The notes below the pieces were generated by a model. It saw nothing but the letters and a program-made list of their open reading frames with translations. It searched no databases and had not been told where the DNA came from. The position numbers were made by a program, and so were the translations under genes. A stretch of 64,000 bases of DNA, from the NCBI RefSeq assembly GCF_003614945.1, contig NZ_QYCZ01000001.1, positions 266,001-330,000 on the forward strand. Direction: 5' to 3'. The stretch comes from Bergeyella cardium (GTDB lineage: Bacteria > Bacteroidota > Bacteroidia > Flavobacteriales > Weeksellaceae). Shown here one piece after another: positions 1 through 64,000 of the stretch (positions within the stretch are counted from its first letter, which is position 1; every line of letters starts with the position of its first letter).

Positions 1-29
1 GGGCTAATGAGTATTTTATAGAAATTATT

Positions 30-1472
30 CTACTTTCTTTTTTGGATGATTTGTAGGAAATTCCTTATCGACCAGATGCTGCAGGCTATAAAAATACAAG
101 AGATACTGCTGATGCTCATTAAAGAATTAAAACTAAAATATAATGCTACACAACCCATAAGCATTAGTGAAGATAATACAAATACTCGGATGTTTTGCCT
201 ACTTATTTTTAGTCCGAAAGCCCTGTATGTAACCCAATAATTACCTATAAGATGACATAAATAATACAAACAGGAAGCTATAGCAACTCCCTTTATACCA
301 TAGAAATAAAACCCTAAAATATGAGAGACTACGAATAGAGAATTAAAAAATAAGGCATTATTTAAGATGAGATTTCGGCTACCTTTACCTATAATTACAA
401 AGCCTGTAACCCAGGAAAATAGCTTAAAGAATACGCCCAGTAAAGCCAGCTGTACATATAATATCGTATCTGTAAAAGATTTTTCATAAAGTACAGCCAC
501 AATGGCAGGAGCCATCAGCAGGAGTAATATTAATACAGGGGAGAGTATAAGCGTACCGATATAGAGTTGGTTATTCACTTCGGAATTGAGTTCACAGGTA
601 TTTTCATTTGCTCTGGAAACCCGAGGAAAATAATCCAGACTCATTACCGTAAAAAAAATTGCTACATAAACATTTAGTATCGTAAAGCCAGAGATATAAT
701 AGCCCGTCTGCTCCAGCCCTCCAAACTTACGGATGAATATCTGAACAATATAAGCAGACAGGAGATTCAGTACATTACTGAGATTAAAATATAAGCCATT
801 TCCTAAAATCTTTTTGGCATCTTTGGCTTTGTTAAAAGGGAGAGCTGTTTTATCATCTTTCAATTTTAACCTTCGGAAGGCGATTCTAAATACTATAAAT
901 TCTACGATGCCTACTGCGATGAGGTTATAAACCACACCCCTCAGATGAAAATAATAATAGAGAGGCAGGGTAATCAAAATACCGATGATATTGGCAGTGA
1001 GGTTGGCATTAGCGAGCTTCTTCACTTCCATTCTACTTTGGAAGATGGAGGTATAAATCTCGGTGATCTGCTTCATTACAACCGAGAAGGAAATCAGCTG
1101 AAAAGCCCAGCGGTAATCAGCGGTATCAAAGGTAATCATCGAGAGCTGATGAGAAAATAAAAAGCAGAGAACCGCCCCTATTATCCCAATGATGATGGAT
1201 AATTTTTGAATAAGTGAGATTCGCTCTATAGATTGGAGGTTTTCATTCTCGGATAGATATCTTACGGTGCTGGCTGGCAGTCCGCAATTCGTTAAGCTGA
1301 TGATAAGATTAAATGTAGAGGTGAGTAATCCTAAAAAGCCCACCCCCTGAGCCCCCAGCCATAGCGTTGCGAGCTTTGAGCGGATGATGCTGATGAGCAA
1401 AGAGAAAATATGAACACTGCCGAAAGTCGTAATGTTCGTAATGATTTTTTTTAAGTTCTGTTGATTGCTCAT
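30..1472 (-). CDS. Wzx-type polysaccharide flippase
   Basis: The 480-residue product is almost entirely hydrophobic, with about 12-14 predicted membrane segments, the size and layout of the MOP-superfamily polysaccharide flippases (Wzx). These move undecaprenyl-linked O-antigen or capsule repeat units across the inner membrane. The N-terminal stretch with [20 protein letters not shown] resembles flippases of Bacteroidota polysaccharide loci. Its start overlaps the stop of the upstream aminotransferase gene by 4 bp, so the two are probably co-translated. The locus presumably continues to the left of the window. The assignment rests on topology, this N-terminal motif and context; substrate is unknown. 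Confidence 0.85.
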
Positions 1473-2569
1473 TCGTAGTCGTTGATGGCTTTAATGATGT
1501 AATCTACCTCTTCTTCTTTCAACATTTGATGGCAGGGAATGCTGATGATTTCTCTGTGGATTTGCTCGGATATGGGTAAGCTGAGGTGGGAAAATTCTTT
1601 CATCGCTTCCTGCTTGTGGGGTGGGGTAGGATAGTGGATGAGCGTTTGTATGCCTTGCCTCAGCAGATAATCTTGGAAGCTCGCTCTGTCTGCCACTCGT
1701 ACCCCGAAGATGTGGAAGATGTGATTTTTACTTCCGTTCCATTTCGGTAAAGAGATTTGGGGATTTTTTATTTCGGATAAGTACCGTTTTGCGATGCTTC
1801 TTCGCTTTTCATTATCGTTATCTAAATCTTTGAGCTTTAAGCTGAGAATACCTGCCTGCCATTCATCCAATCGGGAATTGAAACCTTTGTATTTATGCTG
1901 ATATTTCTTCTCAGAACCATAATTCCTGAGGGCTTTTATGCAGGTGGCAAGTGCTTCATCAGAAGTGGTAACCGCTCCACCATCTCCGAGTGCTCCGAGG
2001 TTCTTACCTGGGTAGAAGCTAAAGCCCGCAGCATCTCCTATATTCCCTGCTTTTAGCTGATTTTCTTCGGCACCGTGTGCCTGTGCGGCATCTTCTATCA
2101 GAAGCAGGTTTTGCTCTTTTGCCCATCGCCTGATGTTCTCTGCATCTGTAATCTGCCCATAGAGATGAACCATTAGTATCCCTTTGGTAGCGGGAGTTAT
2201 ATTCTTTTGAAGAGTGGTGAGCTCAAAGTTGTAATTATCCAGATTGGTGTCTATGAGTTTTGGAGTAAGACCAGCATTCATAATACTTAAAATACTCGCG
2301 ATATAGGTATTGGCAGGTACGAGGATTTCATCTTCTTTATTGAGCCTGCCCAGCTGTATATAAGCCTTAAAGATGAGTTCCAAAGCCTCTAATCCATTGC
2401 CTGTGCCTATGGCGAATAGGCTACCGCAGTATTGGGCAAACTGAGCCTCAAAGGCAGAGACTTCCTCACCCAGTATATACCAGCCAGACTGGAGCAAATC
2501 TTTGGTCTTTTGAAGGATGGCTTCTTCGTATGGGTGGTTGATTTTCTTTAAGTCAAGGTAAGGAATCAT
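1469..2569 (-). CDS. PLP-dependent sugar aminotransferase (DegT/DnrJ/EryC1/StrS family)
   Basis: The 366-residue protein has the marks of the sugar aminotransferases that make 3- or 4-amino-deoxyhexoses from nucleotide-activated keto-sugars. The predicted Schiff-base lysine is K189 in [14 protein letters not shown], and IEDAAQAHG near residue 159 is the cofactor-binding segment. The pattern is closest to the FdtB/QdtB type, which makes dTDP-3-amino-3,6-dideoxyhexose, but the exact sugar is inference. It overlaps the flippase gene by 4 bp downstream and the acyltransferase gene by 4 bp upstream, giving a tight three-gene unit for a modified surface sugar. Confidence 0.88.
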
Positions 2570-3552
2570 AGATAAATATTTTCTGTTGGGTGCGTATTTC
2601 TAAGGTCTAATTCATAGAAATCCTGTGTGTAGCTCCTTGCTCCAAAGCCTTCTTTCCAGAACAGGAGTCCGTCATTTATTTTGAGTTTCCCTTCGTACAG
2701 TTCATTAGAAATACCGAAATCAAAATAGTCGTAATCCTTATATATATCGGTGATGAGCTCGGAGAAGAGCAAGTCCAACGCTCCTGTTTTTCTGTATTCT
2801 CTAAGCCCGCAGATGTATTGTGAATGCACTGTTCTTTTATTGATGAAGAGCACCGTTCCTGCAATTAGTTTTCCGTTGAGGAAGGCTCCATACATCTCAA
2901 TATTCTTGGGAAACAGATTCGCCAGCTTGCTGATTTCTTCAGTGGAATGCACAGGCTGGGTATGATGATTTTGCATAAGCTCGGGGGAGAGGATTTCATT
3001 CCAAAAGGCGGTGTAGTTATTCATCTTTTGTATAGAGATGCCCTGTTTTTTTGCATCATTAATATGCCTTTTGATGATTTTAGAGGGTATAAAACCTTTC
3101 CTTAAATCTATTGTGGAGGTTAGGAATCTCCTTATCAGTTGAGCATTGAGGCGATACATCATAAATTTCCATTCATCATTCCCACAATCGCTGTAAAAAT
3201 GGGGGATTTCTTTCCAGAAAAGCCTGTTAAAACCTTGAGCTTTTAAATATTGTAGCAAATGTGTGAATATATTGGTAAAAAGTTGCGTTCGGATATCTCG
3301 TTTTGTGAGTATTCCGCCGTAGGTAAGCCCCCAGTGGGTATAAAAACCCTCTTGCTCTCTGTGTGCGGGGATTAGGGCTATTGGTTTTTTATCCTCAAAG
3401 ACCATTAGCGAGCAGTCTTGGAATCTGTCTTTGTGATATTCCATAAAATCACGATGAAAGAGGAAGGTAGCATTCTTTGCCTCTGCTACGAAAGTATTCC
3501 AACAAAGGTAATCTTCTTCCTGATATTGCCTTATGCTAATAGATTTCATCAT
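2566..3552 (-). CDS. FemAB/GNAT-fold acyltransferase of a polysaccharide locus
   Basis: The 328-residue soluble protein has the general look of FemAB-like or GNAT proteins: an N-terminal segment with [17 protein letters not shown] and a C-terminal acceptor segment around [20 protein letters not shown] and [17 protein letters not shown]. Such proteins transfer acyl or aminoacyl groups to amino sugars or peptidoglycan. Next to an aminotransferase that makes an amino sugar, N-acylation of that sugar is a reasonable guess, but this is inference from context. It is the first gene of the three-gene minus-strand unit; no promoter box was found in the 33 bp up to yihA. Confidence 0.6.
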
Positions 3553-3584
3553 TATTATTTTATGGTGAAGCCTTTTTCAGGATT

Positions 3585-4211
3585 TTAATTCTTAGAGAAA
3601 TCTACTTTATTCTCTCTTAGGTAGAGGTTGGTCTGTGTTATGGTGCTGAGAACTTCGTCGCAACCTTCTTTCTTTTCTGCTGAGGTGGCGAAGATTTCGG
3701 GGAGCTCTTCCCAGCTTTCCAATAGTTTTTGCTTATAGATTTCTACATTTTTCAGGATTGCATTGGGCTTGAGCTTATCGGTCTTTGTAAAGATAATGGA
3801 GAATGGCACTCCGCTCTCTCCACACCATTCCATAAATTCAAGGTCTATCTTCTGAGGCGTATGACGAGAGTCTACTAATATGAATAAATTGACGAGGTTT
3901 TTTCGGTTAAGGATATAGTTGGAGATGAGTTTTTCAAAATCTTTTCTCTGGGTTTTGGAGACTTTGGCGTATCCATAGCCAGGCAGGTCGGTCAGGTACC
4001 AGTCCTCATTGATAAGGAAGTGATTAATCAGCTGCGTTTTCCCAGGTGTCTGAGAGGTTTTTGCCAGGTCTTTCTTGTTCATCATTGCATTGATGAGGGA
4101 GGATTTCCCCACATTAGACCGCCCGATAAAGGCATATTCAGGGAGGGTAGGCTCTGGGCATTCCTGCCATTTGCTACTACTTTTTACAAACTCAGCAGAC
4201 TTAATCATCAT
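3585..4211 (-). CDS. yihA: Ribosome-biogenesis GTPase YihA/EngB
   Basis: The 208-residue protein is a P-loop GTPase of the TrmE-Era-EngA-EngB type, needed for assembly of the large ribosomal subunit. Visible motifs are the G1 loop [14 protein letters not shown] near residue 29, the switch region [10 protein letters not shown] near residue 75, and G4 TKTDKL near residue 142. Length matches the family (about 200 residues). It follows the alpha/beta hydrolase gene on the same strand after a 38-bp gap without a clear promoter, so the two are probably co-transcribed. Confidence 0.95.
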
Positions 4212-4249
4212 TTGGGTAAAATTAATGGTTATACCTTTATTTAAAGCTA

Positions 4250-5014
4250 CTAAGCAGATATTTTACTCAGCCAGCGGTAGAGTATTTCATTAAACTCATC
4301 GGGTTTTTCCATCATAGCGGCGTGCCCGCACTGGTCTATCCAGTATAGCTCAGAGTTGGGGATGTACTTGTGCATATCTTCTGCCACATCGGGAGGGGTT
4401 ACATTATCCTGCTTGCCCCAGATGATGCAGGTAGGGCATTTTATATTAGGTAAGTCTTTCAGCATATTGTGTTTTATGGCGCTTCTTGCGAGCATTACGG
4501 TCTTTATGCCTTTCATTCTGTCATTTACTACGGCAAAAACTTCATCTACCAGCTCATCGGTAGCTACGGATGGATCATAAAAAACATCCTGAGTTTTTCG
4601 TTTGATGTATTCCTTATCTCCTTTTCTTGGGAAGCTGTCGCCAAAAGTCCTTTCGTAAAGCCCAGAGCTTCCTGTTAGTACAAGATTTTTTACTAATTCG
4701 GGTCTGTTTATGGTCAGTATAAGCCCGATATGCCCACCCATAGAGTTTCCTACAATGGTTACAGGTGTGCCGATATGCTCATCGATAAATTTCGCCACAT
4801 ACTTTGCTATGGCGCTAAGGTTGGTATTGAGAACGGGTAAGTCGTAAATCGGTAATTGAGGTACGAGGACTTTGTAGCCTCTTGCAGAAAAGAAATCCAC
4901 CATTTTATCAAAATTGCTAAGCCCGCCCATCAGTCCGTGTAGCAATACTAAAGGATGTCCCTCGCCTTCCTCTATATAGTTGAATTTTTTTTCCTTTTTA
5001 GTTTTAAAAATCAT
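4250..5014 (-). CDS. Alpha/beta hydrolase
   Basis: The 254-residue protein has the alpha/beta-hydrolase layout: oxyanion strand [10 protein letters not shown], nucleophile elbow GNSMGG with S91, and a catalytic histidine in [11 protein letters not shown] near the end. The substrate cannot be read from sequence. An ATG 34 codons upstream (5116) is open in frame, but I chose 5014: a TAnnTTTG-type promoter box (5035-5042 on the minus strand) falls inside the longer version, and the family's first strand starts just after the chosen methionine. Confidence 0.85.
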
Positions 5015-5034
5015 AGACCTGTCTAACTGAGACG

Positions 5035-5042
5035 CAAAAGTA
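5035..5042 (-). promoter_or_regulatory. -7 promoter box for the alpha/beta hydrolase gene
   Basis: On the minus strand the bases read TACTTTTG, a match to the Bacteroidota -7 consensus TAnnTTTG, 20 bp before the ATG at 5014. No TTG was seen at the usual -33 spacing. Confidence 0.55.
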
Positions 5043-5125
5043 CGAAATAAGATAGAAATATACCGTAGCCTGCATCTGCTTTTCTGTACGGATGGAGGAG
5101 AAACAAACCTACTCAATTTTTTTTT

Positions 5126-5336
5126 GGATTGAAGTCAATTTTTGGAGAGATGAAAGTCGCATTTTTTAAAAAGGCAGTCAGCCTCTAAAAAAACACAGTC
5201 AGTTTTTGAAAAAACGCAGTCAGTTTTTTGAAAAAGGCAGTCAGTTTTTGAAAAAGGTAGTCAGTTTTTTTACCTTCTCTGTGGGTTTTGGAAATCAATA
5301 ACTTATAGAGGTGAATTTTCATCCTTTTGGAAGCTG
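5126..5336. repeat. Dispersed intergenic element, long copy, with five 21-bp core units
   Basis: This stretch fills most of the gap between the divergent hydrolase and rsmH promoters. Its left flank (from GGATTGAAGTCAATTTTTGG) and right flank (CCTTCTCTGTGGG to CTTTTGGAAGCTG) match the element at 39058-39186 almost base for base. The core has five CAGTCAG-type boxes (the last is TAGTCAG), starting at 5175, 5196, 5217, 5238 and 5258, spaced 21, 21, 21 and 20 bp and flanked by A and T runs. The other copy has a single unit, which accounts for the 82-bp length difference. No ORF of note lies within it. Confidence 0.9.
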
Positions 5337-5379
5337 TTCAAAATTCCGTATTGCTTAAGGCTTAGTACGCGAAAAATGC

Positions 5380-5387
5380 TACATTTG
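5380..5387 (+). promoter_or_regulatory. -7 promoter box for the dcw cluster (rsmH)
   Basis: TACATTTG matches TAnnTTTG and ends 21 bp before the ATG at 5409. It lies inside the longer in-frame version of rsmH, which supports the shorter start. The nearest TTG (5351-5353) is 26 bp upstream, longer than the usual spacing. Confidence 0.6.
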
Positions 5388-5408
5388 TACCCGAAAAAAA
5401 AGATAGAG

Positions 5409-6311
5409 ATGTATCATAATCCTGTGCTACTCAAAAGGAGTGTAGATGAGCTGGTAACCGACCCAGATGGCGTGTATGTAGATTGTACTTTTGGGGGCGG
5501 AGGGCATTCTCGGGAGATTCTTGGGAGGCTCTCGACTAAGGGCAGGCTGTTTTCCTTTGACCAAGATTTGGATGCGCTCAATAATGCCATAGATGATGAG
5601 CGATTTATCTTGATTAATCAAAATTTCAGGTTTTTAGAAAACTCTCTTCTGATGTATGGCATAAGGGAGGTCAGTGGTGTGCTGGCAGATTTAGGGGTGT
5701 CTTCTCATCAGTTTGATGAAGCAGAAAGAGGCTTCTCTACCCGTTCAGATGCACCTTTGGATATGCGTATGAATGTGCTTCAGGGATTGGATGCACGAGT
5801 GGTTATCAACGAATATGAAGAGGAAAAGCTAGCCGATATTTTCTACTATTATGGAGAGCTTAGGGAGGCGAGAAAGCTCGCGAGAGAGGTGGTTCATCAG
5901 CGGAAAACCAAGCCGATACATAGCACGAAAGACTTAAAAGAACTCTTCAGTTTCATACCTCCGCATAAGCAGAATAAGTTCTTTGCACAGGTCTTCCAGG
6001 CGATACGGATAGAGGTGAATGAGGAACTGGAAGCACTAAAAGAAATGCTGGTACAGGCGCACAGAGTATTAAAACCTGAGGGGAGATTGGTCGTAATCTC
6101 TTATCATTCATTAGAAGATAGGCTGGTCAAGAGATTCCTGAAAAATGGTAAGTTTGAAGGCGAACCCGAAAGAGATATTTATGGAAATTATCAGAAGGCT
6201 TTTGAGCTTCTACAATCCAAAGCAATTGTCCCTACTGATGAGGAGATAGAACAAAACTCAAGAGCGAGAAGCGCAAAAATGCGGATAGGAATAAAGGTAG
6301 GAGCAGTTTAA
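5409..6311 (+). CDS. rsmH: 16S rRNA (cytosine(1402)-N4)-methyltransferase RsmH
   Basis: The 300-residue protein methylates N4 of C1402 in the 16S rRNA P site using S-adenosylmethionine. It shows the family start MYHNPVLLKRSVDELV, the SAM-binding loop DCTFGGGGHS, LADLGVSSHQ, and the C-terminal ISYHSLEDRLVK. The start at 5409 is preferred over 5376 because the family normally begins at this MYHNPVLL and a promoter box lies at 5380-5387. It is the first gene of the division cluster here; mraZ, which usually precedes it, is missing. Confidence 0.95.
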   Translation: MYHNPVLLKRSVDELVTDPDGVYVDCTFGGGGHSREILGRLSTKGRLFSFDQDLDALNNAIDDERFILINQNFRFLENSLLMYGIREVSGVLADLGVSSHQFDEAERGFSTRSDAPLDMRMNVLQGLDARVVINEYEEEKLADIFYYYGELREARKLAREVVHQRKTKPIHSTKDLKELFSFIPPHKQNKFFAQVFQAIRIEVNEELEALKEMLVQAHRVLKPEGRLVVISYHSLEDRLVKRFLKNGKFEGEPERDIYGNYQKAFELLQSKAIVPTDEEIEQNSRARSAKMRIGIKVGAV

Positions 6312-6333
6312 TCAACAATTAAAGTTTGAAATT

Positions 6334-6696
6334 TTGGCAAAGAGAAAAAAACATAGAGAGCGAAAGAAACTTACCTTTAAGGATATTATAAAGGGGAACT
6401 TCCTCCACCTTGAGGAGATTCGGGCAAACTATAAATACTTCTTGTTTCTATCTGTATTGGTCTTTATTACCATCTATCTCAGCCATATGGCGAGCAATAA
6501 AATAAAGCAGGTGAACCAGCTCAAAGAGCAGGTAGAAGAATATAAATCTCGCAACGCATATGCCCAAAGCCGTTTGATAAAAGTGAAAATGGAATCCGAA
6601 CTCGGAAAAGAAATGGAGAAAGATTCGCTCTTCCCTCTGGAAAAACATCCCCATAAATTATTGATAAAAATAGACAGCACCAATGGCAAAAAGTAG
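6334..6696 (+). CDS. ftsL: FtsL-like division protein, TTG start
   Basis: The 120-residue protein has a basic cytoplasmic start (MAKRKKHRERKK), one membrane segment (about residues 35-51) and a periplasmic coiled coil, the layout of the Bacteroidota FtsL-like proteins. FtsL links FtsQ to FtsW and the division penicillin-binding protein. The start codon is TTG at 6334: the next in-frame ATG lies at the end of the membrane segment, and the conserved basic N-terminus begins exactly at the TTG. It overlaps the next gene by 14 bp, so translation is probably coupled. Confidence 0.82.
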   Translation: MAKRKKHRERKKLTFKDIIKGNFLHLEEIRANYKYFLFLSVLVFITIYLSHMASNKIKQVNQLKEQVEEYKSRNAYAQSRLIKVKMESELGKEMEKDSLFPLEKHPHKLLIKIDSTNGKK

Positions 6697-8677
6697 TACG
6701 GAATTTGAACTCAAACGAAAGAGAACCCTATACTGGGCTTATGCTTTTGTAGCGGTGGTTGCTCTATTGTTTATCTTTTTTGTTGTGCGTATTTTATTTA
6801 TTCAAACCACTAATGTAGAGGAGATACAGCAGGAAATTGTCCGAAAAAACTACCGCGAAGCTACCCTGAAAGCTGCACGAGGGAATCTTTATGCTTCCGA
6901 TGGTTCTATCTTGGCAACTACCGTAATGCGCTATGATATTTATATAGATTTTAAGACGATAAGAGATACGCTGTATCAGAACAATATATCCAGCCTTACC
7001 GATTCTCTCTCGGTGATGTTTAATAAACCGAAGAGCTACTTCCGTACTAAGCTCGATACACAGAAGAAGAAGGGAAATCAATACTACTCCCTCGTGCGGG
7101 GGTTGGATTATGACCAATATGATAGAATCCGAAAGTTCCCAATTTTTAAGAAAGGCAAAAACAGAGGAGGCTTTATTGTAGACAGACGATATACAAGGGA
7201 GCTCTCAACGGTGGAAATCGGTAGAGGAACCATCGGTATGGATGATGAGCGAGGGAAGTCTGGCTTGGAAGCAGCCTTTTCTAAACATCTTTCGGGTACG
7301 GATGGCAAACGCCTCGAGCAGAGAGTAAATTCAAATCAATGGAAACCGATTGATTATTGGAAAATCAAAGAGCCTATAGATGGTAACGATGTTTATATTA
7401 CCATAGACCTTAGGATACAGGATATCGTTAGCTCGGCACTTCAAAAGCAGTTGGTGAAATACAATGCCGACCATGGTACTGTGATTCTTATGGAAGTAGA
7501 GACAGGGAAAGTCCGCGCAATGGTCAATCTCAAAAAGAACGAAAGAGGAGAGTATGTAGATTCTTATAACTACGCTCTGAAAGATGGTATAGAGCCTGGC
7601 TCTACCTTTAAGACCATTTCCCTTTTGGCGGCTATGGATGATGGGTTTATTGATGAAAACACTACCGTAGATGTAGGAAATGGCGTTTGGGAATATGCCA
7701 AACAGAGAATCACCGATGGGCACGGTGGGGGTGTTTATGAAATCAGCGATGTACTCGCAAAATCGAGCAATGTAGGTACGGCAAAGCTCATTACAAAATT
7801 CTATGCAGATGAGCCGCAGGTATTCTTTAATCATCTTAAAAGATGGAAGATGTTTGATAAAATGGAACTGGAACTCCCAGGTGTAACCAAGCCTAAGATT
7901 ATTACTCCAGACCATAAGCGCTGGAATAAAGCCACTCTGGCATCTATCTCTTATGGTTATTCAACGAACTTTAATATCCTCCAGCTGGCTACTTTTTATA
8001 ACGGTATTGCCAATGGTGGGAAGATGCTAAAACCCCTCTTCATAGATAAAATAATGAAAGACGGTAAGGTAATCTATACCGCTGAGCCAGAAGTCTTGGT
8101 TAAAAGTATGGCTTCCGAAAAAGCGATTAAGATGATGACCGATGCCCTTACCAAAGCTGTGGAAAAAGGTACTGCAAAAAGTATCTTTACTCCCAACCTC
8201 AAAATGGCAGGTAAGACAGGAACAGCCCGATTTGAATACTGGATTGCAGGTTCTATGAAATACCGAGCTTCTTTTGCAGGCTTTTATCCTTCCGATAAGC
8301 CGAAATATACCTGCTATGTGATGATTGACCAGCCAGACACCTCTATCGGGTATTATGGAGGGACGGTAGCAGCTCCTGTATTTAAGGAAATAGCAGGGAA
8401 AACCTTCCTGAAAACCCCTCAAAACATAGAGAAAGAACTGTTAAAGGAGAAGAAAGCAGATCTCAATAAGTTGCTCTCAAAACCAGCAAAAGTTTCTGTG
8501 AAAAACGATGTAATGCCTAATGTGCAAGGGCTCTCAGGGGTGGAGGTGATTCCCCAGCTTGAAAACCAAGGCTACAGAGTGCAGTATAAAGGTGTAGGGC
8601 GGATTAAGGAGCAATTCCCAAAAGCAGGTACAGTCATTAAAAAAGACCAGAGGATTTATTTAACCCTTGCTCAATAA
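6683..8677 (+). CDS. ftsI: Division-specific penicillin-binding protein (transpeptidase) with PASTA domain
   Basis: The 664-residue protein is a class B penicillin-binding protein that cross-links septal peptidoglycan. It has an N-terminal membrane anchor (about residues 15-38), a dimerisation domain, and a transpeptidase domain with nucleophile S307 in STFK, SSN at about 361-363 and KTGTA at 511-515. The last 60 residues form a PASTA domain, from about MPNVQGLSGVEVIPQLENQG. A C-terminal PASTA is common in Bacteroidota FtsI and in Gram-positive PBP2x but absent from E. coli FtsI. It sits between ftsL and murE as expected. Confidence 0.95.
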   Translation: MAKSSTEFELKRKRTLYWAYAFVAVVALLFIFFVVRILFIQTTNVEEIQQEIVRKNYREATLKAARGNLYASDGSILATTVMRYDIYIDFKTIRDTLYQNNISSLTDSLSVMFNKPKSYFRTKLDTQKKKGNQYYSLVRGLDYDQYDRIRKFPIFKKGKNRGGFIVDRRYTRELSTVEIGRGTIGMDDERGKSGLEAAFSKHLSGTDGKRLEQRVNSNQWKPIDYWKIKEPIDGNDVYITIDLRIQDIVSSALQKQLVKYNADHGTVILMEVETGKVRAMVNLKKNERGEYVDSYNYALKDGIEPGSTFKTISLLAAMDDGFIDENTTVDVGNGVWEYAKQRITDGHGGGVYEISDVLAKSSNVGTAKLITKFYADEPQVFFNHLKRWKMFDKMELELPGVTKPKIITPDHKRWNKATLASISYGYSTNFNILQLATFYNGIANGGKMLKPLFIDKIMKDGKVIYTAEPEVLVKSMASEKAIKMMTDALTKAVEKGTAKSIFTPNLKMAGKTGTARFEYWIAGSMKYRASFAGFYPSDKPKYTCYVMIDQPDTSIGYYGGTVAAPVFKEIAGKTFLKTPQNIEKELLKEKKADLNKLLSKPAKVSVKNDVMPNVQGLSGVEVIPQLENQGYRVQYKGVGRIKEQFPKAGTVIKKDQRIYLTLAQ

Positions 8678-8800
8678 GATAAAGGCTTTATACTATCAGA
8701 CTTTAAAGGAAATCAATATTAATGAAAATAAAATCAAAATGGTCTGAGAATTAAGCCAGAAAGAATACTATATAACTTACCTAACTTAAAAGATAAACCG

Positions 8801-10261
8801 ATGAATTTACAAGACTTAATACATAAACTCCCTATTCTGGAAGGTGTAGGTGAGCTCAATAGAGATATATCAAATCTAAATTTCGATAGCCGAAAGATTC
8901 AGCCAGGTGGCTTATATATTGCGGTAAAAGGAGTGGCTACTGATGGGCATCAGTTTGTAGATAAAGCACTCGATGCAGGAGCTGTAGCAGTAGTCTGCGA
9001 AACCCTTCCAGCCGATTTAAGAGATGAGGTAGCTTACATCAAGGTGAAGAATTCTGTAAAAGCTCTTGGGGCGCTTGCTTCTAATTTCTACGGCAATCCA
9101 TCGGAGAAGATTACACTTGTCGGTATTACAGGAACTAATGGCAAAACCTCTGCTACTACTCTCTTGTCAGAGACCTTTAATCTCTTAGGTTTCAAGACAG
9201 CTCTTATCTCTACTGTGGAATATAGGATTGGGAGCAAGGTCTATCCCTCCACCCATACCACACCCGATATTATCAGTATCAATAGAATAATGGCAGAGGC
9301 GGTAGATAGCGGCTGCGAATACGCATTTATGGAAGTAAGTTCTCACGGTATCCACCAGTCTAGGACGGAAGGATTAAATTTCAAGATAGCTGGCTTTACG
9401 AATATTACTCGTGACCATTTAGATTATCATAAAACCTTTGAAGACTATCTCTATACCAAGAAATCTTTCTTTGATAACCTCTCCCCTGAGGCAGTTGCCA
9501 TTACCAATATAGATGATAAGAATGGGCTTGTAATGCTTCAAAATACAAAGGCAAAACGAAGGACATACGCTACGCGAACCCTTGCGGACTATTCCGCTCG
9601 TTGCCTTGAATACAGCTTTGAAGGGATGCTCCTTAATTTTAATGGACAAGAGTTCTGGACGGCTCTCACAGGCAAGTTTAATGTTAGCAATCTCCTCCTC
9701 GTATTTGCCGTAGCTTCTGAGCTGGGTTTCGAGCAGGTAGATATACTTCGTGCAATGTCTCAGCTACGAAGAGTAAATGGCAGGTTTGAAGTCATTACAT
9801 CTGCTACAGGTATTATTTTCATTGTGGATTATGCTCATACGCCAGACGCTCTGGAAAACATTCTCGAGAGCATTAATGAAACCCGAACTAAGAACGAACG
9901 CCTTATCTGTGTCTTCGGATGCGGGGGCAATCGCGACCACGGCAAGAGACCCCAGATGGGAAGCATCGCTACCCAGAAGGCTACACTCTCCATCCTCACT
10001 TCTGATAACCCGAGAGATGAGGAGCCCCTCCAAATCATTAAGGATATAGAGGCGGGCATTGCGCCTCAGCATTTCAGCAAGTATACTGTGATTGCCGACC
10101 GCAAGGAAGCAATTAAAATGGCGATTAAATTTGCCGAGCCTAAGGACATTATCCTCGTTGCCGGTAAGGGGCACGAGACCTACCAAGAGATCAAAGGCGT
10201 AAGGCATCATTTTGATGATAGAGAAATCATCACTGAACTCCTTCAACTAATGGGAAAGTAA
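8801..10261 (+). CDS. murE: UDP-MurNAc-tripeptide synthetase MurE (meso-diaminopimelate type)
   Basis: The 486-residue cytoplasmic ligase adds the third amino acid to UDP-MurNAc-L-Ala-D-Glu. It has the Mur-ligase ATP loop GTNGKT at 111-116. The substrate motif is DNPR at 402-405, the signature of meso-diaminopimelate-adding enzymes, so the peptidoglycan is of the Gram-negative DAP type. A 123-bp gap separates it from the PBP gene, without a clear terminator. Confidence 0.96.
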   Translation: MNLQDLIHKLPILEGVGELNRDISNLNFDSRKIQPGGLYIAVKGVATDGHQFVDKALDAGAVAVVCETLPADLRDEVAYIKVKNSVKALGALASNFYGNPSEKITLVGITGTNGKTSATTLLSETFNLLGFKTALISTVEYRIGSKVYPSTHTTPDIISINRIMAEAVDSGCEYAFMEVSSHGIHQSRTEGLNFKIAGFTNITRDHLDYHKTFEDYLYTKKSFFDNLSPEAVAITNIDDKNGLVMLQNTKAKRRTYATRTLADYSARCLEYSFEGMLLNFNGQEFWTALTGKFNVSNLLLVFAVASELGFEQVDILRAMSQLRRVNGRFEVITSATGIIFIVDYAHTPDALENILESINETRTKNERLICVFGCGGNRDHGKRPQMGSIATQKATLSILTSDNPRDEEPLQIIKDIEAGIAPQHFSKYTVIADRKEAIKMAIKFAEPKDIILVAGKGHETYQEIKGVRHHFDDREIITELLQLMGK

Positions 10262-10357
10262 ATGCTTAAACCCAATAACCCCTCATCCTACTACGCCCTT
10301 CCTATAATGCTGATCGCCATAAAAGAAAAAGGAGATTGTGCAAGACGGCCTCCTACC

Positions 10358-10394
10358 GACTCTCCTCTTCCAGATGCTGGATGGAAGGGGAGTC
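10358..10394. repeat. Imperfect inverted repeat between murE and the next gene
   Basis: The bases GACTCTCC at the left pair with GGGGAGTC at the right (one G-T wobble), with an inner stem CCAG-ATG-CTGG. It lacks a T run, so it is not a typical intrinsic terminator. The surrounding 178-bp gap (10262-10439) is GC-richer than nearby spacers and holds no ORF. Confidence 0.5.
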
Positions 10395-10439
10395 TGCTTT
10401 TAGAAAGAATAGCACTAGATTCCTAATTCTCTGTACCCT

Positions 10440-11030
10440 ATGGATGATAAAAAGATACATTCTGGCCAAAAGCTTATCCTCAACGGAAGCTCCCTGTTCT
10501 ATCTAAAAAAGCTACTGAGACACCTTGCTAAGAGTTTTGGCTTGTTTTTTATCTGGGTTATCCTAATGTATCAACTCTATAGGTTTTCTATTTTTTTTAT
10601 ATGGTACTTTTCTGCATTTCTCGAAGGTCTTATTTTCCTCACCCTTCACCTGCCTTTTATTATTTACCTTATTTCCTCATTAAAAAAGATACTTGGCGAG
10701 CGCCAGCCGAGAAGTCTCTCTCTTAATGAGCGAGGAATAATGAGCTCTGAATATGGTCTCATTCCTTGGGAGGAAGTTGTAAAAATCTCCGAGCTACCTT
10801 CCTTTTTCGGAGATAATGATAGGCTTATCGTAGAGGTAAAAAGCCCTAATATCTATATTGATAGGCAGAGAGATAAGTCAAGAGTTCTAAAAATGTGGCA
10901 GTATCTCTCTAATTATAATACACCCATCGTATTCCTTGTCCAAAATCAAGGTGTAAGCCTTGAATCTCTTGAAAATCTAATGCAGGATAAATTGAAAGAA
11001 TATCACTCTTCCCTGATGAATACCCAATAA
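10440..11030 (+). CDS. Two-TM membrane protein of unknown function inserted in the dcw cluster
   Basis: The 196-residue product has a basic N-terminus, two adjacent membrane segments (about residues 33-55 and 57-78) and a cytoplasmic domain of about 110 residues with NERGIMSSEYGLIPWEEVVK. This layout, with a strand pattern like bacterial PH-like domains, resembles STM3941-type membrane proteins, but the similarity is by general look only. It lies between murE and mraY, where related genomes normally have no gene, with loose flanking spacers (178 and 346 bp), suggesting a later insertion. No role in wall synthesis can be inferred. Confidence 0.7.
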   Translation: MDDKKIHSGQKLILNGSSLFYLKKLLRHLAKSFGLFFIWVILMYQLYRFSIFFIWYFSAFLEGLIFLTLHLPFIIYLISSLKKILGERQPRSLSLNERGIMSSEYGLIPWEEVVKISELPSFFGDNDRLIVEVKSPNIYIDRQRDKSRVLKMWQYLSNYNTPIVFLVQNQGVSLESLENLMQDKLKEYHSSLMNTQ

Positions 11031-11376
11031 AGGTATATTATTTGCGTTCCGCCCAAATACAGTTGGTTAATGCTTTGTATTGCCAGATTGTTAAACTAAA
11101 TTCAAATATGCTTGGAATAGGAAAGTCTATCTTATTATGTATTAGGATTTAAAAGTGTATGTATCAAATTATCAATTAAAAAATGTGATGTGGATGAGGA
11201 AAAATATCCCTAAGGTGAAAGGAGAAATTAAAATTCTAATAAACTACGCGAAAAACTTTATTCTCGTCGCTATATGTCTTATTTTTGTAGCCACGGGCTG
11301 AGAAAGTCTTATGGGAAGCCTAAAAAATCAAGAATATAAAAGAATAAGCGACAATTAGAATAAGACAATACGCATT
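11031..11376. other. 346-bp intergenic region before mraY
   Basis: No ORF, strong hairpin or RNA gene was recognised here. The only signal is a -7 promoter box at 11280-11287. The length is unusual inside a cluster whose other junctions are mostly 10-130 bp, and it may be a by-product of the insertion of the preceding gene. Confidence 0.6.
11280..11287 (+). promoter_or_regulatory. -7 promoter box upstream of mraY
   Basis: TATTTTTG matches the TAnnTTTG consensus about 90 bp before the mraY ATG. It could provide separate transcription of mraY-ftsZ. No -33 TTG at standard spacing was seen. Confidence 0.45.
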
Positions 11377-12618
11377 ATGTTATATTATTTATATGAATAC
11401 CTCACCGCAAATGGCGTGTATATACCAGGGCTTAATCTGTTTCGGTATATTTCTTTTCGTGCGGGCATGGCGGTACTGATGTCTCTATTTATAGGGCTGG
11501 TGTATGGGAAGAAAATCATCGTATATCTCAGGAGAAAACAGATGGGAGAGCTGGTGAGAGACTTGGGGCTCGATGGACAGAAGCAGAAAGAAGGTACGCC
11601 TACTATGGGAGGGCTTATCATTATTGTCTCTGCGCTTATCCCTGTCTTGCTTTTTACTAAATTCTTAAATATTTACATCCTGCTCTTAATCATCTCCGTT
11701 CTATGGATGGGGATTATTGGTTTTATAGATGACTATCTGAAAAAGGTAAAAAAGAATAAAGATGGGCTAAGTGGGAAATTTAAAATCGTAGGTCAGGTAG
11801 GTCTTGGGCTTATTGTTGGGGTAGTGATGTATTGTAGCCCAGAGGTTTTGGTAAAAAGACAATACACCGATGCAGCTCAATATCCAAATAAGGCAGTAGA
11901 GCAGAAGTTTGCCCCACCTGAAAAAGCAGTGGTTTCTACTGTGCCTTTTGTGAAGAACAATGAATTTGATTATAGCAAGATTCTTTTTTGGATGAGCGAT
12001 GAGGATGCAGAGACATACTCTTGGGCGGTCTTTATCCCCATTGTGATTTTTATTGTAACCGCAGTGTCTAACGGTGCCAACATTACGGATGGAATTGATG
12101 GGCTTGCGGCAGGGACCAGCGCCATCATTCTCCTTGCTTTGGCATTCTTTGCTTACCTTTCGGGGAATATCATTTTTGCCGATTATCTCAATATAATGTT
12201 CCTGCCCAATATGGGAGAGACTACCATCTTCGCCATTGCAATGGTGGGCGCTGTTATTGGCTTTTTCTGGTACAATACCTATCCTGCGCAGGTCTTTATG
12301 GGAGATACGGGGAGCCTTATGCTCGGAGGAGTTATCGCGGTTCTTGCCATTATCCTCCGGAAAGAGCTGCTTATCCCCGTGCTTTGTGGGATTTTCCTTG
12401 TAGAGAACCTCTCGGTAGTACTTCAAGTGCTTGTATTCAAATACAGGAAAAAGAAATACGGTCTGGAATATGCTCAGAACAATAGGCTTTTCAAGATGTC
12501 TCCCCTTCATCATCATTATCAGAAGGAGGGCTATCACGAAAGTAAAATCGTGAATAGAATGATTATTATAGGAATTCTATTGGCTATTATATGTTTGATA
12601 ACTTTGAAGATTAGATAG
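11377..12618 (+). CDS. mraY: Phospho-MurNAc-pentapeptide transferase MraY
   Basis: The 413-residue integral membrane enzyme transfers phospho-MurNAc-pentapeptide to undecaprenyl phosphate, forming lipid I. It has about ten membrane segments and the family motifs [37 protein letters not shown] and [12 protein letters not shown] longer loop around residues 160-210 compared with E. coli MraY (360 residues) is typical of Bacteroidota. Confidence 0.97.
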
Positions 12619-12644
12619 GAGGAGAGGTATAAAACTTAAAAACA

Positions 12645-13976
12645 ATGAAAGTAGTAATATTAGGTGGAGGAGAGAGTGGCTTTGGGGCAGCATATCTCGC
12701 AAAGAAAAAGGGATTTGAAGTCTTCCTTTCAGATAAAGGGATGATTCGTGAGGAATATAAAAATCGCCTTACGGAGCATAATATACCCTTTGAGGAAGGT
12801 TGCCATACAGAGGAGCGAGTTCTCTCGGCAGACTGGGTAATAAAATCACCAGGGATTCCTAAAAAATCAGAAATCGTTCAGAAAGTAAAACAGAAAGGGA
12901 TTCGTTTGTCATCAGAGATAGAATTTGCCTCAGCATTTACGGAGGCTAAAATTATTGCGATTACAGGGAGTAATGGGAAGACGACGACTACCTCGCTTAT
13001 CTATCATATCCTTAAAAATGCAGGGCTCAATGCAGGGCTCGGTGGGAATATTGGGACGAGCTTTGCAAAACAAGTAGCTGATGAGAATTATGATTACTTC
13101 GTCCTTGAAGTAAGTTCCTTCCAGCTTGATGATGTTCAGAACTTCAGTCCGTATATTTCCTTGCTTCTCAATCTATCTCCCGATCATCTTGATCAATATA
13201 ACTATCAGTACGAAGAATATGCTTTGGCAAAGTTTAAAATTGCCCAAAACCAAGAGCCAAAAGACTTTTTTATCTATAATCAAGATGATGAAATGAGTAC
13301 TCGTCTCTTAAAAGATTTACCTCTTCGTGCTCATAAGATTCCATTTTCCCTAAAAGAAAATCTTGATGAAGGAGCTTCTCTCCGAGATGGCCGATTAGAA
13401 ATATCACTTGCCTCTCCTTTCTCGATAGAGGTAAAAGAGCTGAGCCTTGTAGGGATGCACAATGTGGCAAACAGCCTCGCGGCTTCATTAGTTGCTAAAC
13501 TCTTAAATATAAGTAATGAGAGCCTTAGGGAATCTCTGATGAGCTTCCAGCCTGTTGAGCACAGATTGGAGTTTGTTGCAGAAATCGATGGGGTAGATTA
13601 TATAAACGACAGCAAAGCTACCAATGTAAATGCGGCATATTATGCATTAGAAAGTATGACCCGCCCTACCATTTGGATTGTTGGCGGTACCGATAAGGGA
13701 AATGACTATACAGAAGTACAAGATTTGGTGAAAGAAAAAGTAAAAGCCATCGTTTGTATGGGAGTAGATAACTCAAAGATTATAGATTTCTTTAAAGATA
13801 AAGTAGAACGAATTTACAGTACGGCAAGTATCTCAGAATGTGTGGAAACTTGTAAATCCCTCGCCCAATCTGGTGATACCGTACTCCTATCTCCCTGCTG
13901 TGCCAGCTATGATCTCTTCAAAAGCTATGAAGACCGAGGGAAGCAATTTAAAGATGAAATATTAAAAGCCAAATAA
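12645..13976 (+). CDS. murD: UDP-MurNAc-L-alanine:D-glutamate ligase MurD
   Basis: The 443-residue cytoplasmic ligase adds D-glutamate to UDP-MurNAc-L-Ala. It has an N-terminal Rossmann-like segment (VVILGGGESGFGAAYLAKKK), the ATP loop ITGSNGKTTTT near residue 107, the central NLSPDHLDQY, and the C-terminal DSKATNVNA plus LLSPCCASYDLFKSYEDRG. It starts 26 bp after mraY and is followed by ftsW after 12 bp. Confidence 0.97.
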   Translation: MKVVILGGGESGFGAAYLAKKKGFEVFLSDKGMIREEYKNRLTEHNIPFEEGCHTEERVLSADWVIKSPGIPKKSEIVQKVKQKGIRLSSEIEFASAFTEAKIIAITGSNGKTTTTSLIYHILKNAGLNAGLGGNIGTSFAKQVADENYDYFVLEVSSFQLDDVQNFSPYISLLLNLSPDHLDQYNYQYEEYALAKFKIAQNQEPKDFFIYNQDDEMSTRLLKDLPLRAHKIPFSLKENLDEGASLRDGRLEISLASPFSIEVKELSLVGMHNVANSLAASLVAKLLNISNESLRESLMSFQPVEHRLEFVAEIDGVDYINDSKATNVNAAYYALESMTRPTIWIVGGTDKGNDYTEVQDLVKEKVKAIVCMGVDNSKIIDFFKDKVERIYSTASISECVETCKSLAQSGDTVLLSPCCASYDLFKSYEDRGKQFKDEILKAK

Positions 13977-13988
13977 GGAATACAACCA

Positions 13989-15230
13989 ATGAATGATTAC
14001 ACGCCTCTAAAAACAAAAAAAGAACTGCTAAAAGGAGATAAAATCCTTTGGGGGGTTGTTATCCTGATTTCTATACTCTCCATATTCCCTGTATATTCAG
14101 CAAGCTCAAACCTTGAGTATATCGTCAATAATGGTACTACACTTGGGCATATAGCCAAGCATATAGGCTTTATTATTTTTGGGCTTCTCACGATGAGAGT
14201 AATGTCCATTATAAAGTATCATTATATAGGAAAGCTGAGCGTTTTATTTCTCGTTGCTTCCATAGGGGCAATAGTTTGGGCTACCTTTAGTGGGCAAACC
14301 ATTGATGGAGCTTCCGCAGCCCGTTGGGTGAAAATACCCATCATTTCAATATCTTTCCAGCCTTCTACATTTGCTTACTTAATGCTTATTATCTACCTCT
14401 GCCGTTTTCTTACAAAAGACATAGGGCGAGAGCGAAAACCTTGGGAAATATGGCTGGGGGTATTTGGTACTATTATGCTTGTTTTTCTTTTAGTAGCAAA
14501 AGACAATGGCTCTACGGCACTGATGATACTCCTCGTTTCGCTTGCGGTCTTAGTCGTAGGGCAAATGAAGTGGAGCTATATCGGAGGCTTTATGGCTTCA
14601 GCTCTTGTAGCAGGGACTTTATTCATTTTAGTAGCTCTTAATACGAATTGGCTCGGGGGCTCTCGTATTCATACTTGGATGAGCCGTATAGAAACCTTTA
14701 CCTCTTCAAAAACTCAAAATAATGAGGTAGAAGATGAAGCGATGAAGACAAAAACCTACCAAGTAGATCAAGCAAAAGCAGCAATCGTTCACGGTGGGCT
14801 TGCGGGTATGGGGCCAGGCAAAAGTGCCCTGAAACAAATGCTCCCACAATCGGCATCAGACTTTATATTCGCTATTATTGTTGAGGAGTACGGCCTCTTG
14901 GGGGCTATTTTTCTTATATTTCTTTACTTCATTATGCTTTTGAGAATCGTGATGATAGCAAACAAGATAGATCGCTTCTTTGGTACGCTGCTCGTCTTTT
15001 CAATCGGGATAATGATTTTCGTTCAAATTGCCGTTAATATAGCGGTTGCGGTAAATTTAATCCCAGTTACGGGTCAGCCGCTTCCACTTATAAGCTACGG
15101 GGGGTCTTCTATGCTGGTTACTTATATACAGTTGGGGCTGGTTCTCAGTGTGAGCGATCAGATTCAGGTAATGGATGAGGAAGGGCTCCGTAAGAAACAA
15201 GATATAGAAGAGATAAACGATATAGCGTAG
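13989..15230 (+). CDS. ftsW: Septal peptidoglycan polymerase FtsW
   Basis: The 413-residue protein belongs to the SEDS family, which polymerises lipid II at the septum together with the class B PBP. About ten membrane segments are visible, and the family end motif appears as PVTGQPLPLISYGGSSM. A long periplasmic loop around residues 225-270 (SRIETFTSSKTQNNEVEDEA) is larger than in E. coli. It sits between murD and murG. Confidence 0.96.
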   Translation: MNDYTPLKTKKELLKGDKILWGVVILISILSIFPVYSASSNLEYIVNNGTTLGHIAKHIGFIIFGLLTMRVMSIIKYHYIGKLSVLFLVASIGAIVWATFSGQTIDGASAARWVKIPIISISFQPSTFAYLMLIIYLCRFLTKDIGRERKPWEIWLGVFGTIMLVFLLVAKDNGSTALMILLVSLAVLVVGQMKWSYIGGFMASALVAGTLFILVALNTNWLGGSRIHTWMSRIETFTSSKTQNNEVEDEAMKTKTYQVDQAKAAIVHGGLAGMGPGKSALKQMLPQSASDFIFAIIVEEYGLLGAIFLIFLYFIMLLRIVMIANKIDRFFGTLLVFSIGIMIFVQIAVNIAVAVNLIPVTGQPLPLISYGGSSMLVTYIQLGLVLSVSDQIQVMDEEGLRKKQDIEEINDIA

Positions 15231-15257
15231 TTTAAGGATTAATAATACAAACCCAAT

Positions 15258-16352
15258 ATGAAAATACTCATCAGTGGTGGAGGTACAGGAGGGCATATAT
15301 TCCCTGCTATAGCCATAGCTCAGGAGCTCAAAAGGCGTTTCCCAGAGGCAGAATTCCTCTTCATCGGTGCAAATGGCAAAATGGAAATGGAAAAAGTCCC
15401 ACAAGCGGGCTTTAAGATAGAAGGTCTTAGTATCGCAGGCTTTGATAGAGGTAATCTCCTCAAAAATATCTCTTTGCCGTTCAAGCTGATTTCCAGTTTA
15501 TGGAAGGCGCGGAGGATTATCAAGCGTTTTAAACCAGATTTTGCGGTCGGTACGGGCGGTTTTGCTTCTGCGCCGGCTTTGTATATTGCTTCTACGCTTG
15601 GAGTGCCCATTTTCATTCAAGAGCAGAACTCTCTCCCTGGCAAGACCAATATCTTCCTCTCCAAAAGGGCTCGTGGGGTTTTCACTGCCTACCCAGATAT
15701 GCAGCATTTTTTTCCACATACTCAAGTCTATTTCCTCGGTAATCCTATCCGCGAGAATGTCCTTTCTGGTTTAGAAAGCACGGCTTCTGCAAAGGAGAAA
15801 TTGGGGTTAGATAAGAACAAGCTCACAATACTTTCGGTAGGAGGGTCTTTGGGGTCTCGCACGCTGAATAATGCTTGGGAAAAACTTATCCCTCAAATCA
15901 ACGAGCAGGGAATCCAATTGATTTGGCAGACGGGCAAAACCGATTACCAGCACATCATTTCACAAAATCTGGCGACTGAAAACATACAAGTGCGTGAGTT
16001 TATCTCAGATATGGCGCTTGCATATTCCGCTGCGGATGTCATTGTCTCTCGAGCGGGGGCTATTGCCATCTCAGAGCTTGCCATAGCGGGCAAGCCTATC
16101 TTGCTGGTACCTTTTCCGTTTGCCGCAGAGGATCATCAGACCAAGAATGCAATGGCTCTTGTGGAAAAAAATGCCGCCCGAATGGTAAAAGATTCTCAAA
16201 TGGAGGCTGTATTTTGGCAAACTTTATCCGAAATTTGCAACAATCAAAGCCTAAGGGAGCAGATGTCTCGCAATCTCTCCCTCTTTGCAAAGCCAAAAGC
16301 CACACAGGAGATTGTAGCGCAGCTACTGGAGGCCTTATCCCTCCGCCCGTAG
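15258..16352 (+). CDS. murG: Lipid II synthase MurG (GlcNAc transferase)
   Basis: The 364-residue GT-B glycosyltransferase adds GlcNAc to lipid I at the inner face of the membrane. Visible motifs are the N-terminal GGGTGGHIFPAIAIA, GTGGFASAPALYIA, SVGGSLGSRTLN and the donor-binding SRAGAIAISELAIAGKP followed by LVPFPFAAEDHQTKNA. The stop codon lies inside the first unit of a 21-bp tandem array that fills the spacer to murC. Confidence 0.97.
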   Translation: MKILISGGGTGGHIFPAIAIAQELKRRFPEAEFLFIGANGKMEMEKVPQAGFKIEGLSIAGFDRGNLLKNISLPFKLISSLWKARRIIKRFKPDFAVGTGGFASAPALYIASTLGVPIFIQEQNSLPGKTNIFLSKRARGVFTAYPDMQHFFPHTQVYFLGNPIRENVLSGLESTASAKEKLGLDKNKLTILSVGGSLGSRTLNNAWEKLIPQINEQGIQLIWQTGKTDYQHIISQNLATENIQVREFISDMALAYSAADVIVSRAGAIAISELAIAGKPILLVPFPFAAEDHQTKNAMALVEKNAARMVKDSQMEAVFWQTLSEICNNQSLREQMSRNLSLFAKPKATQEIVAQLLEALSLRP

Positions 16353-16492
16353 CACAAAAGGCACCTCCCGCAACGCAAAAGGTACCTTCCGCAACACAAA
16401 AGGTACCTTCCGTAGCACGAAGGAAGCTAAATGCAACGCGTAGCAAGCGAAATGTAATGCGTAGCAAGCAAAATGCAACGCAAAGAAAACAA
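16346..16492. repeat. Seven contiguous degenerate 21-bp tandem units between murG and murC
   Basis: Units start at 16346, 16367, 16388, 16409, 16430, 16451 and 16472, each exactly 21 bp. The first four follow the pattern YCCGYARCRCRAAGG-rich, for example TCCGCAACACAAAAGGTACC; the last three begin AATGYAAYGC, for example AATGCAACGCGTAGCAAGCG. Because 21 is a multiple of three, short ORFs stay open on both strands across the array, but these look like by-products. The murG stop codon is within unit 1. No terminator was recognised. Confidence 0.9.
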
Positions 16493-16519
16493 CAGTATTA
16501 AATACTATATATAAAAGGA

Positions 16520-17878
16520 ATGCAAAACATAAATACATATCAGAATTTTTATTTCGTGGGCATTGGGGGTATAGGGATGTCTGCCCTTGCCAGATATTTT
16601 CAGTCACTTGGTAAAAGGGTTTCTGGCTATGATAAAACTCCAACTAAGCTCACCGATGCACTCGTATCAGAGGGGGTGAGCATCTCCTTCCAAGATGAGG
16701 TAAGTGCAGACATAAAAGCCCTCCATCCAGAGGATACTCTGGTGATCTACACCCCTGCCATAAAGAAATTAAAGATTTTAGAACACTTTGAGCAGCAAAA
16801 TTTCACCATCGTTAAGCGTGCCAAAGCACTCGGCATCGTTACCAAGCATACCGAGTGCCTCGCCATAGCAGGTACGCACGGCAAGACGACGACATCCACC
16901 CTCGTTGCACATCTATCCAATGTCGCAGGGCTGCCGTTCTCCTGCTTCCTCGGAGGGATTTCCGAAAATTTTAAATCCAACTTCCTCTATAAAGGTAGCG
17001 AAATCTCCATCGTAGAAGCCGATGAGTACGATAGGAGCTTCCTCAACCTCTCCCCAGATTGGGCGATTATTACTTCGATAGATGCAGACCACCTTGACAT
17101 CTACGGAGATAAAAATCATATAGAAGACAGCTTCCGAGACTTTGCCGCTTTGGTCAAGGACGAGAAAAAGCTCTTCGTACGAAAAGGAGCAGACATCAAA
17201 GCCCCACATTTGACCTATGCCGTTAATGAGAAAGCAGATTTCTACTCCGATAACCTCAGAGTAGAAGGCGAGAAAACCCTCTTCACCTTTCATTCTAATG
17301 AAGATAAGGTAGAATTCTCTTGGGAAATCCCCGGCATCCATAATGTGGAGAATGCCACCGCTGCCATCGCCCTCCTCCATTCTTTGGGCGCCACCTACGA
17401 GCAGCTCCAGAGCGGTATCTCTTCCTTTAAAGGCATCAAAAGGCGATATACTAAGCACAAACTCGCCAATGGAAAGATTTATATTGATGATTATGCCCAT
17501 CACCCCACCGAGCTCAGCGCCGTGATTAGCTCCGTAAGGGCTTTCTCACCCGATAAGAAGCTCCTCATCGTCTTTCAGCCTCACCTCTTTAGCCGAACGA
17601 GAGACTTCGCCGATGGCTTCGCTGAGGTTCTCGCCAAAGGAGATGATTTACTCCTTCTAGACATCTATCCCGCCAGAGAATTGCAGGAGGACTTCGAGGG
17701 AATCACCTCCCGATGGCTCCTCGATAAAATCAACACCGAGAATAAAGAGGTATGTACCCTCAATCAAGCCCTCAGTAAGATAAAACAAAGAGACTTTGAT
17801 GTGCTCCTCACCGTAGGCGCAGGAAATATAGACACCCTCTACGACCCTATTATCAAATGGGGCGGAGGTATAGACTAA
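16520..17878 (+). CDS. murC: UDP-MurNAc:L-alanine ligase MurC
   Basis: The 452-residue cytoplasmic ligase attaches the first amino acid, L-alanine, to UDP-MurNAc. It has the nucleotide-substrate motif FVGIGGIGMSALA, the ATP loop AGTHGKTTTSTL near residue 117, the central EADEYDRSFL and SIDADHLDIYG, and the C-terminal DDYAHHPTE plus FQPHLFSRT. The first ATG lies 27 bp after the end of the 21-bp array. Confidence 0.97.
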   Translation: MQNINTYQNFYFVGIGGIGMSALARYFQSLGKRVSGYDKTPTKLTDALVSEGVSISFQDEVSADIKALHPEDTLVIYTPAIKKLKILEHFEQQNFTIVKRAKALGIVTKHTECLAIAGTHGKTTTSTLVAHLSNVAGLPFSCFLGGISENFKSNFLYKGSEISIVEADEYDRSFLNLSPDWAIITSIDADHLDIYGDKNHIEDSFRDFAALVKDEKKLFVRKGADIKAPHLTYAVNEKADFYSDNLRVEGEKTLFTFHSNEDKVEFSWEIPGIHNVENATAAIALLHSLGATYEQLQSGISSFKGIKRRYTKHKLANGKIYIDDYAHHPTELSAVISSVRAFSPDKKLLIVFQPHLFSRTRDFADGFAEVLAKGDDLLLLDIYPARELQEDFEGITSRWLLDKINTENKEVCTLNQALSKIKQRDFDVLLTVGAGNIDTLYDPIIKWGGGID

Positions 17879-17902
17879 AACATAAGCAAACCACGATATA
17901 TA

Positions 17903-18799
17903 ATGAAAAATAAGTATAGGATTCTCAAAATTTTGGTTACCGTTATCATCTTAGGCTTTCTGATGAACTTCTCTATCAAGAGGTTTAATAACCAGAAAAT
18001 CACAGATGATAAAGTTTCTATTCATCTCAATAATACTTCTACTCCCGTTCACTTCATTGATGAGGCAGATATTAAAACCCTCGTTAATAAAGAAAATCCA
18101 TCGAGTAGGGTAGGGGATGTAAATATCCCTGTCCTTGAAAAAAAGATTAAAGCCCTCCCTGCGGTAGATTCTGCTAATGTCTATCTCAACCTCAATGGCG
18201 AATTAAATCTCGATATCAAGCAGCGAATTCCCGTTTTCAGGCTTAGCAAAGGCGAGAGAGAGGTCTTTTATGTAGATGAAAAGGGAGTCGAATTCCCCAT
18301 CTCTAAAAATTATTCCCATAAATGTATGCTCGTAAGTGGAGATGTGAAGCCAGAAGAATATCCCCAGCTGATGTACTTGGTAAAAAAGATAGAAAATGAC
18401 GACTTTTGCAAAAAGTATTTTATTGGTATTTCCAAACGGAGGAATAATTATTTCCTCCTTACCAGCGATGGGCATTATCGAGTAGAGATTGGTGATTTGG
18501 ATAATATAGACTTTAAAATACAAGGCTTTAAAACCTTTGTGGAAAAGATTTTGGTTTATCAAGACCCAGAGAAATACAGGAAAATTTCGGTGAAGTACAG
18601 CAATCAAATCGTTACTACGCTCAATCCTCACTTTAAAGAAAATGATAGTATCTTAGCTACCGGTAGAAAGGAAATGAAGCACGCCTCTGAACCAGAAATG
18701 AAGTCTAATCCTTCGCAATCTGAAAGGAAACCAAAAGTTATTAATAGAGAGGAAGATAAGAAGAAAGAAAACCAGTCAGGGAAAAATAAAAAAGGGTAA
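17903..18799 (+). CDS. ftsQ: Division protein FtsQ
   Basis: The 298-residue protein has a short cytoplasmic tail, one membrane segment (about residues 10-25) and a periplasmic part consistent with POTRA and FtsQ domains, the scaffold that recruits FtsL and the septal synthases. The C-terminal 40 residues are rich in Lys, Glu and Ser (for example KVINREEDKKKENQSGKNKK), a charged tail not present in E. coli FtsQ. Assignment relies on size, topology and its place between murC and ftsA. Confidence 0.88.
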   Translation: MKNKYRILKILVTVIILGFLMNFSIKRFNNQKITDDKVSIHLNNTSTPVHFIDEADIKTLVNKENPSSRVGDVNIPVLEKKIKALPAVDSANVYLNLNGELNLDIKQRIPVFRLSKGEREVFYVDEKGVEFPISKNYSHKCMLVSGDVKPEEYPQLMYLVKKIENDDFCKKYFIGISKRRNNYFLLTSDGHYRVEIGDLDNIDFKIQGFKTFVEKILVYQDPEKYRKISVKYSNQIVTTLNPHFKENDSILATGRKEMKHASEPEMKSNPSQSERKPKVINREEDKKKENQSGKNKKG

Positions 18800-18820
18800 A
18801 ACATAAATAATATAAGGAGT

Positions 18821-20203
18821 ATGCAAAATCAGGATAATTATTCGGTAGGTCTGGATATAGGTACCACAAAAATTGTAGCCATTGTAGGCAAAAGAAATGC
18901 ACAGGGCAAAATAGAAGTTCTCGGTATGGGGCGTTCCAAGAGTCTTGGTGTTCATAAAGGGATTATCAATAATATTACGCAGACTATTGAGTCCATTAAA
19001 AAAGCTATAGAAGGAGCTGAGCAAAGCTCGGGTGTATCCATTCAGAAAGTTACAGTTGGTATTGCAGGCAAGCATATTCGCTCTCTTCAGCACTCGGATT
19101 ATATTATGAGAGACAATCCAGAGGCCGTTATCACCGAAGAAGATATCGAAAGGCTCAAAGAGCAGGTAAAGAAGCTGGTGATGCTTCCTGGTGAGCAGAT
19201 TATCCATGTTTTACCACAAGAATATAAAATAGATTCCGAAGGCGAGATTAAAGAACCTATCGGTATGCACGGCAAGAGGTTGGAGGCAAACTTCCATGTT
19301 GTCGTCGGGCAGATGGCAAGTATTAAAAACATCATTAGATGCGTTAGAGAAGCAGGCTTGGAAATGGAAGCCCTTACCCTTGAGCCCCTTGCATCCTCGG
19401 ATTCCGTCCTTACCAAAGAAGAAAAAGAAGAAGGCGTTGCGATTGTAGATATTGGCGGTGGCACTACCGATATTGCTATTTTCAAAGATAATATCATCCG
19501 TCATACTTGTGTCATTCCCTACGGCGGAGGTATCATTACAGACGACATTCGAGAGGGCTGCTCCATCATTGAGAAGCACGCTGAGCAGCTTAAAGTAAAG
19601 TTTGGTTCTGCTCTTCCAGATACGGAGCCAGAAAACACCTTTGTGACTATTCCAGGTCTTCACGGCAGAGCAGATAAAGAAATCTCTCTTAAAACATTGG
19701 CAAAAATTATCAAGGCTCGTCTTGATGAGATTTTAGAAATGGTCAATACCGAGCTTAAAGCCTATGGTGCTACCGAGAGAAAGAAAAAGCTCATCGGAGG
19801 TATTGTGCTCACAGGTGGTGGTTCTAATTTGAAAAACCTTCGTCTCCTCACCAACTATATCACAGGCTTTGATAGCAGAATAGGTTATGCCAATGAATAT
19901 GTGGTAAATGATAAAAACCAGATTCTTAAAAACCCTGAATTCGCTACCGCTATCGGATTGCTTATGGAGAGCTTGAAAATTCGTGAAAGAGAAGAGCTCC
20001 TCCAAAAAATTTCTCTGAATGATAAAGTAGAAAACAGCTCAGCTCAGGAAATAACCCCCGAAAATACGCCAGCCAGTAGTAATAGTGGAAAAAAAGATGA
20101 ATCAAAAGAAGAAACACCTATTGTAAAACAGTCAAAAAAATTTATTTTTGGGGAAAATTTATTAAAAATAATAACGAAATTCTTTAACGAAGAAGAAAAT
20201 TAA
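18821..20203 (+). CDS. ftsA: Actin-like division protein FtsA
   Basis: The 460-residue protein is the actin-fold membrane tether of FtsZ. It shows the first phosphate loop VGLDIGTTKIVAIVG, the second IVDIGGGTTDIAIF near residue 208, and the adenosine motif GGIVLTGGGSNLKNL near residue 327. The last 30 residues after a Ser/Lys-rich linker (FIFGENLLKIITKFF) look like the amphipathic membrane-targeting helix. It is 3 bp from ftsZ. Confidence 0.96.
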   Translation: MQNQDNYSVGLDIGTTKIVAIVGKRNAQGKIEVLGMGRSKSLGVHKGIINNITQTIESIKKAIEGAEQSSGVSIQKVTVGIAGKHIRSLQHSDYIMRDNPEAVITEEDIERLKEQVKKLVMLPGEQIIHVLPQEYKIDSEGEIKEPIGMHGKRLEANFHVVVGQMASIKNIIRCVREAGLEMEALTLEPLASSDSVLTKEEKEEGVAIVDIGGGTTDIAIFKDNIIRHTCVIPYGGGIITDDIREGCSIIEKHAEQLKVKFGSALPDTEPENTFVTIPGLHGRADKEISLKTLAKIIKARLDEILEMVNTELKAYGATERKKKLIGGIVLTGGGSNLKNLRLLTNYITGFDSRIGYANEYVVNDKNQILKNPEFATAIGLLMESLKIREREELLQKISLNDKVENSSAQEITPENTPASSNSGKKDESKEETPIVKQSKKFIFGENLLKIITKFFNEEEN

Positions 20204-20206
20204 AAT

Positions 20207-22021
20207 ATGAAGGAACTGAGTTTTAATATGGAAAAAGGGAAATCCTCAATCATTAAAGTAATAGGCGTTGGTGGAGCAGGTAATAATGCCCTCAAACATA
20301 TGTACGAAAGAGGTATCCACGGTGTAGATTTCGTTATTTGTAATACTGACCAGCAGGTACTGCATAAAAATCCCGTAGAAAATAAAATCCAGCTTGGGCT
20401 TACCACTACCGAAGGTCTTGGTGCTGGTGCCGATCCAGAAGAAGGAGAAAAAGCAGCTCTTGAGAGCATAGATGATATAAAAGCAATGCTTGGTCAGAAT
20501 ACTAAAATGGTATTCATTACAGCAGGCATGGGTGGTGGTACAGGTACAGGTGCTGCTCCAGTAATAGCTAAAGTAGCTAAAGATATGGGTATCCTTACCG
20601 TAGCTATTGTAACTATTCCTTTTTCCTTTGAAGGCGAAATAAGACTTACCCAAGCAGAGCAGGGGCTTGAAAAACTAAGAGAGAGCGTAGATTCCCTTAT
20701 CGTTATTAATAATGAAAGGCTGCTACAGCTATTCCCTAAGCTCGGTTTCCTAAGTGGTTTTGCCCGTGCAGATGAAATCCTTAGTAATGCAGTTAAAGGT
20801 ATGGCAGAAGTCATCACCGCTCCATTAGTTGTTAATATAGACTTTAGAGATGCTAAATCTGTATTGGAAAATTCAGGTACTGCGTTGATATCTACAGGTT
20901 CTGCTATTGGAGAAAACAGGGCAGAAGAAGCTATTAAAAAGGCTCTTGACTCCCCATTATTAAACGATAATAAGATTACAGGAGCTAAAGATGTACTCCT
21001 CCTTATCCTTAGTGGTAATGAAGAAAATCAAGAAGCTACTATGGAAGAAATTGGGTTTATCAATAGATATATTCAGGAAGAGGCAGGAGGAAATAATAAA
21101 GCTAATATTATTTTTGGAGTTGGCACAGACCAACAGTTGGGAGATGAAATTAAAGTTCTCGTCATCGCTACAGGATTTAATAAAGATAATCAAAAAAAAA
21201 TTCAGATAGGAGAATCTGAAAAAGTTACATTTAAGTTAGACGATAACGCTCCTAAAAAAGAATCTCCATTTAAGACGAGAGAGCAGAGAACTCAGGAAGA
21301 ATCTTTACCATCAGATAAAAATATATTTCGATTGGATGATGATGAAGGCCCTGTTTTTGAACCCACTCCTCAGTTTAGTGCAGCCTCCTCGCCAGCTATT
21401 TCTTCTCAGACATTAGTTATAGAAGAGGAAGTCCCTGTACAAGTAGGCTTCTTTGGTAATGATGATTCAGACTCAAAATCCGAAATCAACCTTTTCTCAG
21501 ATTTTGATGAGTACGAAAGCTCAGCATTTTCATTTGAGGTAGAAAGCCCGAAAGAAACCTTCCCATCCCATGAGGAAAAACCCGTTGAGGTCAGCTTTAC
21601 TCTTAATAAAGAAGAAATAGCACCGCAGTACGAGGTTAAAAAAAAAATAAGCACTGAGGTAGAGCAAGAGGTTAAGCCTTCCCATACTTTCAGTCCGCAG
21701 GAAGGTATTCAGGAAGTTCCTCAAAATAAAAGCGAAGAGGTAAAGGAAGGATTTACTTTCATTACTAAGGAATCTGAAGAGCATAAGCAAAAGAAGGTTC
21801 AGGAGAGGAGAAACCGCTTGCAACAGTTCAATTATTACCGAGCAGATTCTTCTGCAGAAGCAGAAAATGAATTTGAGACTGTCCCTGCTTTCAGAAGAAA
21901 GAATATCTCGATTGATGAAGCTCCATCTACTGAGGAGCAGAATTCTTTCTTCATCTCCGAAGATAATAAAGGAGAGGCTCAGATTCGTCAGAACAGCTTC
22001 CTGAATAAAGATGTAGATTAG
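20207..22021 (+). CDS. ftsZ: Tubulin-like division GTPase FtsZ with long C-terminal region
   Basis: The 604-residue protein forms the cytokinetic ring. The tubulin signature GGGTGTGAAP is at about residues 107-116, with the N-terminal VIGVGGAGNNALKHM and the T7 region NVDFRDAK-like NIDFRDAKSVLENSG. After the globular domain (about 330 residues) come some 270 acidic, proline-containing residues, probably disordered, much longer than in E. coli FtsZ (383 residues) but usual in Bacteroidota. An internal ATG seven codons later (20228) could also serve as the start. Confidence 0.97.
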   Translation: MKELSFNMEKGKSSIIKVIGVGGAGNNALKHMYERGIHGVDFVICNTDQQVLHKNPVENKIQLGLTTTEGLGAGADPEEGEKAALESIDDIKAMLGQNTKMVFITAGMGGGTGTGAAPVIAKVAKDMGILTVAIVTIPFSFEGEIRLTQAEQGLEKLRESVDSLIVINNERLLQLFPKLGFLSGFARADEILSNAVKGMAEVITAPLVVNIDFRDAKSVLENSGTALISTGSAIGENRAEEAIKKALDSPLLNDNKITGAKDVLLLILSGNEENQEATMEEIGFINRYIQEEAGGNNKANIIFGVGTDQQLGDEIKVLVIATGFNKDNQKKIQIGESEKVTFKLDDNAPKKESPFKTREQRTQEESLPSDKNIFRLDDDEGPVFEPTPQFSAASSPAISSQTLVIEEEVPVQVGFFGNDDSDSKSEINLFSDFDEYESSAFSFEVESPKETFPSHEEKPVEVSFTLNKEEIAPQYEVKKKISTEVEQEVKPSHTFSPQEGIQEVPQNKSEEVKEGFTFITKESEEHKQKKVQERRNRLQQFNYYRADSSAEAENEFETVPAFRRKNISIDEAPSTEEQNSFFISEDNKGEAQIRQNSFLNKDVD

Positions 22022-22041
22022 TCTTTCACAAAAAATAGTAC

Positions 22042-22073
22042 AAAAAGCCCAGATATTTTATCTGGGCTTTTTT
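22042..22073 (+). terminator. Intrinsic terminator of the dcw cluster
   Basis: A hairpin AAAAGCCCAGATA / TATCTGGGCTTTT with a TTT loop is followed by a T run, 20 bp after the ftsZ stop. Confidence 0.9.
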
Positions 22074-22129
22074 GTGCCAATATGTCACGGCTTTCTTTTG
22101 GTATGTTTTTAATGGAGAGCTGTCAGCCG

Positions 22130-22162
22130 TTGCTATATTTTGCTCTAGAATATGTATTTTTG
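22130..22162 (+). promoter_or_regulatory. Promoter of the bacilliredoxin gene
   Basis: TTG at 22130-22132 and TATTTTTG at 22155-22162 are separated by 22 bp, a plausible Bacteroidota -33/-7 pair 43 bp before the ATG. Confidence 0.55.
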
Positions 22163-22204
22163 CATGCGAAAAAGATTAAGAAAAACTTTTAAATAAATAA
22201 TATT

Positions 22205-22615
22205 ATGTATCCACAAGACTTAGTATTGCCTATGAAGGCAGAGCTTACAGATAAAGGCTTTGAAGATTTAGTAACTGCCGAACAGGTAAATCAAGCACTT
22301 AAAAGAGAAGGAACTACGCTTCTCGTTATAAATTCCGTTTGCGGTTGTGCTGCTGGGGGAGCAAGACCAGGGGTTATCTACTCACTTACGGGAGATAAAA
22401 AACCAGACCACCTCATTACCGTTTTTGCTGGTGTAGATAATGAAGCCGTTGCAGAAGCCCGCAAATTCCTTGCACCATTCCCACCGAGCTCACCCTGTGT
22501 AGCAATTTTTAAAGATGGTGAATTAGTGCATATGCTCGAAAGACACCATATCGAAGGTAATGCTCCAGGAGCTCTTGCAGTAAATCTTCAAGCAGCTTAT
22601 GAAGAGTTTTGTTAA
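22205..22615 (+). CDS. BrxA/BrxB-family bacilliredoxin (YphP/YqiW-like)
   Basis: The 136-residue thioredoxin-fold protein has the unusual CGC motif (C46-G47-C48 in NSVCGCAAGGARPG) of bacilliredoxins, which in Bacillus remove bacillithiol from oxidised proteins. Family features MYPQDLVLPMKAELTDKGFE and APFPPSSPCVAIFKDGELVH are present. Whether this organism makes bacillithiol is not visible here. It is a single-gene unit with its own promoter and terminator. Confidence 0.9.
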   Translation: MYPQDLVLPMKAELTDKGFEDLVTAEQVNQALKREGTTLLVINSVCGCAAGGARPGVIYSLTGDKKPDHLITVFAGVDNEAVAEARKFLAPFPPSSPCVAIFKDGELVHMLERHHIEGNAPGALAVNLQAAYEEFC

Positions 22616-22638
22616 TAAAAATACTGTTTCATTATAGA

Positions 22639-22669
22639 AAAGGCTCAGCTTTCAATAAGCTGAGCCTTT
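22639..22669 (+). terminator. Intrinsic terminator after the bacilliredoxin gene
   Basis: A 13-bp stem AAAGGCTCAGCTT / AAGCTGAGCCTTT with a 5-nt loop is followed by G and a run of nine T. It is symmetrical enough to serve the convergent gene too. Confidence 0.9.
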
Positions 22670-22696
22670 GTTTTTTTTTATTTAGTGGGCTGTTTG

Positions 22697-23410
22697 TTAG
22701 TTGCTATAGTTCACATATTCTGTACCTCCTACATAAACCAATGAGGTATATTCTACATTTACATCAGCACCGTTATACTTTTCATTTACAGTTTTGGAAG
22801 AGCTGAACCTTAGCATATACTTATCCTTATTCACAGGAGAGAAGCTGAAATTCCCCTTTTTATCTACACGAATAGACTTGGGCTCACCTCCATTAAGCTC
22901 TATCCTCACTTTAATTTTATCTGAAAGATGATCGCTTTTTAGCATTTGATAGTTGCGCTTTCCATCCTTTATTTTAGTTTGAAGTACCAATTGAAAATAA
23001 TCTTTATCTCCCAGAGTTAATTTCTTATTTATTGAAGCATCTGTGCTCACAAATCCAACCGACTGATAGCGGATCTTCATTCCCTTAAAAGCGTCTTTTA
23101 CAAGATGATTAAAGCTCACGGTATAAATACCCTTTTCTGTTGCCTCAAAATATCCAGCGCTGTACAGTCCCTTGTCCTCTGTTTCTAATTTTATCACTTT
23201 TCCAGAGGGTGTTTGTACTATTACTTCCACTTCCTTAAGGTCAGAGAACCATTGTGCTACGGGAGTTACTTCTTCCATATCACCAAAGTATAGCCGTACT
23301 TCGTGTTTGCTTCCCAGCTCTGCCACAGGCTTTGTTTCTAACCAAATATGGTGTGCATAACCCATCATACTCACCAATAAAGCCATTAAAAGATTGAGTT
23401 TCTGTTTCAT
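22697..23410 (-). CDS. Periplasmic DUF4198-family protein
   Basis: The 237-residue product begins with a signal peptide (MKQKLNLLMALLVSMMGYA) and the mature part starts with HHIWLETKP, the early His-rich aromatic segment of DUF4198 proteins; the rest is beta-rich. DUF4198 proteins are often found with metal or TonB-dependent uptake genes, but no biochemical role is established. The start is set at 23410, where the signal peptide begins; an in-frame ATG at 23515 would place the promoter (23458-23488) inside the gene. It is divergent from the ferritin gene. Confidence 0.75.
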   Translation of the reverse strand: MKQKLNLLMALLVSMMGYAHHIWLETKPVAELGSKHEVRLYFGDMEEVTPVAQWFSDLKEVEVIVQTPSGKVIKLETEDKGLYSAGYFEATEKGIYTVSFNHLVKDAFKGMKIRYQSVGFVSTDASINKKLTLGDKDYFQLVLQTKIKDGKRNYQMLKSDHLSDKIKVRIELNGGEPKSIRVDKKGNFSFSPVNKDKYMLRFSSSKTVNEKYNGADVNVEYTSLVYVGGTEYVNYSN

Positions 23411-23457
23411 TTTTATAAAATTTGATTTAAGGTTATTAATAAAGATTGTAAACGCTA

Positions 23458-23488
23458 CAAAAGTACTCTCACCTGCTGAGATAGGCAA
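23458..23488 (-). promoter_or_regulatory. Promoter of the DUF4198 gene
   Basis: On the minus strand TTG (23486-23488) and TACTTTTG (23458-23465) are 20 bp apart, fitting the Bacteroidota -33/-7 pattern. The spacer contains CTCA-GCAGG-TGAG, a short inverted repeat that could be an operator. Confidence 0.6.
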
Positions 23489-23574
23489 GGCATTTTCATC
23501 GATTTTATCTGTCAATTTGAAATTATTTTAAACATAAATTTATAACTTCCTCTCTGTTATTGGTTCAGAACATT

Positions 23575-23582
23575 TAATTTTG
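23575..23582 (+). promoter_or_regulatory. -7 promoter box of the ferritin gene
   Basis: TAATTTTG matches TAnnTTTG and ends 16 bp before the ATG. No clear Fur-box palindrome was seen. Confidence 0.5.
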
Positions 23583-23598
23583 CCAGAAAATTTGAATT

Positions 23599-24111
23599 AT
23601 GATTAGTAAAAAAGTATCAGATTTAATCAATGAGCAAATCGCTCATGAGCAATATGCTGCTCAATATTATTTGGCAATGTCTGCTTGGTTTCAGGTAAAT
23701 GATTTGGATGGTATCGCGAATTATTTCCGAGTACAGAGTAAAGAAGAACTTACCCATGCTGATAAGATGTTCGATTATCTGGCAAATGTGAATGCAGAAG
23801 CTATTCAGATTAAAGCCATCCCTCAGCCTCCTCATGATTTTAAAGATGCTATCGATATCTTTGAAAGAGCTTTGGAACACGAAAAACTCGTAACTCAATG
23901 TATTTTCAACATCGTTAAAGCAGCAAATGAAGAGAATGATTACTCCACTGTGGCATTTCTTCAATGGTTTATCAATGAGCAGGTAGAAGAAGAGTCTAAT
24001 GCTTCCCTTTTCCTTGCGAAAATGAAGCGAGTAAATGACAATCCGTCTGCACTTTATCTTTTTGATCAGGAGCTCGCTCAAAGAGTTCTCGAAGATAGTT
24101 CAGACGAATAG
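23599..24111 (+). CDS. ftnA: Non-haem ferritin
   Basis: The 170-residue four-helix-bundle protein stores iron. Ferroxidase-centre residues line up with bacterial FtnA: E17 (in AHEQYAAQYY), E50 and H53 (in SKEELTHADKMFDYL), E94 (in ALEHEKLVTQ) and the NEQVEEESNA segment near residue 130. Length matches the family. It is transcribed alone, divergently from the DUF4198 gene, and ends at a strong terminator. Confidence 0.95.
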   Translation: MISKKVSDLINEQIAHEQYAAQYYLAMSAWFQVNDLDGIANYFRVQSKEELTHADKMFDYLANVNAEAIQIKAIPQPPHDFKDAIDIFERALEHEKLVTQCIFNIVKAANEENDYSTVAFLQWFINEQVEEESNASLFLAKMKRVNDNPSALYLFDQELAQRVLEDSSDE

Positions 24112-24187
24112 TAAATAGCGTTGATAGCCGAGAGGCTTAGTAAATGAAGCGTTTATTTACAAACAATTCGTGTCATAAATTTTAAGC

Positions 24188-24221
24188 ATTGCTCTATTTT
24201 TAAAAATAGAGCAATATTTTT
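24188..24221 (+). terminator. Intrinsic terminator after ferritin
   Basis: The stem ATTGCTCTATTTT / AAAATAGAGCAAT is followed by a T run interrupted by one A. Confidence 0.85.
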
Positions 24222-24312
24222 TTAATAATTTGAATTCATAAATTAATTATTACTTTACTCATAACACAAAGGTTAGTAAAGCAGTTTATTATATCTTCTC
24301 AGAATAAAAAAA

Positions 24313-24335
24313 TAGCCTTGATATTTTCAAGGCTA
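24313..24335 (-). terminator. Intrinsic terminator of serS
   Basis: Read on the minus strand, TAGCCTTGA-AAATA-TCAAGGCTA is followed by seven T, 16 bp after the serS stop. Confidence 0.88.
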
Positions 24336-24351
24336 AAAGTATTTTAGGGTA

Positions 24352-25620
24352 TTAATCTATCATTTCAAATCTTGCATATTCAGCAATTTTTTTAGGAAGT
24401 TTAATTCCTTGCGGTGTCTGATTATTCTCCAGCAGTGCTGCCATAATCCTCGGTAGAGCCATTGCAGAGCCGTTTAGGGTATGTACAAGTTGTGTTTTAC
24501 CATCATCTTTGTATCTGCATTTTAATCGATTCGCCTGGAAGGTCTCAAAATTAGATACCGAAGACACTTCGAGCCATTTCTCTTGCGCTGCACTCCATAC
24601 CTCAAAGTCATAGGTCATCGCGGAGGTAAATCCAGTATCTCCACCACAGAGTCTGAGAATTCGGTAAGGCAGTTCGAGCTCTTCTAATAGGCTTTTTATA
24701 TGCTCCACCATCTCTTCAAGGGCTGCGTAAGACTTTTCAGGATGCTCTATCCTCACGATTTCTACTTTCTCAAACTGATGAAGCCTGTTTAGTCCTCTTA
24801 CATGGGCTCCATAGCTTCCTGCCTCCCTTCGGTAGCACTGTGAGAAGGCTGTATTTTTTATCGGGAGTTCTTTTTCATCTAAAATTACATCTCGATAGAG
24901 GTTTGTAACGGGTACTTCAGCTGTTGGGATAAGGTAAAGATTATCCTCATTAACGAAATACATCTGCCCTTCTTTGTCTGGGAGCTGACCAGTACCATAA
25001 CCCGATGCTTCATTCACCACATGAGGAGGGTTTACTTCCATATACCCCGCTTCAGTATTTTTGTCGAGAAAGTATTGGACCAATGCTCTCTGTAACCGTG
25101 CTCCCTTACCGAGATAAACAGGGAATCCTGCTCCTGCGATTTTTACTCCGAGCTCAAAGTCTATCAGATTATATTTTTTTGCAAGTTCCCAGTGGGGGAT
25201 AGCACCTCCACCTAAACCTTCTACAGCACAGGACTGATAAACCACCTCATTATCCTCCGCTGAAACACCCGCTTTTACCTTTTCATGTGGTATGTTGGGG
25301 ATTAAGTACAGTTTTTCGAGGAGTTTATTCTCTACCTCAGGCCTTGCAGCTTCCAGTTCCTTAATTCTCCCTGCATAACTAGCTGTTTTTGCTTTCAGAG
25401 CTTCGGCTTCATCCCTTTTCCCTTCCTTCATCAGTGTTCCAATCTCTTTGGAAATTTTATTTCTCTCTGCATTGAGATTATCCAGCTCGAATTGTAGCTT
25501 TTTCCTCTCCTCATCTAATCCAATCACTTCGTCTATAAGCTCTATATTTTGGAAATTTCTCTTTTTTAAGCCTTCTATAACGCGTGTTTTGTTCTCTCGT
25601 AAAAAATTAACTTGTAACAT
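24352..25620 (-). CDS. serS: Seryl-tRNA synthetase
   Basis: The 422-residue class II synthetase charges tRNA-Ser and tRNA-Sec. The N-terminal long coiled-coil arm (about residues 30-100) is clear. Class II motifs are visible: motif 2 as SQCYRREAGSYGAHVRGLNRLHQF (only key residues R and E noted here) and motif 3 near the end in NGSAMALPRIMAALLEN. Length and start match the family (MLQVNFLRENK). It stands alone between a leader with a hairpin and its own terminator. Confidence 0.97.
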   Translation of the reverse strand: MLQVNFLRENKTRVIEGLKKRNFQNIELIDEVIGLDEERKKLQFELDNLNAERNKISKEIGTLMKEGKRDEAEALKAKTASYAGRIKELEAARPEVENKLLEKLYLIPNIPHEKVKAGVSAEDNEVVYQSCAVEGLGGGAIPHWELAKKYNLIDFELGVKIAGAGFPVYLGKGARLQRALVQYFLDKNTEAGYMEVNPPHVVNEASGYGTGQLPDKEGQMYFVNEDNLYLIPTAEVPVTNLYRDVILDEKELPIKNTAFSQCYRREAGSYGAHVRGLNRLHQFEKVEIVRIEHPEKSYAALEEMVEHIKSLLEELELPYRILRLCGGDTGFTSAMTYDFEVWSAAQEKWLEVSSVSNFETFQANRLKCRYKDDGKTQLVHTLNGSAMALPRIMAALLENNQTPQGIKLPKKIAEYARFEMID

Positions 25621-25648
25621 AATCCGTATTCTTTAAAAATCAAATTCT

Positions 25649-25682
25649 CTCAGCTCCTTGCTGAGTAATAGCGACAAATTTA
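25649..25682 (-). promoter_or_regulatory. serS promoter box and leader hairpin
   Basis: On the minus strand TAAATTTG (25675-25682) matches the -7 consensus. It is followed by CTCAGC-AAGGA-GCTGAG (25649-25665), a 6-bp stem close to the likely transcription start, about 30 bp before the ATG. A regulatory role is inference. Confidence 0.45.
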
Positions 25683-25876
25683 AGTATTTTTTATCAATGC
25701 TCGGCCTTTCTATCATTCCTCATTACTACCTTTATTTTCCTTCTAAAAGTATTGATTGAATGGTTTTCTCTCTTCCTTTCTAATAGAAATTAAGTTATTA
25801 TAAAGTAGGGTAAAACTAAAAGCCACTTATACCAACCGATAGAAGGAGGACTAAAAACAAAATGATGCTTACTGTA

Positions 25877-26317
25877 TTACGGTCGTTTTGTTTTAAAAAA
25901 ATCTTTTATGAGTTGAGAGCATTCGTTCTCAAGAACTCCACTGATGATTTCTGTTTTTGGATGAAGGGTCAGCTTCTTATTTATAAAACCTCTCTGAGGG
26001 TCTCGAGCACCGATAACCACTTTTGAGATTTGAGACCAGGCTAATGCCCCCGCACACATTACACAGGGCTCGAGGGTGATGTACATTATGCAGCCTGTGA
26101 GGTATTTCCCTCCGAGAAAATTTGCAGAGGAGGTGATTGCCTGCATTTCTGCGTGGGCGGTTACATCGTTTAGCGTTTCGGTTAGGTTATGGCTTTTGGC
26201 GATAATCCTGTTGCTATGCACTACGATGGCGCCTACGGGCACTTCATCTTGCTCATAGGCATTTTGTGCCTCTTTTAGTGCGAGACGCATAAAATATTCA
26301 TCGCTAAATATTTCCAT
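25877..26317 (-). CDS. tadA: tRNA-specific adenosine deaminase TadA
   Basis: The 146-residue zinc deaminase converts A34 to inosine in the tRNA anticodon. The zinc and catalytic motifs are HAEMQAI (His ligand, catalytic Glu) and PCVMCAGAL (two Cys ligands). The N-terminal DEYFMRLALKEAQNAYEQDE and the short C-terminal helix fit TadA better than guanine or cytosine deaminases. It starts 14 bp inside the end of lon, so it is probably expressed from the lon transcript. Confidence 0.9.
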   Translation of the reverse strand: MEIFSDEYFMRLALKEAQNAYEQDEVPVGAIVVHSNRIIAKSHNLTETLNDVTAHAEMQAITSSANFLGGKYLTGCIMYITLEPCVMCAGALAWSQISKVVIGARDPQRGFINKKLTLHPKTEIISGVLENECSQLIKDFFKTKRP

Positions 26318-28721
26318 TCTTTTCTAAGGCTAATTCGAGTACCTCATTCATATTCTGAACAAAGTGGATTTTTAGTTTGCTCAAATAGTCTTTTTTTATT
26401 TCCTCTACATCTTTTCTGTTGGCTTCGCAGAGGATGACTTCCTTTATTCCTGCTCTTGTAGCAGCGAGGAGTTTTTCCTTAATTCCCCCTACTGGGAGTA
26501 CCTTCCCTCTGAGTGTGATTTCGCCTGTCATTGCAAGGTGAGGTTTTACTTTTTTATTTTTAAAGCTGGAAACCATAGAAGTGAGCATTGCTATCCCTGC
26601 TGATGGGCCATCTTTCGGTGTAGCGCCTTCGGGTACATGGATGTGGATGTTTTTCTTCTCTAAATCTTCAGCAGCAATGCCGAGCTCGGTGTGTTTCGCT
26701 TTGATATATTCCAATGCGATGGTCGCTGATTCCTTCATTACATTACCGAGGTTTCCCGTCATTGTTAAAGCTCCTTTTCCATTGCTGATGATGCTTTCAA
26801 TGAAGAGGATATCACCACCTACGCTCGTCCACGCAAGTCCAGTTACTACCCCTGGTACAGAACTCATTTCCGACAGGGCTTTGGGTCTTGGTACTCCTAA
26901 GATTTCATCGATTTTATCAATGCTTAATTTGGCATTATATTCCTTCTCCATCGCTACCTGAAGGGCTACCCATCTCGCAATTGAAGAAATTCTTTTTTCC
27001 AGATTTCTTACCCCACTTTCCGAAGTGTGTGCCTCTATGATGTGCTTTAATTCTGCTGTTCCCAATTTAAAAGATTGGGCACTTAGACCGTTTTCTTCTT
27101 GCTGTTTTTTTATCAGATGTCTTTTGGCAATTTCTACTTTTTCTTCGAGAGTGTATCCTGCGATTTGGATAAGCTCCATTCTGTCTAATAAAGGCATTTG
27201 GATGGTTGAAAGTGAGTTTGCCGTAGCGATGAACAGTACTTTTGAGAGGTCATATCCCCGCTCTAAATAATTATCATAGAAGGAATGGTTCTGCTCAGGG
27301 TCTAATACCTCAAGCAGTGCAGAACTTGGGTCTCCATTAAGCCCTTGCCCGAGTTTATCAATCTCATCTAAGACCACTACGGGATTTGATACACCAGCCT
27401 TCTTTATTCCTTGCAGAATACGACCAGCCATTGCTCCGATGTAGGTCTTTCTATGCCCTCGGATTTCGCTTTCATCGTGCAGCCCACCGAGAGAGATTCG
27501 TACATATTTCCTTCCCAGAGCGTCTGCTATAGACTTCCCGAGAGAAGTTTTACCTACTCCAGGAGGACCGGCCAAGAGGAGTATGGGAGATTTCATATCT
27601 TTCTTTAATTTGAGGACAGCCATATGCTCCAAGACTCTTTTCTTGATATCTTCTAATCCGAAATGAGCTTTGTCTAATACTTTTTGAGCTTGATTAAGGT
27701 TAAAATTGTCTTTTGTATAAGATTCCCAAGGCAGATCGGTAAAGAAATCAAGGTAGTTTCTCTGAACATTATAATCTGGAGAGTTTGGATTTTGCCTTTG
27801 GAGCCGTTTTACCTCTTTCTGGAAGTGTTCTTCTATCTCATTATTCCATTTGAGCTTTTGGGCTTTTGCCTGTAGCTCATCTATATCGGAATCTATCCCT
27901 CCTCCAAGCTCTTCCTGTATGCTTCGCATCTGCTGGTTCAGGTAGTATTCTCTTTGGTTTTTATCTAATTCCTTTGTTGTTTTTTTATGAATCTGATTTC
28001 TCAGCTCTAGTCTTTTATATTCTTCTACAAGGAGTTCGTAGCATTTTTCTGCTCTCTTTTGTAGGTTTCTCTCTTCGAGCAGGCTTTGTTTTTCTTCGAT
28101 GCTGAAATTGGCATTATTACAAACGAAATTTACCAAATGCCCACTATTTACCATATTGTTAATGGCAAAATTCGCTGCATTAGGAATGTTAGGGTCAAGG
28201 CGGATAATCTTTAATGCGAGGTCTTTTATATTCTCTTGCAGAGCCTCATAGATATCTTTATCCTTGGGTTGTACTTCTCTTAATTTCTTTATTTCTGCTT
28301 GAATATAAGGCTCATCATAGACTATTCTGTCTATCTTAAACCTGCCTACACCTTTTGTTATTACAGTAGTATTTCCATCGGGGAGCTTTATACTTCTGAT
28401 GATTCTTACAATCGTTCCTGTTTCGTATAAATCGCGGAGTTTAGGGTTTTCTATCCCTCCATTTTTCTGGCTTAGGATTCCTACTAGCTGCCCTTCTTTT
28501 TGGGCGTCTTCCAATAATTTTTTGCTATTATTTCTACCTGCTGTAATAGGTGCAATGATTTGTGGGAACATCACCATATTCCTCACAGGAAGAATAGGAA
28601 AAACGATCTGATTTTCCTCTCCCGCTTTGTTCACTTCCTTATCAGACAAGTTAATTTCTTCCGTTACAATACTGAAATTCCCTTCCAGTAACTCACTCAA
28701 ATCTATCTCTTCAAAATCCAT
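26304..28721 (-). CDS. lon: ATP-dependent protease Lon
   Basis: The 805-residue protein has the three Lon parts: an N-terminal substrate-binding domain (about residues 40-240), the AAA+ domain with Walker [12 protein letters not shown], Walker [11 protein letters not shown], and the serine-lysine protease domain with S707 in [11 protein letters not shown] and K748 in [10 protein letters not shown]. It degrades misfolded and regulatory proteins in the cytoplasm. The gene overlaps tadA by 14 bp. Confidence 0.97.
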
Positions 28722-28757
28722 AATATTTATGACAATTTGTCATTTAGTTTATAAAAT

Positions 28758-28765
28758 CAAATTTA
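28758..28765 (-). promoter_or_regulatory. -7 promoter box of lon
   Basis: On the minus strand the bases read TAAATTTG, 36 bp before the lon ATG. Between box and start lies GACAAATTGTC (28730-28740), a near-perfect palindrome that could be a repressor site. Confidence 0.45.
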
Positions 28766-28971
28766 AAATATCCGATGGCTTCCTTTTGTAGAACTATCTG
28801 GATAAAGCATGGCAGATTTTCCCAAGTCCTGTGCCAAGATAAAAAATGCGCCAAAATGACGATTAGCTATTCTTCTCAGTCGAGAAATGATTAAATAATT
28901 TTTTAAATAATTTCCTTACTATCCTTAAAATATGTATTTTCGCGGACTGATAAATTTTAGACTTAAACAAA

Positions 28972-31131
28972 ATGGCAATTTTAAGTGAAATTAGAAAAAG
29001 ACCAGTCTTATTGATGGGGATTATTGCCCTTGCCTTGCTTGCATTTGTGGTAAATCCTGATTCTATAGATAAAGTCTTTGGTAAAAATCCTGATGTATTA
29101 GGAAAAGTAAATGGAGAAAAAATTACAAGAGAAGAATTCAATGATCAACTAATGCTACTCCAAGACCAGGCGAAGCAGCAAGGTATGCCTACTTCCGGTC
29201 TCGAAGAGCAGGCTTGGCAAGTACTCATCCAGAGTAAGCTCGTAAAGCAGCAGTTTGATAAACTGGGTATGGAGCTTACCGATGATATGTTCTGGAATCA
29301 AATTCAGTATGATCCAATGGTTTCTCAAAATCAAAATCTTTTTGATGAAAAAGGAAACTTCAAAGTACAGGAGCTTAAAAAAGAAATTGAAAGTTATAAA
29401 GCCAATCCAGAGGCATATAATAACTGGCTCCGTGCCAGAAAAATGATAGAAACAAGGATAATGGCAAGACAGCTCGTAGCTAATTTTTCCGCAGGGATAA
29501 CTGCCAGTAAGAAAGATGCAGAAGCTATGATGAAGCTCAGAGACCAGCTTGCAGATATTGATTATGTAAAGGTAGATTATGCAGAATTCTTGAAGAAAAA
29601 CCCTATAAAAGTTAGTACTCAGGATTTGGCAGATTATATTAAAAAGCATCAGACGATTTTCAAGAGCCAGCCATCGAGAAATATCGGGGTGGTTTTCTTC
29701 CCTGCTAATCCAAGCCCGGCTGATGAAGGCAAAGTAAAAGAAGAAATAGAGCATCTCCTAAATAAAGGAAGTGAATCTGATCCAAATGAAAACTTCCGAA
29801 ATACGGCGAATGATTCTATGTTCATTGCTTTAAATTCGGATGCGCAATTTAATCCTGCGTATGTTCCTGTGGAGCAGCTTCCACAGGCGCTTCAATCTCA
29901 GATTGCAACGGCATCTACTGGTCAGATTTTTGGGCCATACAAAGAGCAGGGCTATTATGTAGTTTCTAAACTTTTGGATAAGAAACAGCAGCAAAATGCT
30001 TCTACATTGGCAAGGCATATCTTGATTTCCTATAAGGATAATCCAGCGGGAATTGAGGCTAATATGACTGAGGCGAAAGCTAAGAAATTAGCAGATTCCA
30101 TCAGTGCGGTAGTAAAAATAGAGCCAGCGAAGTTTGATGAATTCCTAAACCTTTCTGCTGATAAAGGCTCAGCAGCACAAGGAGGAAGTCTCGGTTGGGC
30201 AGATTCTTCACAACCTCAGTTTGTTCCAGAATTTCAAAATTTTGTAGATAAATCTCCAAAAGGCGAAACAGGAGTAGTAAAGACTGTATATGGGTATCAT
30301 ATTATCAATATTCAGGATAAAAAAGTTGAAAACGAACCGAAGATGACTTACAAAGTAGCCAATCTCGTACGAGCTATCAAACCATCTGAAGCTACTGAAA
30401 ATGAGATTGACAAAAACTCTAAAAGATTTATTCAGCAGGTTCAGGGCAGGTCTTTCAACGAATTTTCTAATATTGCTAAAAAAGCGAAATATCAGTTCTC
30501 CAACCCTAAGGCAGTTAAAAGATTTGACGGATTTATCCAAGGTTTAGGTACGGACAAAGACTCTGAAATCCTTGCTTGGGCATTCAAAAAGAAAAGAGAG
30601 AAAGGAGATGTAGAGCTCTTCAATGTAGATGGCACAGGAGATAAAATTGTGGTATATCTCAATGGTTTTTATGATGAAGAGTTGGCAGAGCCAGAGAGCG
30701 TAAGGGAGCAGATAGAACCTATTGTCCTCAACGAGCTCGCTGCTAAGAAAATCATAGAAAAACTTAATAAGTCTAAGGTTTCTAGCCTTGACCAAGTTGC
30801 AAAACTCTTCGGAACAACTAAGCAGAGTGGTCAGATTAACGCACTTACACCATCGCTTGCAGGTTCTATGGAGCCGAGAGTTGCAGGAGCTTCTTTGGGT
30901 GTGGCTAAGGGCAAGCTCTCCAACCCGATTGAAGGAAAAACAGGAGTATATTTAGTGGTTAAAAAATCTGAATCTACGAACAAACAGCCTGGCAGCGAGA
31001 AAGAAACTGCAGCTATGCTTATGCAGCAAAATGCTCAGATGTTTGGTCAGTTTGTTATCCGAAGTCTCCAAAATGGTGCAGATATTAAAGATTACAGAAT
31101 TGAGGTCTGGGATAAAGTAAGACAACAATAA
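28972..31131 (+). CDS. PpiD/SurA-like membrane-anchored peptidyl-prolyl isomerase
   Basis: The 719-residue protein has one N-terminal membrane anchor (about residues 13-27), a SurA-type chaperone region (GEKITREEFNDQL onward), a parvulin domain at about 340-450 (ARHILISYK ... QGGSLGWAD ... YGYHIINIQ) and a C-terminal chaperone part, as in PpiD. It probably helps fold outer-membrane and periplasmic proteins at the inner-membrane periplasmic face. A -7-like TATTTTCG (one mismatch) occurs upstream at about 28933-28940. It ends at a strong terminator. Confidence 0.9.
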   Translation: MAILSEIRKRPVLLMGIIALALLAFVVNPDSIDKVFGKNPDVLGKVNGEKITREEFNDQLMLLQDQAKQQGMPTSGLEEQAWQVLIQSKLVKQQFDKLGMELTDDMFWNQIQYDPMVSQNQNLFDEKGNFKVQELKKEIESYKANPEAYNNWLRARKMIETRIMARQLVANFSAGITASKKDAEAMMKLRDQLADIDYVKVDYAEFLKKNPIKVSTQDLADYIKKHQTIFKSQPSRNIGVVFFPANPSPADEGKVKEEIEHLLNKGSESDPNENFRNTANDSMFIALNSDAQFNPAYVPVEQLPQALQSQIATASTGQIFGPYKEQGYYVVSKLLDKKQQQNASTLARHILISYKDNPAGIEANMTEAKAKKLADSISAVVKIEPAKFDEFLNLSADKGSAAQGGSLGWADSSQPQFVPEFQNFVDKSPKGETGVVKTVYGYHIINIQDKKVENEPKMTYKVANLVRAIKPSEATENEIDKNSKRFIQQVQGRSFNEFSNIAKKAKYQFSNPKAVKRFDGFIQGLGTDKDSEILAWAFKKKREKGDVELFNVDGTGDKIVVYLNGFYDEELAEPESVREQIEPIVLNELAAKKIIEKLNKSKVSSLDQVAKLFGTTKQSGQINALTPSLAGSMEPRVAGASLGVAKGKLSNPIEGKTGVYLVVKKSESTNKQPGSEKETAAMLMQQNAQMFGQFVIRSLQNGADIKDYRIEVWDKVRQQ

Positions 31132-31151
31132 TCCTCAAAAAAATACTTCAG

Positions 31152-31176
31152 AAGCAGTAAGAAAATCTTACTGCTT
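31152..31176 (+). terminator. Intrinsic terminator after the PpiD-like gene
   Basis: An 11-bp stem AAGCAGTAAGA / TCTTACTGCTT with an AAA loop is followed by a long T-rich run. Confidence 0.9.
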
Positions 31177-31247
31177 TTTCTTTTTTTTAAGGGATTTAAG
31201 CTCGCTTTAATGGCGTTTTATGGCACTTTATTTAATTTAAAATATAC

Positions 31248-31255
31248 TATATTTG
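31248..31255 (+). promoter_or_regulatory. -7 promoter box of the MlaD-like gene
   Basis: TATATTTG matches TAnnTTTG, 13-19 bp before the two possible ATG starts. Confidence 0.55.
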
Positions 31256-31268
31256 CCGAGTTTTTTTA

Positions 31269-32216
31269 ATGTTTATGAAAATATCAAATGAAATAAAAGC
31301 TGGTCTTATTGCAATCTTTGCCATCGTTGGTTTTGTATTGCTTTTCCAGTTTATGAAGGGGAGAAGTCTGTTTTCTACAGCTAATGTTTACTATGCTATA
31401 TTTGATAATGTACAGGGACTCAATTCATCCAGCCCCGTATCCATTAATGGGCTAAAGGTAGGTAAAGTAGAAAAAATCTCTCCCATTATAGCGAAAAACG
31501 GAGCAGTTACCTTTCTCGTTCAGGTGAGGATAGATGACAAGTTCTCTTTCTCCAAAAAATCTACTCTGGAAATCTTTGAATCGGGATTAATGTCGGATAC
31601 CGCAATCAGGCTTCGTATGGAAAATGGAAATCCTTTAGCTAAGGATGGAGATACTTTGCAAGCAGGCTACGAACTCTCTTTGATGAAGAGTCTTGCTGCT
31701 GAGGCTATGCCTATCAAACAACAGGTGGAAGGTGTTTTGAAGCAGGTAGATTCTCTTACCACAAACGCAAATAAACTTCTTAATGAGCAGAATCAGCAGG
31801 AAATCAGAGCTCTTTTAATTAACCTCAACCGTACTGTTTCAGCGTTTGAGCAAACTTCAAGGCAGACCAATACCTTACTTGCGAAGGCTGATCCAAAGCT
31901 CCAAACCGTATTGGATAATACCTCTGCAATGACGGTAAGCGCAAAAAATACATTGGATAAATACGGCAAAGTAGCAGATAATATAGATGTACAAAAGCTC
32001 AATACTGCGGTTGCTAATCTAAGCGAGACTGCTCATCAGCTTAATGGACTTATTGCGGGCATACAAAAAGGTGAAGGAAGCCTTGGTAAAATAATGAAAG
32101 ACGAGGCATTTTATAACAACCTTACCCAGACTTCCGATAACCTCAATAAGCTCATAGAAGATTTAAAGAACAATCCAAAAAAGTACATCAACATCTCTGT
32201 CTTCGGAAAGAAGTAA
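31269..32216 (+). CDS. MCE/MlaD-family lipid transport protein
   Basis: The 315-residue protein has one N-terminal membrane segment (about residues 12-28), an MCE domain (about 40-115, with VQGLNSSSPVSINGLKVGKV) and a long helical, Gln/Asn-rich C-terminal region likely forming a coiled coil. MCE proteins form hexamers that carry phospholipids between membranes, fed by an ABC transporter (MlaEF). No mlaE or mlaF partner lies next to it. A second ATG two codons downstream (31275) is equally good as a start. Confidence 0.85.
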   Translation: MFMKISNEIKAGLIAIFAIVGFVLLFQFMKGRSLFSTANVYYAIFDNVQGLNSSSPVSINGLKVGKVEKISPIIAKNGAVTFLVQVRIDDKFSFSKKSTLEIFESGLMSDTAIRLRMENGNPLAKDGDTLQAGYELSLMKSLAAEAMPIKQQVEGVLKQVDSLTTNANKLLNEQNQQEIRALLINLNRTVSAFEQTSRQTNTLLAKADPKLQTVLDNTSAMTVSAKNTLDKYGKVADNIDVQKLNTAVANLSETAHQLNGLIAGIQKGEGSLGKIMKDEAFYNNLTQTSDNLNKLIEDLKNNPKKYINISVFGKK

Positions 32217-32447
32217 GGATTTTCATCACTTCCGCCCTATTGGGTTGGGAGCAAATATTTTCTCGTAAATTTTGCGAATGTCTGAGAGGGTTTAATCTCG
32301 GAAACAAGAGTGGAATTTACGGGATTTCCTATTTATCTTTTTTACAAATTTCTTTGGTTTCAAGGGCTTTTCGTTTTGAGTTTAGTATATTTCAGCTCTA
32401 TTTTATCGGTGGGAGTTTAAGCAAAATTCCACAAACATAAAACCATT
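32217..32447. other. Intergenic region before the Fe-S operon
   Basis: About 230 bp without a convincing gene or hairpin. A 66-codon plus-strand frame (32240-32440) is open but shows no family likeness and I do not call it. Confidence 0.5.
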
Positions 32448-33791
32448 ATGAACTTTATAGACAATATTATTTTTCTTCTCTGCATCTCGGTCGGTTTTGG
32501 GCTTTTTTTTAGGAGCCTCAGAATCATCTACCGAAATATTATGCTCGGAAAAACCATCCACCGAACTGATAATAAAGCAGAGCGCTGGAAAATAATGGCA
32601 AAGGTGGCTCTTGGGCAGAGTAAAATGACCAGAAGACCGGTTGCTGGAATCCTCCATATCCTTGTCTATGCGGGTTTTATCATCATCAATTTAGAGCTTG
32701 CGGAGATTCTTGTAGATGGACTTTTCGGTACGCACAGGGTACTTTCATCTCTGCTGAGTTCATCTCTTTACAATCTCTTTACCAGTACATTAGAGGTTTT
32801 TTCATTTTTAGTGCTTTTATCGGTAATTATATTTTTTATCAGGAGAAATATTCTAAAAGTAAGCCGCCTCAGTATGCAGGAATTAAAAGGCTGGGCAAAA
32901 GACGATGCCAACTATATCCTGCTCATTGAATGCTCTCTAATGCTCGCCTTCCTCTTAATGAATTCGGCTGACGCACTTCTCCAGCACAGAGGAAGCCCAC
33001 ATTATCCCATTCTCGGAGCTTTTCCAGTGAGCAAAATCACCTTCCTGCCTATTTTCAAAGCGCTCAACCTCTCCGAAACCACACTTATATTTATTGAGAG
33101 AATAGGCTGGTGGTACCACATCTTAGGGATTCTCTTTTTTATGAATTACCTCTACTATTCCAAGCACTTACATATTTTGCTCGCCTTTCCCAATGCGTGG
33201 TTTTCAAAGCTCCAGCCCAAAGCCGAGCTCAGCAACCTGCCGTCTGTAACCAAAGAAATAAAACTGATGATGAATCCCAATGCAGACCCCTATGCTGCAA
33301 GTTCAGATTCATCAGAAATCCCTGTGGAGCGCTTCGGTGCAAATGATATTTTTGACCTTAACCGAGTGCAGCTCCTCAATGCATATTCTTGCACAGAATG
33401 TGGCCGTTGTACTTCCGTTTGCCCAGCAAGTATGACAGGAAAATCCCTCTCTCCAAGAAAAATTATGATGAAAACAAGGGACAGGCTCGAAGAAGTCGGA
33501 CGAAATATAAATAAAAATGGTCAGTTTCAAGATGATGGCAAACGACTGCTCTATGATTTTATTTCAAAAGAGGAAATCCTCGCTTGTACAACTTGTAACG
33601 CTTGTACCGAAGCCTGCCCAATCTTAATAGACCCACTTTCCATCATTATCGACCTCCGCCGTTATATGGTGATGGAAGAAGCATCGGCTCCCCAAGAATG
33701 GAACCTGATGATGACAAATATCGAGAACAATGCGGCGCCTTGGCAATACAATCAAGCCGATCGCCTCAATTGGGTAGACGAAGAAAATTAA
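32448..33791 (+). CDS. Membrane-bound 4Fe-4S electron-transfer protein (heterodisulfide-reductase-like)
   Basis: The 447-residue protein has about five N-terminal membrane segments of the nitrate-reductase-gamma type and a C-terminal ferredoxin part with two 4Fe-4S motifs, CTECGRCTSVCP near residue 314 and CTTCNACTEACP near residue 379. Together with the next gene it resembles the HdrC/HdrE plus HdrB or GlpC/LldE-type modules that pass electrons between a soluble dehydrogenase and the quinone pool. The electron donor is not encoded nearby, so the reaction is unknown. Confidence 0.85.
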   Translation: MNFIDNIIFLLCISVGFGLFFRSLRIIYRNIMLGKTIHRTDNKAERWKIMAKVALGQSKMTRRPVAGILHILVYAGFIIINLELAEILVDGLFGTHRVLSSLLSSSLYNLFTSTLEVFSFLVLLSVIIFFIRRNILKVSRLSMQELKGWAKDDANYILLIECSLMLAFLLMNSADALLQHRGSPHYPILGAFPVSKITFLPIFKALNLSETTLIFIERIGWWYHILGILFFMNYLYYSKHLHILLAFPNAWFSKLQPKAELSNLPSVTKEIKLMMNPNADPYAASSDSSEIPVERFGANDIFDLNRVQLLNAYSCTECGRCTSVCPASMTGKSLSPRKIMMKTRDRLEEVGRNINKNGQFQDDGKRLLYDFISKEEILACTTCNACTEACPILIDPLSIIIDLRRYMVMEEASAPQEWNLMMTNIENNAAPWQYNQADRLNWVDEEN

Positions 33792-33818
33792 CTCATCAGT
33801 ATAAAGATGAGTTTTTTA
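33790..33818 (+). terminator. Weak hairpin between the two Fe-S genes
   Basis: The stem AACTCATC / GATGAGTT is followed by six T; it overlaps the stop codon of the upstream gene. It may be an attenuator, as the next gene follows within 75 bp and belongs functionally with the first. Confidence 0.55.
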
Positions 33819-33866
33819 AAAAGATTTTTGAGATAATAAAAGGAACGATGTTCCTCCATTAAAATT

Positions 33867-34646
33867 ATGAAAATAAAGACGATGGCGGAGTATGCCGCTG
33901 AAGGAAAAATGCCCGAAGTTTTGTTTTGGGTGGGCTGTGCCGGAAGTTTTGATGACAGGGCAAAGCGCATCACGAGAGCTTTTTGCAAAATATTAAATCA
34001 TATTGGGGTGGAGTTTGCTGTGCTGGGAAAGGAAGAATCTTGCACGGGCGACCCCGCGAAGCGCGCAGGAAATGAGTTTATCTTCCAGATGATGGCGCTG
34101 AACAATATAGAAGTGCTGAACGCTTATGGCGTTACTCGGATTGTAACGGCTTGTCCGCACGGTTTCAATATATTAAAAAACGAATATCCGCAATTGGGAG
34201 GTAATTACGAAGTGCTGCACCACACACAGTTTTTAAAAAAATTAATGGAAGAAGGCCGGCTAAGGATAGAAGGTGGAAAGTTTGAAGGGAAGCGAATAAC
34301 CTTCCACGACCCCTGCTATCTTGGGCGAGGCAATGGTGAGTATGAAGCGCCTCGACAGCTTCTTGAGAAGCTCGACGCCGAGCTGGTGGAGATGAAAAAT
34401 AATCGGCGAAATGCAGTTTGCTGCGGTGCTGGGGGCTCTCAAATGTTTAAGGAATCTGAAAAAGGTACGCAGGAAATCAATGTAAAACGAACGGAAGAGG
34501 CTTTAGATGAGGCGCCAAACATCATCGCAACGGGTTGCCCGTTTTGCAATACGATGCTGACCGACGGAATAAAACATTTTAATAAAAACGAGGCAGTTGT
34601 GGTAAAAGACATCGCTGAGCTGATTGCTGAGGCAGAAGATTTGTAA
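33867..34646 (+). CDS. CCG-domain Fe-S protein (HdrB/LutA-like)
   Basis: The 259-residue protein carries two CCG-type halves: VGCAGSFDDRAKR near residue 22 with a following ACPHGFNILK, and FHDPCYLGRG plus AVCCGAGGSQMF near residue 184 with GCPFCNTML. These cysteine-rich motifs bind a non-cubane Fe-S cluster in heterodisulfide reductase subunit B, and occur in glycolate and lactate oxidase subunits. It is the partner of the preceding membrane Fe-S protein. Confidence 0.88.
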   Translation: MKIKTMAEYAAEGKMPEVLFWVGCAGSFDDRAKRITRAFCKILNHIGVEFAVLGKEESCTGDPAKRAGNEFIFQMMALNNIEVLNAYGVTRIVTACPHGFNILKNEYPQLGGNYEVLHHTQFLKKLMEEGRLRIEGGKFEGKRITFHDPCYLGRGNGEYEAPRQLLEKLDAELVEMKNNRRNAVCCGAGGSQMFKESEKGTQEINVKRTEEALDEAPNIIATGCPFCNTMLTDGIKHFNKNEAVVVKDIAELIAEAEDL

Positions 34647-34655
34647 AAAGTTAAT

Positions 34656-34663
34656 TACCTTTG
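34656..34663 (+). promoter_or_regulatory. -7 promoter box before the uncharacterised 162-residue gene
   Basis: TACCTTTG matches TAnnTTTG, 76 bp before the ATG; TTG at the usual -33 spacing is missing. Confidence 0.4.
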
Positions 34664-34738
34664 CGCCCACAGCTTCGGAGGCTGAGGTTTGCAGAAAAAA
34701 ATTGAATAGATTTATCTTAAAACGAAATAGAAAAAACA

Positions 34739-35227
34739 ATGAAAATAGAAGAATCTTCATCGGTGGAAACCAATGATTTTCGTGTGATGATATACCCCTC
34801 TTCGCGCAAATTTACCGCAAAGGAATCTATGGACATTTCCCAGCGGTTGTATGATTTTTTATCTGGCTGGAAGTACCACGGGAAGCCTGTTTCATCTTCG
34901 TTTAAAATCGAAAAGAACCAGTTCATCGTCATTTGTATTGATGAAGAAGAGGTAAGCCCAGGCGGCTGTGCGCTGGATTCTTTAAGTGATTTTTTAAAGG
35001 AACTCGACCGCGAGTATGGTTTTGAACTTCTCAACAGGATGAAAGTGTCGTATGTAGAGCAAGGCGAAACGAAAACCGTTGGCCTCCTTGAGTTTAAAAG
35101 AGGACTAAAAGAGGGGAGCATACCGCACGATATCGAGGTATATGATTTTTCCAAAGATACTTATCTGGCGTATCTCTCGGACTTCCTCCTCCCGCTGAAA
35201 AGGAGCTGGGCACAGATTTATGTCTGA
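34739..35227 (+). CDS. Uncharacterised flavobacterial protein (sometimes labelled ABC transporter ATPase)
   Basis: The 162-residue soluble protein has no P-loop and no recognisable catalytic motif. Its pattern (VMIYPSSRKFTAKESMDISQ, LYDFLSGWKYHGKPVSSSF, KNQFIVICIDEEEVSPGGCA) matches a small conserved family I recall from Flavobacteriia that usually follows this Fe-S gene pair and is sometimes carried in databases under a misleading ABC-ATPase name. The conserved GGCALDSL segment with one Cys is a candidate functional site. Function unknown. Confidence 0.8.
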   Translation: MKIEESSSVETNDFRVMIYPSSRKFTAKESMDISQRLYDFLSGWKYHGKPVSSSFKIEKNQFIVICIDEEEVSPGGCALDSLSDFLKELDREYGFELLNRMKVSYVEQGETKTVGLLEFKRGLKEGSIPHDIEVYDFSKDTYLAYLSDFLLPLKRSWAQIYV

Positions 35228-35302
35228 TGAAAACCGATGTAGAGCCCTCAATGCCTTATTATTATAGAGAAAAATTTTTTAATATTAAATAGAATATAGA
35301 TT

Positions 35303-36271
35303 ATGTCCAGAATATTAACGGGAATACAAGCGACTGGCACTCCGCATCTTGGGAATTTACTCGGAGCAATAATCCCAGCCATAGAGCTATCAAAAAAAGA
35401 TGAAAATGATTCCTTCCTCTTTATCGCTAACCTGCACACACTTACGCAGATTAAAGATGCCGAGGAGCTTAGAACGCATACTTACGAGATAGCGGCGGCG
35501 TGGCTGGCGTTTGGTCTGGATACCCAAAAAACACACTTTTACAGGCAAAGTGATATTCCAGAAGTTTGCGAACTTATGTGGTATTTGGATTGTTTTTTCC
35601 CGTATCAGCGGCTGACTTTAGCCCATTCGTTTAAGGATAAAGCTGATCGTCTGCAAGATGTGAATGCAGGACTGTTTAATTATCCAATTTTAATGGCTGC
35701 CGATATCCTGCTCTACGATGCCGAAATAGTTCCCGTAGGCAAAGACCAGCTGCAGCACCTTGAAATCACTCGCGATTTAGCAGAAAAATTTAATAGGCAA
35801 ATGGGCGAAACATTTGTGCTGCCAAGTGCTGAGCTACAAGCAGAAACGAAATATGTTCCCGGTACCGATGGGCAGAAAATGTCTAAATCCAGAGGGAATA
35901 TTATTAATATTTTCTTGCCAGAGAAAGAGCTGAAAAAACAGGTGATGTCTATAGAAACCGATTCTACTCCCCTTGAAGAACCGAAAAATCCAGACGCGTG
36001 TAATGTGTTTGGCATCTATCAGCTTATCGCCTCCGAGGAAGAAACCGAAGCGCTGAGAAAAAAATATGTAGCAGGAGGCTTTGGCTATGGGCACGCAAAA
36101 ACTGAGCTCCTCAACCTCATACTGAGTAAGTTTAAGGATGAACGAGAGCGGTTTGATTATTATATGAATAACCTCGCCGAACTTGATAAGAAATTGCAGG
36201 AAGGTGCGGAGAAGACCAGACGCATCGCGCAGCAAACCCTCGCAAGAGTACGAAAACAGTTAGGATACTAA
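35303..36271 (+). CDS. trpS: Tryptophanyl-tRNA synthetase
   Basis: The 322-residue class I synthetase charges tRNA-Trp. The HIGH-type motif is PHLGNLLG near residue 15 and the KMSKS motif is intact near residue 193 (GQKMSKSRG). GKDQLQHLEITRDLAEKFN and the C-terminal anticodon-binding helices fit the family. Length is usual. It ends at a strong terminator shared with the convergent Nudix gene. Confidence 0.97.
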   Translation: MSRILTGIQATGTPHLGNLLGAIIPAIELSKKDENDSFLFIANLHTLTQIKDAEELRTHTYEIAAAWLAFGLDTQKTHFYRQSDIPEVCELMWYLDCFFPYQRLTLAHSFKDKADRLQDVNAGLFNYPILMAADILLYDAEIVPVGKDQLQHLEITRDLAEKFNRQMGETFVLPSAELQAETKYVPGTDGQKMSKSRGNIINIFLPEKELKKQVMSIETDSTPLEEPKNPDACNVFGIYQLIASEEETEALRKKYVAGGFGYGHAKTELLNLILSKFKDERERFDYYMNNLAELDKKLQEGAEKTRRIAQQTLARVRKQLGY

Positions 36272-36281
36272 TGTAAAGAGA

Positions 36282-36308
36282 AATCCCCTCCACGAGAGGG
36301 GATTTTTA
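36282..36308 (+). terminator. Intrinsic terminator of trpS
   Basis: A 9-bp stem AATCCCCTC / GAGGGGATT with a 5-nt loop is followed by T residues. Confidence 0.88.
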
Positions 36309-36324
36309 TTTTGATGATTCTGGG

Positions 36325-36843
36325 TTATGAGAATGGTTCAACCCAAGTTCTTAGGAAATTCCGCTGAGAATCAAAGGCGAGAGATGAGAAATCGAGGTTA
36401 GATATTTTTACCCATATTCCATCGCTGACTTCCGACAGCTCGAGGGTTGGCAGGAATTTCTCCTTAACTTCATACTCGAAGAATATGTCCATCGTATTGT
36501 AATCAATTCCTTTAAAATGATATACATTGGGGCGAGTGCCGAGAATCCTTAGCCGAGATACATCGATTGGAAGCTGGAGCTCTTCCATTAGTTCTCGTTT
36601 GCAGGTCTCTTCTGCGGACTCATTAGGATCTACAAAACCTCCTGATAAATCCAGCATTCCGCTTTTGGGCTCTTGGCTTCTTTTGGTGAAGAAAATTTCA
36701 TCTCTGCAACGAAGGATAACAGCTACGGCAGCTGCGCAATTATGGTAGAGAACGAAATCACAATCCGTACAGCTCAGCTTATTGATTTCATTGAATTGCA
36801 AAGTTTTGTTGCCACATTTTGGGCAGTATTGAAGCTCCTTCAT
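36325..36843 (-). CDS. Nudix hydrolase with N-terminal zinc ribbon
   Basis: The 172-residue protein starts with a zinc ribbon (CPKCGNKT and CTDCDFV, four Cys near residues 7-29), then a Nudix domain with the box GFVDPNESAEETCKRELMEE followed by LQL; the box matches GX5EX7REUXEE, with Gln at the usual final Gly position. The zinc ribbon plus Nudix order is seen in NudC-type NADH pyrophosphatases and relatives, but this protein is shorter and lacks the NudC SQPWPFPxS motif, so the substrate is open. Confidence 0.88.
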   Translation of the reverse strand: MKELQYCPKCGNKTLQFNEINKLSCTDCDFVLYHNCAAAVAVILRCRDEIFFTKRSQEPKSGMLDLSGGFVDPNESAEETCKRELMEELQLPIDVSRLRILGTRPNVYHFKGIDYNTMDIFFEYEVKEKFLPTLELSEVSDGIWVKISNLDFSSLAFDSQRNFLRTWVEPFS

Positions 36844-36860
36844 ACTTGAGAATTTTAAAG

Positions 36861-36868
36861 CAAAGATA
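36861..36868 (-). promoter_or_regulatory. -7 promoter box of the Nudix gene
   Basis: On the minus strand the bases read TATCTTTG, 17 bp before the ATG. Confidence 0.5.
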
Positions 36869-37039
36869 AGTATAGTTTGGAAAGAATTTTTTATTCAGAA
36901 AAGCTGGTCTGCTTCTTATAGAAAATTTTGGGAGAGGGGATTTATTAGTGTTGTTTGTATTTATAATAATGCTTTTGAGACCGTGAGTAATGCTGTTTTT
37001 TTTATTAAAAAATTAAAGAGGGTTTAAGAAATAAACCGA

Positions 37040-37081
37040 TAAAAAAGAGAGCAGTACTTTTATCAGTACTGCTCTTTTTTA
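37040..37081 (-). terminator. Intrinsic terminator of pyk
   Basis: An 11-bp stem AGAGCAGTACT / AGTACTGCTCT (37048-37075), flanked by A and T runs on both sides, starts 5 bp beyond the pyk stop. It can work in both directions. Confidence 0.9.
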
Positions 37082-37085
37082 TGGA

Positions 37086-38531
37086 TTAAATGGTGGTTAG
37101 TCTTAGGGTATTGGTTTTGCCTCCTTCGTGGGCGGGCATTGCATTGAGGTTGATGACCATATCTCCCTGCTCTACGAATTTGTTTGAATAGGTAAGCGTA
37201 TTTACTTGTACGATAGTTTCATCTGTGGATTTTTGCATATCATAGAAGAAAGCTCGTACGCCCCAAAGGAGATTTAGCTGGGTAATAACCCGCTTGTTTG
37301 AGCTATAAACGATAATATGAGAGTTGGGTCTCTGCGAAGAAATCTGGAAAGCGGTATATCCTGAGTAGGTGAGGGTAACGATTGCCTGTACCTCTATGGA
37401 TTTTGCGATACGAACTGCTCCAAGACATATTCTGTTTGTGATGAAGCGCTCGTCTATACAGTTAAACTGCTTTTCAATAATGTTGTTCCTTTCTCTATAA
37501 TAGTCGGTTGTTTCAATATTTTTGATGATTTTAGACATATTCTTAATCACTTCTACTGGGTATTTCCCTACGGAAGTCTCTCCAGAGAGCATTACGGCAT
37601 CGGCGCCGTCTAATACGGAATTTGCCACATCATTTACTTCTGCTCGGGTAGGAGTGAGGCTGTTGATCATTGTTTCCATCATTTGGGTAGCGATGATGAT
37701 AGGTTTTGCGTGCTCTCTGGATTTCTCTACCAATGCTTTTTGTATTGCGGGTACTTCCTCCATTGGGATTTCTACGCCAAGGTCTCCTCTTGCTACCATT
37801 AGGGCATTGCAGTGTTCGAGGATTTCATCGATGTTTTTCACCCCTTCTGGCTTTTCTATCTTCGCAATAATAGGTGTTGGGAAGTTGTTGGTAGGATGGT
37901 TGGCGATGATTTCTTTTAGGTCTATGATATCCTGCGCGTATCTTACGAAAGAGAGCGCTATCCAGTCCAGTTGGAGGTCTAATATAAAGTTAGCATCTCT
38001 GATGTCTTTTTCTGTAAGTGCTGGTAGGGATACATTGGTATTGGGCAGGTTTACGCCTTTCTTGGAGCTTAGTGGCCCACCTTGTATAGTTTTTGCTTTT
38101 ACAGTGTCTTTTTCATTGGTTTCTATGACTTCGAGGACGAGTTTTCCATCATCAATAAGGATGGTTTCTCCCACTTTTACATCTTTTGGAAACTGCTGAT
38201 AGGTCATATAGACTTTTGTGGAATCACCCTCAATCTCCTCATTGGTAAAGGTGAGTATATCCCCAGGGTTGAGGAAAGCACCTTCCTTCACTACACCGAT
38301 TCTCAGTTTGGGACCTTGTAAATCTCCGAGTATTCCTACCGAGTATCCGAAGTCTGCATTGATTTCTCGGATGAGTTCTACATTCTTTCTTACCAGGTCA
38401 TAGTCTGCGTGTGAGAAGTTTATTCTGAATACGTCTACTCCGGCTTTAATCATTTCTATCATCGTTTCTTTGTTGGATGATGCTGGGCCGAGCGTTGCGA
38501 TAATCTTAGTTTTTTTTAAGTCTTTGTTCAT
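37086..38531 (-). CDS. pyk: Pyruvate kinase
   Basis: The 481-residue protein makes pyruvate and ATP from phosphoenolpyruvate in glycolysis. Visible motifs are KIIATLGPASSNKE at the start, RINFSHADY, the active-site lysine in PIIAKIEKPEGVKN, MVARGDLGVEIP and MLSGETSVGKYP. Length fits bacterial type II enzymes. It overlaps the upstream IPExxxVDY-type gene by 26 bp. Confidence 0.97.
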   Translation of the reverse strand: MNKDLKKTKIIATLGPASSNKETMIEMIKAGVDVFRINFSHADYDLVRKNVELIREINADFGYSVGILGDLQGPKLRIGVVKEGAFLNPGDILTFTNEEIEGDSTKVYMTYQQFPKDVKVGETILIDDGKLVLEVIETNEKDTVKAKTIQGGPLSSKKGVNLPNTNVSLPALTEKDIRDANFILDLQLDWIALSFVRYAQDIIDLKEIIANHPTNNFPTPIIAKIEKPEGVKNIDEILEHCNALMVARGDLGVEIPMEEVPAIQKALVEKSREHAKPIIIATQMMETMINSLTPTRAEVNDVANSVLDGADAVMLSGETSVGKYPVEVIKNMSKIIKNIETTDYYRERNNIIEKQFNCIDERFITNRICLGAVRIAKSIEVQAIVTLTYSGYTAFQISSQRPNSHIIVYSSNKRVITQLNLLWGVRAFFYDMQKSTDETIVQVNTLTYSNKFVEQGDMVINLNAMPAHEGGKTNTLRLTTI

Positions 38532-39006
38532 AATATTCGTATTGAATGAGTTTATAGAGCGGATGATTAGAATCGGTAATCAGCTCCTGAATGGAAAAAT
38601 TGATATTTTGAGAGGGCAAAAGTACAGAAAAATCTGCAATATTATCTGAAGAGAACATAATGTAATCTACTTCCTCAGCCTTTGGAATCAGGTAATGAAT
38701 TGGGTTTTCATCACTGAAGAGTTCATCGATTTCCTTTTTCTGATGGGAAAGGCAAGATTTGTTCTTGAACAAGCGAATGATATTCCTCGTCTGCCCATCG
38801 CAAGCCTGAAATACGCTGTGCTGGTAATTAAAATACTCACCACAGATTTCTAAATCTACTGTTCGCTCAAACTGTAATTTTCTGCTACTGTTAATTTTGA
38901 AGAAAAATTCGTGTGGATGTATCTTATCAGAGAGTCTAAGCAACCCCAAAGACACTTCTTCTATTTCGTCTTCATCTTCCAGAATAAATGGATTTTGAGC
39001 TCTCAT
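38506..39006 (-). CDS. IPExxxVDY-type protein of unknown function
   Basis: The 166-residue soluble protein carries the motif LIPKAEEVDYIMF near residues 105-117; the family is named for IPExxxVDY, here IPKAEEVDY with Lys in place of the first Glu. The family is known only from Flavobacteriia, normally between pyk and rnc as here. Its start region and the last residues (YYEQRLKKN) overlap nothing but the pyk start by 26 bp, implying translational coupling. Role unknown. Confidence 0.88.
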   Translation of the reverse strand: MRAQNPFILEDEDEIEEVSLGLLRLSDKIHPHEFFFKINSSRKLQFERTVDLEICGEYFNYQHSVFQACDGQTRNIIRLFKNKSCLSHQKKEIDELFSDENPIHYLIPKAEEVDYIMFSSDNIADFSVLLPSQNINFSIQELITDSNHPLYKLIQYEYYEQRLKKN

Positions 39007-39026
39007 ACTTCTCTATAAAATTTCCA

Positions 39027-39034
39027 CAAAAGTA
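39027..39034 (-). promoter_or_regulatory. -7 promoter box for the IPExxxVDY gene and pyk
   Basis: On the minus strand the bases read TACTTTTG, 20 bp before the ATG: the same box and distance as for the alpha/beta hydrolase gene, which also has the dispersed element just upstream. Confidence 0.55.
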
Positions 39035-39057
39035 AGGATTTCTCCTTTTTAGGAGGG

Positions 39058-39186
39058 GGATTGAAGTCAATTTTTGGAGGGATGAAAGTCGTATTTTTAA
39101 AAAAGGCAGTCAGTTTTTTTACCTTCTCTGTGGGGTTTGGAAATCAATAACTTATAGAGGTGGATTTTTACACTTTTGGAGGCTAT
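39058..39186. repeat. Dispersed intergenic element, short copy, with one core unit
   Basis: This 129-bp copy of the element at 5126-5336 lies between the rnc stop and the promoter of the IPExxxVDY gene. Only about 10 substitutions are seen in the flanks. It has a single GGCAGTCAG core between A and T runs. In both places it sits in the same orientation upstream of a minus-strand gene with a TACTTTTG promoter box. Confidence 0.88.
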
Positions 39187-39190
39187 TTTT

Positions 39191-39958
39191 TTACTGCTTT
39201 TGGGGGATTTTCGTAAGTATCCGTTGTTTTTTGTTGAGGGAGTAGAAGGCTCTTTGTGCGGCTTTTTCTTCTGCTTTTTTCTTGGAAGATTCGCTGGCGT
39301 TGGTTATTCTTTTGCCTTCGAGGATTACATAGGAGCGGAAGACGCTCGTTTTCTCGGAAGGGGAACTTTCTTCCACCGTTTCGTAGGCGAGAGATTTTTT
39401 CTCCTTTTGAGACCATTCGAGCAGGAGGCTTTTATAGCTGATGATTTTATTTTCCAGCTGATTGATTTTCTCAGGCGTTAAGAGCTTTCCGAGTACTATT
39501 TTTTTGCAAGATTCATAATCGGTATCAAGGAATATAGCCCCGATGAGCGCTTCAAATAGGTTTCCTGCAATATCCTCGCTTAGGATTGTACCTTTGGTGT
39601 TCTTTATAAGGCGGGAGAGTTTTAATTCCTCCCCGAGCTTATTTAGATTTTTCCGATTGACGATTTTAGACTTCAATTGCGTCATAAAACCCTCGTTGGA
39701 CTTCGGGTAATTGATGAACAGATACGAGGAAATAATAGACCCAAGCACGGCATCACCAAGGAATTCTAAGCGCTCGTAGTTCTTATAATTGTTTCTGGAA
39801 AGTTTTAGTGAGAAAGCCTCTTTGTAGAGGTCTATATTGCGTATTTCGTAGCCTACAATGGCTTTTATCTTTTCTTTAAAATTAAAATCTTCGTTGCTGA
39901 GGGGTGGTGTCTTCTCCTTAAACAGAAATTTACTGATGTATTTCTGAAGCCTCATCAT
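39191..39958 (-). CDS. rnc: Ribonuclease III
   Basis: The 255-residue protein cleaves double-stranded RNA in rRNA and mRNA processing. The catalytic signature NYERLEFLGDAVLGSI lies near residues 79-94, the second acidic patch is GNLFEALIGAIFLD near residue 132, and a C-terminal double-stranded RNA-binding domain ends with SSKKKAEEKAAQRAFYSL. It follows fabF after 9 bp, the usual fabF-rnc order. Confidence 0.96.
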   Translation of the reverse strand: MMRLQKYISKFLFKEKTPPLSNEDFNFKEKIKAIVGYEIRNIDLYKEAFSLKLSRNNYKNYERLEFLGDAVLGSIISSYLFINYPKSNEGFMTQLKSKIVNRKNLNKLGEELKLSRLIKNTKGTILSEDIAGNLFEALIGAIFLDTDYESCKKIVLGKLLTPEKINQLENKIISYKSLLLEWSQKEKKSLAYETVEESSPSEKTSVFRSYVILEGKRITNASESSKKKAEEKAAQRAFYSLNKKQRILTKIPQKQ

Positions 39959-39967
39959 AGACTGGAA

Positions 39968-41215
39968 TTATATTTTTTTGAAAAGTACGCAAGCGTTATG
40001 TCCACCGAAGCCAAAAGTATTGCTCATTGCTACGCTGATATCCCTTTTTACCGCTTTGTTAAATGTGAAGTCTAATTTGTCATCAATCTTCTCATCGTCT
40101 GTAAAGTGGTTGATGGTTGGTGGAACTACTCCGTGAGTTAATGCCCCCACAGTAGCAATAGCTTCTATAACTCCTGCAGCACCGAGCAAATGCCCCGTCA
40201 TAGACTTAGTGGAGTTGATTTGAATATTGTAAGCGTGCTCACCGAAGAGCCTTGCAATAGCACTGGATTCTGCAATATCTCCGAGTGGAGTAGAGGTTCC
40301 GTGCATATTGATATGATCTACCTGGTCAGGGGAAAGTCCCGCATCTTCTACGCAGCTTTTCATTACGAGATAAGCCCCGAGACCCTCTGGGTGAGGAGCT
40401 GTCATATGGTAAGCATCTGCGCTGAGACCACCTCCTGAAAGCTCTGCATAGATAGTTGCCCCTCTCTTTACCGCGTGTTCATATTCTTCGAGTACGATAG
40501 AGCCTGCACCTTCGCCTAAGACAAAACCATCGCGGTCTTTATCAAACGGGCGGGAAGCGGTTTTAGGGTCATCATTCCTTGTAGAGAGTGCCATTAAAGC
40601 ATTAAAGCCACCTACGCCACTTGCAGTAACTGCTGCTTCGGAGCCACCGCATACAATAACATCTGCTTTGCCTAATTGGATGAGCATTTTAGAGTCTATA
40701 ATAGCATTAGCAGAGGAAGCACAAGCGGAAACGGTAGTGTAATTAGGTCCGTGGAAACCGAACTCCATAGAGATATGTCCTGGGGTAATGTCGGCTATCA
40801 TTTTAGGGATGAAGAAAGGGTTAAACCTCGGTACTCCATTCGAGTTTGCATAGCCTAAAACTTCGGTTTCAAAAGTTTCTAAACCTCCAATCCCAGAGCC
40901 CCAGATAACACCGATTCGATTTTTATCTACATTATCTTCTATCAGTCTTGCGTGGGCTACAGCTTCTCTTGCTGCCACCATACCGAGCTGTGTGTTTCTG
41001 TCCATTTTCTTTGCCTCTTTTTTATCAAAGTGGTCAAGCGGGTTAAAGCCCTTCACTTCGCAGGCAAATTTGGTCTTGAAGTTTGTAGGATCGAAAAGAG
41101 TAATCGGAGCTGCTCCGCTCACACCTTTCACAAGGTTTTCCCAGTATTCATTTGCATTATTTCCTATTGGAGTTATGGCGCCAAATCCTGTTACAACTAC
41201 TCTTTTCAATTCCAT
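39968..41215 (-). CDS. fabF: 3-oxoacyl-[ACP] synthase II FabF
   Basis: The 415-residue condensing enzyme extends acyl-ACP in fatty acid synthesis. The nucleophile is C165 in TTVSACASSANAI; the two catalytic histidines are in NMHGTSTPLGD and SMTGHLLGAAG. It starts 23 bp after acpP, forming the standard acpP-fabF-rnc unit. Confidence 0.97.
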   Translation of the reverse strand: MELKRVVVTGFGAITPIGNNANEYWENLVKGVSGAAPITLFDPTNFKTKFACEVKGFNPLDHFDKKEAKKMDRNTQLGMVAAREAVAHARLIEDNVDKNRIGVIWGSGIGGLETFETEVLGYANSNGVPRFNPFFIPKMIADITPGHISMEFGFHGPNYTTVSACASSANAIIDSKMLIQLGKADVIVCGGSEAAVTASGVGGFNALMALSTRNDDPKTASRPFDKDRDGFVLGEGAGSIVLEEYEHAVKRGATIYAELSGGGLSADAYHMTAPHPEGLGAYLVMKSCVEDAGLSPDQVDHINMHGTSTPLGDIAESSAIARLFGEHAYNIQINSTKSMTGHLLGAAGVIEAIATVGALTHGVVPPTINHFTDDEKIDDKLDFTFNKAVKRDISVAMSNTFGFGGHNACVLFKKI

Positions 41216-41238
41216 AAGTTTGTTTTTTTAGTTTTTTG

Positions 41239-41478
41239 TTATTTGTTTACTACTTCTTCTATGTAAGCAATAGCGTGCCCCACAGTAGTAATTTTCTCAG
41301 CCTGATCGTCTGGAATTTGAATGTTGAATTCTTTTTCAAATTCCATAATAAGCTCAACTGTATCTAAAGAATCAGCTCCTAAATCGTTTGTGAAGCTTGC
41401 TTCAGGAGTTACTTCTGTTTCTTCTACATCTAGCTTATCAGCGATGATAGCTTTTACTCTTGATGAAATGTCTGACAT
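41239..41478 (-). CDS. acpP: Acyl carrier protein
   Basis: The 79-residue acidic protein carries growing fatty acids. The phosphopantetheine attachment site is S37 in [13 protein letters not shown]. It is the first gene of the acpP-fabF-rnc unit. Confidence 0.98.
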
Positions 41479-41512
41479 AGTATATTATTTTAAAGTTATT
41501 TTAATCTGGGTG

Positions 41513-41520
41513 CAAATATA
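41513..41520 (-). promoter_or_regulatory. -7 promoter box of acpP
   Basis: On the minus strand the bases read TATATTTG, 34 bp before the acpP ATG. The rest of the 266-bp spacer to 41744 holds only the terminator of the next gene. Confidence 0.55.
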
Positions 41521-41707
41521 TAAAATTCTTTAAGACTTACATCTTTTTTTAGTTTATCTGTAATCTTATTTAATATGAGAATTGCAGCCTGCTATTTGTT
41601 TTTAGTTATAGGGGAAATGAATAATGATGGGGTATTAAATTTGGGGATTTCGTAATAAGAGTCTAAAATAGGATAGCTTTCCCGTTCTTTAAGTACAGTA
41701 TATATCT

Positions 41708-41735
41708 AAAAAGAGAGCCTACAAGCTCTCTTTTT
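41708..41735 (-). terminator. Intrinsic terminator of the leucine-rich-repeat gene
   Basis: An 11-bp stem AAAAAGAGAGC / GCTCTCTTTTT with a 6-nt loop lies 9 bp beyond the stop. Confidence 0.9.
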
Positions 41736-41744
41736 AAATAATGG

Positions 41745-43532
41745 TTAGTAGTTATATCCTTTTATTTTATCTTTATGAGGAGCCCAATCTTGGTGGGTAT
41801 GGTATGCATTAAGACTTGCTTGAGGGACATAGAAAGTACAATTTATATCGAATGTTTCAGTTAAGGAGGGAGGGGTTGTAGCTCGTATATAGACTTCTGC
41901 ATTCTTGTTTAGTTGACGAAGATTTCCATCTTGAATTTCTTTAATAGTTTCTCCCAGAATAACCTTTTTTAAGTTAGGTAGGACATGTATAGCTTCTGAT
42001 GTCAGAGTTATTATAGAATCTAGGGTGAGTGTTTCTAAACTTGTTAATCCATGGAAAGCACGTTCTTCTACTGTAGTAACTTTAGGAAGGTTAAGAGTGG
42101 TTAGCTTAGTATCGCCAAAGGCTCCCCAACCTATTGAAGTAGCATTAGGTAGGCTTATGCTTGTTAACCCACTGTTTTCGAAAGCATAACGATTTACTGT
42201 AGTAACTTTGGGGAGGTTAAGAGTGGTTAGTTTTGTTCTAGAGAAAGCGCTTTCACCTATTGAAGTGGCTTCGGGTAGATTTATGCTTGTTATATTTGTA
42301 CTTTCGAAAGCACGTCCTCCAATTATTTGTGCTTTAGGGAGGTTAAGAGTGGTTAGTTTTGTTCTAGAGAAAGCGCTTTCACCTATTGAAGTGGCTTCGG
42401 GTAGATTTATGCTTGTTATATTTGTACTTTCGAAAGCATGTCCTCCAATTATTTGTGCTTTAGGGAGGTTAAGAGTGGTTAGTTTTGTTCCAGAGAAAGC
42501 ATACCAACCTATTGAAGTGACTTCAGGGAAGTTTATATCTGTTATTTTAGAGCCCCCAAAAGCCCTTTCTCCAATAGTAGTAACTTTTGGAGCCGAAATG
42601 TTTGTTAAATGAGTGTTATAAAAAGCCCAGCTCCCTATTAAGGTAGCTTCTGGTAAGCTGATATTAGAGAGATTGCTGTCTTCAAAAGCACTTTTGCCTA
42701 CAGAGGTTACAGAAGGGAAATTGGCGGTAGTTAGTAGTTTGGTGTATGAGAATGCATTTTTCTTAATCGTAGTTAGTTGAGATAAGTCAATACTTTTTAA
42801 ATTGCTTTTTTGGAATATACCATCTTCTGCAATTTTTAAATTAGGAAGATTGAGTTCAGTTACCCCTTTATTCTCTTCAAAAGCGTGCTCTTCTATTTCA
42901 GTTACAGATTGGGGGATGGTTACCTTTAAGTCTTTAGTATTTTGAAAGGCATAATTACCTATTTTAGTAACACCATCTTTTATAATAAATGTCTTAATAC
43001 CACCAGAGTTTTGTAATAATCTTTCGCTTATAGTAGTTACATTTGCCATATCAGAATATTGATTCATATCTATATTCTGGGTGTATTTATTTAACCATTG
43101 CATTAGTACAGTACCATCTGCACTTATGATATAGTCAAGTTTGGGTGCTGTTTTTTGTAGCGGCTGCCAAGTAGTACCATCGTAGAAGTAGAAGCCTTTT
43201 GCATTTACATTTGCTACAAGAGCATCAGCTGTGGTATTTTGTCCTTCGGTATAATTATCTACATTGCTGATATATACTAATGTGGATTCTACAGGTTCTG
43301 TTATTTTAGCAATACTTACTTTGCTCAGGTTTGGGATAATGATACCCTGGTTAGCTGTTTCATCAGTGGTTTTAACCTCTATATCCAATGTAGCTCTTGG
43401 GGAAATAGAGTTGATACCTATTCTCCCAACATCCTCTTTTTGAGGAGCTGCAGGAGTGCTTTGTGCAAAGCTGTTAGCAGTAATTCCTAAGAAGCAGGCA
43501 ACGGCTGCATTCAAAAATAGTTTCGTACTCAT
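41745..43532 (-). CDS. Secreted BspA-like leucine-rich-repeat protein
   Basis: The 595-residue protein has a signal peptide (MSTKLFLNAAVACFLGITA), then a head region of a type common in Weeksellaceae surface proteins (GRIGINSISPRATLDIEVK ... GFYFYDGTTWQP), then about 15 leucine-rich units of about 21-23 residues of the BspA/LRR_5 type, such as FSRTKLTTLNLPKAQIIGG. No sorting domain was recognised at the end (WAPHKDKIKGYNY), so attachment is unclear. BspA-like proteins bind host proteins in oral Bacteroidota; a binding role here is inference. Residues encoded by 42211-42462 contain a 42-residue duplication. Confidence 0.88.
   Translation of the reverse strand: MSTKLFLNAAVACFLGITANSFAQSTPAAPQKEDVGRIGINSISPRATLDIEVKTTDETANQGIIIPNLSKVSIAKITEPVESTLVYISNVDNYTEGQNTTADALVANVNAKGFYFYDGTTWQPLQKTAPKLDYIISADGTVLMQWLNKYTQNIDMNQYSDMANVTTISERLLQNSGGIKTFIIKDGVTKIGNYAFQNTKDLKVTIPQSVTEIEEHAFEENKGVTELNLPNLKIAEDGIFQKSNLKSIDLSQLTTIKKNAFSYTKLLTTANFPSVTSVGKSAFEDSNLSNISLPEATLIGSWAFYNTHLTNISAPKVTTIGERAFGGSKITDINFPEVTSIGWYAFSGTKLTTLNLPKAQIIGGHAFESTNITSINLPEATSIGESAFSRTKLTTLNLPKAQIIGGRAFESTNITSINLPEATSIGESAFSRTKLTTLNLPKVTTVNRYAFENSGLTSISLPNATSIGWGAFGDTKLTTLNLPKVTTVEERAFHGLTSLETLTLDSIITLTSEAIHVLPNLKKVILGETIKEIQDGNLRQLNKNAEVYIRATTPPSLTETFDINCTFYVPQASLNAYHTHQDWAPHKDKIKGYNY
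42211..42462 (-). repeat. 126-bp tandem duplication inside the leucine-rich-repeat gene
   Basis: Copies 42211-42336 and 42337-42462 differ at a single base (CACGTCC versus CATGTCC), which changes Arg to His in the encoded units. A partial third copy continues for 28 bp. The period equals 42 residues, two leucine-rich units, so the frame is kept. Confidence 0.95.
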
Positions 43533-43583
43533 AAGTAATAATGTATAATTTATGTTGTTAATATTCTACTTAAAAAAAGCGTG

Positions 43584-43591
43584 CAAAACTA
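43584..43591 (-). promoter_or_regulatory. -7 promoter box of the leucine-rich-repeat gene
   Basis: On the minus strand the bases read TAGTTTTG, 51 bp before the ATG. Confidence 0.5.
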
Positions 43592-43715
43592 TAATATTCT
43601 TTTGGGATATTGGGAAGGATAATGATTTATATTTTCTATTGTGATAGAAAAAAGAGAATAGATTATATAAGGCGAATAAATTAAATACTCATCTTCAAAA
43701 TCTTATTTTAATCCT

Positions 43716-43723
43716 TATTTTTG
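43716..43723 (+). promoter_or_regulatory. -7 promoter box of folE
   Basis: TATTTTTG matches the consensus, 20 bp before the folE ATG. Confidence 0.55.
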
Positions 43724-43743
43724 CAACCGTATTAATCCTTATT

Positions 43744-44406
43744 ATGATAGATAATTTTGATATTGATGATGACCTCTTTACAGGTAAGGAGCACACCCCT
43801 CTAAGGGAAGATGCTTTCCTGCTGAGCCCTGAAGAGAAAATTCAGAAGATAGAAAAACACTTTGCAGAGATAATGCACACGCTGGGGATGGATATGACAG
43901 ACGACTCGCTGAGAGACTCCCCGAAACGAGTGGCAAAAATGTTCGTAAATGAAATATTCGGAGGCTTGCTGCCGGAGAATAAGCCCGGCATCTCTACCTT
44001 TACCAATAAGTATAAGTATCGCCAGATGCTGGTAGAGAAAGATATCACGGTTTATTCTTTTTGCGAGCATCATTTCCTACCGATTATCGGAAAGGCGCAT
44101 ATAGCGTATATTTCTAATGGGGAGGTGATTGGCCTGTCTAAAATCAATAGAATCGTAGATTATTACGCCAAGCGGCCGCAGGTGCAGGAGCGGCTCACAA
44201 TGCAGATTGTAGATGCGATGAAAGAAGCCCTTGGAACCAAAGATGTAGCCTGTATAATAGATGCAAAACACCTCTGTGTAAATTGCCGGGGGATAAAGGA
44301 TACGCAGAGCTCCACCATAACCGCAGAGTTGAGCGGAATCTTCCGTACCAACCCCATTACCCGCCAAGAATTTCTGCATTATGTGGGGATGAGCTCACTT
44401 GTTTAA
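43744..44406 (+). CDS. folE: GTP cyclohydrolase I
   Basis: The 220-residue enzyme makes dihydroneopterin triphosphate from GTP, first step of folate synthesis. Zinc and catalytic residues are seen in YSFCEHHFLPIIGKAHIAY and KHLCVNCRGIKD. The first 40 residues are an acidic extension before the conserved domain. It is followed by cysS after 23 bp, probably as one transcript. Confidence 0.96.
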   Translation: MIDNFDIDDDLFTGKEHTPLREDAFLLSPEEKIQKIEKHFAEIMHTLGMDMTDDSLRDSPKRVAKMFVNEIFGGLLPENKPGISTFTNKYKYRQMLVEKDITVYSFCEHHFLPIIGKAHIAYISNGEVIGLSKINRIVDYYAKRPQVQERLTMQIVDAMKEALGTKDVACIIDAKHLCVNCRGIKDTQSSTITAELSGIFRTNPITRQEFLHYVGMSSLV

Positions 44407-44429
44407 TACATTTTTTTTAAATCAATTTT

Positions 44430-45899
44430 ATGGAAAATCATCAACTGAAAATATACAATTCCCTTAGTGGAGAGAAGGAAATCTTTAAGCCCATTTTAGA
44501 AGGAAATGTCGGTATGTATGTCTGTGGGCCTACGGTCTATTCTAATGTGCATATGGGCAATGTGCGTACTTTTATGTCCTTTGATTTTATCTACCGTGCG
44601 CTTACTCACCTCGGGTATAAGGTTCGCTATGTAAGGAATATCACCGATGCTGGGCACTTAACCGATGATGGCGATGTGAATAATGACAGATTCGTAAAGC
44701 AATCCCGATTGGAAAAGCTCGAGCCAATGGAAATCGTCCAGAAATATACGGTGAACTTCCACGATGTGCTGAAGCTCTTTAATAACCTCCCTCCCAATAT
44801 AGAGCCTACCGCTACTGGGCATATCATAGAGCAGCTGGAGCTTGCAAAAATTCTTATTGATAAAGGATTGGCATACGAGAGCAACGGTTCTGTCTACTTT
44901 GATGTGCTGGAATACAACAGGCGGGGCTTAAACTACGGCGAACTTTCCAAAAGGAATATTGAGGAGCTTTTTGCCAATACCCGAGATTTGGATGGGCAGG
45001 GCGAGAAGAAAAATCCGCAGGATTTTGCCCTCTGGAAAAAGGCTTCGCCAGAGCATATTATGAAGTGGCCTTCGCCTTGGGGCGAAGGCTTCCCAGGTTG
45101 GCATCTCGAATGTACAGCGATGAGTACCAAATATCTCGGTGATAAGTTTGACATACACGGTGGTGGTATGGATCTGAAATTCCCACATCACGAGTGCGAA
45201 ATAGCACAGGGCAAGGGCTGCAATGGTACCTCACCAGTGAATTATTGGATGCACGCCAATATGCTCACAATGAATGGCCAGAAAATGTCTAAATCCACAG
45301 GGAATACCATTCTTCCAATGGAACTTATCACGGGAGAAAATACTTTCTTTGAGAAAGGCTTCCACCCGTCCGTTATCCGATTTTTCTTCCTTCAAGCGCA
45401 TTATAGAAGTGTGGTAGATTTGTCCAACGAGGCATTACTAGCCAGTGAAAAAGGTTTTAACCGAATGATGGAAGCACTTAAAATCCTAAATGATTATGAA
45501 GGAGAGGGCGAAAACTCTTCATTCACACTTGCAGAATGGAAAGATAAGTGTTATGCAGCTCTTATGGATGATTTCAATTCACCTATCCTCATCGCTCACC
45601 TTTTTGATGTGGTTAAGCTCATATTCAGCATTAAAGATGGTAAATCTCACCTCTCTACATCTGATACAGACGAACTAAAACACTTGATGCACGCCTTTGT
45701 ATATGATGTGCTTGGGCTACAGCAGATAGAAGAAAACGCTAATGAAAAGCTGGATTCTACCATTCAAGTGCTTATAGAGCTTAGGAACCAGGCTCGGAAG
45801 GCGAAAAACTTTGAGCTCTCCGATCAGATTAGAGATAAACTACTGGAAGCAGGCATTCAACTGAAAGACTCCCGAGAGGGCACTACTTATACTTATTAG
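44430..45899 (+). CDS. cysS: Cysteinyl-tRNA synthetase
   Basis: The 489-residue class I synthetase charges tRNA-Cys. Visible are the zinc-binding and HIGH region [16 protein letters not shown], the second zinc ligands in GWHLECTAM and [10 protein letters not shown], and the KMSKS motif [10 protein letters not shown]. Length matches the family. Confidence 0.97.
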
Positions 45900-45996
45900 T
45901 CATCCGTGGTATGGGAGGTTTTACCATAGATTTTAGGTGTCTTTTAAGTGATTGAATTATTAATAATAGATTCTCGCTAAAAAACTAAAAGTATAT

Positions 45997-46026
45997 TTGT
46001 GAGAATAAAAAAAAACTTTATTTTTG
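45997..46026 (+). promoter_or_regulatory. Promoter of the DUF177-rpmF unit
   Basis: TTG (45997-45999) and TATTTTTG (46019-46026) are 19 bp apart, a textbook match to the Bacteroidota promoter. It overlaps a possible upstream ATG (46024), showing that translation starts at 46039. Confidence 0.8.
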
Positions 46027-46038
46027 CACACTCATTTT

Positions 46039-46563
46039 ATGGACAAGATTAGAAACTACGACATAGCGTTTGTTGGTCTTAAAAATGGGAAGCACGAGTT
46101 TGATTTTGAAATCACTCAGGCGTTCTTTGAGCTTTTTGACACTGAAAAAGAATTTACAGCTCCAAAACTCAATATAAAGGTGTTTTTGGAGAAGCACAGT
46201 ACTTTTTTAGAGTTTAATATTCAAACTCTGGGGACTATCAACCTTGAATGTGATATTACAGGGGAGGAGTTTAGCTATCCCATAGACGAGAATATAAACA
46301 TCTTGGTAAAGTTTGGAGAAGACTATGATGACTCCAATGAAGAAGTGATCACGATTCCTCATCAGGATTATGCGTTTAATATTGCACAGCTTATTTATGA
46401 GTCTGTAATGCTCGCTGTCCCGATGAAGAAAATCTCACCCAACCTCTCCGATAAAGATTTTGAACTTTTGGAAAAGTTTAGTCCAACCGCTCAAAATGAT
46501 AAAGAAGAACCCGAAGGGGAGATAGACCCGAGATGGGAAGCATTAAGAAAATTGAAAAATTAA
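46039..46563 (+). CDS. YceD/DUF177 protein
   Basis: The 174-residue acidic protein belongs to the YceD (DUF177) family, which precedes rpmF in most bacteria and has been linked to 23S rRNA accumulation in plants and bacteria. The Cys-containing core LECDITGEEFSYPIDENINI is typical. The ATG at 46039 was chosen because an upstream ATG (46024) overlaps the promoter box. rpmF follows after 56 bp. Confidence 0.88.
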   Translation: MDKIRNYDIAFVGLKNGKHEFDFEITQAFFELFDTEKEFTAPKLNIKVFLEKHSTFLEFNIQTLGTINLECDITGEEFSYPIDENINILVKFGEDYDDSNEEVITIPHQDYAFNIAQLIYESVMLAVPMKKISPNLSDKDFELLEKFSPTAQNDKEEPEGEIDPRWEALRKLKN

Positions 46564-46619
46564 AATATTATAGTAGTGGGATAGCCCCGCTCATCATCAA
46601 ATAATAAAAAATATTAGAA

Positions 46620-46823
46620 ATGGCACATCCAAAGAGAAGACAGTCTGCTACAAGAAGAGATAAGAGAAGAACCCACTACAAAGCGGTTGCTCCTCAGTTA
46701 GCAAAAGATTCAACTACTGGTGAGTTACACCTTTACCACAGAGCTCACTGGCACGAAGGAAAACTCTACTACAGAGGTAAAGTAGTATTAGAAAAAGAAG
46801 TAGCTACTTCCGAAGAGGCTTAA
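46620..46823 (+). CDS. rpmF: Ribosomal protein L32
   Basis: The 67-residue basic protein begins [20 protein letters not shown], the usual L32 start. It lacks the four-cysteine zinc motif of some L32 paralogues. Placed after DUF177 as in most genomes. Confidence 0.97.
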
Positions 46824-47239
46824 TAGCACTACTAACAAAAATAATGTAATAACTCTGGTTTTTATAAGCTGGAGTTATTTCTGTATAGCTATTTAAGGTT
46901 AATGATAAATACTAATTGTACTTCATTTTACATCTTTCATAGAGTAAAGATTTAAAAATGATAACTTTTGGGCAGGGTTGCGTATTTAAGCGTGATATTT
47001 TTATTAAAAATTTGTTTTAAAAGTTAGTATATCTGTTGTATATGCTTTCCCTTTTGGGAAAGGAGAGAAGTAATAAATAGATTTGTGTTTTATATTAAGT
47101 GGTTTATAAAAAGGTTACGGGCGACCCTCTGGGTCGCCCGTAACCTTTTTATTGTTCTTAGATGTTAGCTTTTAGCCCTTAGTTTGTCCTAAGTGCTCCC
47201 CACGCCAGTGGGTAAGTGCCCGACCGGCTACGGTCTACC
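46824..47239. other. 416-bp intergenic region with two hairpins
   Basis: After rpmF there is a weak terminator-like hairpin (about 46848-46879, stem AATAACTC / GAGTTATT), then an AT-rich stretch without ORF or RNA gene recognised, a small TTTCCC/GGGAAA hairpin at about 47048-47063, and the perfect 20-bp hairpin at 47108-47150. Just before the oligopeptidase stop the bases ACCGGCTACGG occur twice, 20 bp apart. Confidence 0.6.
47108..47150. terminator. Perfect 20-bp hairpin, probable bidirectional terminator
   Basis: The stem AAAAAGGTTACGGGCGACCC pairs with its exact reverse complement across a TCT loop. The ends are A and T runs, so it may terminate both rpmF readthrough and, on the minus strand, the oligopeptidase gene 90 bp away. 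The GC-rich stem is much stronger than other terminators in the window. Confidence 0.75.
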
Positions 47240-49336
47240 TCACCGGCTACGGCGCATTTCATAGAGAGCAAAGCCCATTTTATCGGCAGCTTCATTGATG
47301 ATTTGCTCTGTGGAGCGCCCTGCACCGTGCCCTGCATTTACCTCTATACGGATGAGCACAGGATTTTTACAAGACTGCTTCGCTTGAAGCTCTGCAGCAA
47401 ACTTAAAGGAGTGGGCAGGTACTACACGGTCATCGTGGTCGCCAGTAGTAATAAGAGTAGATGGGTAGCATACCCCTTTTTTTACATTGTGCAGAGGGGA
47501 GTAAGATTTCAGATACTCGAACATTTCTTTACTGTCTTCGGCGGTTCCGTAGTCATACGCCCAACCTGCTCCTGCGGTAAACTTATTATATCTGAGCATA
47601 TCCAGTACGCCTACGGCTGGGAATGCTACACGAGCGAGGTCTGGTCTCATCGTCATAACGGCACCTACGAGTAGTCCGCCATTAGACCCTCCAGAAATCG
47701 CTAAGTATTTTTTAGAGGTATATCCATTCTTTTGGAGATATTCTCCCGCAGCGATGAAGTCATTAAACACATTCTTCTTCTGCATCTTGGTTCCTGCATT
47801 GTACCAGTCTTTTCCGTATTCACCGCCTCCACGGATGTTTGGAACGGCATAAACGCCACCATTTTCCATCCAAATCGCATTGATTACAGAGAAGTAAGGC
47901 GTCATAGAAGCATTAAAACCGCCATATCCGTAGAGGATGGTAGGGTTCTTACCATTGCGTTTCAAGCCTTTCTTATAGCTGATTATCATCGGTACTTTTG
48001 TTCCGTCTTTGGAGGTGTAGAAAATCTGCTCGCTCACATAGTTTTCAGGGTTGAATTTTACTTTTGCCTTTTGATAAACTTCGGATACGCCCGTCTCTAC
48101 ATTAAACTTGAAAGATGTGCTTGGAGTAATGTAGTTGGTAAAGGAATAATAAAGGTCTTTCTCCTCTTTCTTCCCATAGAAGCCTCCTGCTGAGCCTTTA
48201 CCTGGAAGAGCAATTTCTCTGATGAACTTGCCATCGTAATCAAATTGTTTGATGGAAGAAACTGCATCTTTCATATAATTGGCAAAGATGTAGCCTCCAC
48301 CAGTAGACACACCGAGTACATTTTGAGTTTCTGGGATTACATCTACCCAAGTCTGAGGAGTACTGATATTGAATTTTTGAAGTTTTCCATTAGGAGCATT
48401 TTTATCGGTTTGTACATAGATGAAATCGCCTTTGGAATCTACAACTCCCGTATTATAATCAAAACCTTTCTGAATTTCTATAAAGTCTGAATTTTTCTTG
48501 TTCTTAAGGTCTTTGATGTAAAGCTCATTTCCATTGGTAGCATTTGCCCCAGAGACGATGAGGAACCTTTCGTCATCGGTAAGGCTTGCAGAGAGATATC
48601 TCCACTTGCCTTCTTTTTTCACAATGAGTTGCTTGTCCTGAGACTGCTTGGTTCCCAACTTGTGGAAGTATATTTTGTGGTCATCGGTCTTTGCAGAAAG
48701 TACACTGCCGTCGGGTTTATCATAGCTTGAATAAAAGAAGCCCTCGTCTCCAAGCCAGGCAGCACCAGAGAATTTTACATCTACCAAAGTATCATCAATC
48801 TGCTTTTTTGTTTTTACATCGAGGATGATGATTTTATTCCAGTCGCTCCCCCCTTCAGAGATTCTATAGGCTACAAGTGTTCCTTTCTTATTAAAGGAAA
48901 TTCCCGCGAGGGAGGTTGTTCCGTCTTTAGAGAAAGTATTTGGGTCGAGGAATACCTCAGTTTTTCCGTTTTTATCGGTTCTATAAAGTACAGATTGTGC
49001 TTGCAGACCATCATTTTTATAGAAGTAAGTGTATTCTCCTTCCTTAAAAGGGGTTCCGATTTTCTCATAGTTCCAGATATCTTTCAGCTGTTTTGCAAGC
49101 TCATTTCTGAAAGGGATTTTAGAGAGATAATCATTTGTGAAAGCAACTTCACGCTCTACCCAATCTTTTGTTTTGGCAGACATATCGTCTTCCAGCCAGC
49201 GATAAGGGTCTTGAACTTTTACACCGAAATACTCATCTGTATGGTCAATTTTTTCGGTTTGGGGGTATTGTTTTTGTGCATTCATAAAAGAAAATGCTGC
49301 TACCGAAGCAGCACAAATTAAAGTTTTCTTTATCAT
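47240..49336 (-). CDS. Secreted prolyl oligopeptidase (family S9)
   Basis: The 698-residue protein has a signal peptide (MIKKTLICAASVAAFSFMNA), a seven-bladed propeller region and a C-terminal alpha/beta-hydrolase domain. The catalytic triad is visible: Ser in SGGSNGGLLVGAV, Asp in DHDDRVVPAHSFKF, His in NAGHGAG. It cleaves short peptides after proline and is probably periplasmic. The N-terminal EKIDHTDEYFGVKVQDPYRW is typical of the family. Transcribed divergently from the acyltransferase gene. Confidence 0.96.
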   Translation of the reverse strand: MIKKTLICAASVAAFSFMNAQKQYPQTEKIDHTDEYFGVKVQDPYRWLEDDMSAKTKDWVEREVAFTNDYLSKIPFRNELAKQLKDIWNYEKIGTPFKEGEYTYFYKNDGLQAQSVLYRTDKNGKTEVFLDPNTFSKDGTTSLAGISFNKKGTLVAYRISEGGSDWNKIIILDVKTKKQIDDTLVDVKFSGAAWLGDEGFFYSSYDKPDGSVLSAKTDDHKIYFHKLGTKQSQDKQLIVKKEGKWRYLSASLTDDERFLIVSGANATNGNELYIKDLKNKKNSDFIEIQKGFDYNTGVVDSKGDFIYVQTDKNAPNGKLQKFNISTPQTWVDVIPETQNVLGVSTGGGYIFANYMKDAVSSIKQFDYDGKFIREIALPGKGSAGGFYGKKEEKDLYYSFTNYITPSTSFKFNVETGVSEVYQKAKVKFNPENYVSEQIFYTSKDGTKVPMIISYKKGLKRNGKNPTILYGYGGFNASMTPYFSVINAIWMENGGVYAVPNIRGGGEYGKDWYNAGTKMQKKNVFNDFIAAGEYLQKNGYTSKKYLAISGGSNGGLLVGAVMTMRPDLARVAFPAVGVLDMLRYNKFTAGAGWAYDYGTAEDSKEMFEYLKSYSPLHNVKKGVCYPSTLITTGDHDDRVVPAHSFKFAAELQAKQSCKNPVLIRIEVNAGHGAGRSTEQIINEAADKMGFALYEMRRSR

Positions 49337-49354
49337 AATTAGAATATTTTGACC

Positions 49355-49362
49355 AAAGATAA
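49355..49362 (-). promoter_or_regulatory. -7 promoter box of the prolyl oligopeptidase gene
   Basis: On the minus strand the bases read TATCTTTG, 18 bp before the ATG. Confidence 0.5.
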
Positions 49363-49402
49363 TTAATTTTCTAATTATAGAAATAGTTTTATGTGAAATC
49401 TT

Positions 49403-49410
49403 TATTTTTG
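49403..49410 (+). promoter_or_regulatory. -7 promoter box of the repeat-containing acyltransferase gene
   Basis: TATTTTTG matches the consensus, 34 bp before the ATG. Confidence 0.55.
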
Positions 49411-49444
49411 CGACACAATTGATTATTTAAGAATAATAAGTATT

Positions 49445-50569
49445 ATGGAGATAAAAAAAGACCGAATTTTTGGATTGGACATTATTAGAATGCTGGCTAT
49501 TCTATTTGTAATGATTACCCACGCAGCGAAGTTTATTCCTGCAAAATATGCTAAATATTATTCCGCTTTATATTATGATGGTGTAGGTATTTTCTTTGTT
49601 TTGAGTGGATTTCTTATAGGGCATATTTTTATTAAACAAATGGAAAGTAAGGGTCTCTCGCTAGAAGAAATGAAAAATTTCTGGATAAAGCGATGGACAA
49701 GAACTTTACCTAATTATTATTTGATTTTAATTATTCTTTTTGTAATACAATACAATACAATACAATACAATACAATACAATACAATACAATATCTTATTT
49801 AATTTTCTCCCAGAACCTGTTTAGTAATATGCAGCATAGTTTCTTTGAATGGTCTTGGAGTTTGAGTGTGGAAGAATGGTTTTATTTATTGCTTCCGTTG
49901 TTTGCTTTTATATTAAAGCTCCTTAGATTCTCTCTGAAAAATATTATGTTGATTATAATTTTGGGAGGGTTATTTATTATCCATTTCTTTCGTTTTACAT
50001 ATCTATTTTCTATTAATGATTTTAAATATGAAGATTTTGAGGTTATTAGATATTCAGTTTTTTATCGTTTAGATGGAATTATGTTTGGGGTTTTGGCGTC
50101 CTATATTTATTTCTATTACAGAGGTTTTTGGGATAAGAATAGAAAGGTAATGTTTTGGATGGGGATTATTGCTTTTATTTTGAGTAATTTTTTAGATAAA
50201 GTTATAGGAGTAAATAACTTTTTATACAGAACAATAGAATTAAGTATTACTTCTATTACCATATTATTGATTTTACCTTATATGAACTCTATAAAAACCA
50301 GCAATAGTAAATTATATAAACCGATTACTTTTTTGAGTATAACTTCATATTCATTATATCTTATTAATAGTATTGTGCAAATGGGGTTAGCAAAAATAGT
50401 AGAATATTATGATGTGAATGAATATTATAATATAGTACCTTGGTCGGCTATGTTTGTTATTTGTTATACTTCATTTTGGGGCGTGTCTATTCTTTTATCT
50501 TATTGGTTTTATAAATACTATGAGATAAGGGCTACTAATTATCTAAGAAAGAAGTTCCTTCCTAAGTAG
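49445..50569 (+). CDS. OafA/YrhL-like membrane acyltransferase with in-frame pentanucleotide repeat
   Basis: The 374-residue protein is an acyltransferase-3 family member with about ten membrane segments. The N-terminal FGLDIIRMLAILFVMITHAA has the conserved His of the family, and WSLSVEEWFYLLLPLF is the typical second motif. Such enzymes O-acetylate surface polysaccharide or other envelope sugars. Between membrane segments, about residues 100-116, the DNA is nearly ten AATAC units giving YNTIQ repeats. In the present state the frame is open to the end. The gene is clearly more AT-rich than its neighbours, suggesting transfer. No partner polysaccharide genes adjoin it. Confidence 0.9.
   Translation: MEIKKDRIFGLDIIRMLAILFVMITHAAKFIPAKYAKYYSALYYDGVGIFFVLSGFLIGHIFIKQMESKGLSLEEMKNFWIKRWTRTLPNYYLILIILFVIQYNTIQYNTIQYNTISYLIFSQNLFSNMQHSFFEWSWSLSVEEWFYLLLPLFAFILKLLRFSLKNIMLIIILGGLFIIHFFRFTYLFSINDFKYEDFEVIRYSVFYRLDGIMFGVLASYIYFYYRGFWDKNRKVMFWMGIIAFILSNFLDKVIGVNNFLYRTIELSITSITILLILPYMNSIKTSNSKLYKPITFLSITSYSLYLINSIVQMGLAKIVEYYDVNEYYNIVPWSAMFVICYTSFWGVSILLSYWFYKYYEIRATNYLRKKFLPK
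49744..49792 (+). repeat. Pentanucleotide microsatellite (AATAC) 9.8
   Basis: Nine complete AATAC units and a tenth AATA lie inside the acyltransferase coding region. Loss of one unit would bring a TAG at 49822-49824 into frame; gain of one would bring TAA at 49800-49802 into frame. Both would truncate the protein at roughly residue 120-125. Confidence 0.97.
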
Positions 50570-50728
50570 TATTCTTTTTACAAAATAAAGTGCATAAAGT
50601 GAAAACTCATTTTTACTCGAAAAATCTGTTCAATTAACGATTGCTATTGAATAATTAACAAAGTTTAATAAAAAATAATCCTTTTAAGGAATGGTATTTG
50701 TATTTTGAGATTCCAAAATTTAATATCA

Positions 50729-50923
50729 ATGGAGAAGTTGAGCAAAAATATAGTATTAGCAGGGGGTATAGGAATTTTTAGTATACTGGCATTTCTCTAC
50801 ACGATAAAAAAGTTGAAGAAACGCAAATCCAAAAAGAAGCAGGAAGATGATTTCAGACTCTTTGAGACTGATATTCTGAATGCCGAAAGCCAACACGGCG
50901 TAGAATATTTCTCTGTGAGGTAA
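50729..50923 (+). CDS. Small single-TM protein of unknown function
   Basis: The 64-residue product has one membrane segment (about residues 8-24, IVLAGGIGIFSILAFLYTI) followed by a strongly basic stretch (KKLKKRKSKKKQ) and an acidic soluble tail. The ATG at 50729 is preferred; a TTG eight codons earlier is also in frame, but lies in a promoter-like TATTTTGA. I do not recognise a family. It stands alone between the acyltransferase and pgi genes. Confidence 0.6.
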   Translation: MEKLSKNIVLAGGIGIFSILAFLYTIKKLKKRKSKKKQEDDFRLFETDILNAESQHGVEYFSVR

Positions 50924-51075
50924 AAATATTATTATATCATATCATTAAACTGCGATAGGCATAGTCTGTTGCAGTTTTATTTTTGTTTTCTATATAGATA
51001 TTAATCGAGAAGGCAATATTCGTTGTTTGAAAAGTTGAATTTAGAGAGGGAAGCCTGTCATTTATTAACTTTCCG

Positions 51076-51083
51076 TAGATTTG
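51076..51083 (+). promoter_or_regulatory. -7 promoter box of pgi
   Basis: TAGATTTG matches TAnnTTTG, 20 bp before the ATG at 51104, and lies inside the longer in-frame version of pgi. Confidence 0.6.
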
Positions 51084-51103
51084 CGTCATTAAAAACCGAG
51101 CAG

Positions 51104-52744
51104 ATGTTGCCTAAAATAAACCCTGTACATACACAAAGCTGGAGAGCATTGGACGCGCTCTTTCAGAATTATGATTTCGATTTGAGAACTTTATTCGCTG
51201 AAAACCCTAAGCGTTTCAGTGATTTTTCTATTAAAAGACAAGGCTATCTCTTTGATTATTCAAAGAACTTAATCAATGAAGAGGCGAGGGAGCTCCTCCT
51301 CCAACTGGCAGAAGAAGTACAGCTAAAAGAAGCTATTGAGAAGCTGTTTTCTGGGGATAAAATCAATGAGACAGAGGGTAGGGCAGTGCTTCATACAGCA
51401 CTTCGGGATTTCTCTTGCCGAGAGATTTTAGTTGATGGGAAAAATATAAGAGAAGATATAAAAAGAGTGCTCCTGCAGATGAAAACTTTCTCCGAAAGGG
51501 TGATTTCTGGGGAGCACAAAGGCTTTTCAGGAAAGGAGATTACCGATGTAGTCAATATCGGAATTGGAGGCTCAGACCTCGGTCCAGTAATGGTTTGCTC
51601 AGCTCTTAAACATTTTAAAACGAGGCTCAATCTACATTTTATCTCCAATATAGATGGCAACCACTCCGCAGAGGTGCTTAAAAACTTAAACCCAGAAACT
51701 ACGCTATTCATTATTGCCTCTAAAACCTTTACCACCCAAGAGACAATGACCAATGCCCATACCGCTAAAAAATGGTTTTTGAAGGTGGGCTCAGAGGCGG
51801 ATATCGCTAAGCATTTCGTAGCTCTTTCTACCAATATAGAGGCAGTGAAGAGCTTTGGTATATTAGAAGAGAATACTTTTGAGTTTTGGGACTGGGTTGG
51901 TGGTCGCTATTCACTTTGGTCAGCCATTGGGCTTAGTATTGTTTTAGCGATAGGTTATCCTAATTTTGAGCAGCTTCTAATGGGGGCTAATGAAACAGAT
52001 ACCCACTTCCAAACTGCTGATTTCTCTGAAAATGTACCTGTGCTAATGGCGCTTCTCGGTGTGTGGTACAGAAACTTCTTTGGAGCGAGTTCTTATGCTG
52101 TACTCCCTTATTCACAATACCTCGACCGCTTCCCTGCCTATCTCCAGCAGGCAGATATGGAGAGTAATGGCAAGTGCGTAGATAGAAACGCCAACTTTAT
52201 AGATTATGAAACGGGTGCGATTATTTGGGGAGAGCCAGGCACTAATGGTCAGCACGCTTTTTATCAATTAATCCACCAAGGTACAGAGCTCATTCCTTCT
52301 GATTTTATCGCTTTTGTAAGGCCTTGTAATAAGGTGTCTGACCATCAAGAAAAGCTTTTGGCAAATTTCTTCGCACAGACCGAAGCACTCGCTTTTGGTA
52401 AAACTGAAGAAGAAGCCTTAGATGAGCTTCAGCAAACAGGGAAGCCCATAACCGAGATCGAAAGGCTCTTAAATTATAAGGTCTTCCAAGGGAATACCCC
52501 TACCAATTCCATCCTTATAGATGAGCTTACACCGTTTTCACTCGGGCAGCTTATTGCCCTCTATGAGCATAAGATTTTTGTGCAGGGCGTCATCTGGAAT
52601 GTCTTTAGCTTTGACCAGTTTGGTGTAGAGCTCGGGAAAGTTTTAGCAGGCAAGATTCTCCCAGAGTTAGAAAGTACAGCCAAAATTGCCTCCCACGATT
52701 CATCAACTAATGGACTTATCAATTATTATAAAGAAAACAGATAG
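51104..52744 (+). CDS. pgi: Glucose-6-phosphate isomerase
   Basis: The 546-residue enzyme interconverts glucose-6-phosphate and fructose-6-phosphate. Family signatures are [28 protein letters not shown] and the C-terminal [16 protein letters not shown]; the catalytic Glu lies before SNGKCVDRN-like [12 protein letters not shown]. The start at 51104 ([13 protein letters not shown]) fits relatives, while an in-frame ATG-free extension to 51023 would contain the promoter box. The next gene follows after 6 bp. Confidence 0.96.
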
Positions 52745-52750
52745 CAGATT

Positions 52751-53473
52751 ATGGAAAACTTTACACACTACATATTAGATGAGCTTAAGGCAAATCACAA
52801 GGTTGCCATTAAAGGTTTCGGAACTTTCTTCCTGAAAGATTCCACCGCAAAAGTTATTCGTAATAATGAGAATATCCTACCTCCAGCAAAGGAGATTTTC
52901 TTCCACGCTGATGTACATACTTCCGATGAAGGCTTCACCCTGTCCATCCTCGATAAGGAGTCTTTGGCATTTGATGAAGTCTATCAATTCATACAGCAGC
53001 AGGTAAGTCATTGGAATACCCTCTTGGAGCACAACGAAGACTTTACAATAGACTCCATTGGGCATTTTTCCTTTGATGACCACAAGCAGCTCTCTTTCTC
53101 TGGTGAGCGGCTTGATGATTTATCACCAGACTATTTCGGTTTAGAGATGATAAGCCTAAGCCCTCTACAAAAGCAGAGCGCACATTCCTCTTCTACCGAG
53201 CGAGGTTCAGATGACAAGCTGAATAAAGCCATCCTTTGGATATTCCTTGTGCTCATTCCGCTCTGCGGGCTTATCGGTGCAGGACTACTCTTTGCAACCA
53301 AGTTTTCAGGAGATAAATCCCTCAATGATATCTCGGTGAAGAAAGGTACGCACTCCATCGAAGACAAAGAAGAAGCACCAGAAAAAGCCTCAGAAGAGGT
53401 TCCAAAACCGATAATAGATACGCTGATTGATGTTAATAAAGAACAAGCCCTACCCAGCTCTTATCCTAATTAA
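52751..53473 (+). CDS. HU-domain (CCDC81-like) single-TM protein
   Basis: The 240-residue protein has two short HU-like domains at the N-terminus (about residues 1-60 and 65-135, with KVAIKGFGTFFL and DFTIDSIGHFSF), then one membrane segment (about 157-178) and a Glu/Lys-rich tail ending EQALPSSYPN. The domain order matches Bacteroidota proteins with HU-CCDC81 domains, in which SPOR domains often follow the membrane segment; here none is seen, so the tail is short. DNA binding has been assumed but not shown. Confidence 0.78.
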   Translation: MENFTHYILDELKANHKVAIKGFGTFFLKDSTAKVIRNNENILPPAKEIFFHADVHTSDEGFTLSILDKESLAFDEVYQFIQQQVSHWNTLLEHNEDFTIDSIGHFSFDDHKQLSFSGERLDDLSPDYFGLEMISLSPLQKQSAHSSSTERGSDDKLNKAILWIFLVLIPLCGLIGAGLLFATKFSGDKSLNDISVKKGTHSIEDKEEAPEKASEEVPKPIIDTLIDVNKEQALPSSYPN

Positions 53474-53477
53474 TTAA

Positions 53478-54725
53478 ATGTATTTTTTTTACGACATATT
53501 TATTTCTCTGCTCTCTTTCGGGATGAGGCTTGGCTCCCTTTTTAATGCTAAGATTAGAAAAGGCTGGCTCGGAAGAAAAGAATCTGAGCAAAAAATAAAA
53601 CAAAAACTCTCCCCTCACGATAAGGTTATTTGGATGCACGCTGCCAGTTTAGGCGAGTATGAACAAGGGCTCCCTGTATTAGAAAGATTAAAACAAACCC
53701 ACCCTCAGCATAAAATCCTCATTACTTTTTTTTCGCCTTCGGGTTATGAGAATGTCGCAAATAAGCCCAATATCGCAGATGTCGTCTGCTACCTGCCTCT
53801 TGATAAAAAGAAAAACCTAAAGCGCTTCCTTTCTCTATTCACTACGGATATTTTCTTTACCGTTAAATACGATTACTGGTACCATCTCTTCGATGAATTA
53901 AAAAAGCGCAATGCTAAGCTCTTCATCATCTCCGCCTATTTTTACCCTAAGCAGATTTTCTTTAAAAGAGGTTTGGGTAATGGGTTCGTATCAAACCTAA
54001 AACGAAATATCAATTGGATTTTTCATCAAAATCAAGACTCCGAGCACTTGGCTAAAAGCATCGGGCTCCTTCAGTCCTCCGTCTCTGGCGATACCCGCTT
54101 TGATCGGGTCAAGCAAATCCTCAGCAGAGACAACACCCTTCCTCTTATAGATGAATTTAAAGACGCTAAACCCCTCCTTATTTTCGGCAGTTCCTGGCAG
54201 GCGGAGGAAAAAATCGCCAAGGCAATATCCTCCCTTCATCCGAAGGTGAAAATCATCATCGCCCCTCATTCCCTTAAAAGGCTTGAGCCCTTGAAATCTC
54301 TTTTCCCGCAGGCTTTGCTCTACAGTAAAGCGCCTCAAAACCAGCAGAAGATTAGCGACTATTCCGTGCTTATCATAGACTCTATCGGCATCCTCTCAAA
54401 GCTCTATTCCTATGCCGACATTGCCCTCGTAGGCGGTGGTTTTCACTCTGCGGGGCTCCATAACATCCTCGAGGCGACCACTTTTGGTATGCCTGTCCTC
54501 TTCGGTAATCATTATCGTAAAAATCCAGAAGCCGATGCCCTTATTTCCATCGGTGGTGCCCAGTCTTTTAAAGATGAAAACCAAACAATTGCCTTCCTCT
54601 CTCATCTTATTCAAAATCCCCAACTTATCCGCCAGATGTCCGATAAATCCAGCGCTTTTATCGCCTCTCAGCCCAATGCTACCGAGCATATTAGCCATAT
54701 CATTAGCCAAAATCCACTCCGCTAA
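53478..54725 (+). CDS. waaA: 3-deoxy-D-manno-octulosonic acid (Kdo) transferase
   Basis: The 415-residue protein adds Kdo to lipid A precursor at the inner membrane. It has an N-terminal anchor, the GT-B motifs WMHAASLGEYEQGLPVLE and LIFGSSWQAEE, and the donor-binding VGGGFHSAGLHNILEATTFG. It starts 4 bp after the HU-domain gene. Its presence shows a Kdo-containing lipopolysaccharide. Confidence 0.94.
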   Translation: MYFFYDIFISLLSFGMRLGSLFNAKIRKGWLGRKESEQKIKQKLSPHDKVIWMHAASLGEYEQGLPVLERLKQTHPQHKILITFFSPSGYENVANKPNIADVVCYLPLDKKKNLKRFLSLFTTDIFFTVKYDYWYHLFDELKKRNAKLFIISAYFYPKQIFFKRGLGNGFVSNLKRNINWIFHQNQDSEHLAKSIGLLQSSVSGDTRFDRVKQILSRDNTLPLIDEFKDAKPLLIFGSSWQAEEKIAKAISSLHPKVKIIIAPHSLKRLEPLKSLFPQALLYSKAPQNQQKISDYSVLIIDSIGILSKLYSYADIALVGGGFHSAGLHNILEATTFGMPVLFGNHYRKNPEADALISIGGAQSFKDENQTIAFLSHLIQNPQLIRQMSDKSSAFIASQPNATEHISHIISQNPLR

Positions 54726-55116
54726 TAGCTAGCCGCTAAAAACCATCAGCCATCAGCTTTCTTTATTACGAAAAATTCAATAAAACGGACTAAAAAATAT
54801 CGATGTAATGTATAAAAATACGAATGTAACGCTCAAAAATGCCAATGCAACGGGTAAAAACGCCTCTGCAATGGGTAAAAATGCCTCTGCAACTATCTAA
54901 ATCAATAAATCAATGCTAAGATTAGCGCTGCAACTAGTAAAAATAAAAAATACGCTATAAAAAATCAATCATCAACTATAAAAATTGAAAAATGCTCAAT
55001 CTATTTAATATCAGTTATTTAAATAAAAACTGCTCCTGCCCTTAATTAATAGTAAAAAAGTAATAAAAGGGTCTCTACCCCTCCTCCTTATTTAATAAAG
55101 AAAGGGTCTCTGACCC
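54726..55116. other. 391-bp intergenic region with a 21-bp tandem array
   Basis: The region between the convergent waaA and glycosyltransferase genes holds the array at 54802-54906, AT-rich sequence without an ORF, and two copies of AAAGGGTCTCT (about 55066 and 55101). The second copy is part of a short hairpin, AAGGGTC-TCT-GACCCTT at 55102-55118, overlapping the glycosyltransferase stop. Confidence 0.65.
54802..54906. repeat. Five degenerate 21-bp tandem units after waaA
   Basis: Units start at 54802, 54823, 54844, 54865 and 54886, each exactly 21 bp; the fifth is only half conserved. Typical units are AATGCAACGGGTAAAAACGC(C) and TCTGCAATGGGTAAAAATGC(C). The unit at 54844 shares 14 of 21 positions, including AATGCAACG, with the unit at 16430 in the murG-murC array. 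Confidence 0.85.
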
Positions 55117-55875
55117 TTAGAGGGGGTTAAAGAATTTGGAGTATTTTATAAATCCATTAAGTGCCCAATGTGCTGTATAGTACAGCGATTTTAATACAGA
55201 GAAGCCCATAAAATCTCTATATACCAAGTATTGGTCTTTTATAATCTCCGATTTTTTTCGCGATACGCTTGTCGGTAGCATCCTATACTTTGCCATTGTC
55301 TTTGGCAGTGGTAGTCCTTTCGGGATTTTTTTCAGCAGATTGAGCCACATCGTATGGTCTTCCCTCTTATTCCCTTCTGGGAAATATTCCTTGCCCACCC
55401 TTTCAGAATCATACATAGAGCTCAGGAGTGAAAGCCTGCAAGTCTTCAAAAGATTACCAAATGTAACCACCTTATCCGCTTTAAAATCTCCCAATTTCGG
55501 GACTAATTTTTCATTGCACCTCGCATAATTAGAGTAGGCGAGCTCTGCATTTTCCCTTTTCATAAAGTTGAGCATTTCCTCTAAGAAGTTGGGCGTCCAA
55601 ACATCATCAGCATCAAGGAAGGTAATGTACCTCCCCTTCGCTTCACTCAATGAAAGATTCCTCGCATAGCCTGCGCCGCCGTTTTTCTCTGCTTTAATGA
55701 GCTTTATCCTTGGGTCATTATGCCTCTCAATGATTTCAATTGACTTATCCTGCGAGCAATCATCGGTAATCACCCACTCCCAGTCTGTAAAACTTTGGTT
55801 AAGGACAGACTGTATCGTCTCCTCCAAGTATTTTGAAGAATTATAGCACGGTGTAATAATAGAAATTTCTGGCAT
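55117..55875 (-). CDS. Glycosyltransferase family 2
   Basis: The 252-residue protein is a GT-A transferase: N-terminal ISIITPCYNSSKYLEETIQS, VITDDCSQDKS, and the nucleotide-sugar DxD motif in FLDADDVW near residue 90. Such enzymes build lipopolysaccharide or capsule. No membrane anchor is evident. Donor and acceptor cannot be read from sequence; closeness to waaA (convergent) hints at the LPS core. Confidence 0.9.
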   Translation of the reverse strand: MPEISIITPCYNSSKYLEETIQSVLNQSFTDWEWVITDDCSQDKSIEIIERHNDPRIKLIKAEKNGGAGYARNLSLSEAKGRYITFLDADDVWTPNFLEEMLNFMKRENAELAYSNYARCNEKLVPKLGDFKADKVVTFGNLLKTCRLSLLSSMYDSERVGKEYFPEGNKREDHTMWLNLLKKIPKGLPLPKTMAKYRMLPTSVSRKKSEIIKDQYLVYRDFMGFSVLKSLYYTAHWALNGFIKYSKFFNPL

Positions 55876-55953
55876 CTCTCTATAAGGTATAAATAAAAAG
55901 CCGTTTCTACTCAGGATACGGCTTTCTATAATGTGTTATCAATTAATTAACCC

Positions 55954-56190
55954 TTAGTCTTCTTTTCTTTTATAGATTTTAGGATCATAGTACGGGAATT
56001 TACCTTCCGTAGGGGAGTAATACTCCTTGTCTTTATTCACTCCCAGCTTTACAACCAATACATAGCACCAGTTGATAAACAAGATACACGCCACCGAAAA
56101 TAATATCCAGTTTAATACATTCCCTGCGTAATCATAAAACTGAAACGACCATACAAAAGACTTACTTAAGAATAACCAAAAACTCGTCAT
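55954..56190 (-). CDS. DUF6341-like small membrane protein
   Basis: The 78-residue product has one clear membrane segment (about residues 22-45, LNWILFSVACILFINWCYV) after an amphipathic stretch containing FYDYAGNV, and ends in a Tyr/Lys-rich tail (KFPYYDPKIYKRKED). This pattern resembles the flavobacterial DUF6341 family, usually encoded next to a DUF6427 gene as here. I chose the ATG at 56190; an upstream ATG (56220) would overlap the divergent promoter region. Function unknown. Confidence 0.72.
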   Translation of the reverse strand: MTSFWLFLSKSFVWSFQFYDYAGNVLNWILFSVACILFINWCYVLVVKLGVNKDKEYYSPTEGKFPYYDPKIYKRKED

Positions 56191-56207
56191 TGTTTTGTTT
56201 TTAATAT

Positions 56208-56215
56208 TAAATTTG
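56208..56215 (+). promoter_or_regulatory. -7 promoter box of the DUF6427 gene
   Basis: TAAATTTG matches TAnnTTTG, 17 bp before the ATG; a TTG at 56190-56192 lies 15 bp upstream, slightly short spacing. Confidence 0.5.
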
Positions 56216-56232
56216 CACAAAAATATAAAAAA

Positions 56233-57132
56233 ATGTTCAGATTACTTTCAAAGGAGAGCAATATTTTTTCTATACCCGTCTATTTATTTTTTTTGCTCAC
56301 CATAGTAATAACATTTAATGCCTTTAATTTTAGTGTTTTAAATATTATATCCGCTGTCTTTACTTTTGCGGGTATCGCTCTCGGATATTTTCTTTTTAAT
56401 AAAGTCAATCTTACTTACCAAACCCATATCCCCCTTTTTTTATATACTTTTTTAGCCTTTGCGCTTTACTCTGGCGGTCTGGATATTGGGGTTGCTATTT
56501 CCCTCTTTGTGAGCTCTTTTGTATTGCTCATTCTCACAAGCACAAATGACACCCTAAGGAAGAGTTCCTATATGCTCATAGGCTCTATACTGGCGGTGAA
56601 TTTTATTTTCCTGCCAGCTACTTGGGCGCTGGTTCTGTTTGTTATAATACATATTATAGGAACTTCAGGGCGGATACTGCTCAATTTATTCAGGCTGTTT
56701 TTCGGAATGCTGCTGATAGCCTTGTTCTATTTCAGTATTGTATTTTTCCTGCACTATAATGCTTGGGATGATGCCTATTTCCCTTTTGGAGATTTTAAGA
56801 TGGCTCAGAATATACAGCCATTGCTTTATCTCATTCCCATAGGTTTATTAATGATGTATGGCATTGCGCAACATTTTTTTTATTTTAATGAAAAAAGCCC
56901 CATCAGTAAGTTTAAATACACATTTATACTCCTCTTTACAGTGGCTCAATCGGTTTCTATTGTGCTTTATATGGGGAATTATTACGGCTATTTGCTTTTG
57001 ATGGTATTCCCGTGTGCGGTGATTGTCAGTAGAGCCATTTATTTTATGCCGAAGTATTGGCAGAAGGAGCTCTCCTTATGGATGGTGATTATATTTCTAA
57101 TTTTATTTAAAATCGCAGTTTATATACATTAA
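56233..57132 (+). CDS. DUF6427-like polytopic membrane protein
   Basis: The 299-residue protein has about nine membrane segments spread over its whole length and few soluble loops. It starts MFRLLSKESNIFSIPVYLFF. By topology and its place next to the DUF6341-like gene it belongs to the flavobacterial DUF6427 family, whose function is unknown. The next gene follows after 3 bp. Confidence 0.75.
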   Translation: MFRLLSKESNIFSIPVYLFFLLTIVITFNAFNFSVLNIISAVFTFAGIALGYFLFNKVNLTYQTHIPLFLYTFLAFALYSGGLDIGVAISLFVSSFVLLILTSTNDTLRKSSYMLIGSILAVNFIFLPATWALVLFVIIHIIGTSGRILLNLFRLFFGMLLIALFYFSIVFFLHYNAWDDAYFPFGDFKMAQNIQPLLYLIPIGLLMMYGIAQHFFYFNEKSPISKFKYTFILLFTVAQSVSIVLYMGNYYGYLLLMVFPCAVIVSRAIYFMPKYWQKELSLWMVIIFLILFKIAVYIH

Positions 57133-57135
57133 AGA

Positions 57136-57729
57136 ATGATACAAATAGAAGATAAATTAATCTCTGAGGAAATCTTTTCTGAAGAGTTTGTGTGCAACCT
57201 TTCCAAATGTAAAGGCATTTGTTGTGTAGAAGGAGATGCAGGAGCTCCCTTAGACAAGGAAGAAGCTCAAATCTTAGAAAATATTTATGATAAAATAAAG
57301 CCTTACCTTACACCAGAAGGAATTGAAGCAATAGAAAAGCAAGGCAAATGGGAAATAGACCCCAACGATGGTGAGTATGTAACCCCCTTAATTAATAATG
57401 TCGAATGTGCCTATGTAACCTATGATGAGCGAGGCTATACCAAATGCGGTATAGAAAAAGCGTATGAAGATGGCGTTATAGACTGGCAAAAACCCATTTC
57501 CTGCCATCTTTATCCTATTCGTGTAACTGAATATTCCTCCTTTACGGCGCTCAACTATCACGAGTGGGAGGTGTGTAGCGATGCCTGCACTCTCGGAAAA
57601 GAGCTTCAGGTGCCGGTGTATAAATTCCTGAAAACGCCTCTTATCCGTAAGTACGGGGAGAGCTTCTATTCCGAGCTCTCCGATGCCGCCGAAGAATGGC
57701 AAAAAGAATTTGGGAGTTTAACACATTAA
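57136..57729 (+). CDS. DUF3109 cysteine-rich protein
   Basis: The 197-residue soluble protein has conserved cysteine groups: CNLSKCKGICCVEGDAGAP near residue 22, then NVECAYVTYDERGYTKCGI, SCHLYPIRVTEY and CSDACTLGK. This is the DUF3109 pattern, resembling proteins that bind Fe-S or zinc (YkgJ-like clusters). No enzyme role is established. It begins 3 bp after the DUF6427 gene. Confidence 0.88.
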   Translation: MIQIEDKLISEEIFSEEFVCNLSKCKGICCVEGDAGAPLDKEEAQILENIYDKIKPYLTPEGIEAIEKQGKWEIDPNDGEYVTPLINNVECAYVTYDERGYTKCGIEKAYEDGVIDWQKPISCHLYPIRVTEYSSFTALNYHEWEVCSDACTLGKELQVPVYKFLKTPLIRKYGESFYSELSDAAEEWQKEFGSLTH

Positions 57730-57935
57730 TTTTAATACTCTCATTATTATTTTTTAATGAAAATTCATCTTTTATTATAGTTGAAATGAGCTTTGAGATG
57801 GGCTTCTCTATCGTTTGAGTAGATAAAATTTAAAACGAAATATATTATTTGAATAAAAAATATTTGTCTATCTGAAAAAAACTTCTTTATTTTGCACACT
57901 CAAATATTGAATAAGTAAATAAAGAACATCGAGAT

Positions 57936-58172
57936 ATGTCAAGAATTTGCCAAATAACAGGAAAGCGTGCAATGGTAGGAAACCATGTTTCTCACGCGAA
58001 TAACAAGACCAAAAGAAGATTTGAAATCAACTTATTGGAGAAGAAGTTTTACCTTCCAGAGCAAGATAAACACATTACTTTAAAAGTATCTGCTCACGGA
58101 TTGAGAATTATCAACAAACTCGGTATAGAGGAAGCGGTAGAAAGAGCAACAAGAAACGGATTCATTAAATAA
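57936..58172 (+). CDS. rpmB: Ribosomal protein L28
   Basis: The 78-residue basic protein starts [20 protein letters not shown], typical for L28. A -7-like TTATTTTG (57887-57894) with TTG at 57864-57866 forms a one-mismatch promoter 42 bp upstream. First gene of rpmB-rpmG-DUF4295. Confidence 0.96.
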
Positions 58173-58184
58173 TATTAAGGAGAA

Positions 58185-58367
58185 ATGGCAAAAAAAGGAA
58201 ATAGAGTTCAAGTTATCCTTGAATGTACAGAGCATAAAGAAAGTGGTTTGCCAGGAATGAGCAGATACATCACCACAAAAAATAAAAAGAATACTACTGA
58301 AAGACTGGAACTGAAAAAATTCAATCCAGTTCTTAAAAAGTATACAGTACACAAAGAAATTAAGTAA
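58185..58367 (+). CDS. rpmG: Ribosomal protein L33
   Basis: The 60-residue protein starts [20 protein letters not shown]. It has only one of the four cysteines of zinc-binding L33, so it is the zinc-independent form. It lies 12 bp after rpmB. Confidence 0.96.
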
Positions 58368-58389
58368 TCTTATAAAAGTATAACTTACT

Positions 58390-58542
58390 ATGGCAAAGAA
58401 AGTAGTAGCGACCCTACAAAGCGGTCAGTCTAAGAAAATGACTAAAGTAGTAAAAATGGTAAAGTCTCCTAAAACTGGAGCTTATGTTTTTGAAGAGCAA
58501 GTAGTGAATGCTGACGAAGTAGATGCTTATTTAAAGAAATAA
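58390..58542 (+). CDS. DUF4295 protein
   Basis: The 50-residue basic protein starts MAKKVVATLQSGQSKKMTK and ends DEVDAYLKK. This is the DUF4295 family, found in Bacteroidota directly after rpmG; a ribosome-linked role is likely from position and charge but unproven. It lies 22 bp after rpmG. Confidence 0.9.
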   Translation: MAKKVVATLQSGQSKKMTKVVKMVKSPKTGAYVFEEQVVNADEVDAYLKK

Positions 58543-58572
58543 GATTTGCTCTACACACACAGCAAAAAAGAT

Positions 58573-58600
58573 AAAGGCCTATTCATTTTTGAGTAGGCTT
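58573..58600 (+). terminator. Weak terminator after the L28-L33 unit
   Basis: An imperfect stem AAGGCCTATTC / GAGTAGGCTT with one bulge is followed by a short T-rich stretch. Confidence 0.5.
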
Positions 58601-58650
58601 TCTGCTTTCCTAATATTTTAATGAAGCTCTCTAAAACTTAGTTAATTTCA

Positions 58651-58658
58651 TATATTTG
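58651..58658 (+). promoter_or_regulatory. -7 promoter box of ftsY
   Basis: TATATTTG matches TAnnTTTG, 28 bp before the ATG. Confidence 0.5.
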
Positions 58659-58686
58659 CATACATTTTAATTCATAATTCTAAAAA

Positions 58687-59643
58687 ATGAGTTGGTTCAA
58701 GAAGATATTTAAAAAAGAAGAAAAGGATACATTAGATAAAGGCTTAGAAAAATCCAGACAGGGCTTCTTTGAGAAGATGACAAAAGCCGTCATCGGTAAG
58801 TCAAAGGTAGATGATGAGGTGCTCGATAACCTCGAAGAAATCCTTATCGCATCTGATGTAGGTGCAGCTACCACCATTAAGATTATAGAAAAAATAGAAG
58901 ACCGCGTAGCCAGAGACAAGTATGTAAATACTGCCGAGCTGGATGCTATCCTCAGAGAAGAAATCTCGGCATTACTATTGGAAAACCCTCATTCCAACAC
59001 GGGAAATATAGACGAAAACAAGAAGCCATTTGTCATAATGGTCGTTGGCGTGAATGGTGTCGGCAAGACCACTACCATTGGCAAGCTCGCCCATCAGTTT
59101 AAATCTCAGGGAAAGAAAGTCGTATTAGGTGCCGCGGATACTTTCCGAGCAGCAGCGGTAGATCAATTGGTAATATGGAGCGAGCGAGTGGGCGTGCCTA
59201 TCGTAAAACAAGGGATGGGATCAGACCCCGCATCTGTCGCCTTTGATACTCTGCAATCCGCCATAGCACAAGACGCAGATGTCGTACTCATAGACACTGC
59301 AGGGAGGCTTCACAACAAGGTCAATCTAATGAACGAGCTCTCCAAAATAAAACGAGTAATGCAAAAACTCATCCCCGATGCCCCCAATGAGGTTCTCCTC
59401 GTCTTGGATGGCTCTACTGGGCAGAATGCTTTTGAGCAAGCCAAGCAATTTACAGCTGCCACCGAAGTCAGTGCTCTTGCCATCACCAAGCTCGATGGTA
59501 CCGCAAAAGGAGGGGTAGTTATCGGGATTTCGGATCAGTTTCAAATCCCTGTGAAGTACATCGGTGTGGGTGAGAAGATGGAGGACTTACAGCTCTTTAA
59601 TGGTGAGGAATTCGTAGATTCATTCTTCAAGAAAAGGGGCTAA
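58687..59643 (+). CDS. ftsY: Signal recognition particle receptor FtsY
   Basis: The 318-residue GTPase docks SRP-ribosome complexes at the membrane. It has the N domain (residues about 1-95), the P loop GVNGVGKTTTIGKLA, DTAGRLHN, and TKLDGTAKGG. The acidic A domain of E. coli FtsY is missing, as in many bacteria. Confidence 0.97.
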   Translation: MSWFKKIFKKEEKDTLDKGLEKSRQGFFEKMTKAVIGKSKVDDEVLDNLEEILIASDVGAATTIKIIEKIEDRVARDKYVNTAELDAILREEISALLLENPHSNTGNIDENKKPFVIMVVGVNGVGKTTTIGKLAHQFKSQGKKVVLGAADTFRAAAVDQLVIWSERVGVPIVKQGMGSDPASVAFDTLQSAIAQDADVVLIDTAGRLHNKVNLMNELSKIKRVMQKLIPDAPNEVLLVLDGSTGQNAFEQAKQFTAATEVSALAITKLDGTAKGGVVIGISDQFQIPVKYIGVGEKMEDLQLFNGEEFVDSFFKKRG

Positions 59644-59667
59644 TCTCCCTCAATCCATAAGATATTA

Positions 59668-59697
59668 AAACCGTTCAATCAATTTGAGCGGTTTTTT
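59668..59697 (+). terminator. Intrinsic terminator of ftsY
   Basis: The stem AAACCGTTCAA / TTGAGCGGTTT (one G-T pair) is followed by T residues. Confidence 0.88.
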
Positions 59698-59846
59698 GTA
59701 TTTATTTAAAATAATTTTTTAATTTAGTAACGAATTAAGGCAAAGATGATTAACAAAAAATTAAAAAGACTTCAGAAAAATGAATTTTTAATAAAAAAGG
59801 AAATCGCCAAATTCGGGCTGGCTCCCCTTCAAGGTTGAGGATGTGA

Positions 59847-59905
59847 AAGCGAAAATCAACTTTAAACAAAAGAGTAGCTGAGTAAGCGAAAATCAAAAGA
59901 GTAGC
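59847..59905. repeat. Interleaved short direct repeats before the cysteine-rich lipoprotein gene
   Basis: AAGCGAAAATCAA occurs at 59847-59859 and 59884-59896 (37 bp apart) and CAAAAGAGTAGC at 59867-59878 and 59894-59905 (27 bp apart). They lie 25-80 bp before the ATG; no clear promoter box was seen in the rest of the 286-bp gap. Confidence 0.7.
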
Positions 59906-59929
59906 GTAATTTTTTAAATATTTTTTAAA

Positions 59930-60805
59930 ATGAAAGCTTTAAAATTTTTTATATTAGTATCCATAGGATTAGTGTTAAGCTCCTGTTCAATGGAAGATGA
60001 AATAAATGTACAGGAGATAACGAGTAAGAATGTAATTGCTGAAATTAAAGCAACAGGGGCAAAGGGAATTCCTTTTCCTGAAGGTAGTAAAGCAACAACT
60101 CTAGGTTCAAAAGACTTTGTGAAAATTACACTCCCAGAAGATGTATACTATGTTATAAAAGATGAAGAGGGTAATGTTTCTCGAGTTTCTACACTTGGTA
60201 TTCGTTGTAAATGTTTAAAAGGGGCTGGATGTTCACCTGGAACCTATGATGGAAGATATTTTTGTACAGCAGAGTTAGGCGCTTGTAGTCTTTGTGAGGT
60301 ACATGCAGGGCTTATAGAATCTTTATCAGCTAAAGGCGAGCAAAAAGAAGTTCAAATTGTAGGAGTAATGGATGAAAGGGAAGATAAATTTGGAGCCTAT
60401 GCAAAAAGAGGTGGATTTGGACAAATTGAAAGAGAGAAAGAGCCTACTATACAGTATGGAATTACAGAGGACTTTTTTAAATGTAAAGAAGTACACGAAG
60501 CATTAATGGAACTTTATTCCGCAGTATATAGAACCCATTATGATGAAGAAATACCGGATTTTATAAAAAGTAATTCTGATACCATTCCATCAGACCATGT
60601 ATATATAAGAGCAAGTCTCTTTGGTAATACAGTTTTTCTTCCAACTCCAAAAGAACTTGCTATAGAAGCAGGCTTAGAAATGGTAGATGATATTAGTAAG
60701 ATTCACTGTACTTGCAGTCAGGGGACTGGATGTACAAAAGATAGAGTGTATGTAGTTGTCTTTTGCAATGCAGGTAATTGTTCAGATTGTACAATGTCAA
60801 AGTAA
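59930..60805 (+). CDS. Lipoprotein with two six-cysteine repeats, unknown function
   Basis: The 291-residue product has a lipoprotein signal peptide with lipobox LSSC (C19). Two cysteine clusters share the same spacing CxC-x5-C-x10-C-x(4-6)-C-x2-C: C93, C95, C101, C112, C119, C122 and C260, C262, C268, C279, C284, C287. Both contain KG/QG-xGC followed by an aromatic-rich strand and FC. The middle, about residues 130-255, is acidic without cysteines. I do not recognise a named family; metal binding or disulphide-stabilised small domains are both possible. The gene is AT-rich and flanked by terminators, so it stands alone. Confidence 0.85.
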   Translation: MKALKFFILVSIGLVLSSCSMEDEINVQEITSKNVIAEIKATGAKGIPFPEGSKATTLGSKDFVKITLPEDVYYVIKDEEGNVSRVSTLGIRCKCLKGAGCSPGTYDGRYFCTAELGACSLCEVHAGLIESLSAKGEQKEVQIVGVMDEREDKFGAYAKRGGFGQIEREKEPTIQYGITEDFFKCKEVHEALMELYSAVYRTHYDEEIPDFIKSNSDTIPSDHVYIRASLFGNTVFLPTPKELAIEAGLEMVDDISKIHCTCSQGTGCTKDRVYVVVFCNAGNCSDCTMSK

Positions 60806-60829
60806 ATAAAGTAAATGTTTAACAATAGC

Positions 60830-60859
60830 AATCACCCAAAGTCGCGGGTGATTTTTTTT
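60830..60859 (+). terminator. Intrinsic terminator of the cysteine-rich lipoprotein gene
   Basis: The stem AATCACCC / GGGTGATT is followed by seven or more T. Confidence 0.88.
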
Positions 60860-60998
60860 GTGCTGCTTAAAGCTATATTTCCAAAATTTTGGTTTTGCTT
60901 ATGAAGTTAATGGGTTGATTAGTAGTTTGAAAGTATAGGAGTTGCCATAAAAATTGCTTGACAGCTATGGAGTTTTTAGGTTTAATGAGATTTTTATT

Positions 60999-61006
60999 TA
61001 CATTTG
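60999..61006 (+). promoter_or_regulatory. -7 promoter box of the small lipoprotein gene
   Basis: TACATTTG matches TAnnTTTG, 25 bp before the ATG. Confidence 0.55.
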
Positions 61007-61031
61007 CTCTCGCAAAAAATAAAAAAATAAG

Positions 61032-61424
61032 ATGAATATTAGAAACATTTATTTGGGTATCGCCTTAGTTTTTGCATTGATTGTCAGTGCTTGCGGTGAT
61101 AAGAATAATTCTCAACTCCAATCTGAAAACGCAGTGGAGCAGTCTTCTGGAGAGGAACAAACAACGGCCTCTACCGATGTTGGAAATGCGTATGACGCTA
61201 TTTTAGATGAGTACGAGGTGCTGATAGAAAAAAATAATGAGCTGATTCGCAGGGTAGAAAAAGGCGATTCTTCGGCGGTGGCAGAACAAATGGAGCTGCA
61301 GAAAAAGAGAGAAGATTTGGAGGCGAGAGAGAAAAAGCTGAACCGCCAAGATATGACGCAGGAGCAGCTGGATAGGCTCGCGACTTTGCAGAAAAAACAG
61401 CGAGAGGAGACGACTTCCCGATAG
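61032..61424 (+). CDS. Small coiled-coil lipoprotein
   Basis: The 130-residue product has a lipoprotein signal with lipobox VSAC (C21), a Ser/Gln/Thr-rich linker, and a charged helical region (about residues 52-130) likely to form a coiled coil (LEAREKKLNRQDMTQEQLD). No family is recognised. It is a single-gene unit with promoter and terminator. Confidence 0.75.
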   Translation: MNIRNIYLGIALVFALIVSACGDKNNSQLQSENAVEQSSGEEQTTASTDVGNAYDAILDEYEVLIEKNNELIRRVEKGDSSAVAEQMELQKKREDLEAREKKLNRQDMTQEQLDRLATLQKKQREETTSR

Positions 61425-61445
61425 GGCGAGCGAAATGAAAATCAG

Positions 61446-61476
61446 AAACCGATAAATTGATTATCGGTTTTTTTTT
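61446..61476 (+). terminator. Intrinsic terminator of the small lipoprotein gene
   Basis: A 10-bp stem AAACCGATAA / TTATCGGTTT with a 5-nt loop is followed by T residues. Confidence 0.88.
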
Positions 61477-61481
61477 ATTCG

Positions 61482-62699
61482 CTATTCGCCAGAGGTGGGC
61501 TCTTTCGTAAGGCTTTCAATATCAAAAGGAAAATCTTCAAATAGCCCTGAGAGCGCGGTAGCCGAATAGATGCGGCGAGAGTATTTGTTGCCCAGCGCTA
61601 TAATTGTGGTTTTGGACTCGGGGAGGTGCACAAAAACCGAATTAGAGCCGTGCCACCAGCCGTTATGATAAGTCAGCGCTTTTCCATTATCAAAAATTTT
61701 CATTCGTATCCCCAGCCCATAGTTTTTCATTCCTTTTTTCTCATTGCTATAAGGTTTAAACACCTCTTTTATCAGGTTTTTAGGAAGGAAATTTGAGGAA
61801 AACATTGCCTGAGAAAATCGCAGCAAATCCTGAGGTGTGGTGTAGATATTCTTATCTCCGTAGATCAAATCGAGCTTGTTGTAGGGGTGCATCTTCCCAT
61901 TGCTAAAAAAAGATGGACTGGCAGTGGGGAGTTCTTTTTCGGTGAGTACGAAGGTGTGCTCCATCCCGAGCGGTTGGAATATCATTTCCCGTACGGCGAT
62001 TGGGTAGGGCTTGCCTGCAACTTTTTCTATGACGAGGGCGAGGAGGGCATAGTTGGTATTACAATACTCAAAGCCGGTGTTGGGCTCCCTCTTGAGTGCA
62101 GGTTTGTGCTTGGAAATGAGGCTCAAAATATCTTGATTGCTGATAAATTCCTTTGAAAATTCGGAGGGTAGGGGCTTAAGTTCCTGTTCTAGAAGTTCGT
62201 ATTTGGGGAGCCCACTCCTGTGGTTGAGTAGATTTTTGAGGGTGATTTTAGGGTAGGGGAAGGCTGGGAGAATGCTTGTGAGGCTTTGGTTGAGGCTGAT
62301 TTTTCCTGATTCTACCAATTTTAGGATTGCCATAGCGGTAATCGGTTTGCTCACAGACGCGATGTGGAGTGGGGTGTTTTCGTTGATGGGGTTTTGTTTT
62401 TTCTCATCGGTAAATCCTCGATACTTTTCTAAGAGGATGTTCTCTCCTTTTGCGATGATGATTCCTCCCCAGAGGTTACTCCCTTCCCAAACTTGGAGGT
62501 AATAATCTCCCAAAATGTTTCGGATAGAATCTTCTCGGGAGAGCTTAGAATCTGCGGGTTTGAATATTTTTTTGAAATCTACACTGCTAAAGTTAGGGAG
62601 GGTGTTTTCGGCTTTGGGTGGGATTTTTTTCACTTCGTCCTTGCAGGAAATGAGGAACAAAATGAGGAGGGAGGCGAGGGTGGTTTTCAGGAGGTTCAT
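61482..62699 (-). CDS. Lipoprotein serine hydrolase (class C beta-lactamase fold)
   Basis: The 405-residue protein has lipobox LISC (C19) and a beta-lactamase-related domain. The nucleophile motif is SVSK (S115-K118), the second motif YCN in GFEYCNTNYALLALV, and the third HNG in TYHNGWWHGSNS. Such proteins include D-aminopeptidases, esterases and penicillin-binding proteins; a real beta-lactamase is less likely given the lipid anchor and length. It is next to, and 3 bp before the end of, the dehydrogenase gene upstream on the same strand. Confidence 0.9.
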   Translation of the reverse strand: MNLLKTTLASLLILFLISCKDEVKKIPPKAENTLPNFSSVDFKKIFKPADSKLSREDSIRNILGDYYLQVWEGSNLWGGIIIAKGENILLEKYRGFTDEKKQNPINENTPLHIASVSKPITAMAILKLVESGKISLNQSLTSILPAFPYPKITLKNLLNHRSGLPKYELLEQELKPLPSEFSKEFISNQDILSLISKHKPALKREPNTGFEYCNTNYALLALVIEKVAGKPYPIAVREMIFQPLGMEHTFVLTEKELPTASPSFFSNGKMHPYNKLDLIYGDKNIYTTPQDLLRFSQAMFSSNFLPKNLIKEVFKPYSNEKKGMKNYGLGIRMKIFDNGKALTYHNGWWHGSNSVFVHLPESKTTIIALGNKYSRRIYSATALSGLFEDFPFDIESLTKEPTSGE

Positions 62700-62702
62700 A
62701 GG

Positions 62703-63632
62703 CTAAGCGAAGGCGTTTAGGATTTTATCTACGATGACTTGTGCGAGTTTTTCCTTGCTCTGCACCGTCCACCCCGCAATGTGCGGCGTGAGGATGACTT
62801 TTTCTGAGGTGAGGAGGTATTTGAAGTCCTCGTTGAGGTTCTCCAAGCTCTCGAACGAGGGTTTTTCAAACTCGGTTACATCTAATGCAGCACCTTTTAT
62901 TTTTCCTGATTTTAGGGATTCTACCAATGCTTTTGTTTTGATGTTCTTGCCCCTCGCAGTGTTGATAATGTAGAAGTTTTTCTTCATACTTGCGATAAAT
63001 TTTTCATCAATGATATAGTGAGTCTCCTCAGTGAGGGGTAGGTGCAGGCTGATGATATCGGCTTCTGCTTTTAGCGTCTCGAGGGAAACTTGGGCAGCAT
63101 ATTCATCGGATAAATCAGGTAGGATATCATAAAAAACCACTCGGCAACCAAAGCCCGAAAACCTTTTGGCAGTGGCTTTCCCCATATTTCCATAGCCTAT
63201 GAGCCCTACGGTTTTTCCTTTTATTTCATCGCCTCTATTTTCTTCCCTTAGCCAGATTCCTTTTTTTACTTCTTCTGATGAGATGAAGAGGCGGTTCATC
63301 AGGACGAGCAGCATCCCTAATGCGTGCTCTGCTACGGCATCTCTGTTTCCTTCGGGGGAATTGATGAGGAGGATATTCTGATTTTCTGCTTCGAGGGTGT
63401 CTATATTTTCCATACCCGCACCCACTCGCGCAATGAATTTTAGGTGGCGAGCCTTCTGTAGAAATTCCTTATCTAACGGTATCCTGCTCCTGATGATAAT
63501 GCCATCATAATCGTTTATTTTTTTTAAAACCTGCGTGTAGGTTGAGGTATAGTCTTCGGTAATTTGAAAGCCTTTGCTTTGAAGCTGCTCACGGATGAGA
63601 GGGTGGTTTTTATCGAGCTGTAGGATTTTCAT
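62703..63632 (-). CDS. D-2-hydroxyacid dehydrogenase (SerA-like)
   Basis: The 309-residue NAD-dependent enzyme has the Rossmann loop VGLIGYGNMGKATAKRF, the catalytic Arg in NTARGKNI-type INTARGKN, and the catalytic His in LTPHIAGWT. It lacks the C-terminal ACT domain of full-length phosphoglycerate dehydrogenase. The substrate could be 3-phosphoglycerate or another 2-hydroxyacid. It is probably co-transcribed with the hydrolase gene. Confidence 0.88.
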   Translation of the reverse strand: MKILQLDKNHPLIREQLQSKGFQITEDYTSTYTQVLKKINDYDGIIIRSRIPLDKEFLQKARHLKFIARVGAGMENIDTLEAENQNILLINSPEGNRDAVAEHALGMLLVLMNRLFISSEEVKKGIWLREENRGDEIKGKTVGLIGYGNMGKATAKRFSGFGCRVVFYDILPDLSDEYAAQVSLETLKAEADIISLHLPLTEETHYIIDEKFIASMKKNFYIINTARGKNIKTKALVESLKSGKIKGAALDVTEFEKPSFESLENLNEDFKYLLTSEKVILTPHIAGWTVQSKEKLAQVIVDKILNAFA

Positions 63633-63684
63633 TTTTGGGATAAAGTTTTTGCAATAATAGATATTTTTTGTAGGCTAAAAGAAA

Positions 63685-63710
63685 AAAGTTGCCAATTTAT
63701 TGGCAACTTT
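63685..63710 (-). terminator. Intrinsic terminator of the SusD-family gene
   Basis: Read on the minus strand, an 11-bp stem AAAGTTGCCAA / TTGGCAACTTT with a 4-nt loop is followed by T residues, 24 bp beyond the stop. Confidence 0.88.
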
Positions 63711-63734
63711 AATATTAATAATGATCAAATTTAA

Positions 63735-64000
63735 TTAATTTGAATTATCATATCCTGGGTTTGGCTGTACCAATGAACCTGATACATTCGTTTCAGATTG
63801 AGGGATTGGCATTGCTATGAGCTGGTTTCCGATGTTATAGCTGTTGTTGGTTACAGCTCCAGAATCATCATAAACCCGAAGTGTAGCTCCCCATCTTAAT
63901 AAATCCCAGTATCTGAATCCTTCACCTATAAGCTCTCTCGATCTTTCTTGCTTGATATCATCTAATGTTACAGAGCTGGCAGTAGCAAGATTTCTATTTT
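63735..64000 (-). CDS. RagB/SusD-family nutrient-binding lipoprotein, C-terminal part
   Basis: Only the last 88 residues lie in the window; the start is beyond 64000. The segment DIKQERSRELIGEGFRYWDL is the conserved C-terminal signature of SusD/RagB proteins, followed by LLRWG and the end NPGYDNSN. SusD proteins are outer-membrane lipoproteins that cap a SusC TonB-dependent transporter; a susC gene is expected upstream, to the right of the window. Substrate unknown. Confidence 0.92.
   Translation of the reverse strand, partial: NRNLATASSVTLDDIKQERSRELIGEGFRYWDLLRWGATLRVYDDSGAVTNNSYNIGNQLIAMPIPQSETNVSGSLVQPNPGYDNSN

Follow-up and report, generated by a model that had tools for sequence, protein, structure and literature searches.

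Known elements with expandable cores

Interspersed elements with an expandable core are already known, although the open-access literature has dealt with each of them as one sequence family. The BOX elements of Streptococcus pneumoniae have the build boxA-boxB(n)-boxC (PMC3049150). Like the element described here, they are short, dispersed and intergenic, they hold a variable number of tandem core units between conserved end modules, and they have a predicted RNA stem-loop. They differ from it in that the core here is of 21 bp, the hairpin lies in the 3' module alone, and there are only six copies, far fewer than for BOX. The BOX host belongs to a different phylum from this genome, and the likeness is drawn from organisation, not from a comparison of sequences.

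Within the same phylum, the BrickBuilt and MITEPgRS (MITE464) elements of Porphyromonas gingivalis consist of a leader, an expandable minisatellite (23 bp; 41 bp) of 1 to 22.8 units and a tail, and repeat lengths of 22, 23 and 41 nt are reported from the species (PMC4596501). These elements too are intergenic, species-restricted and expandable in their core, but the sequence and length of their unit differ from those of the 21-bp unit here, their stem-loops arise from direct repeats where a 3' hairpin is present here, and they carry IS5-type terminal inverted repeats, of which none were found in the element here. A further point of comparison is found in Bacteroidetes such as Elizabethkingia, where heptamers, TAACTGA among them, form direct repeats; in Elizabethkingia anophelis two near-identical intergenic regions contain larger heptamer assemblages (PMC4679880). 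What these share with the present element is the direct repetition of a short word between genes, again in the same phylum. TAACTGA, however, lies mainly near start codons, whereas here the repetition is of AGTCAG with a 14-bp spacer, in no fixed place relative to genes.

A family of six intergenic copies

The element lies in a window of 64,000 nucleotides (C1:266001-330000) of a flavobacterial genome of 1,959,232 bases (1.96 Mb) in three contigs. A sequence-only reading of this window had described two copies 34 kb apart. Both are real and are placed as described, with a flank match of 95% on the left (56 bp) and of 91% on the right (91 bp), but a search of the whole genome with copy B as query gives six copies rather than two, every one of them intergenic and all with E-values below 1e-12. 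Copy A, of full length, is at window positions 5126-5336 (genome 271126-271336) on the plus strand, between a minus-strand alpha/beta hydrolase gene and the plus-strand rsmH (mraW); copy B is at 39058-39186 (genome 305058-305186), also on the plus strand, between rnc and the next minus-strand gene. The four additional copies (E-values 1e-25 to 5e-13) are on the minus strand, at genome positions 1647876-1648019 (C), 1828761-1828896 (D), 727140-727324 (E) and 1739270-1739424 (F), and identity among the copies is 80-91%.

In this regard, a covariance model of the 3' module has exactly six genome matches, which are the same copies (E-values 9e-23 to 2e-15), and short-range pairs of CAGTCAG occur 10 times across the genome, all within the element family, while a reversed-pattern control gives none. 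Since there are four more genome copies, and since short-range CAGTCAG pairs are confined to the family, the repeat is not a product of chance. It had been suggested that a lack of further copies, together with a lack of conservation in relatives, would point to a simple segmental duplication. The full element is indeed not conserved in relatives, but further copies exist and sit in unrelated contexts, and simple segmental duplication is therefore rejected. In the flanks of copies C, D, E and F, other dispersed repeats adjoin, namely TAGCTATTAGCTAAAAGCCAGTTGCC runs and CACCGTAGCCGGTGAGGC-type words.

Genomic position and insertion

Copy A is placed between divergent genes (the hydrolase gene and rsmH), and copy B separates the end of rnc from the start of the minus-strand gene that comes next. 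Copies C and E lie between convergent genes, the latter after gyrB, copy D follows prfA in a tandem gene pair, and copy F lies between tandem genes on the opposite strand. In other words, the copies have no constant relation to a gene, a promoter, a gene strand or a gene end. A general role as a UTR element, one of the roles first put forward, is unlikely on these grounds. Similarly, the TACTTTTG box described 20 bp ahead of a minus-strand ATG does occur at A and at B, but it is not a general feature, given that other copies are flanked by convergent genes or follow prfA.

Direct evidence of insertion comes from locus B. The two genes at this locus overlap in every one of 16 relatives, the overlap being 11 bp or more, whereas here a gap of 184 bp, which contains the element, separates them; copy B is therefore an insertion. 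This is a gene-level comparison at the one locus, the nearest relatives belonging to other genera. As regards a target-site duplication, the ends of the element vary from copy to copy, and the empty site is seen at the level of genes. The region between the alpha/beta hydrolase gene and rsmH (window 5015-5408) is, for its part, missing mraZ, which is present there in nearly all relatives examined.

The empty site in relatives at locus B is a feature in common with MITEs, from which the element departs in its absence of terminal inverted repeats. Such repeats, which had not been seen in the two window copies, were found in none of the six when the outer 90 bp of the ends were searched for a 14-bp inverted match with at least 12 identities, and for this reason the element is not filed as a MITE. 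Mobilisation as a REP element by a Y1 (RAYT/IS200-type) transposase was also considered and rejected, since the genome has no match to the Y1 transposase (PF01797), for which the same search is positive in 5 of 14 control genomes. As to an autonomous partner, a whole-genome search with the element gave the six copies only; a partner sharing just short ends would escape it.

The 21-bp array

Each copy is made up of a left array of units starting with AGTC and a right hairpin module of 47 bp at the 3' end. The left module is common to A and B, the right hairpin module is in all six copies, and between them there are 3-7 units: when degenerate AGTC units are included, the counts are seven in A, three in B, four in C, three in D, five in E and four in F. 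The array of copy A runs from 5133 to 5278 on the plus strand, with its seven AGTC-units at 5133, 5155, 5176, 5197, 5218, 5239 and 5259 (spacings 22, 21, 21, 21, 21 and 20); Tandem Repeats Finder independently calls the core of this copy with a period of 21 and 5.3 copies. The array of copy B (39065-39125, plus strand) has three AGTC-units, at 39065, 39087 and 39108, one of which is an exact CAGTCAG. Copy A had been credited with five CAGTCAG words against one in copy B. The latter count stands, but in A the word is exact four times (5175, 5196, 5217 and 5238) and the fifth is TAGTCAG (5258). The spacings of these CAGTCAG-type words are 21, 21, 21 and 20 bp, as originally given, and the length difference between the copies does correspond to about four units (82 bp vs 83 bp). 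The initial description of the element as dispersed, intergenic and expandable is thus borne out by the six copies, the range of 3 to 7 units and the insertion into a normally overlapping gene pair.

Over the whole family, 16 of the 20 unit intervals are of 21 bp; three are of 22 bp, all at the leftmost unit, and one is of 20 bp. The four bases AGTC are identical in 26/26 units and position 9 is always T, the make-up of the unit being AGTC, then A or G, then a T-run and an A-run. The lengths of these runs vary, and the spacing is kept despite the divergence of the units. In copy E the last unit is inverted, giving GCAGTCAGTTTTTCTAAAAACTGACTGC and then T7, which is an intrinsic-terminator-like hairpin after gyrB (L012 1970-2025, minus strand).

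A unit of 21 bp is also one of seven codons (KKAVSFL), such that the array could be conceived of as a degenerate coding repeat; 21 and 42 are both divisible by 3, and copy B has an open plus-strand frame of 22 codons. The frame, however, is broken by the 20- and 22-bp units and interrupted by stops within copies A and C-F, and non-triplet periods (22, 23 and 41) are found among other arrays of the genome. A coding origin is accordingly rejected on frame, and the chance that it is correct is very small.

The 3' hairpin module

The hairpin module, which the sequence-only reading had missed, is at 5269-5315 in copy A, on the plus strand only, with 20 consensus pairs, many of them G-U, and is predicted to fold at 39118-39164 (plus strand) in copy B. 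The predicted plus-strand fold is good in five of the six copies, with z-scores of -3.4 (A), -2.2 (B), -3.2 (C), -2.4 (E) and -2.0 (F); that of copy D is -0.3. In the hairpin alignment there are 32 G-U cells as against 3 A-C cells, and the minus strand therefore pairs less well.

A plus-strand hairpin predicted in all six copies, and paired less well on the minus strand, would be in keeping with an RNA element or small RNA that is transcribed from the plus strand and in which the hairpin acts on stability, termination or binding. The plus strand of copies C, D and E continues that of the upstream gene, which agrees with this, as does the terminator-like hairpin at the end of the array of copy E. 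Three copies, on the other hand, are antisense to, or divergent from, the neighbouring gene, and Rfam has no model that matches at gathering threshold within the window. Moreover, covariation in the hairpin is not above that of shuffles, 415 of 500 of which reach the observed value, and pair-keeping is no better than under a transition-biased null (p 0.12-0.5). The bias towards G-U over A-C cells shows which strand could fold; for selection it is weak evidence, because covariation is within shuffles and because pair-keeping changes are to be expected under a realistic excess of transitions. Overall, a function in RNA appears unlikely.

Distribution outside this genome

With the 129-bp copy as query, no full copy was found in 59 relatives, and the 26-bp hairpin word, with 3 mismatches, had no match in 148 family genomes. 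A search of 84,980 genomes for an exact word returned a single match, in a Bacteroidales MAG, which has no array beside it and looks like a chance occurrence. Covariance-model matches in relatives are weak, the best having an E-value of 9e-4 in one genome. An origin from a virus, plasmid or phage was rejected, there being no significant match in IMG/VR, PLSDB or INPHARED. The genus is represented by one genome, and the variation in unit number is that seen between copies within it.

Pieces of array do occur elsewhere. In another genus (G004:C164:711-774, L118) there are two CAGTCAG words 21 bp apart and a degenerate third (E-value 5e-8), with no hairpin, downstream of a fabD-like gene. A look-alike array piece is present in a further genome (G072, L120), and the remaining array-like matches in relatives are of low complexity or coding. 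A related genus (G001, L155 8716-9798) has a long TTCCGCT array with periods of 20-21 and 62.

A common period among unrelated arrays

Words in the intergenic DNA of the window recur with peaks at distances of 21, 42 and 63 bp, of which the CAGTCAG element is not the sole cause. Unrelated arrays of period 21 also lie within 16353-16519, where CAAAAGGTACCTTCCGCAACA and then CGTAGCAAGCAAAATGCAACG is repeated (16353-16481), and within 54726-55116, where the repeated word is AAAAATGCCAATGCAACGGGT (54813-54993). This class of arrays, which extends across the genome, had likewise escaped the earlier description. It was surveyed in the window together with 20 stretches of 20 kb across the chromosome (464 kb in all; G000:C1, L132-L151), four of which were positioned to include known copies of the element, an array being defined as three evenly spaced occurrences of a 7-bp word, with a step of 9 to 60 bp. 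Arrays are present in 22 of 220 intergenic regions, and in 21 of these 22 the period is 20-23 or 40-46 bp; shuffled sequence gives 3.2 arrays, distributed over all spacings. Individual spacings are 21 bp (13 cases), 22 (six), 23 (two), 41 (three), 42 (seven), 43, 44 and 46 (one each) and 37 (one), and periods of one or three helical turns (10-11, 31-32) are almost absent. The repeated words are mostly unrelated to each other (TCACTAATTAGTGA, ATACTCA, CATCGCATTAA, GGGTCTCTGACCC, TTTCATCACTACGAAAT, TCGCYCGAGAGAGCGA and others), and three more period-21 arrays are concealed within spurious reading frames. Dispersal, in the sense of occurrence at two or more of the sampled places, is also seen for at least five other array families; in one of them, of 23 bp, both flanks are common to copies with 3 vs 6 units.

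Of 581 regions surveyed in 15 relatives (1.2 Mb), no more than 6 qualify, and the array periods are scattered. As some stretches had been placed on purpose over copies of the CAGTCAG family, the comparison sets that family aside: periods of two or four turns then account for 17 of the 18 remaining arrays here, while in relatives the proportion is 6 of 22 (Fisher p = 2e-5, a value that is optimistic since the range of 20-23 and 40-46 bp was picked after the data were seen). Two other repeats of the window lie in reading frames. AATAC is repeated 9.8 times at 49744-49792, inside an acyltransferase-like frame (49445-50569); a change in its length would shift the frame, which makes it a candidate for phase variation. 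At 42074-42536 there is a coding tandem repeat of 126 bp (6 x 21), which forms the leucine-rich repeats of a BspA-like surface protein (41745-43532).

The near-uniform period may point to a common constraint on length. It could also be asked whether a mutational process alone is responsible, in which replication slippage or template switching in this lineage favours units of about 21 bp, with no function or binding protein, and ordinary recombination between repeats disperses them. Unrelated sequences do have the same period, and the intergenic regions that bear arrays are longer (median 396 vs 180 bp) and show no preference for gene orientation, as would be the case for tolerated DNA. Slippage alone, however, leaves the shared flanks and the hairpin of the dispersed copies unexplained, and other unit lengths are nearly absent from intergenic DNA even though frame is irrelevant there. 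As a full account, mutation alone is doubtful.

Origin of the element and its significance

The best reading of the element is as a non-coding, non-autonomous interspersed repeat of modular, BOX- or BrickBuilt-like build. With a probability of about 0.6, we take the six dispersed copies, their intergenic location, their modular build, the insertion at one site and the differences in unit number, all of which are directly observed, to be those of a modular interspersed repeat (3-7 units of 21 bp and a 47-bp 3' hairpin) that has spread within the lineage and is constrained in unit length. Whether by transposition or by recombination, the copies would have spread in this lineage long ago, as judged from the 80-91% identity of the copies. 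Slippage or unequal recombination would then add or remove units, while a constraint would hold unit length near two helical turns and would act also on the many unrelated arrays of the same genome.

This constraint on period most likely acts at the level of DNA. One option is that unit-binding proteins line up along one face of the helix; another is a process of duplication that proceeds in steps of two turns. The idea that the boxes are placed on the same DNA face, raised when only copies A and B were in view, gains indirect support, since unrelated arrays here also step by about two helical turns, and that earlier interpretation as a whole is partly supported. Simple phasing, however, does not explain the near absence of one- and three-turn periods, which leaves room for a fixed-length duplication, and 21 is also a multiple of 3 and of 7, so helical phasing has competitors as the reason for this number. 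A tentative extension is that the arrays of this lineage constitute a genome-wide class of dispersed intergenic elements unrelated in sequence, with a period of two or four turns set by a helix-measuring protein or enzyme, of which CAGTCAG would be one family.

What appears to be new here, judged against open-access papers, is the presence in one genome of many unrelated array families whose common feature is a period of about two helical turns or double that. The repeat lengths of P. gingivalis (23, 41 and 22 nt) match array families found here, which suggests by analogy that the two-turn rule may reach beyond the genus. If the rule is general in Bacteroidota, the purpose or origin of intergenic minisatellites would become measurable, by means of a half-turn change in their spacing.
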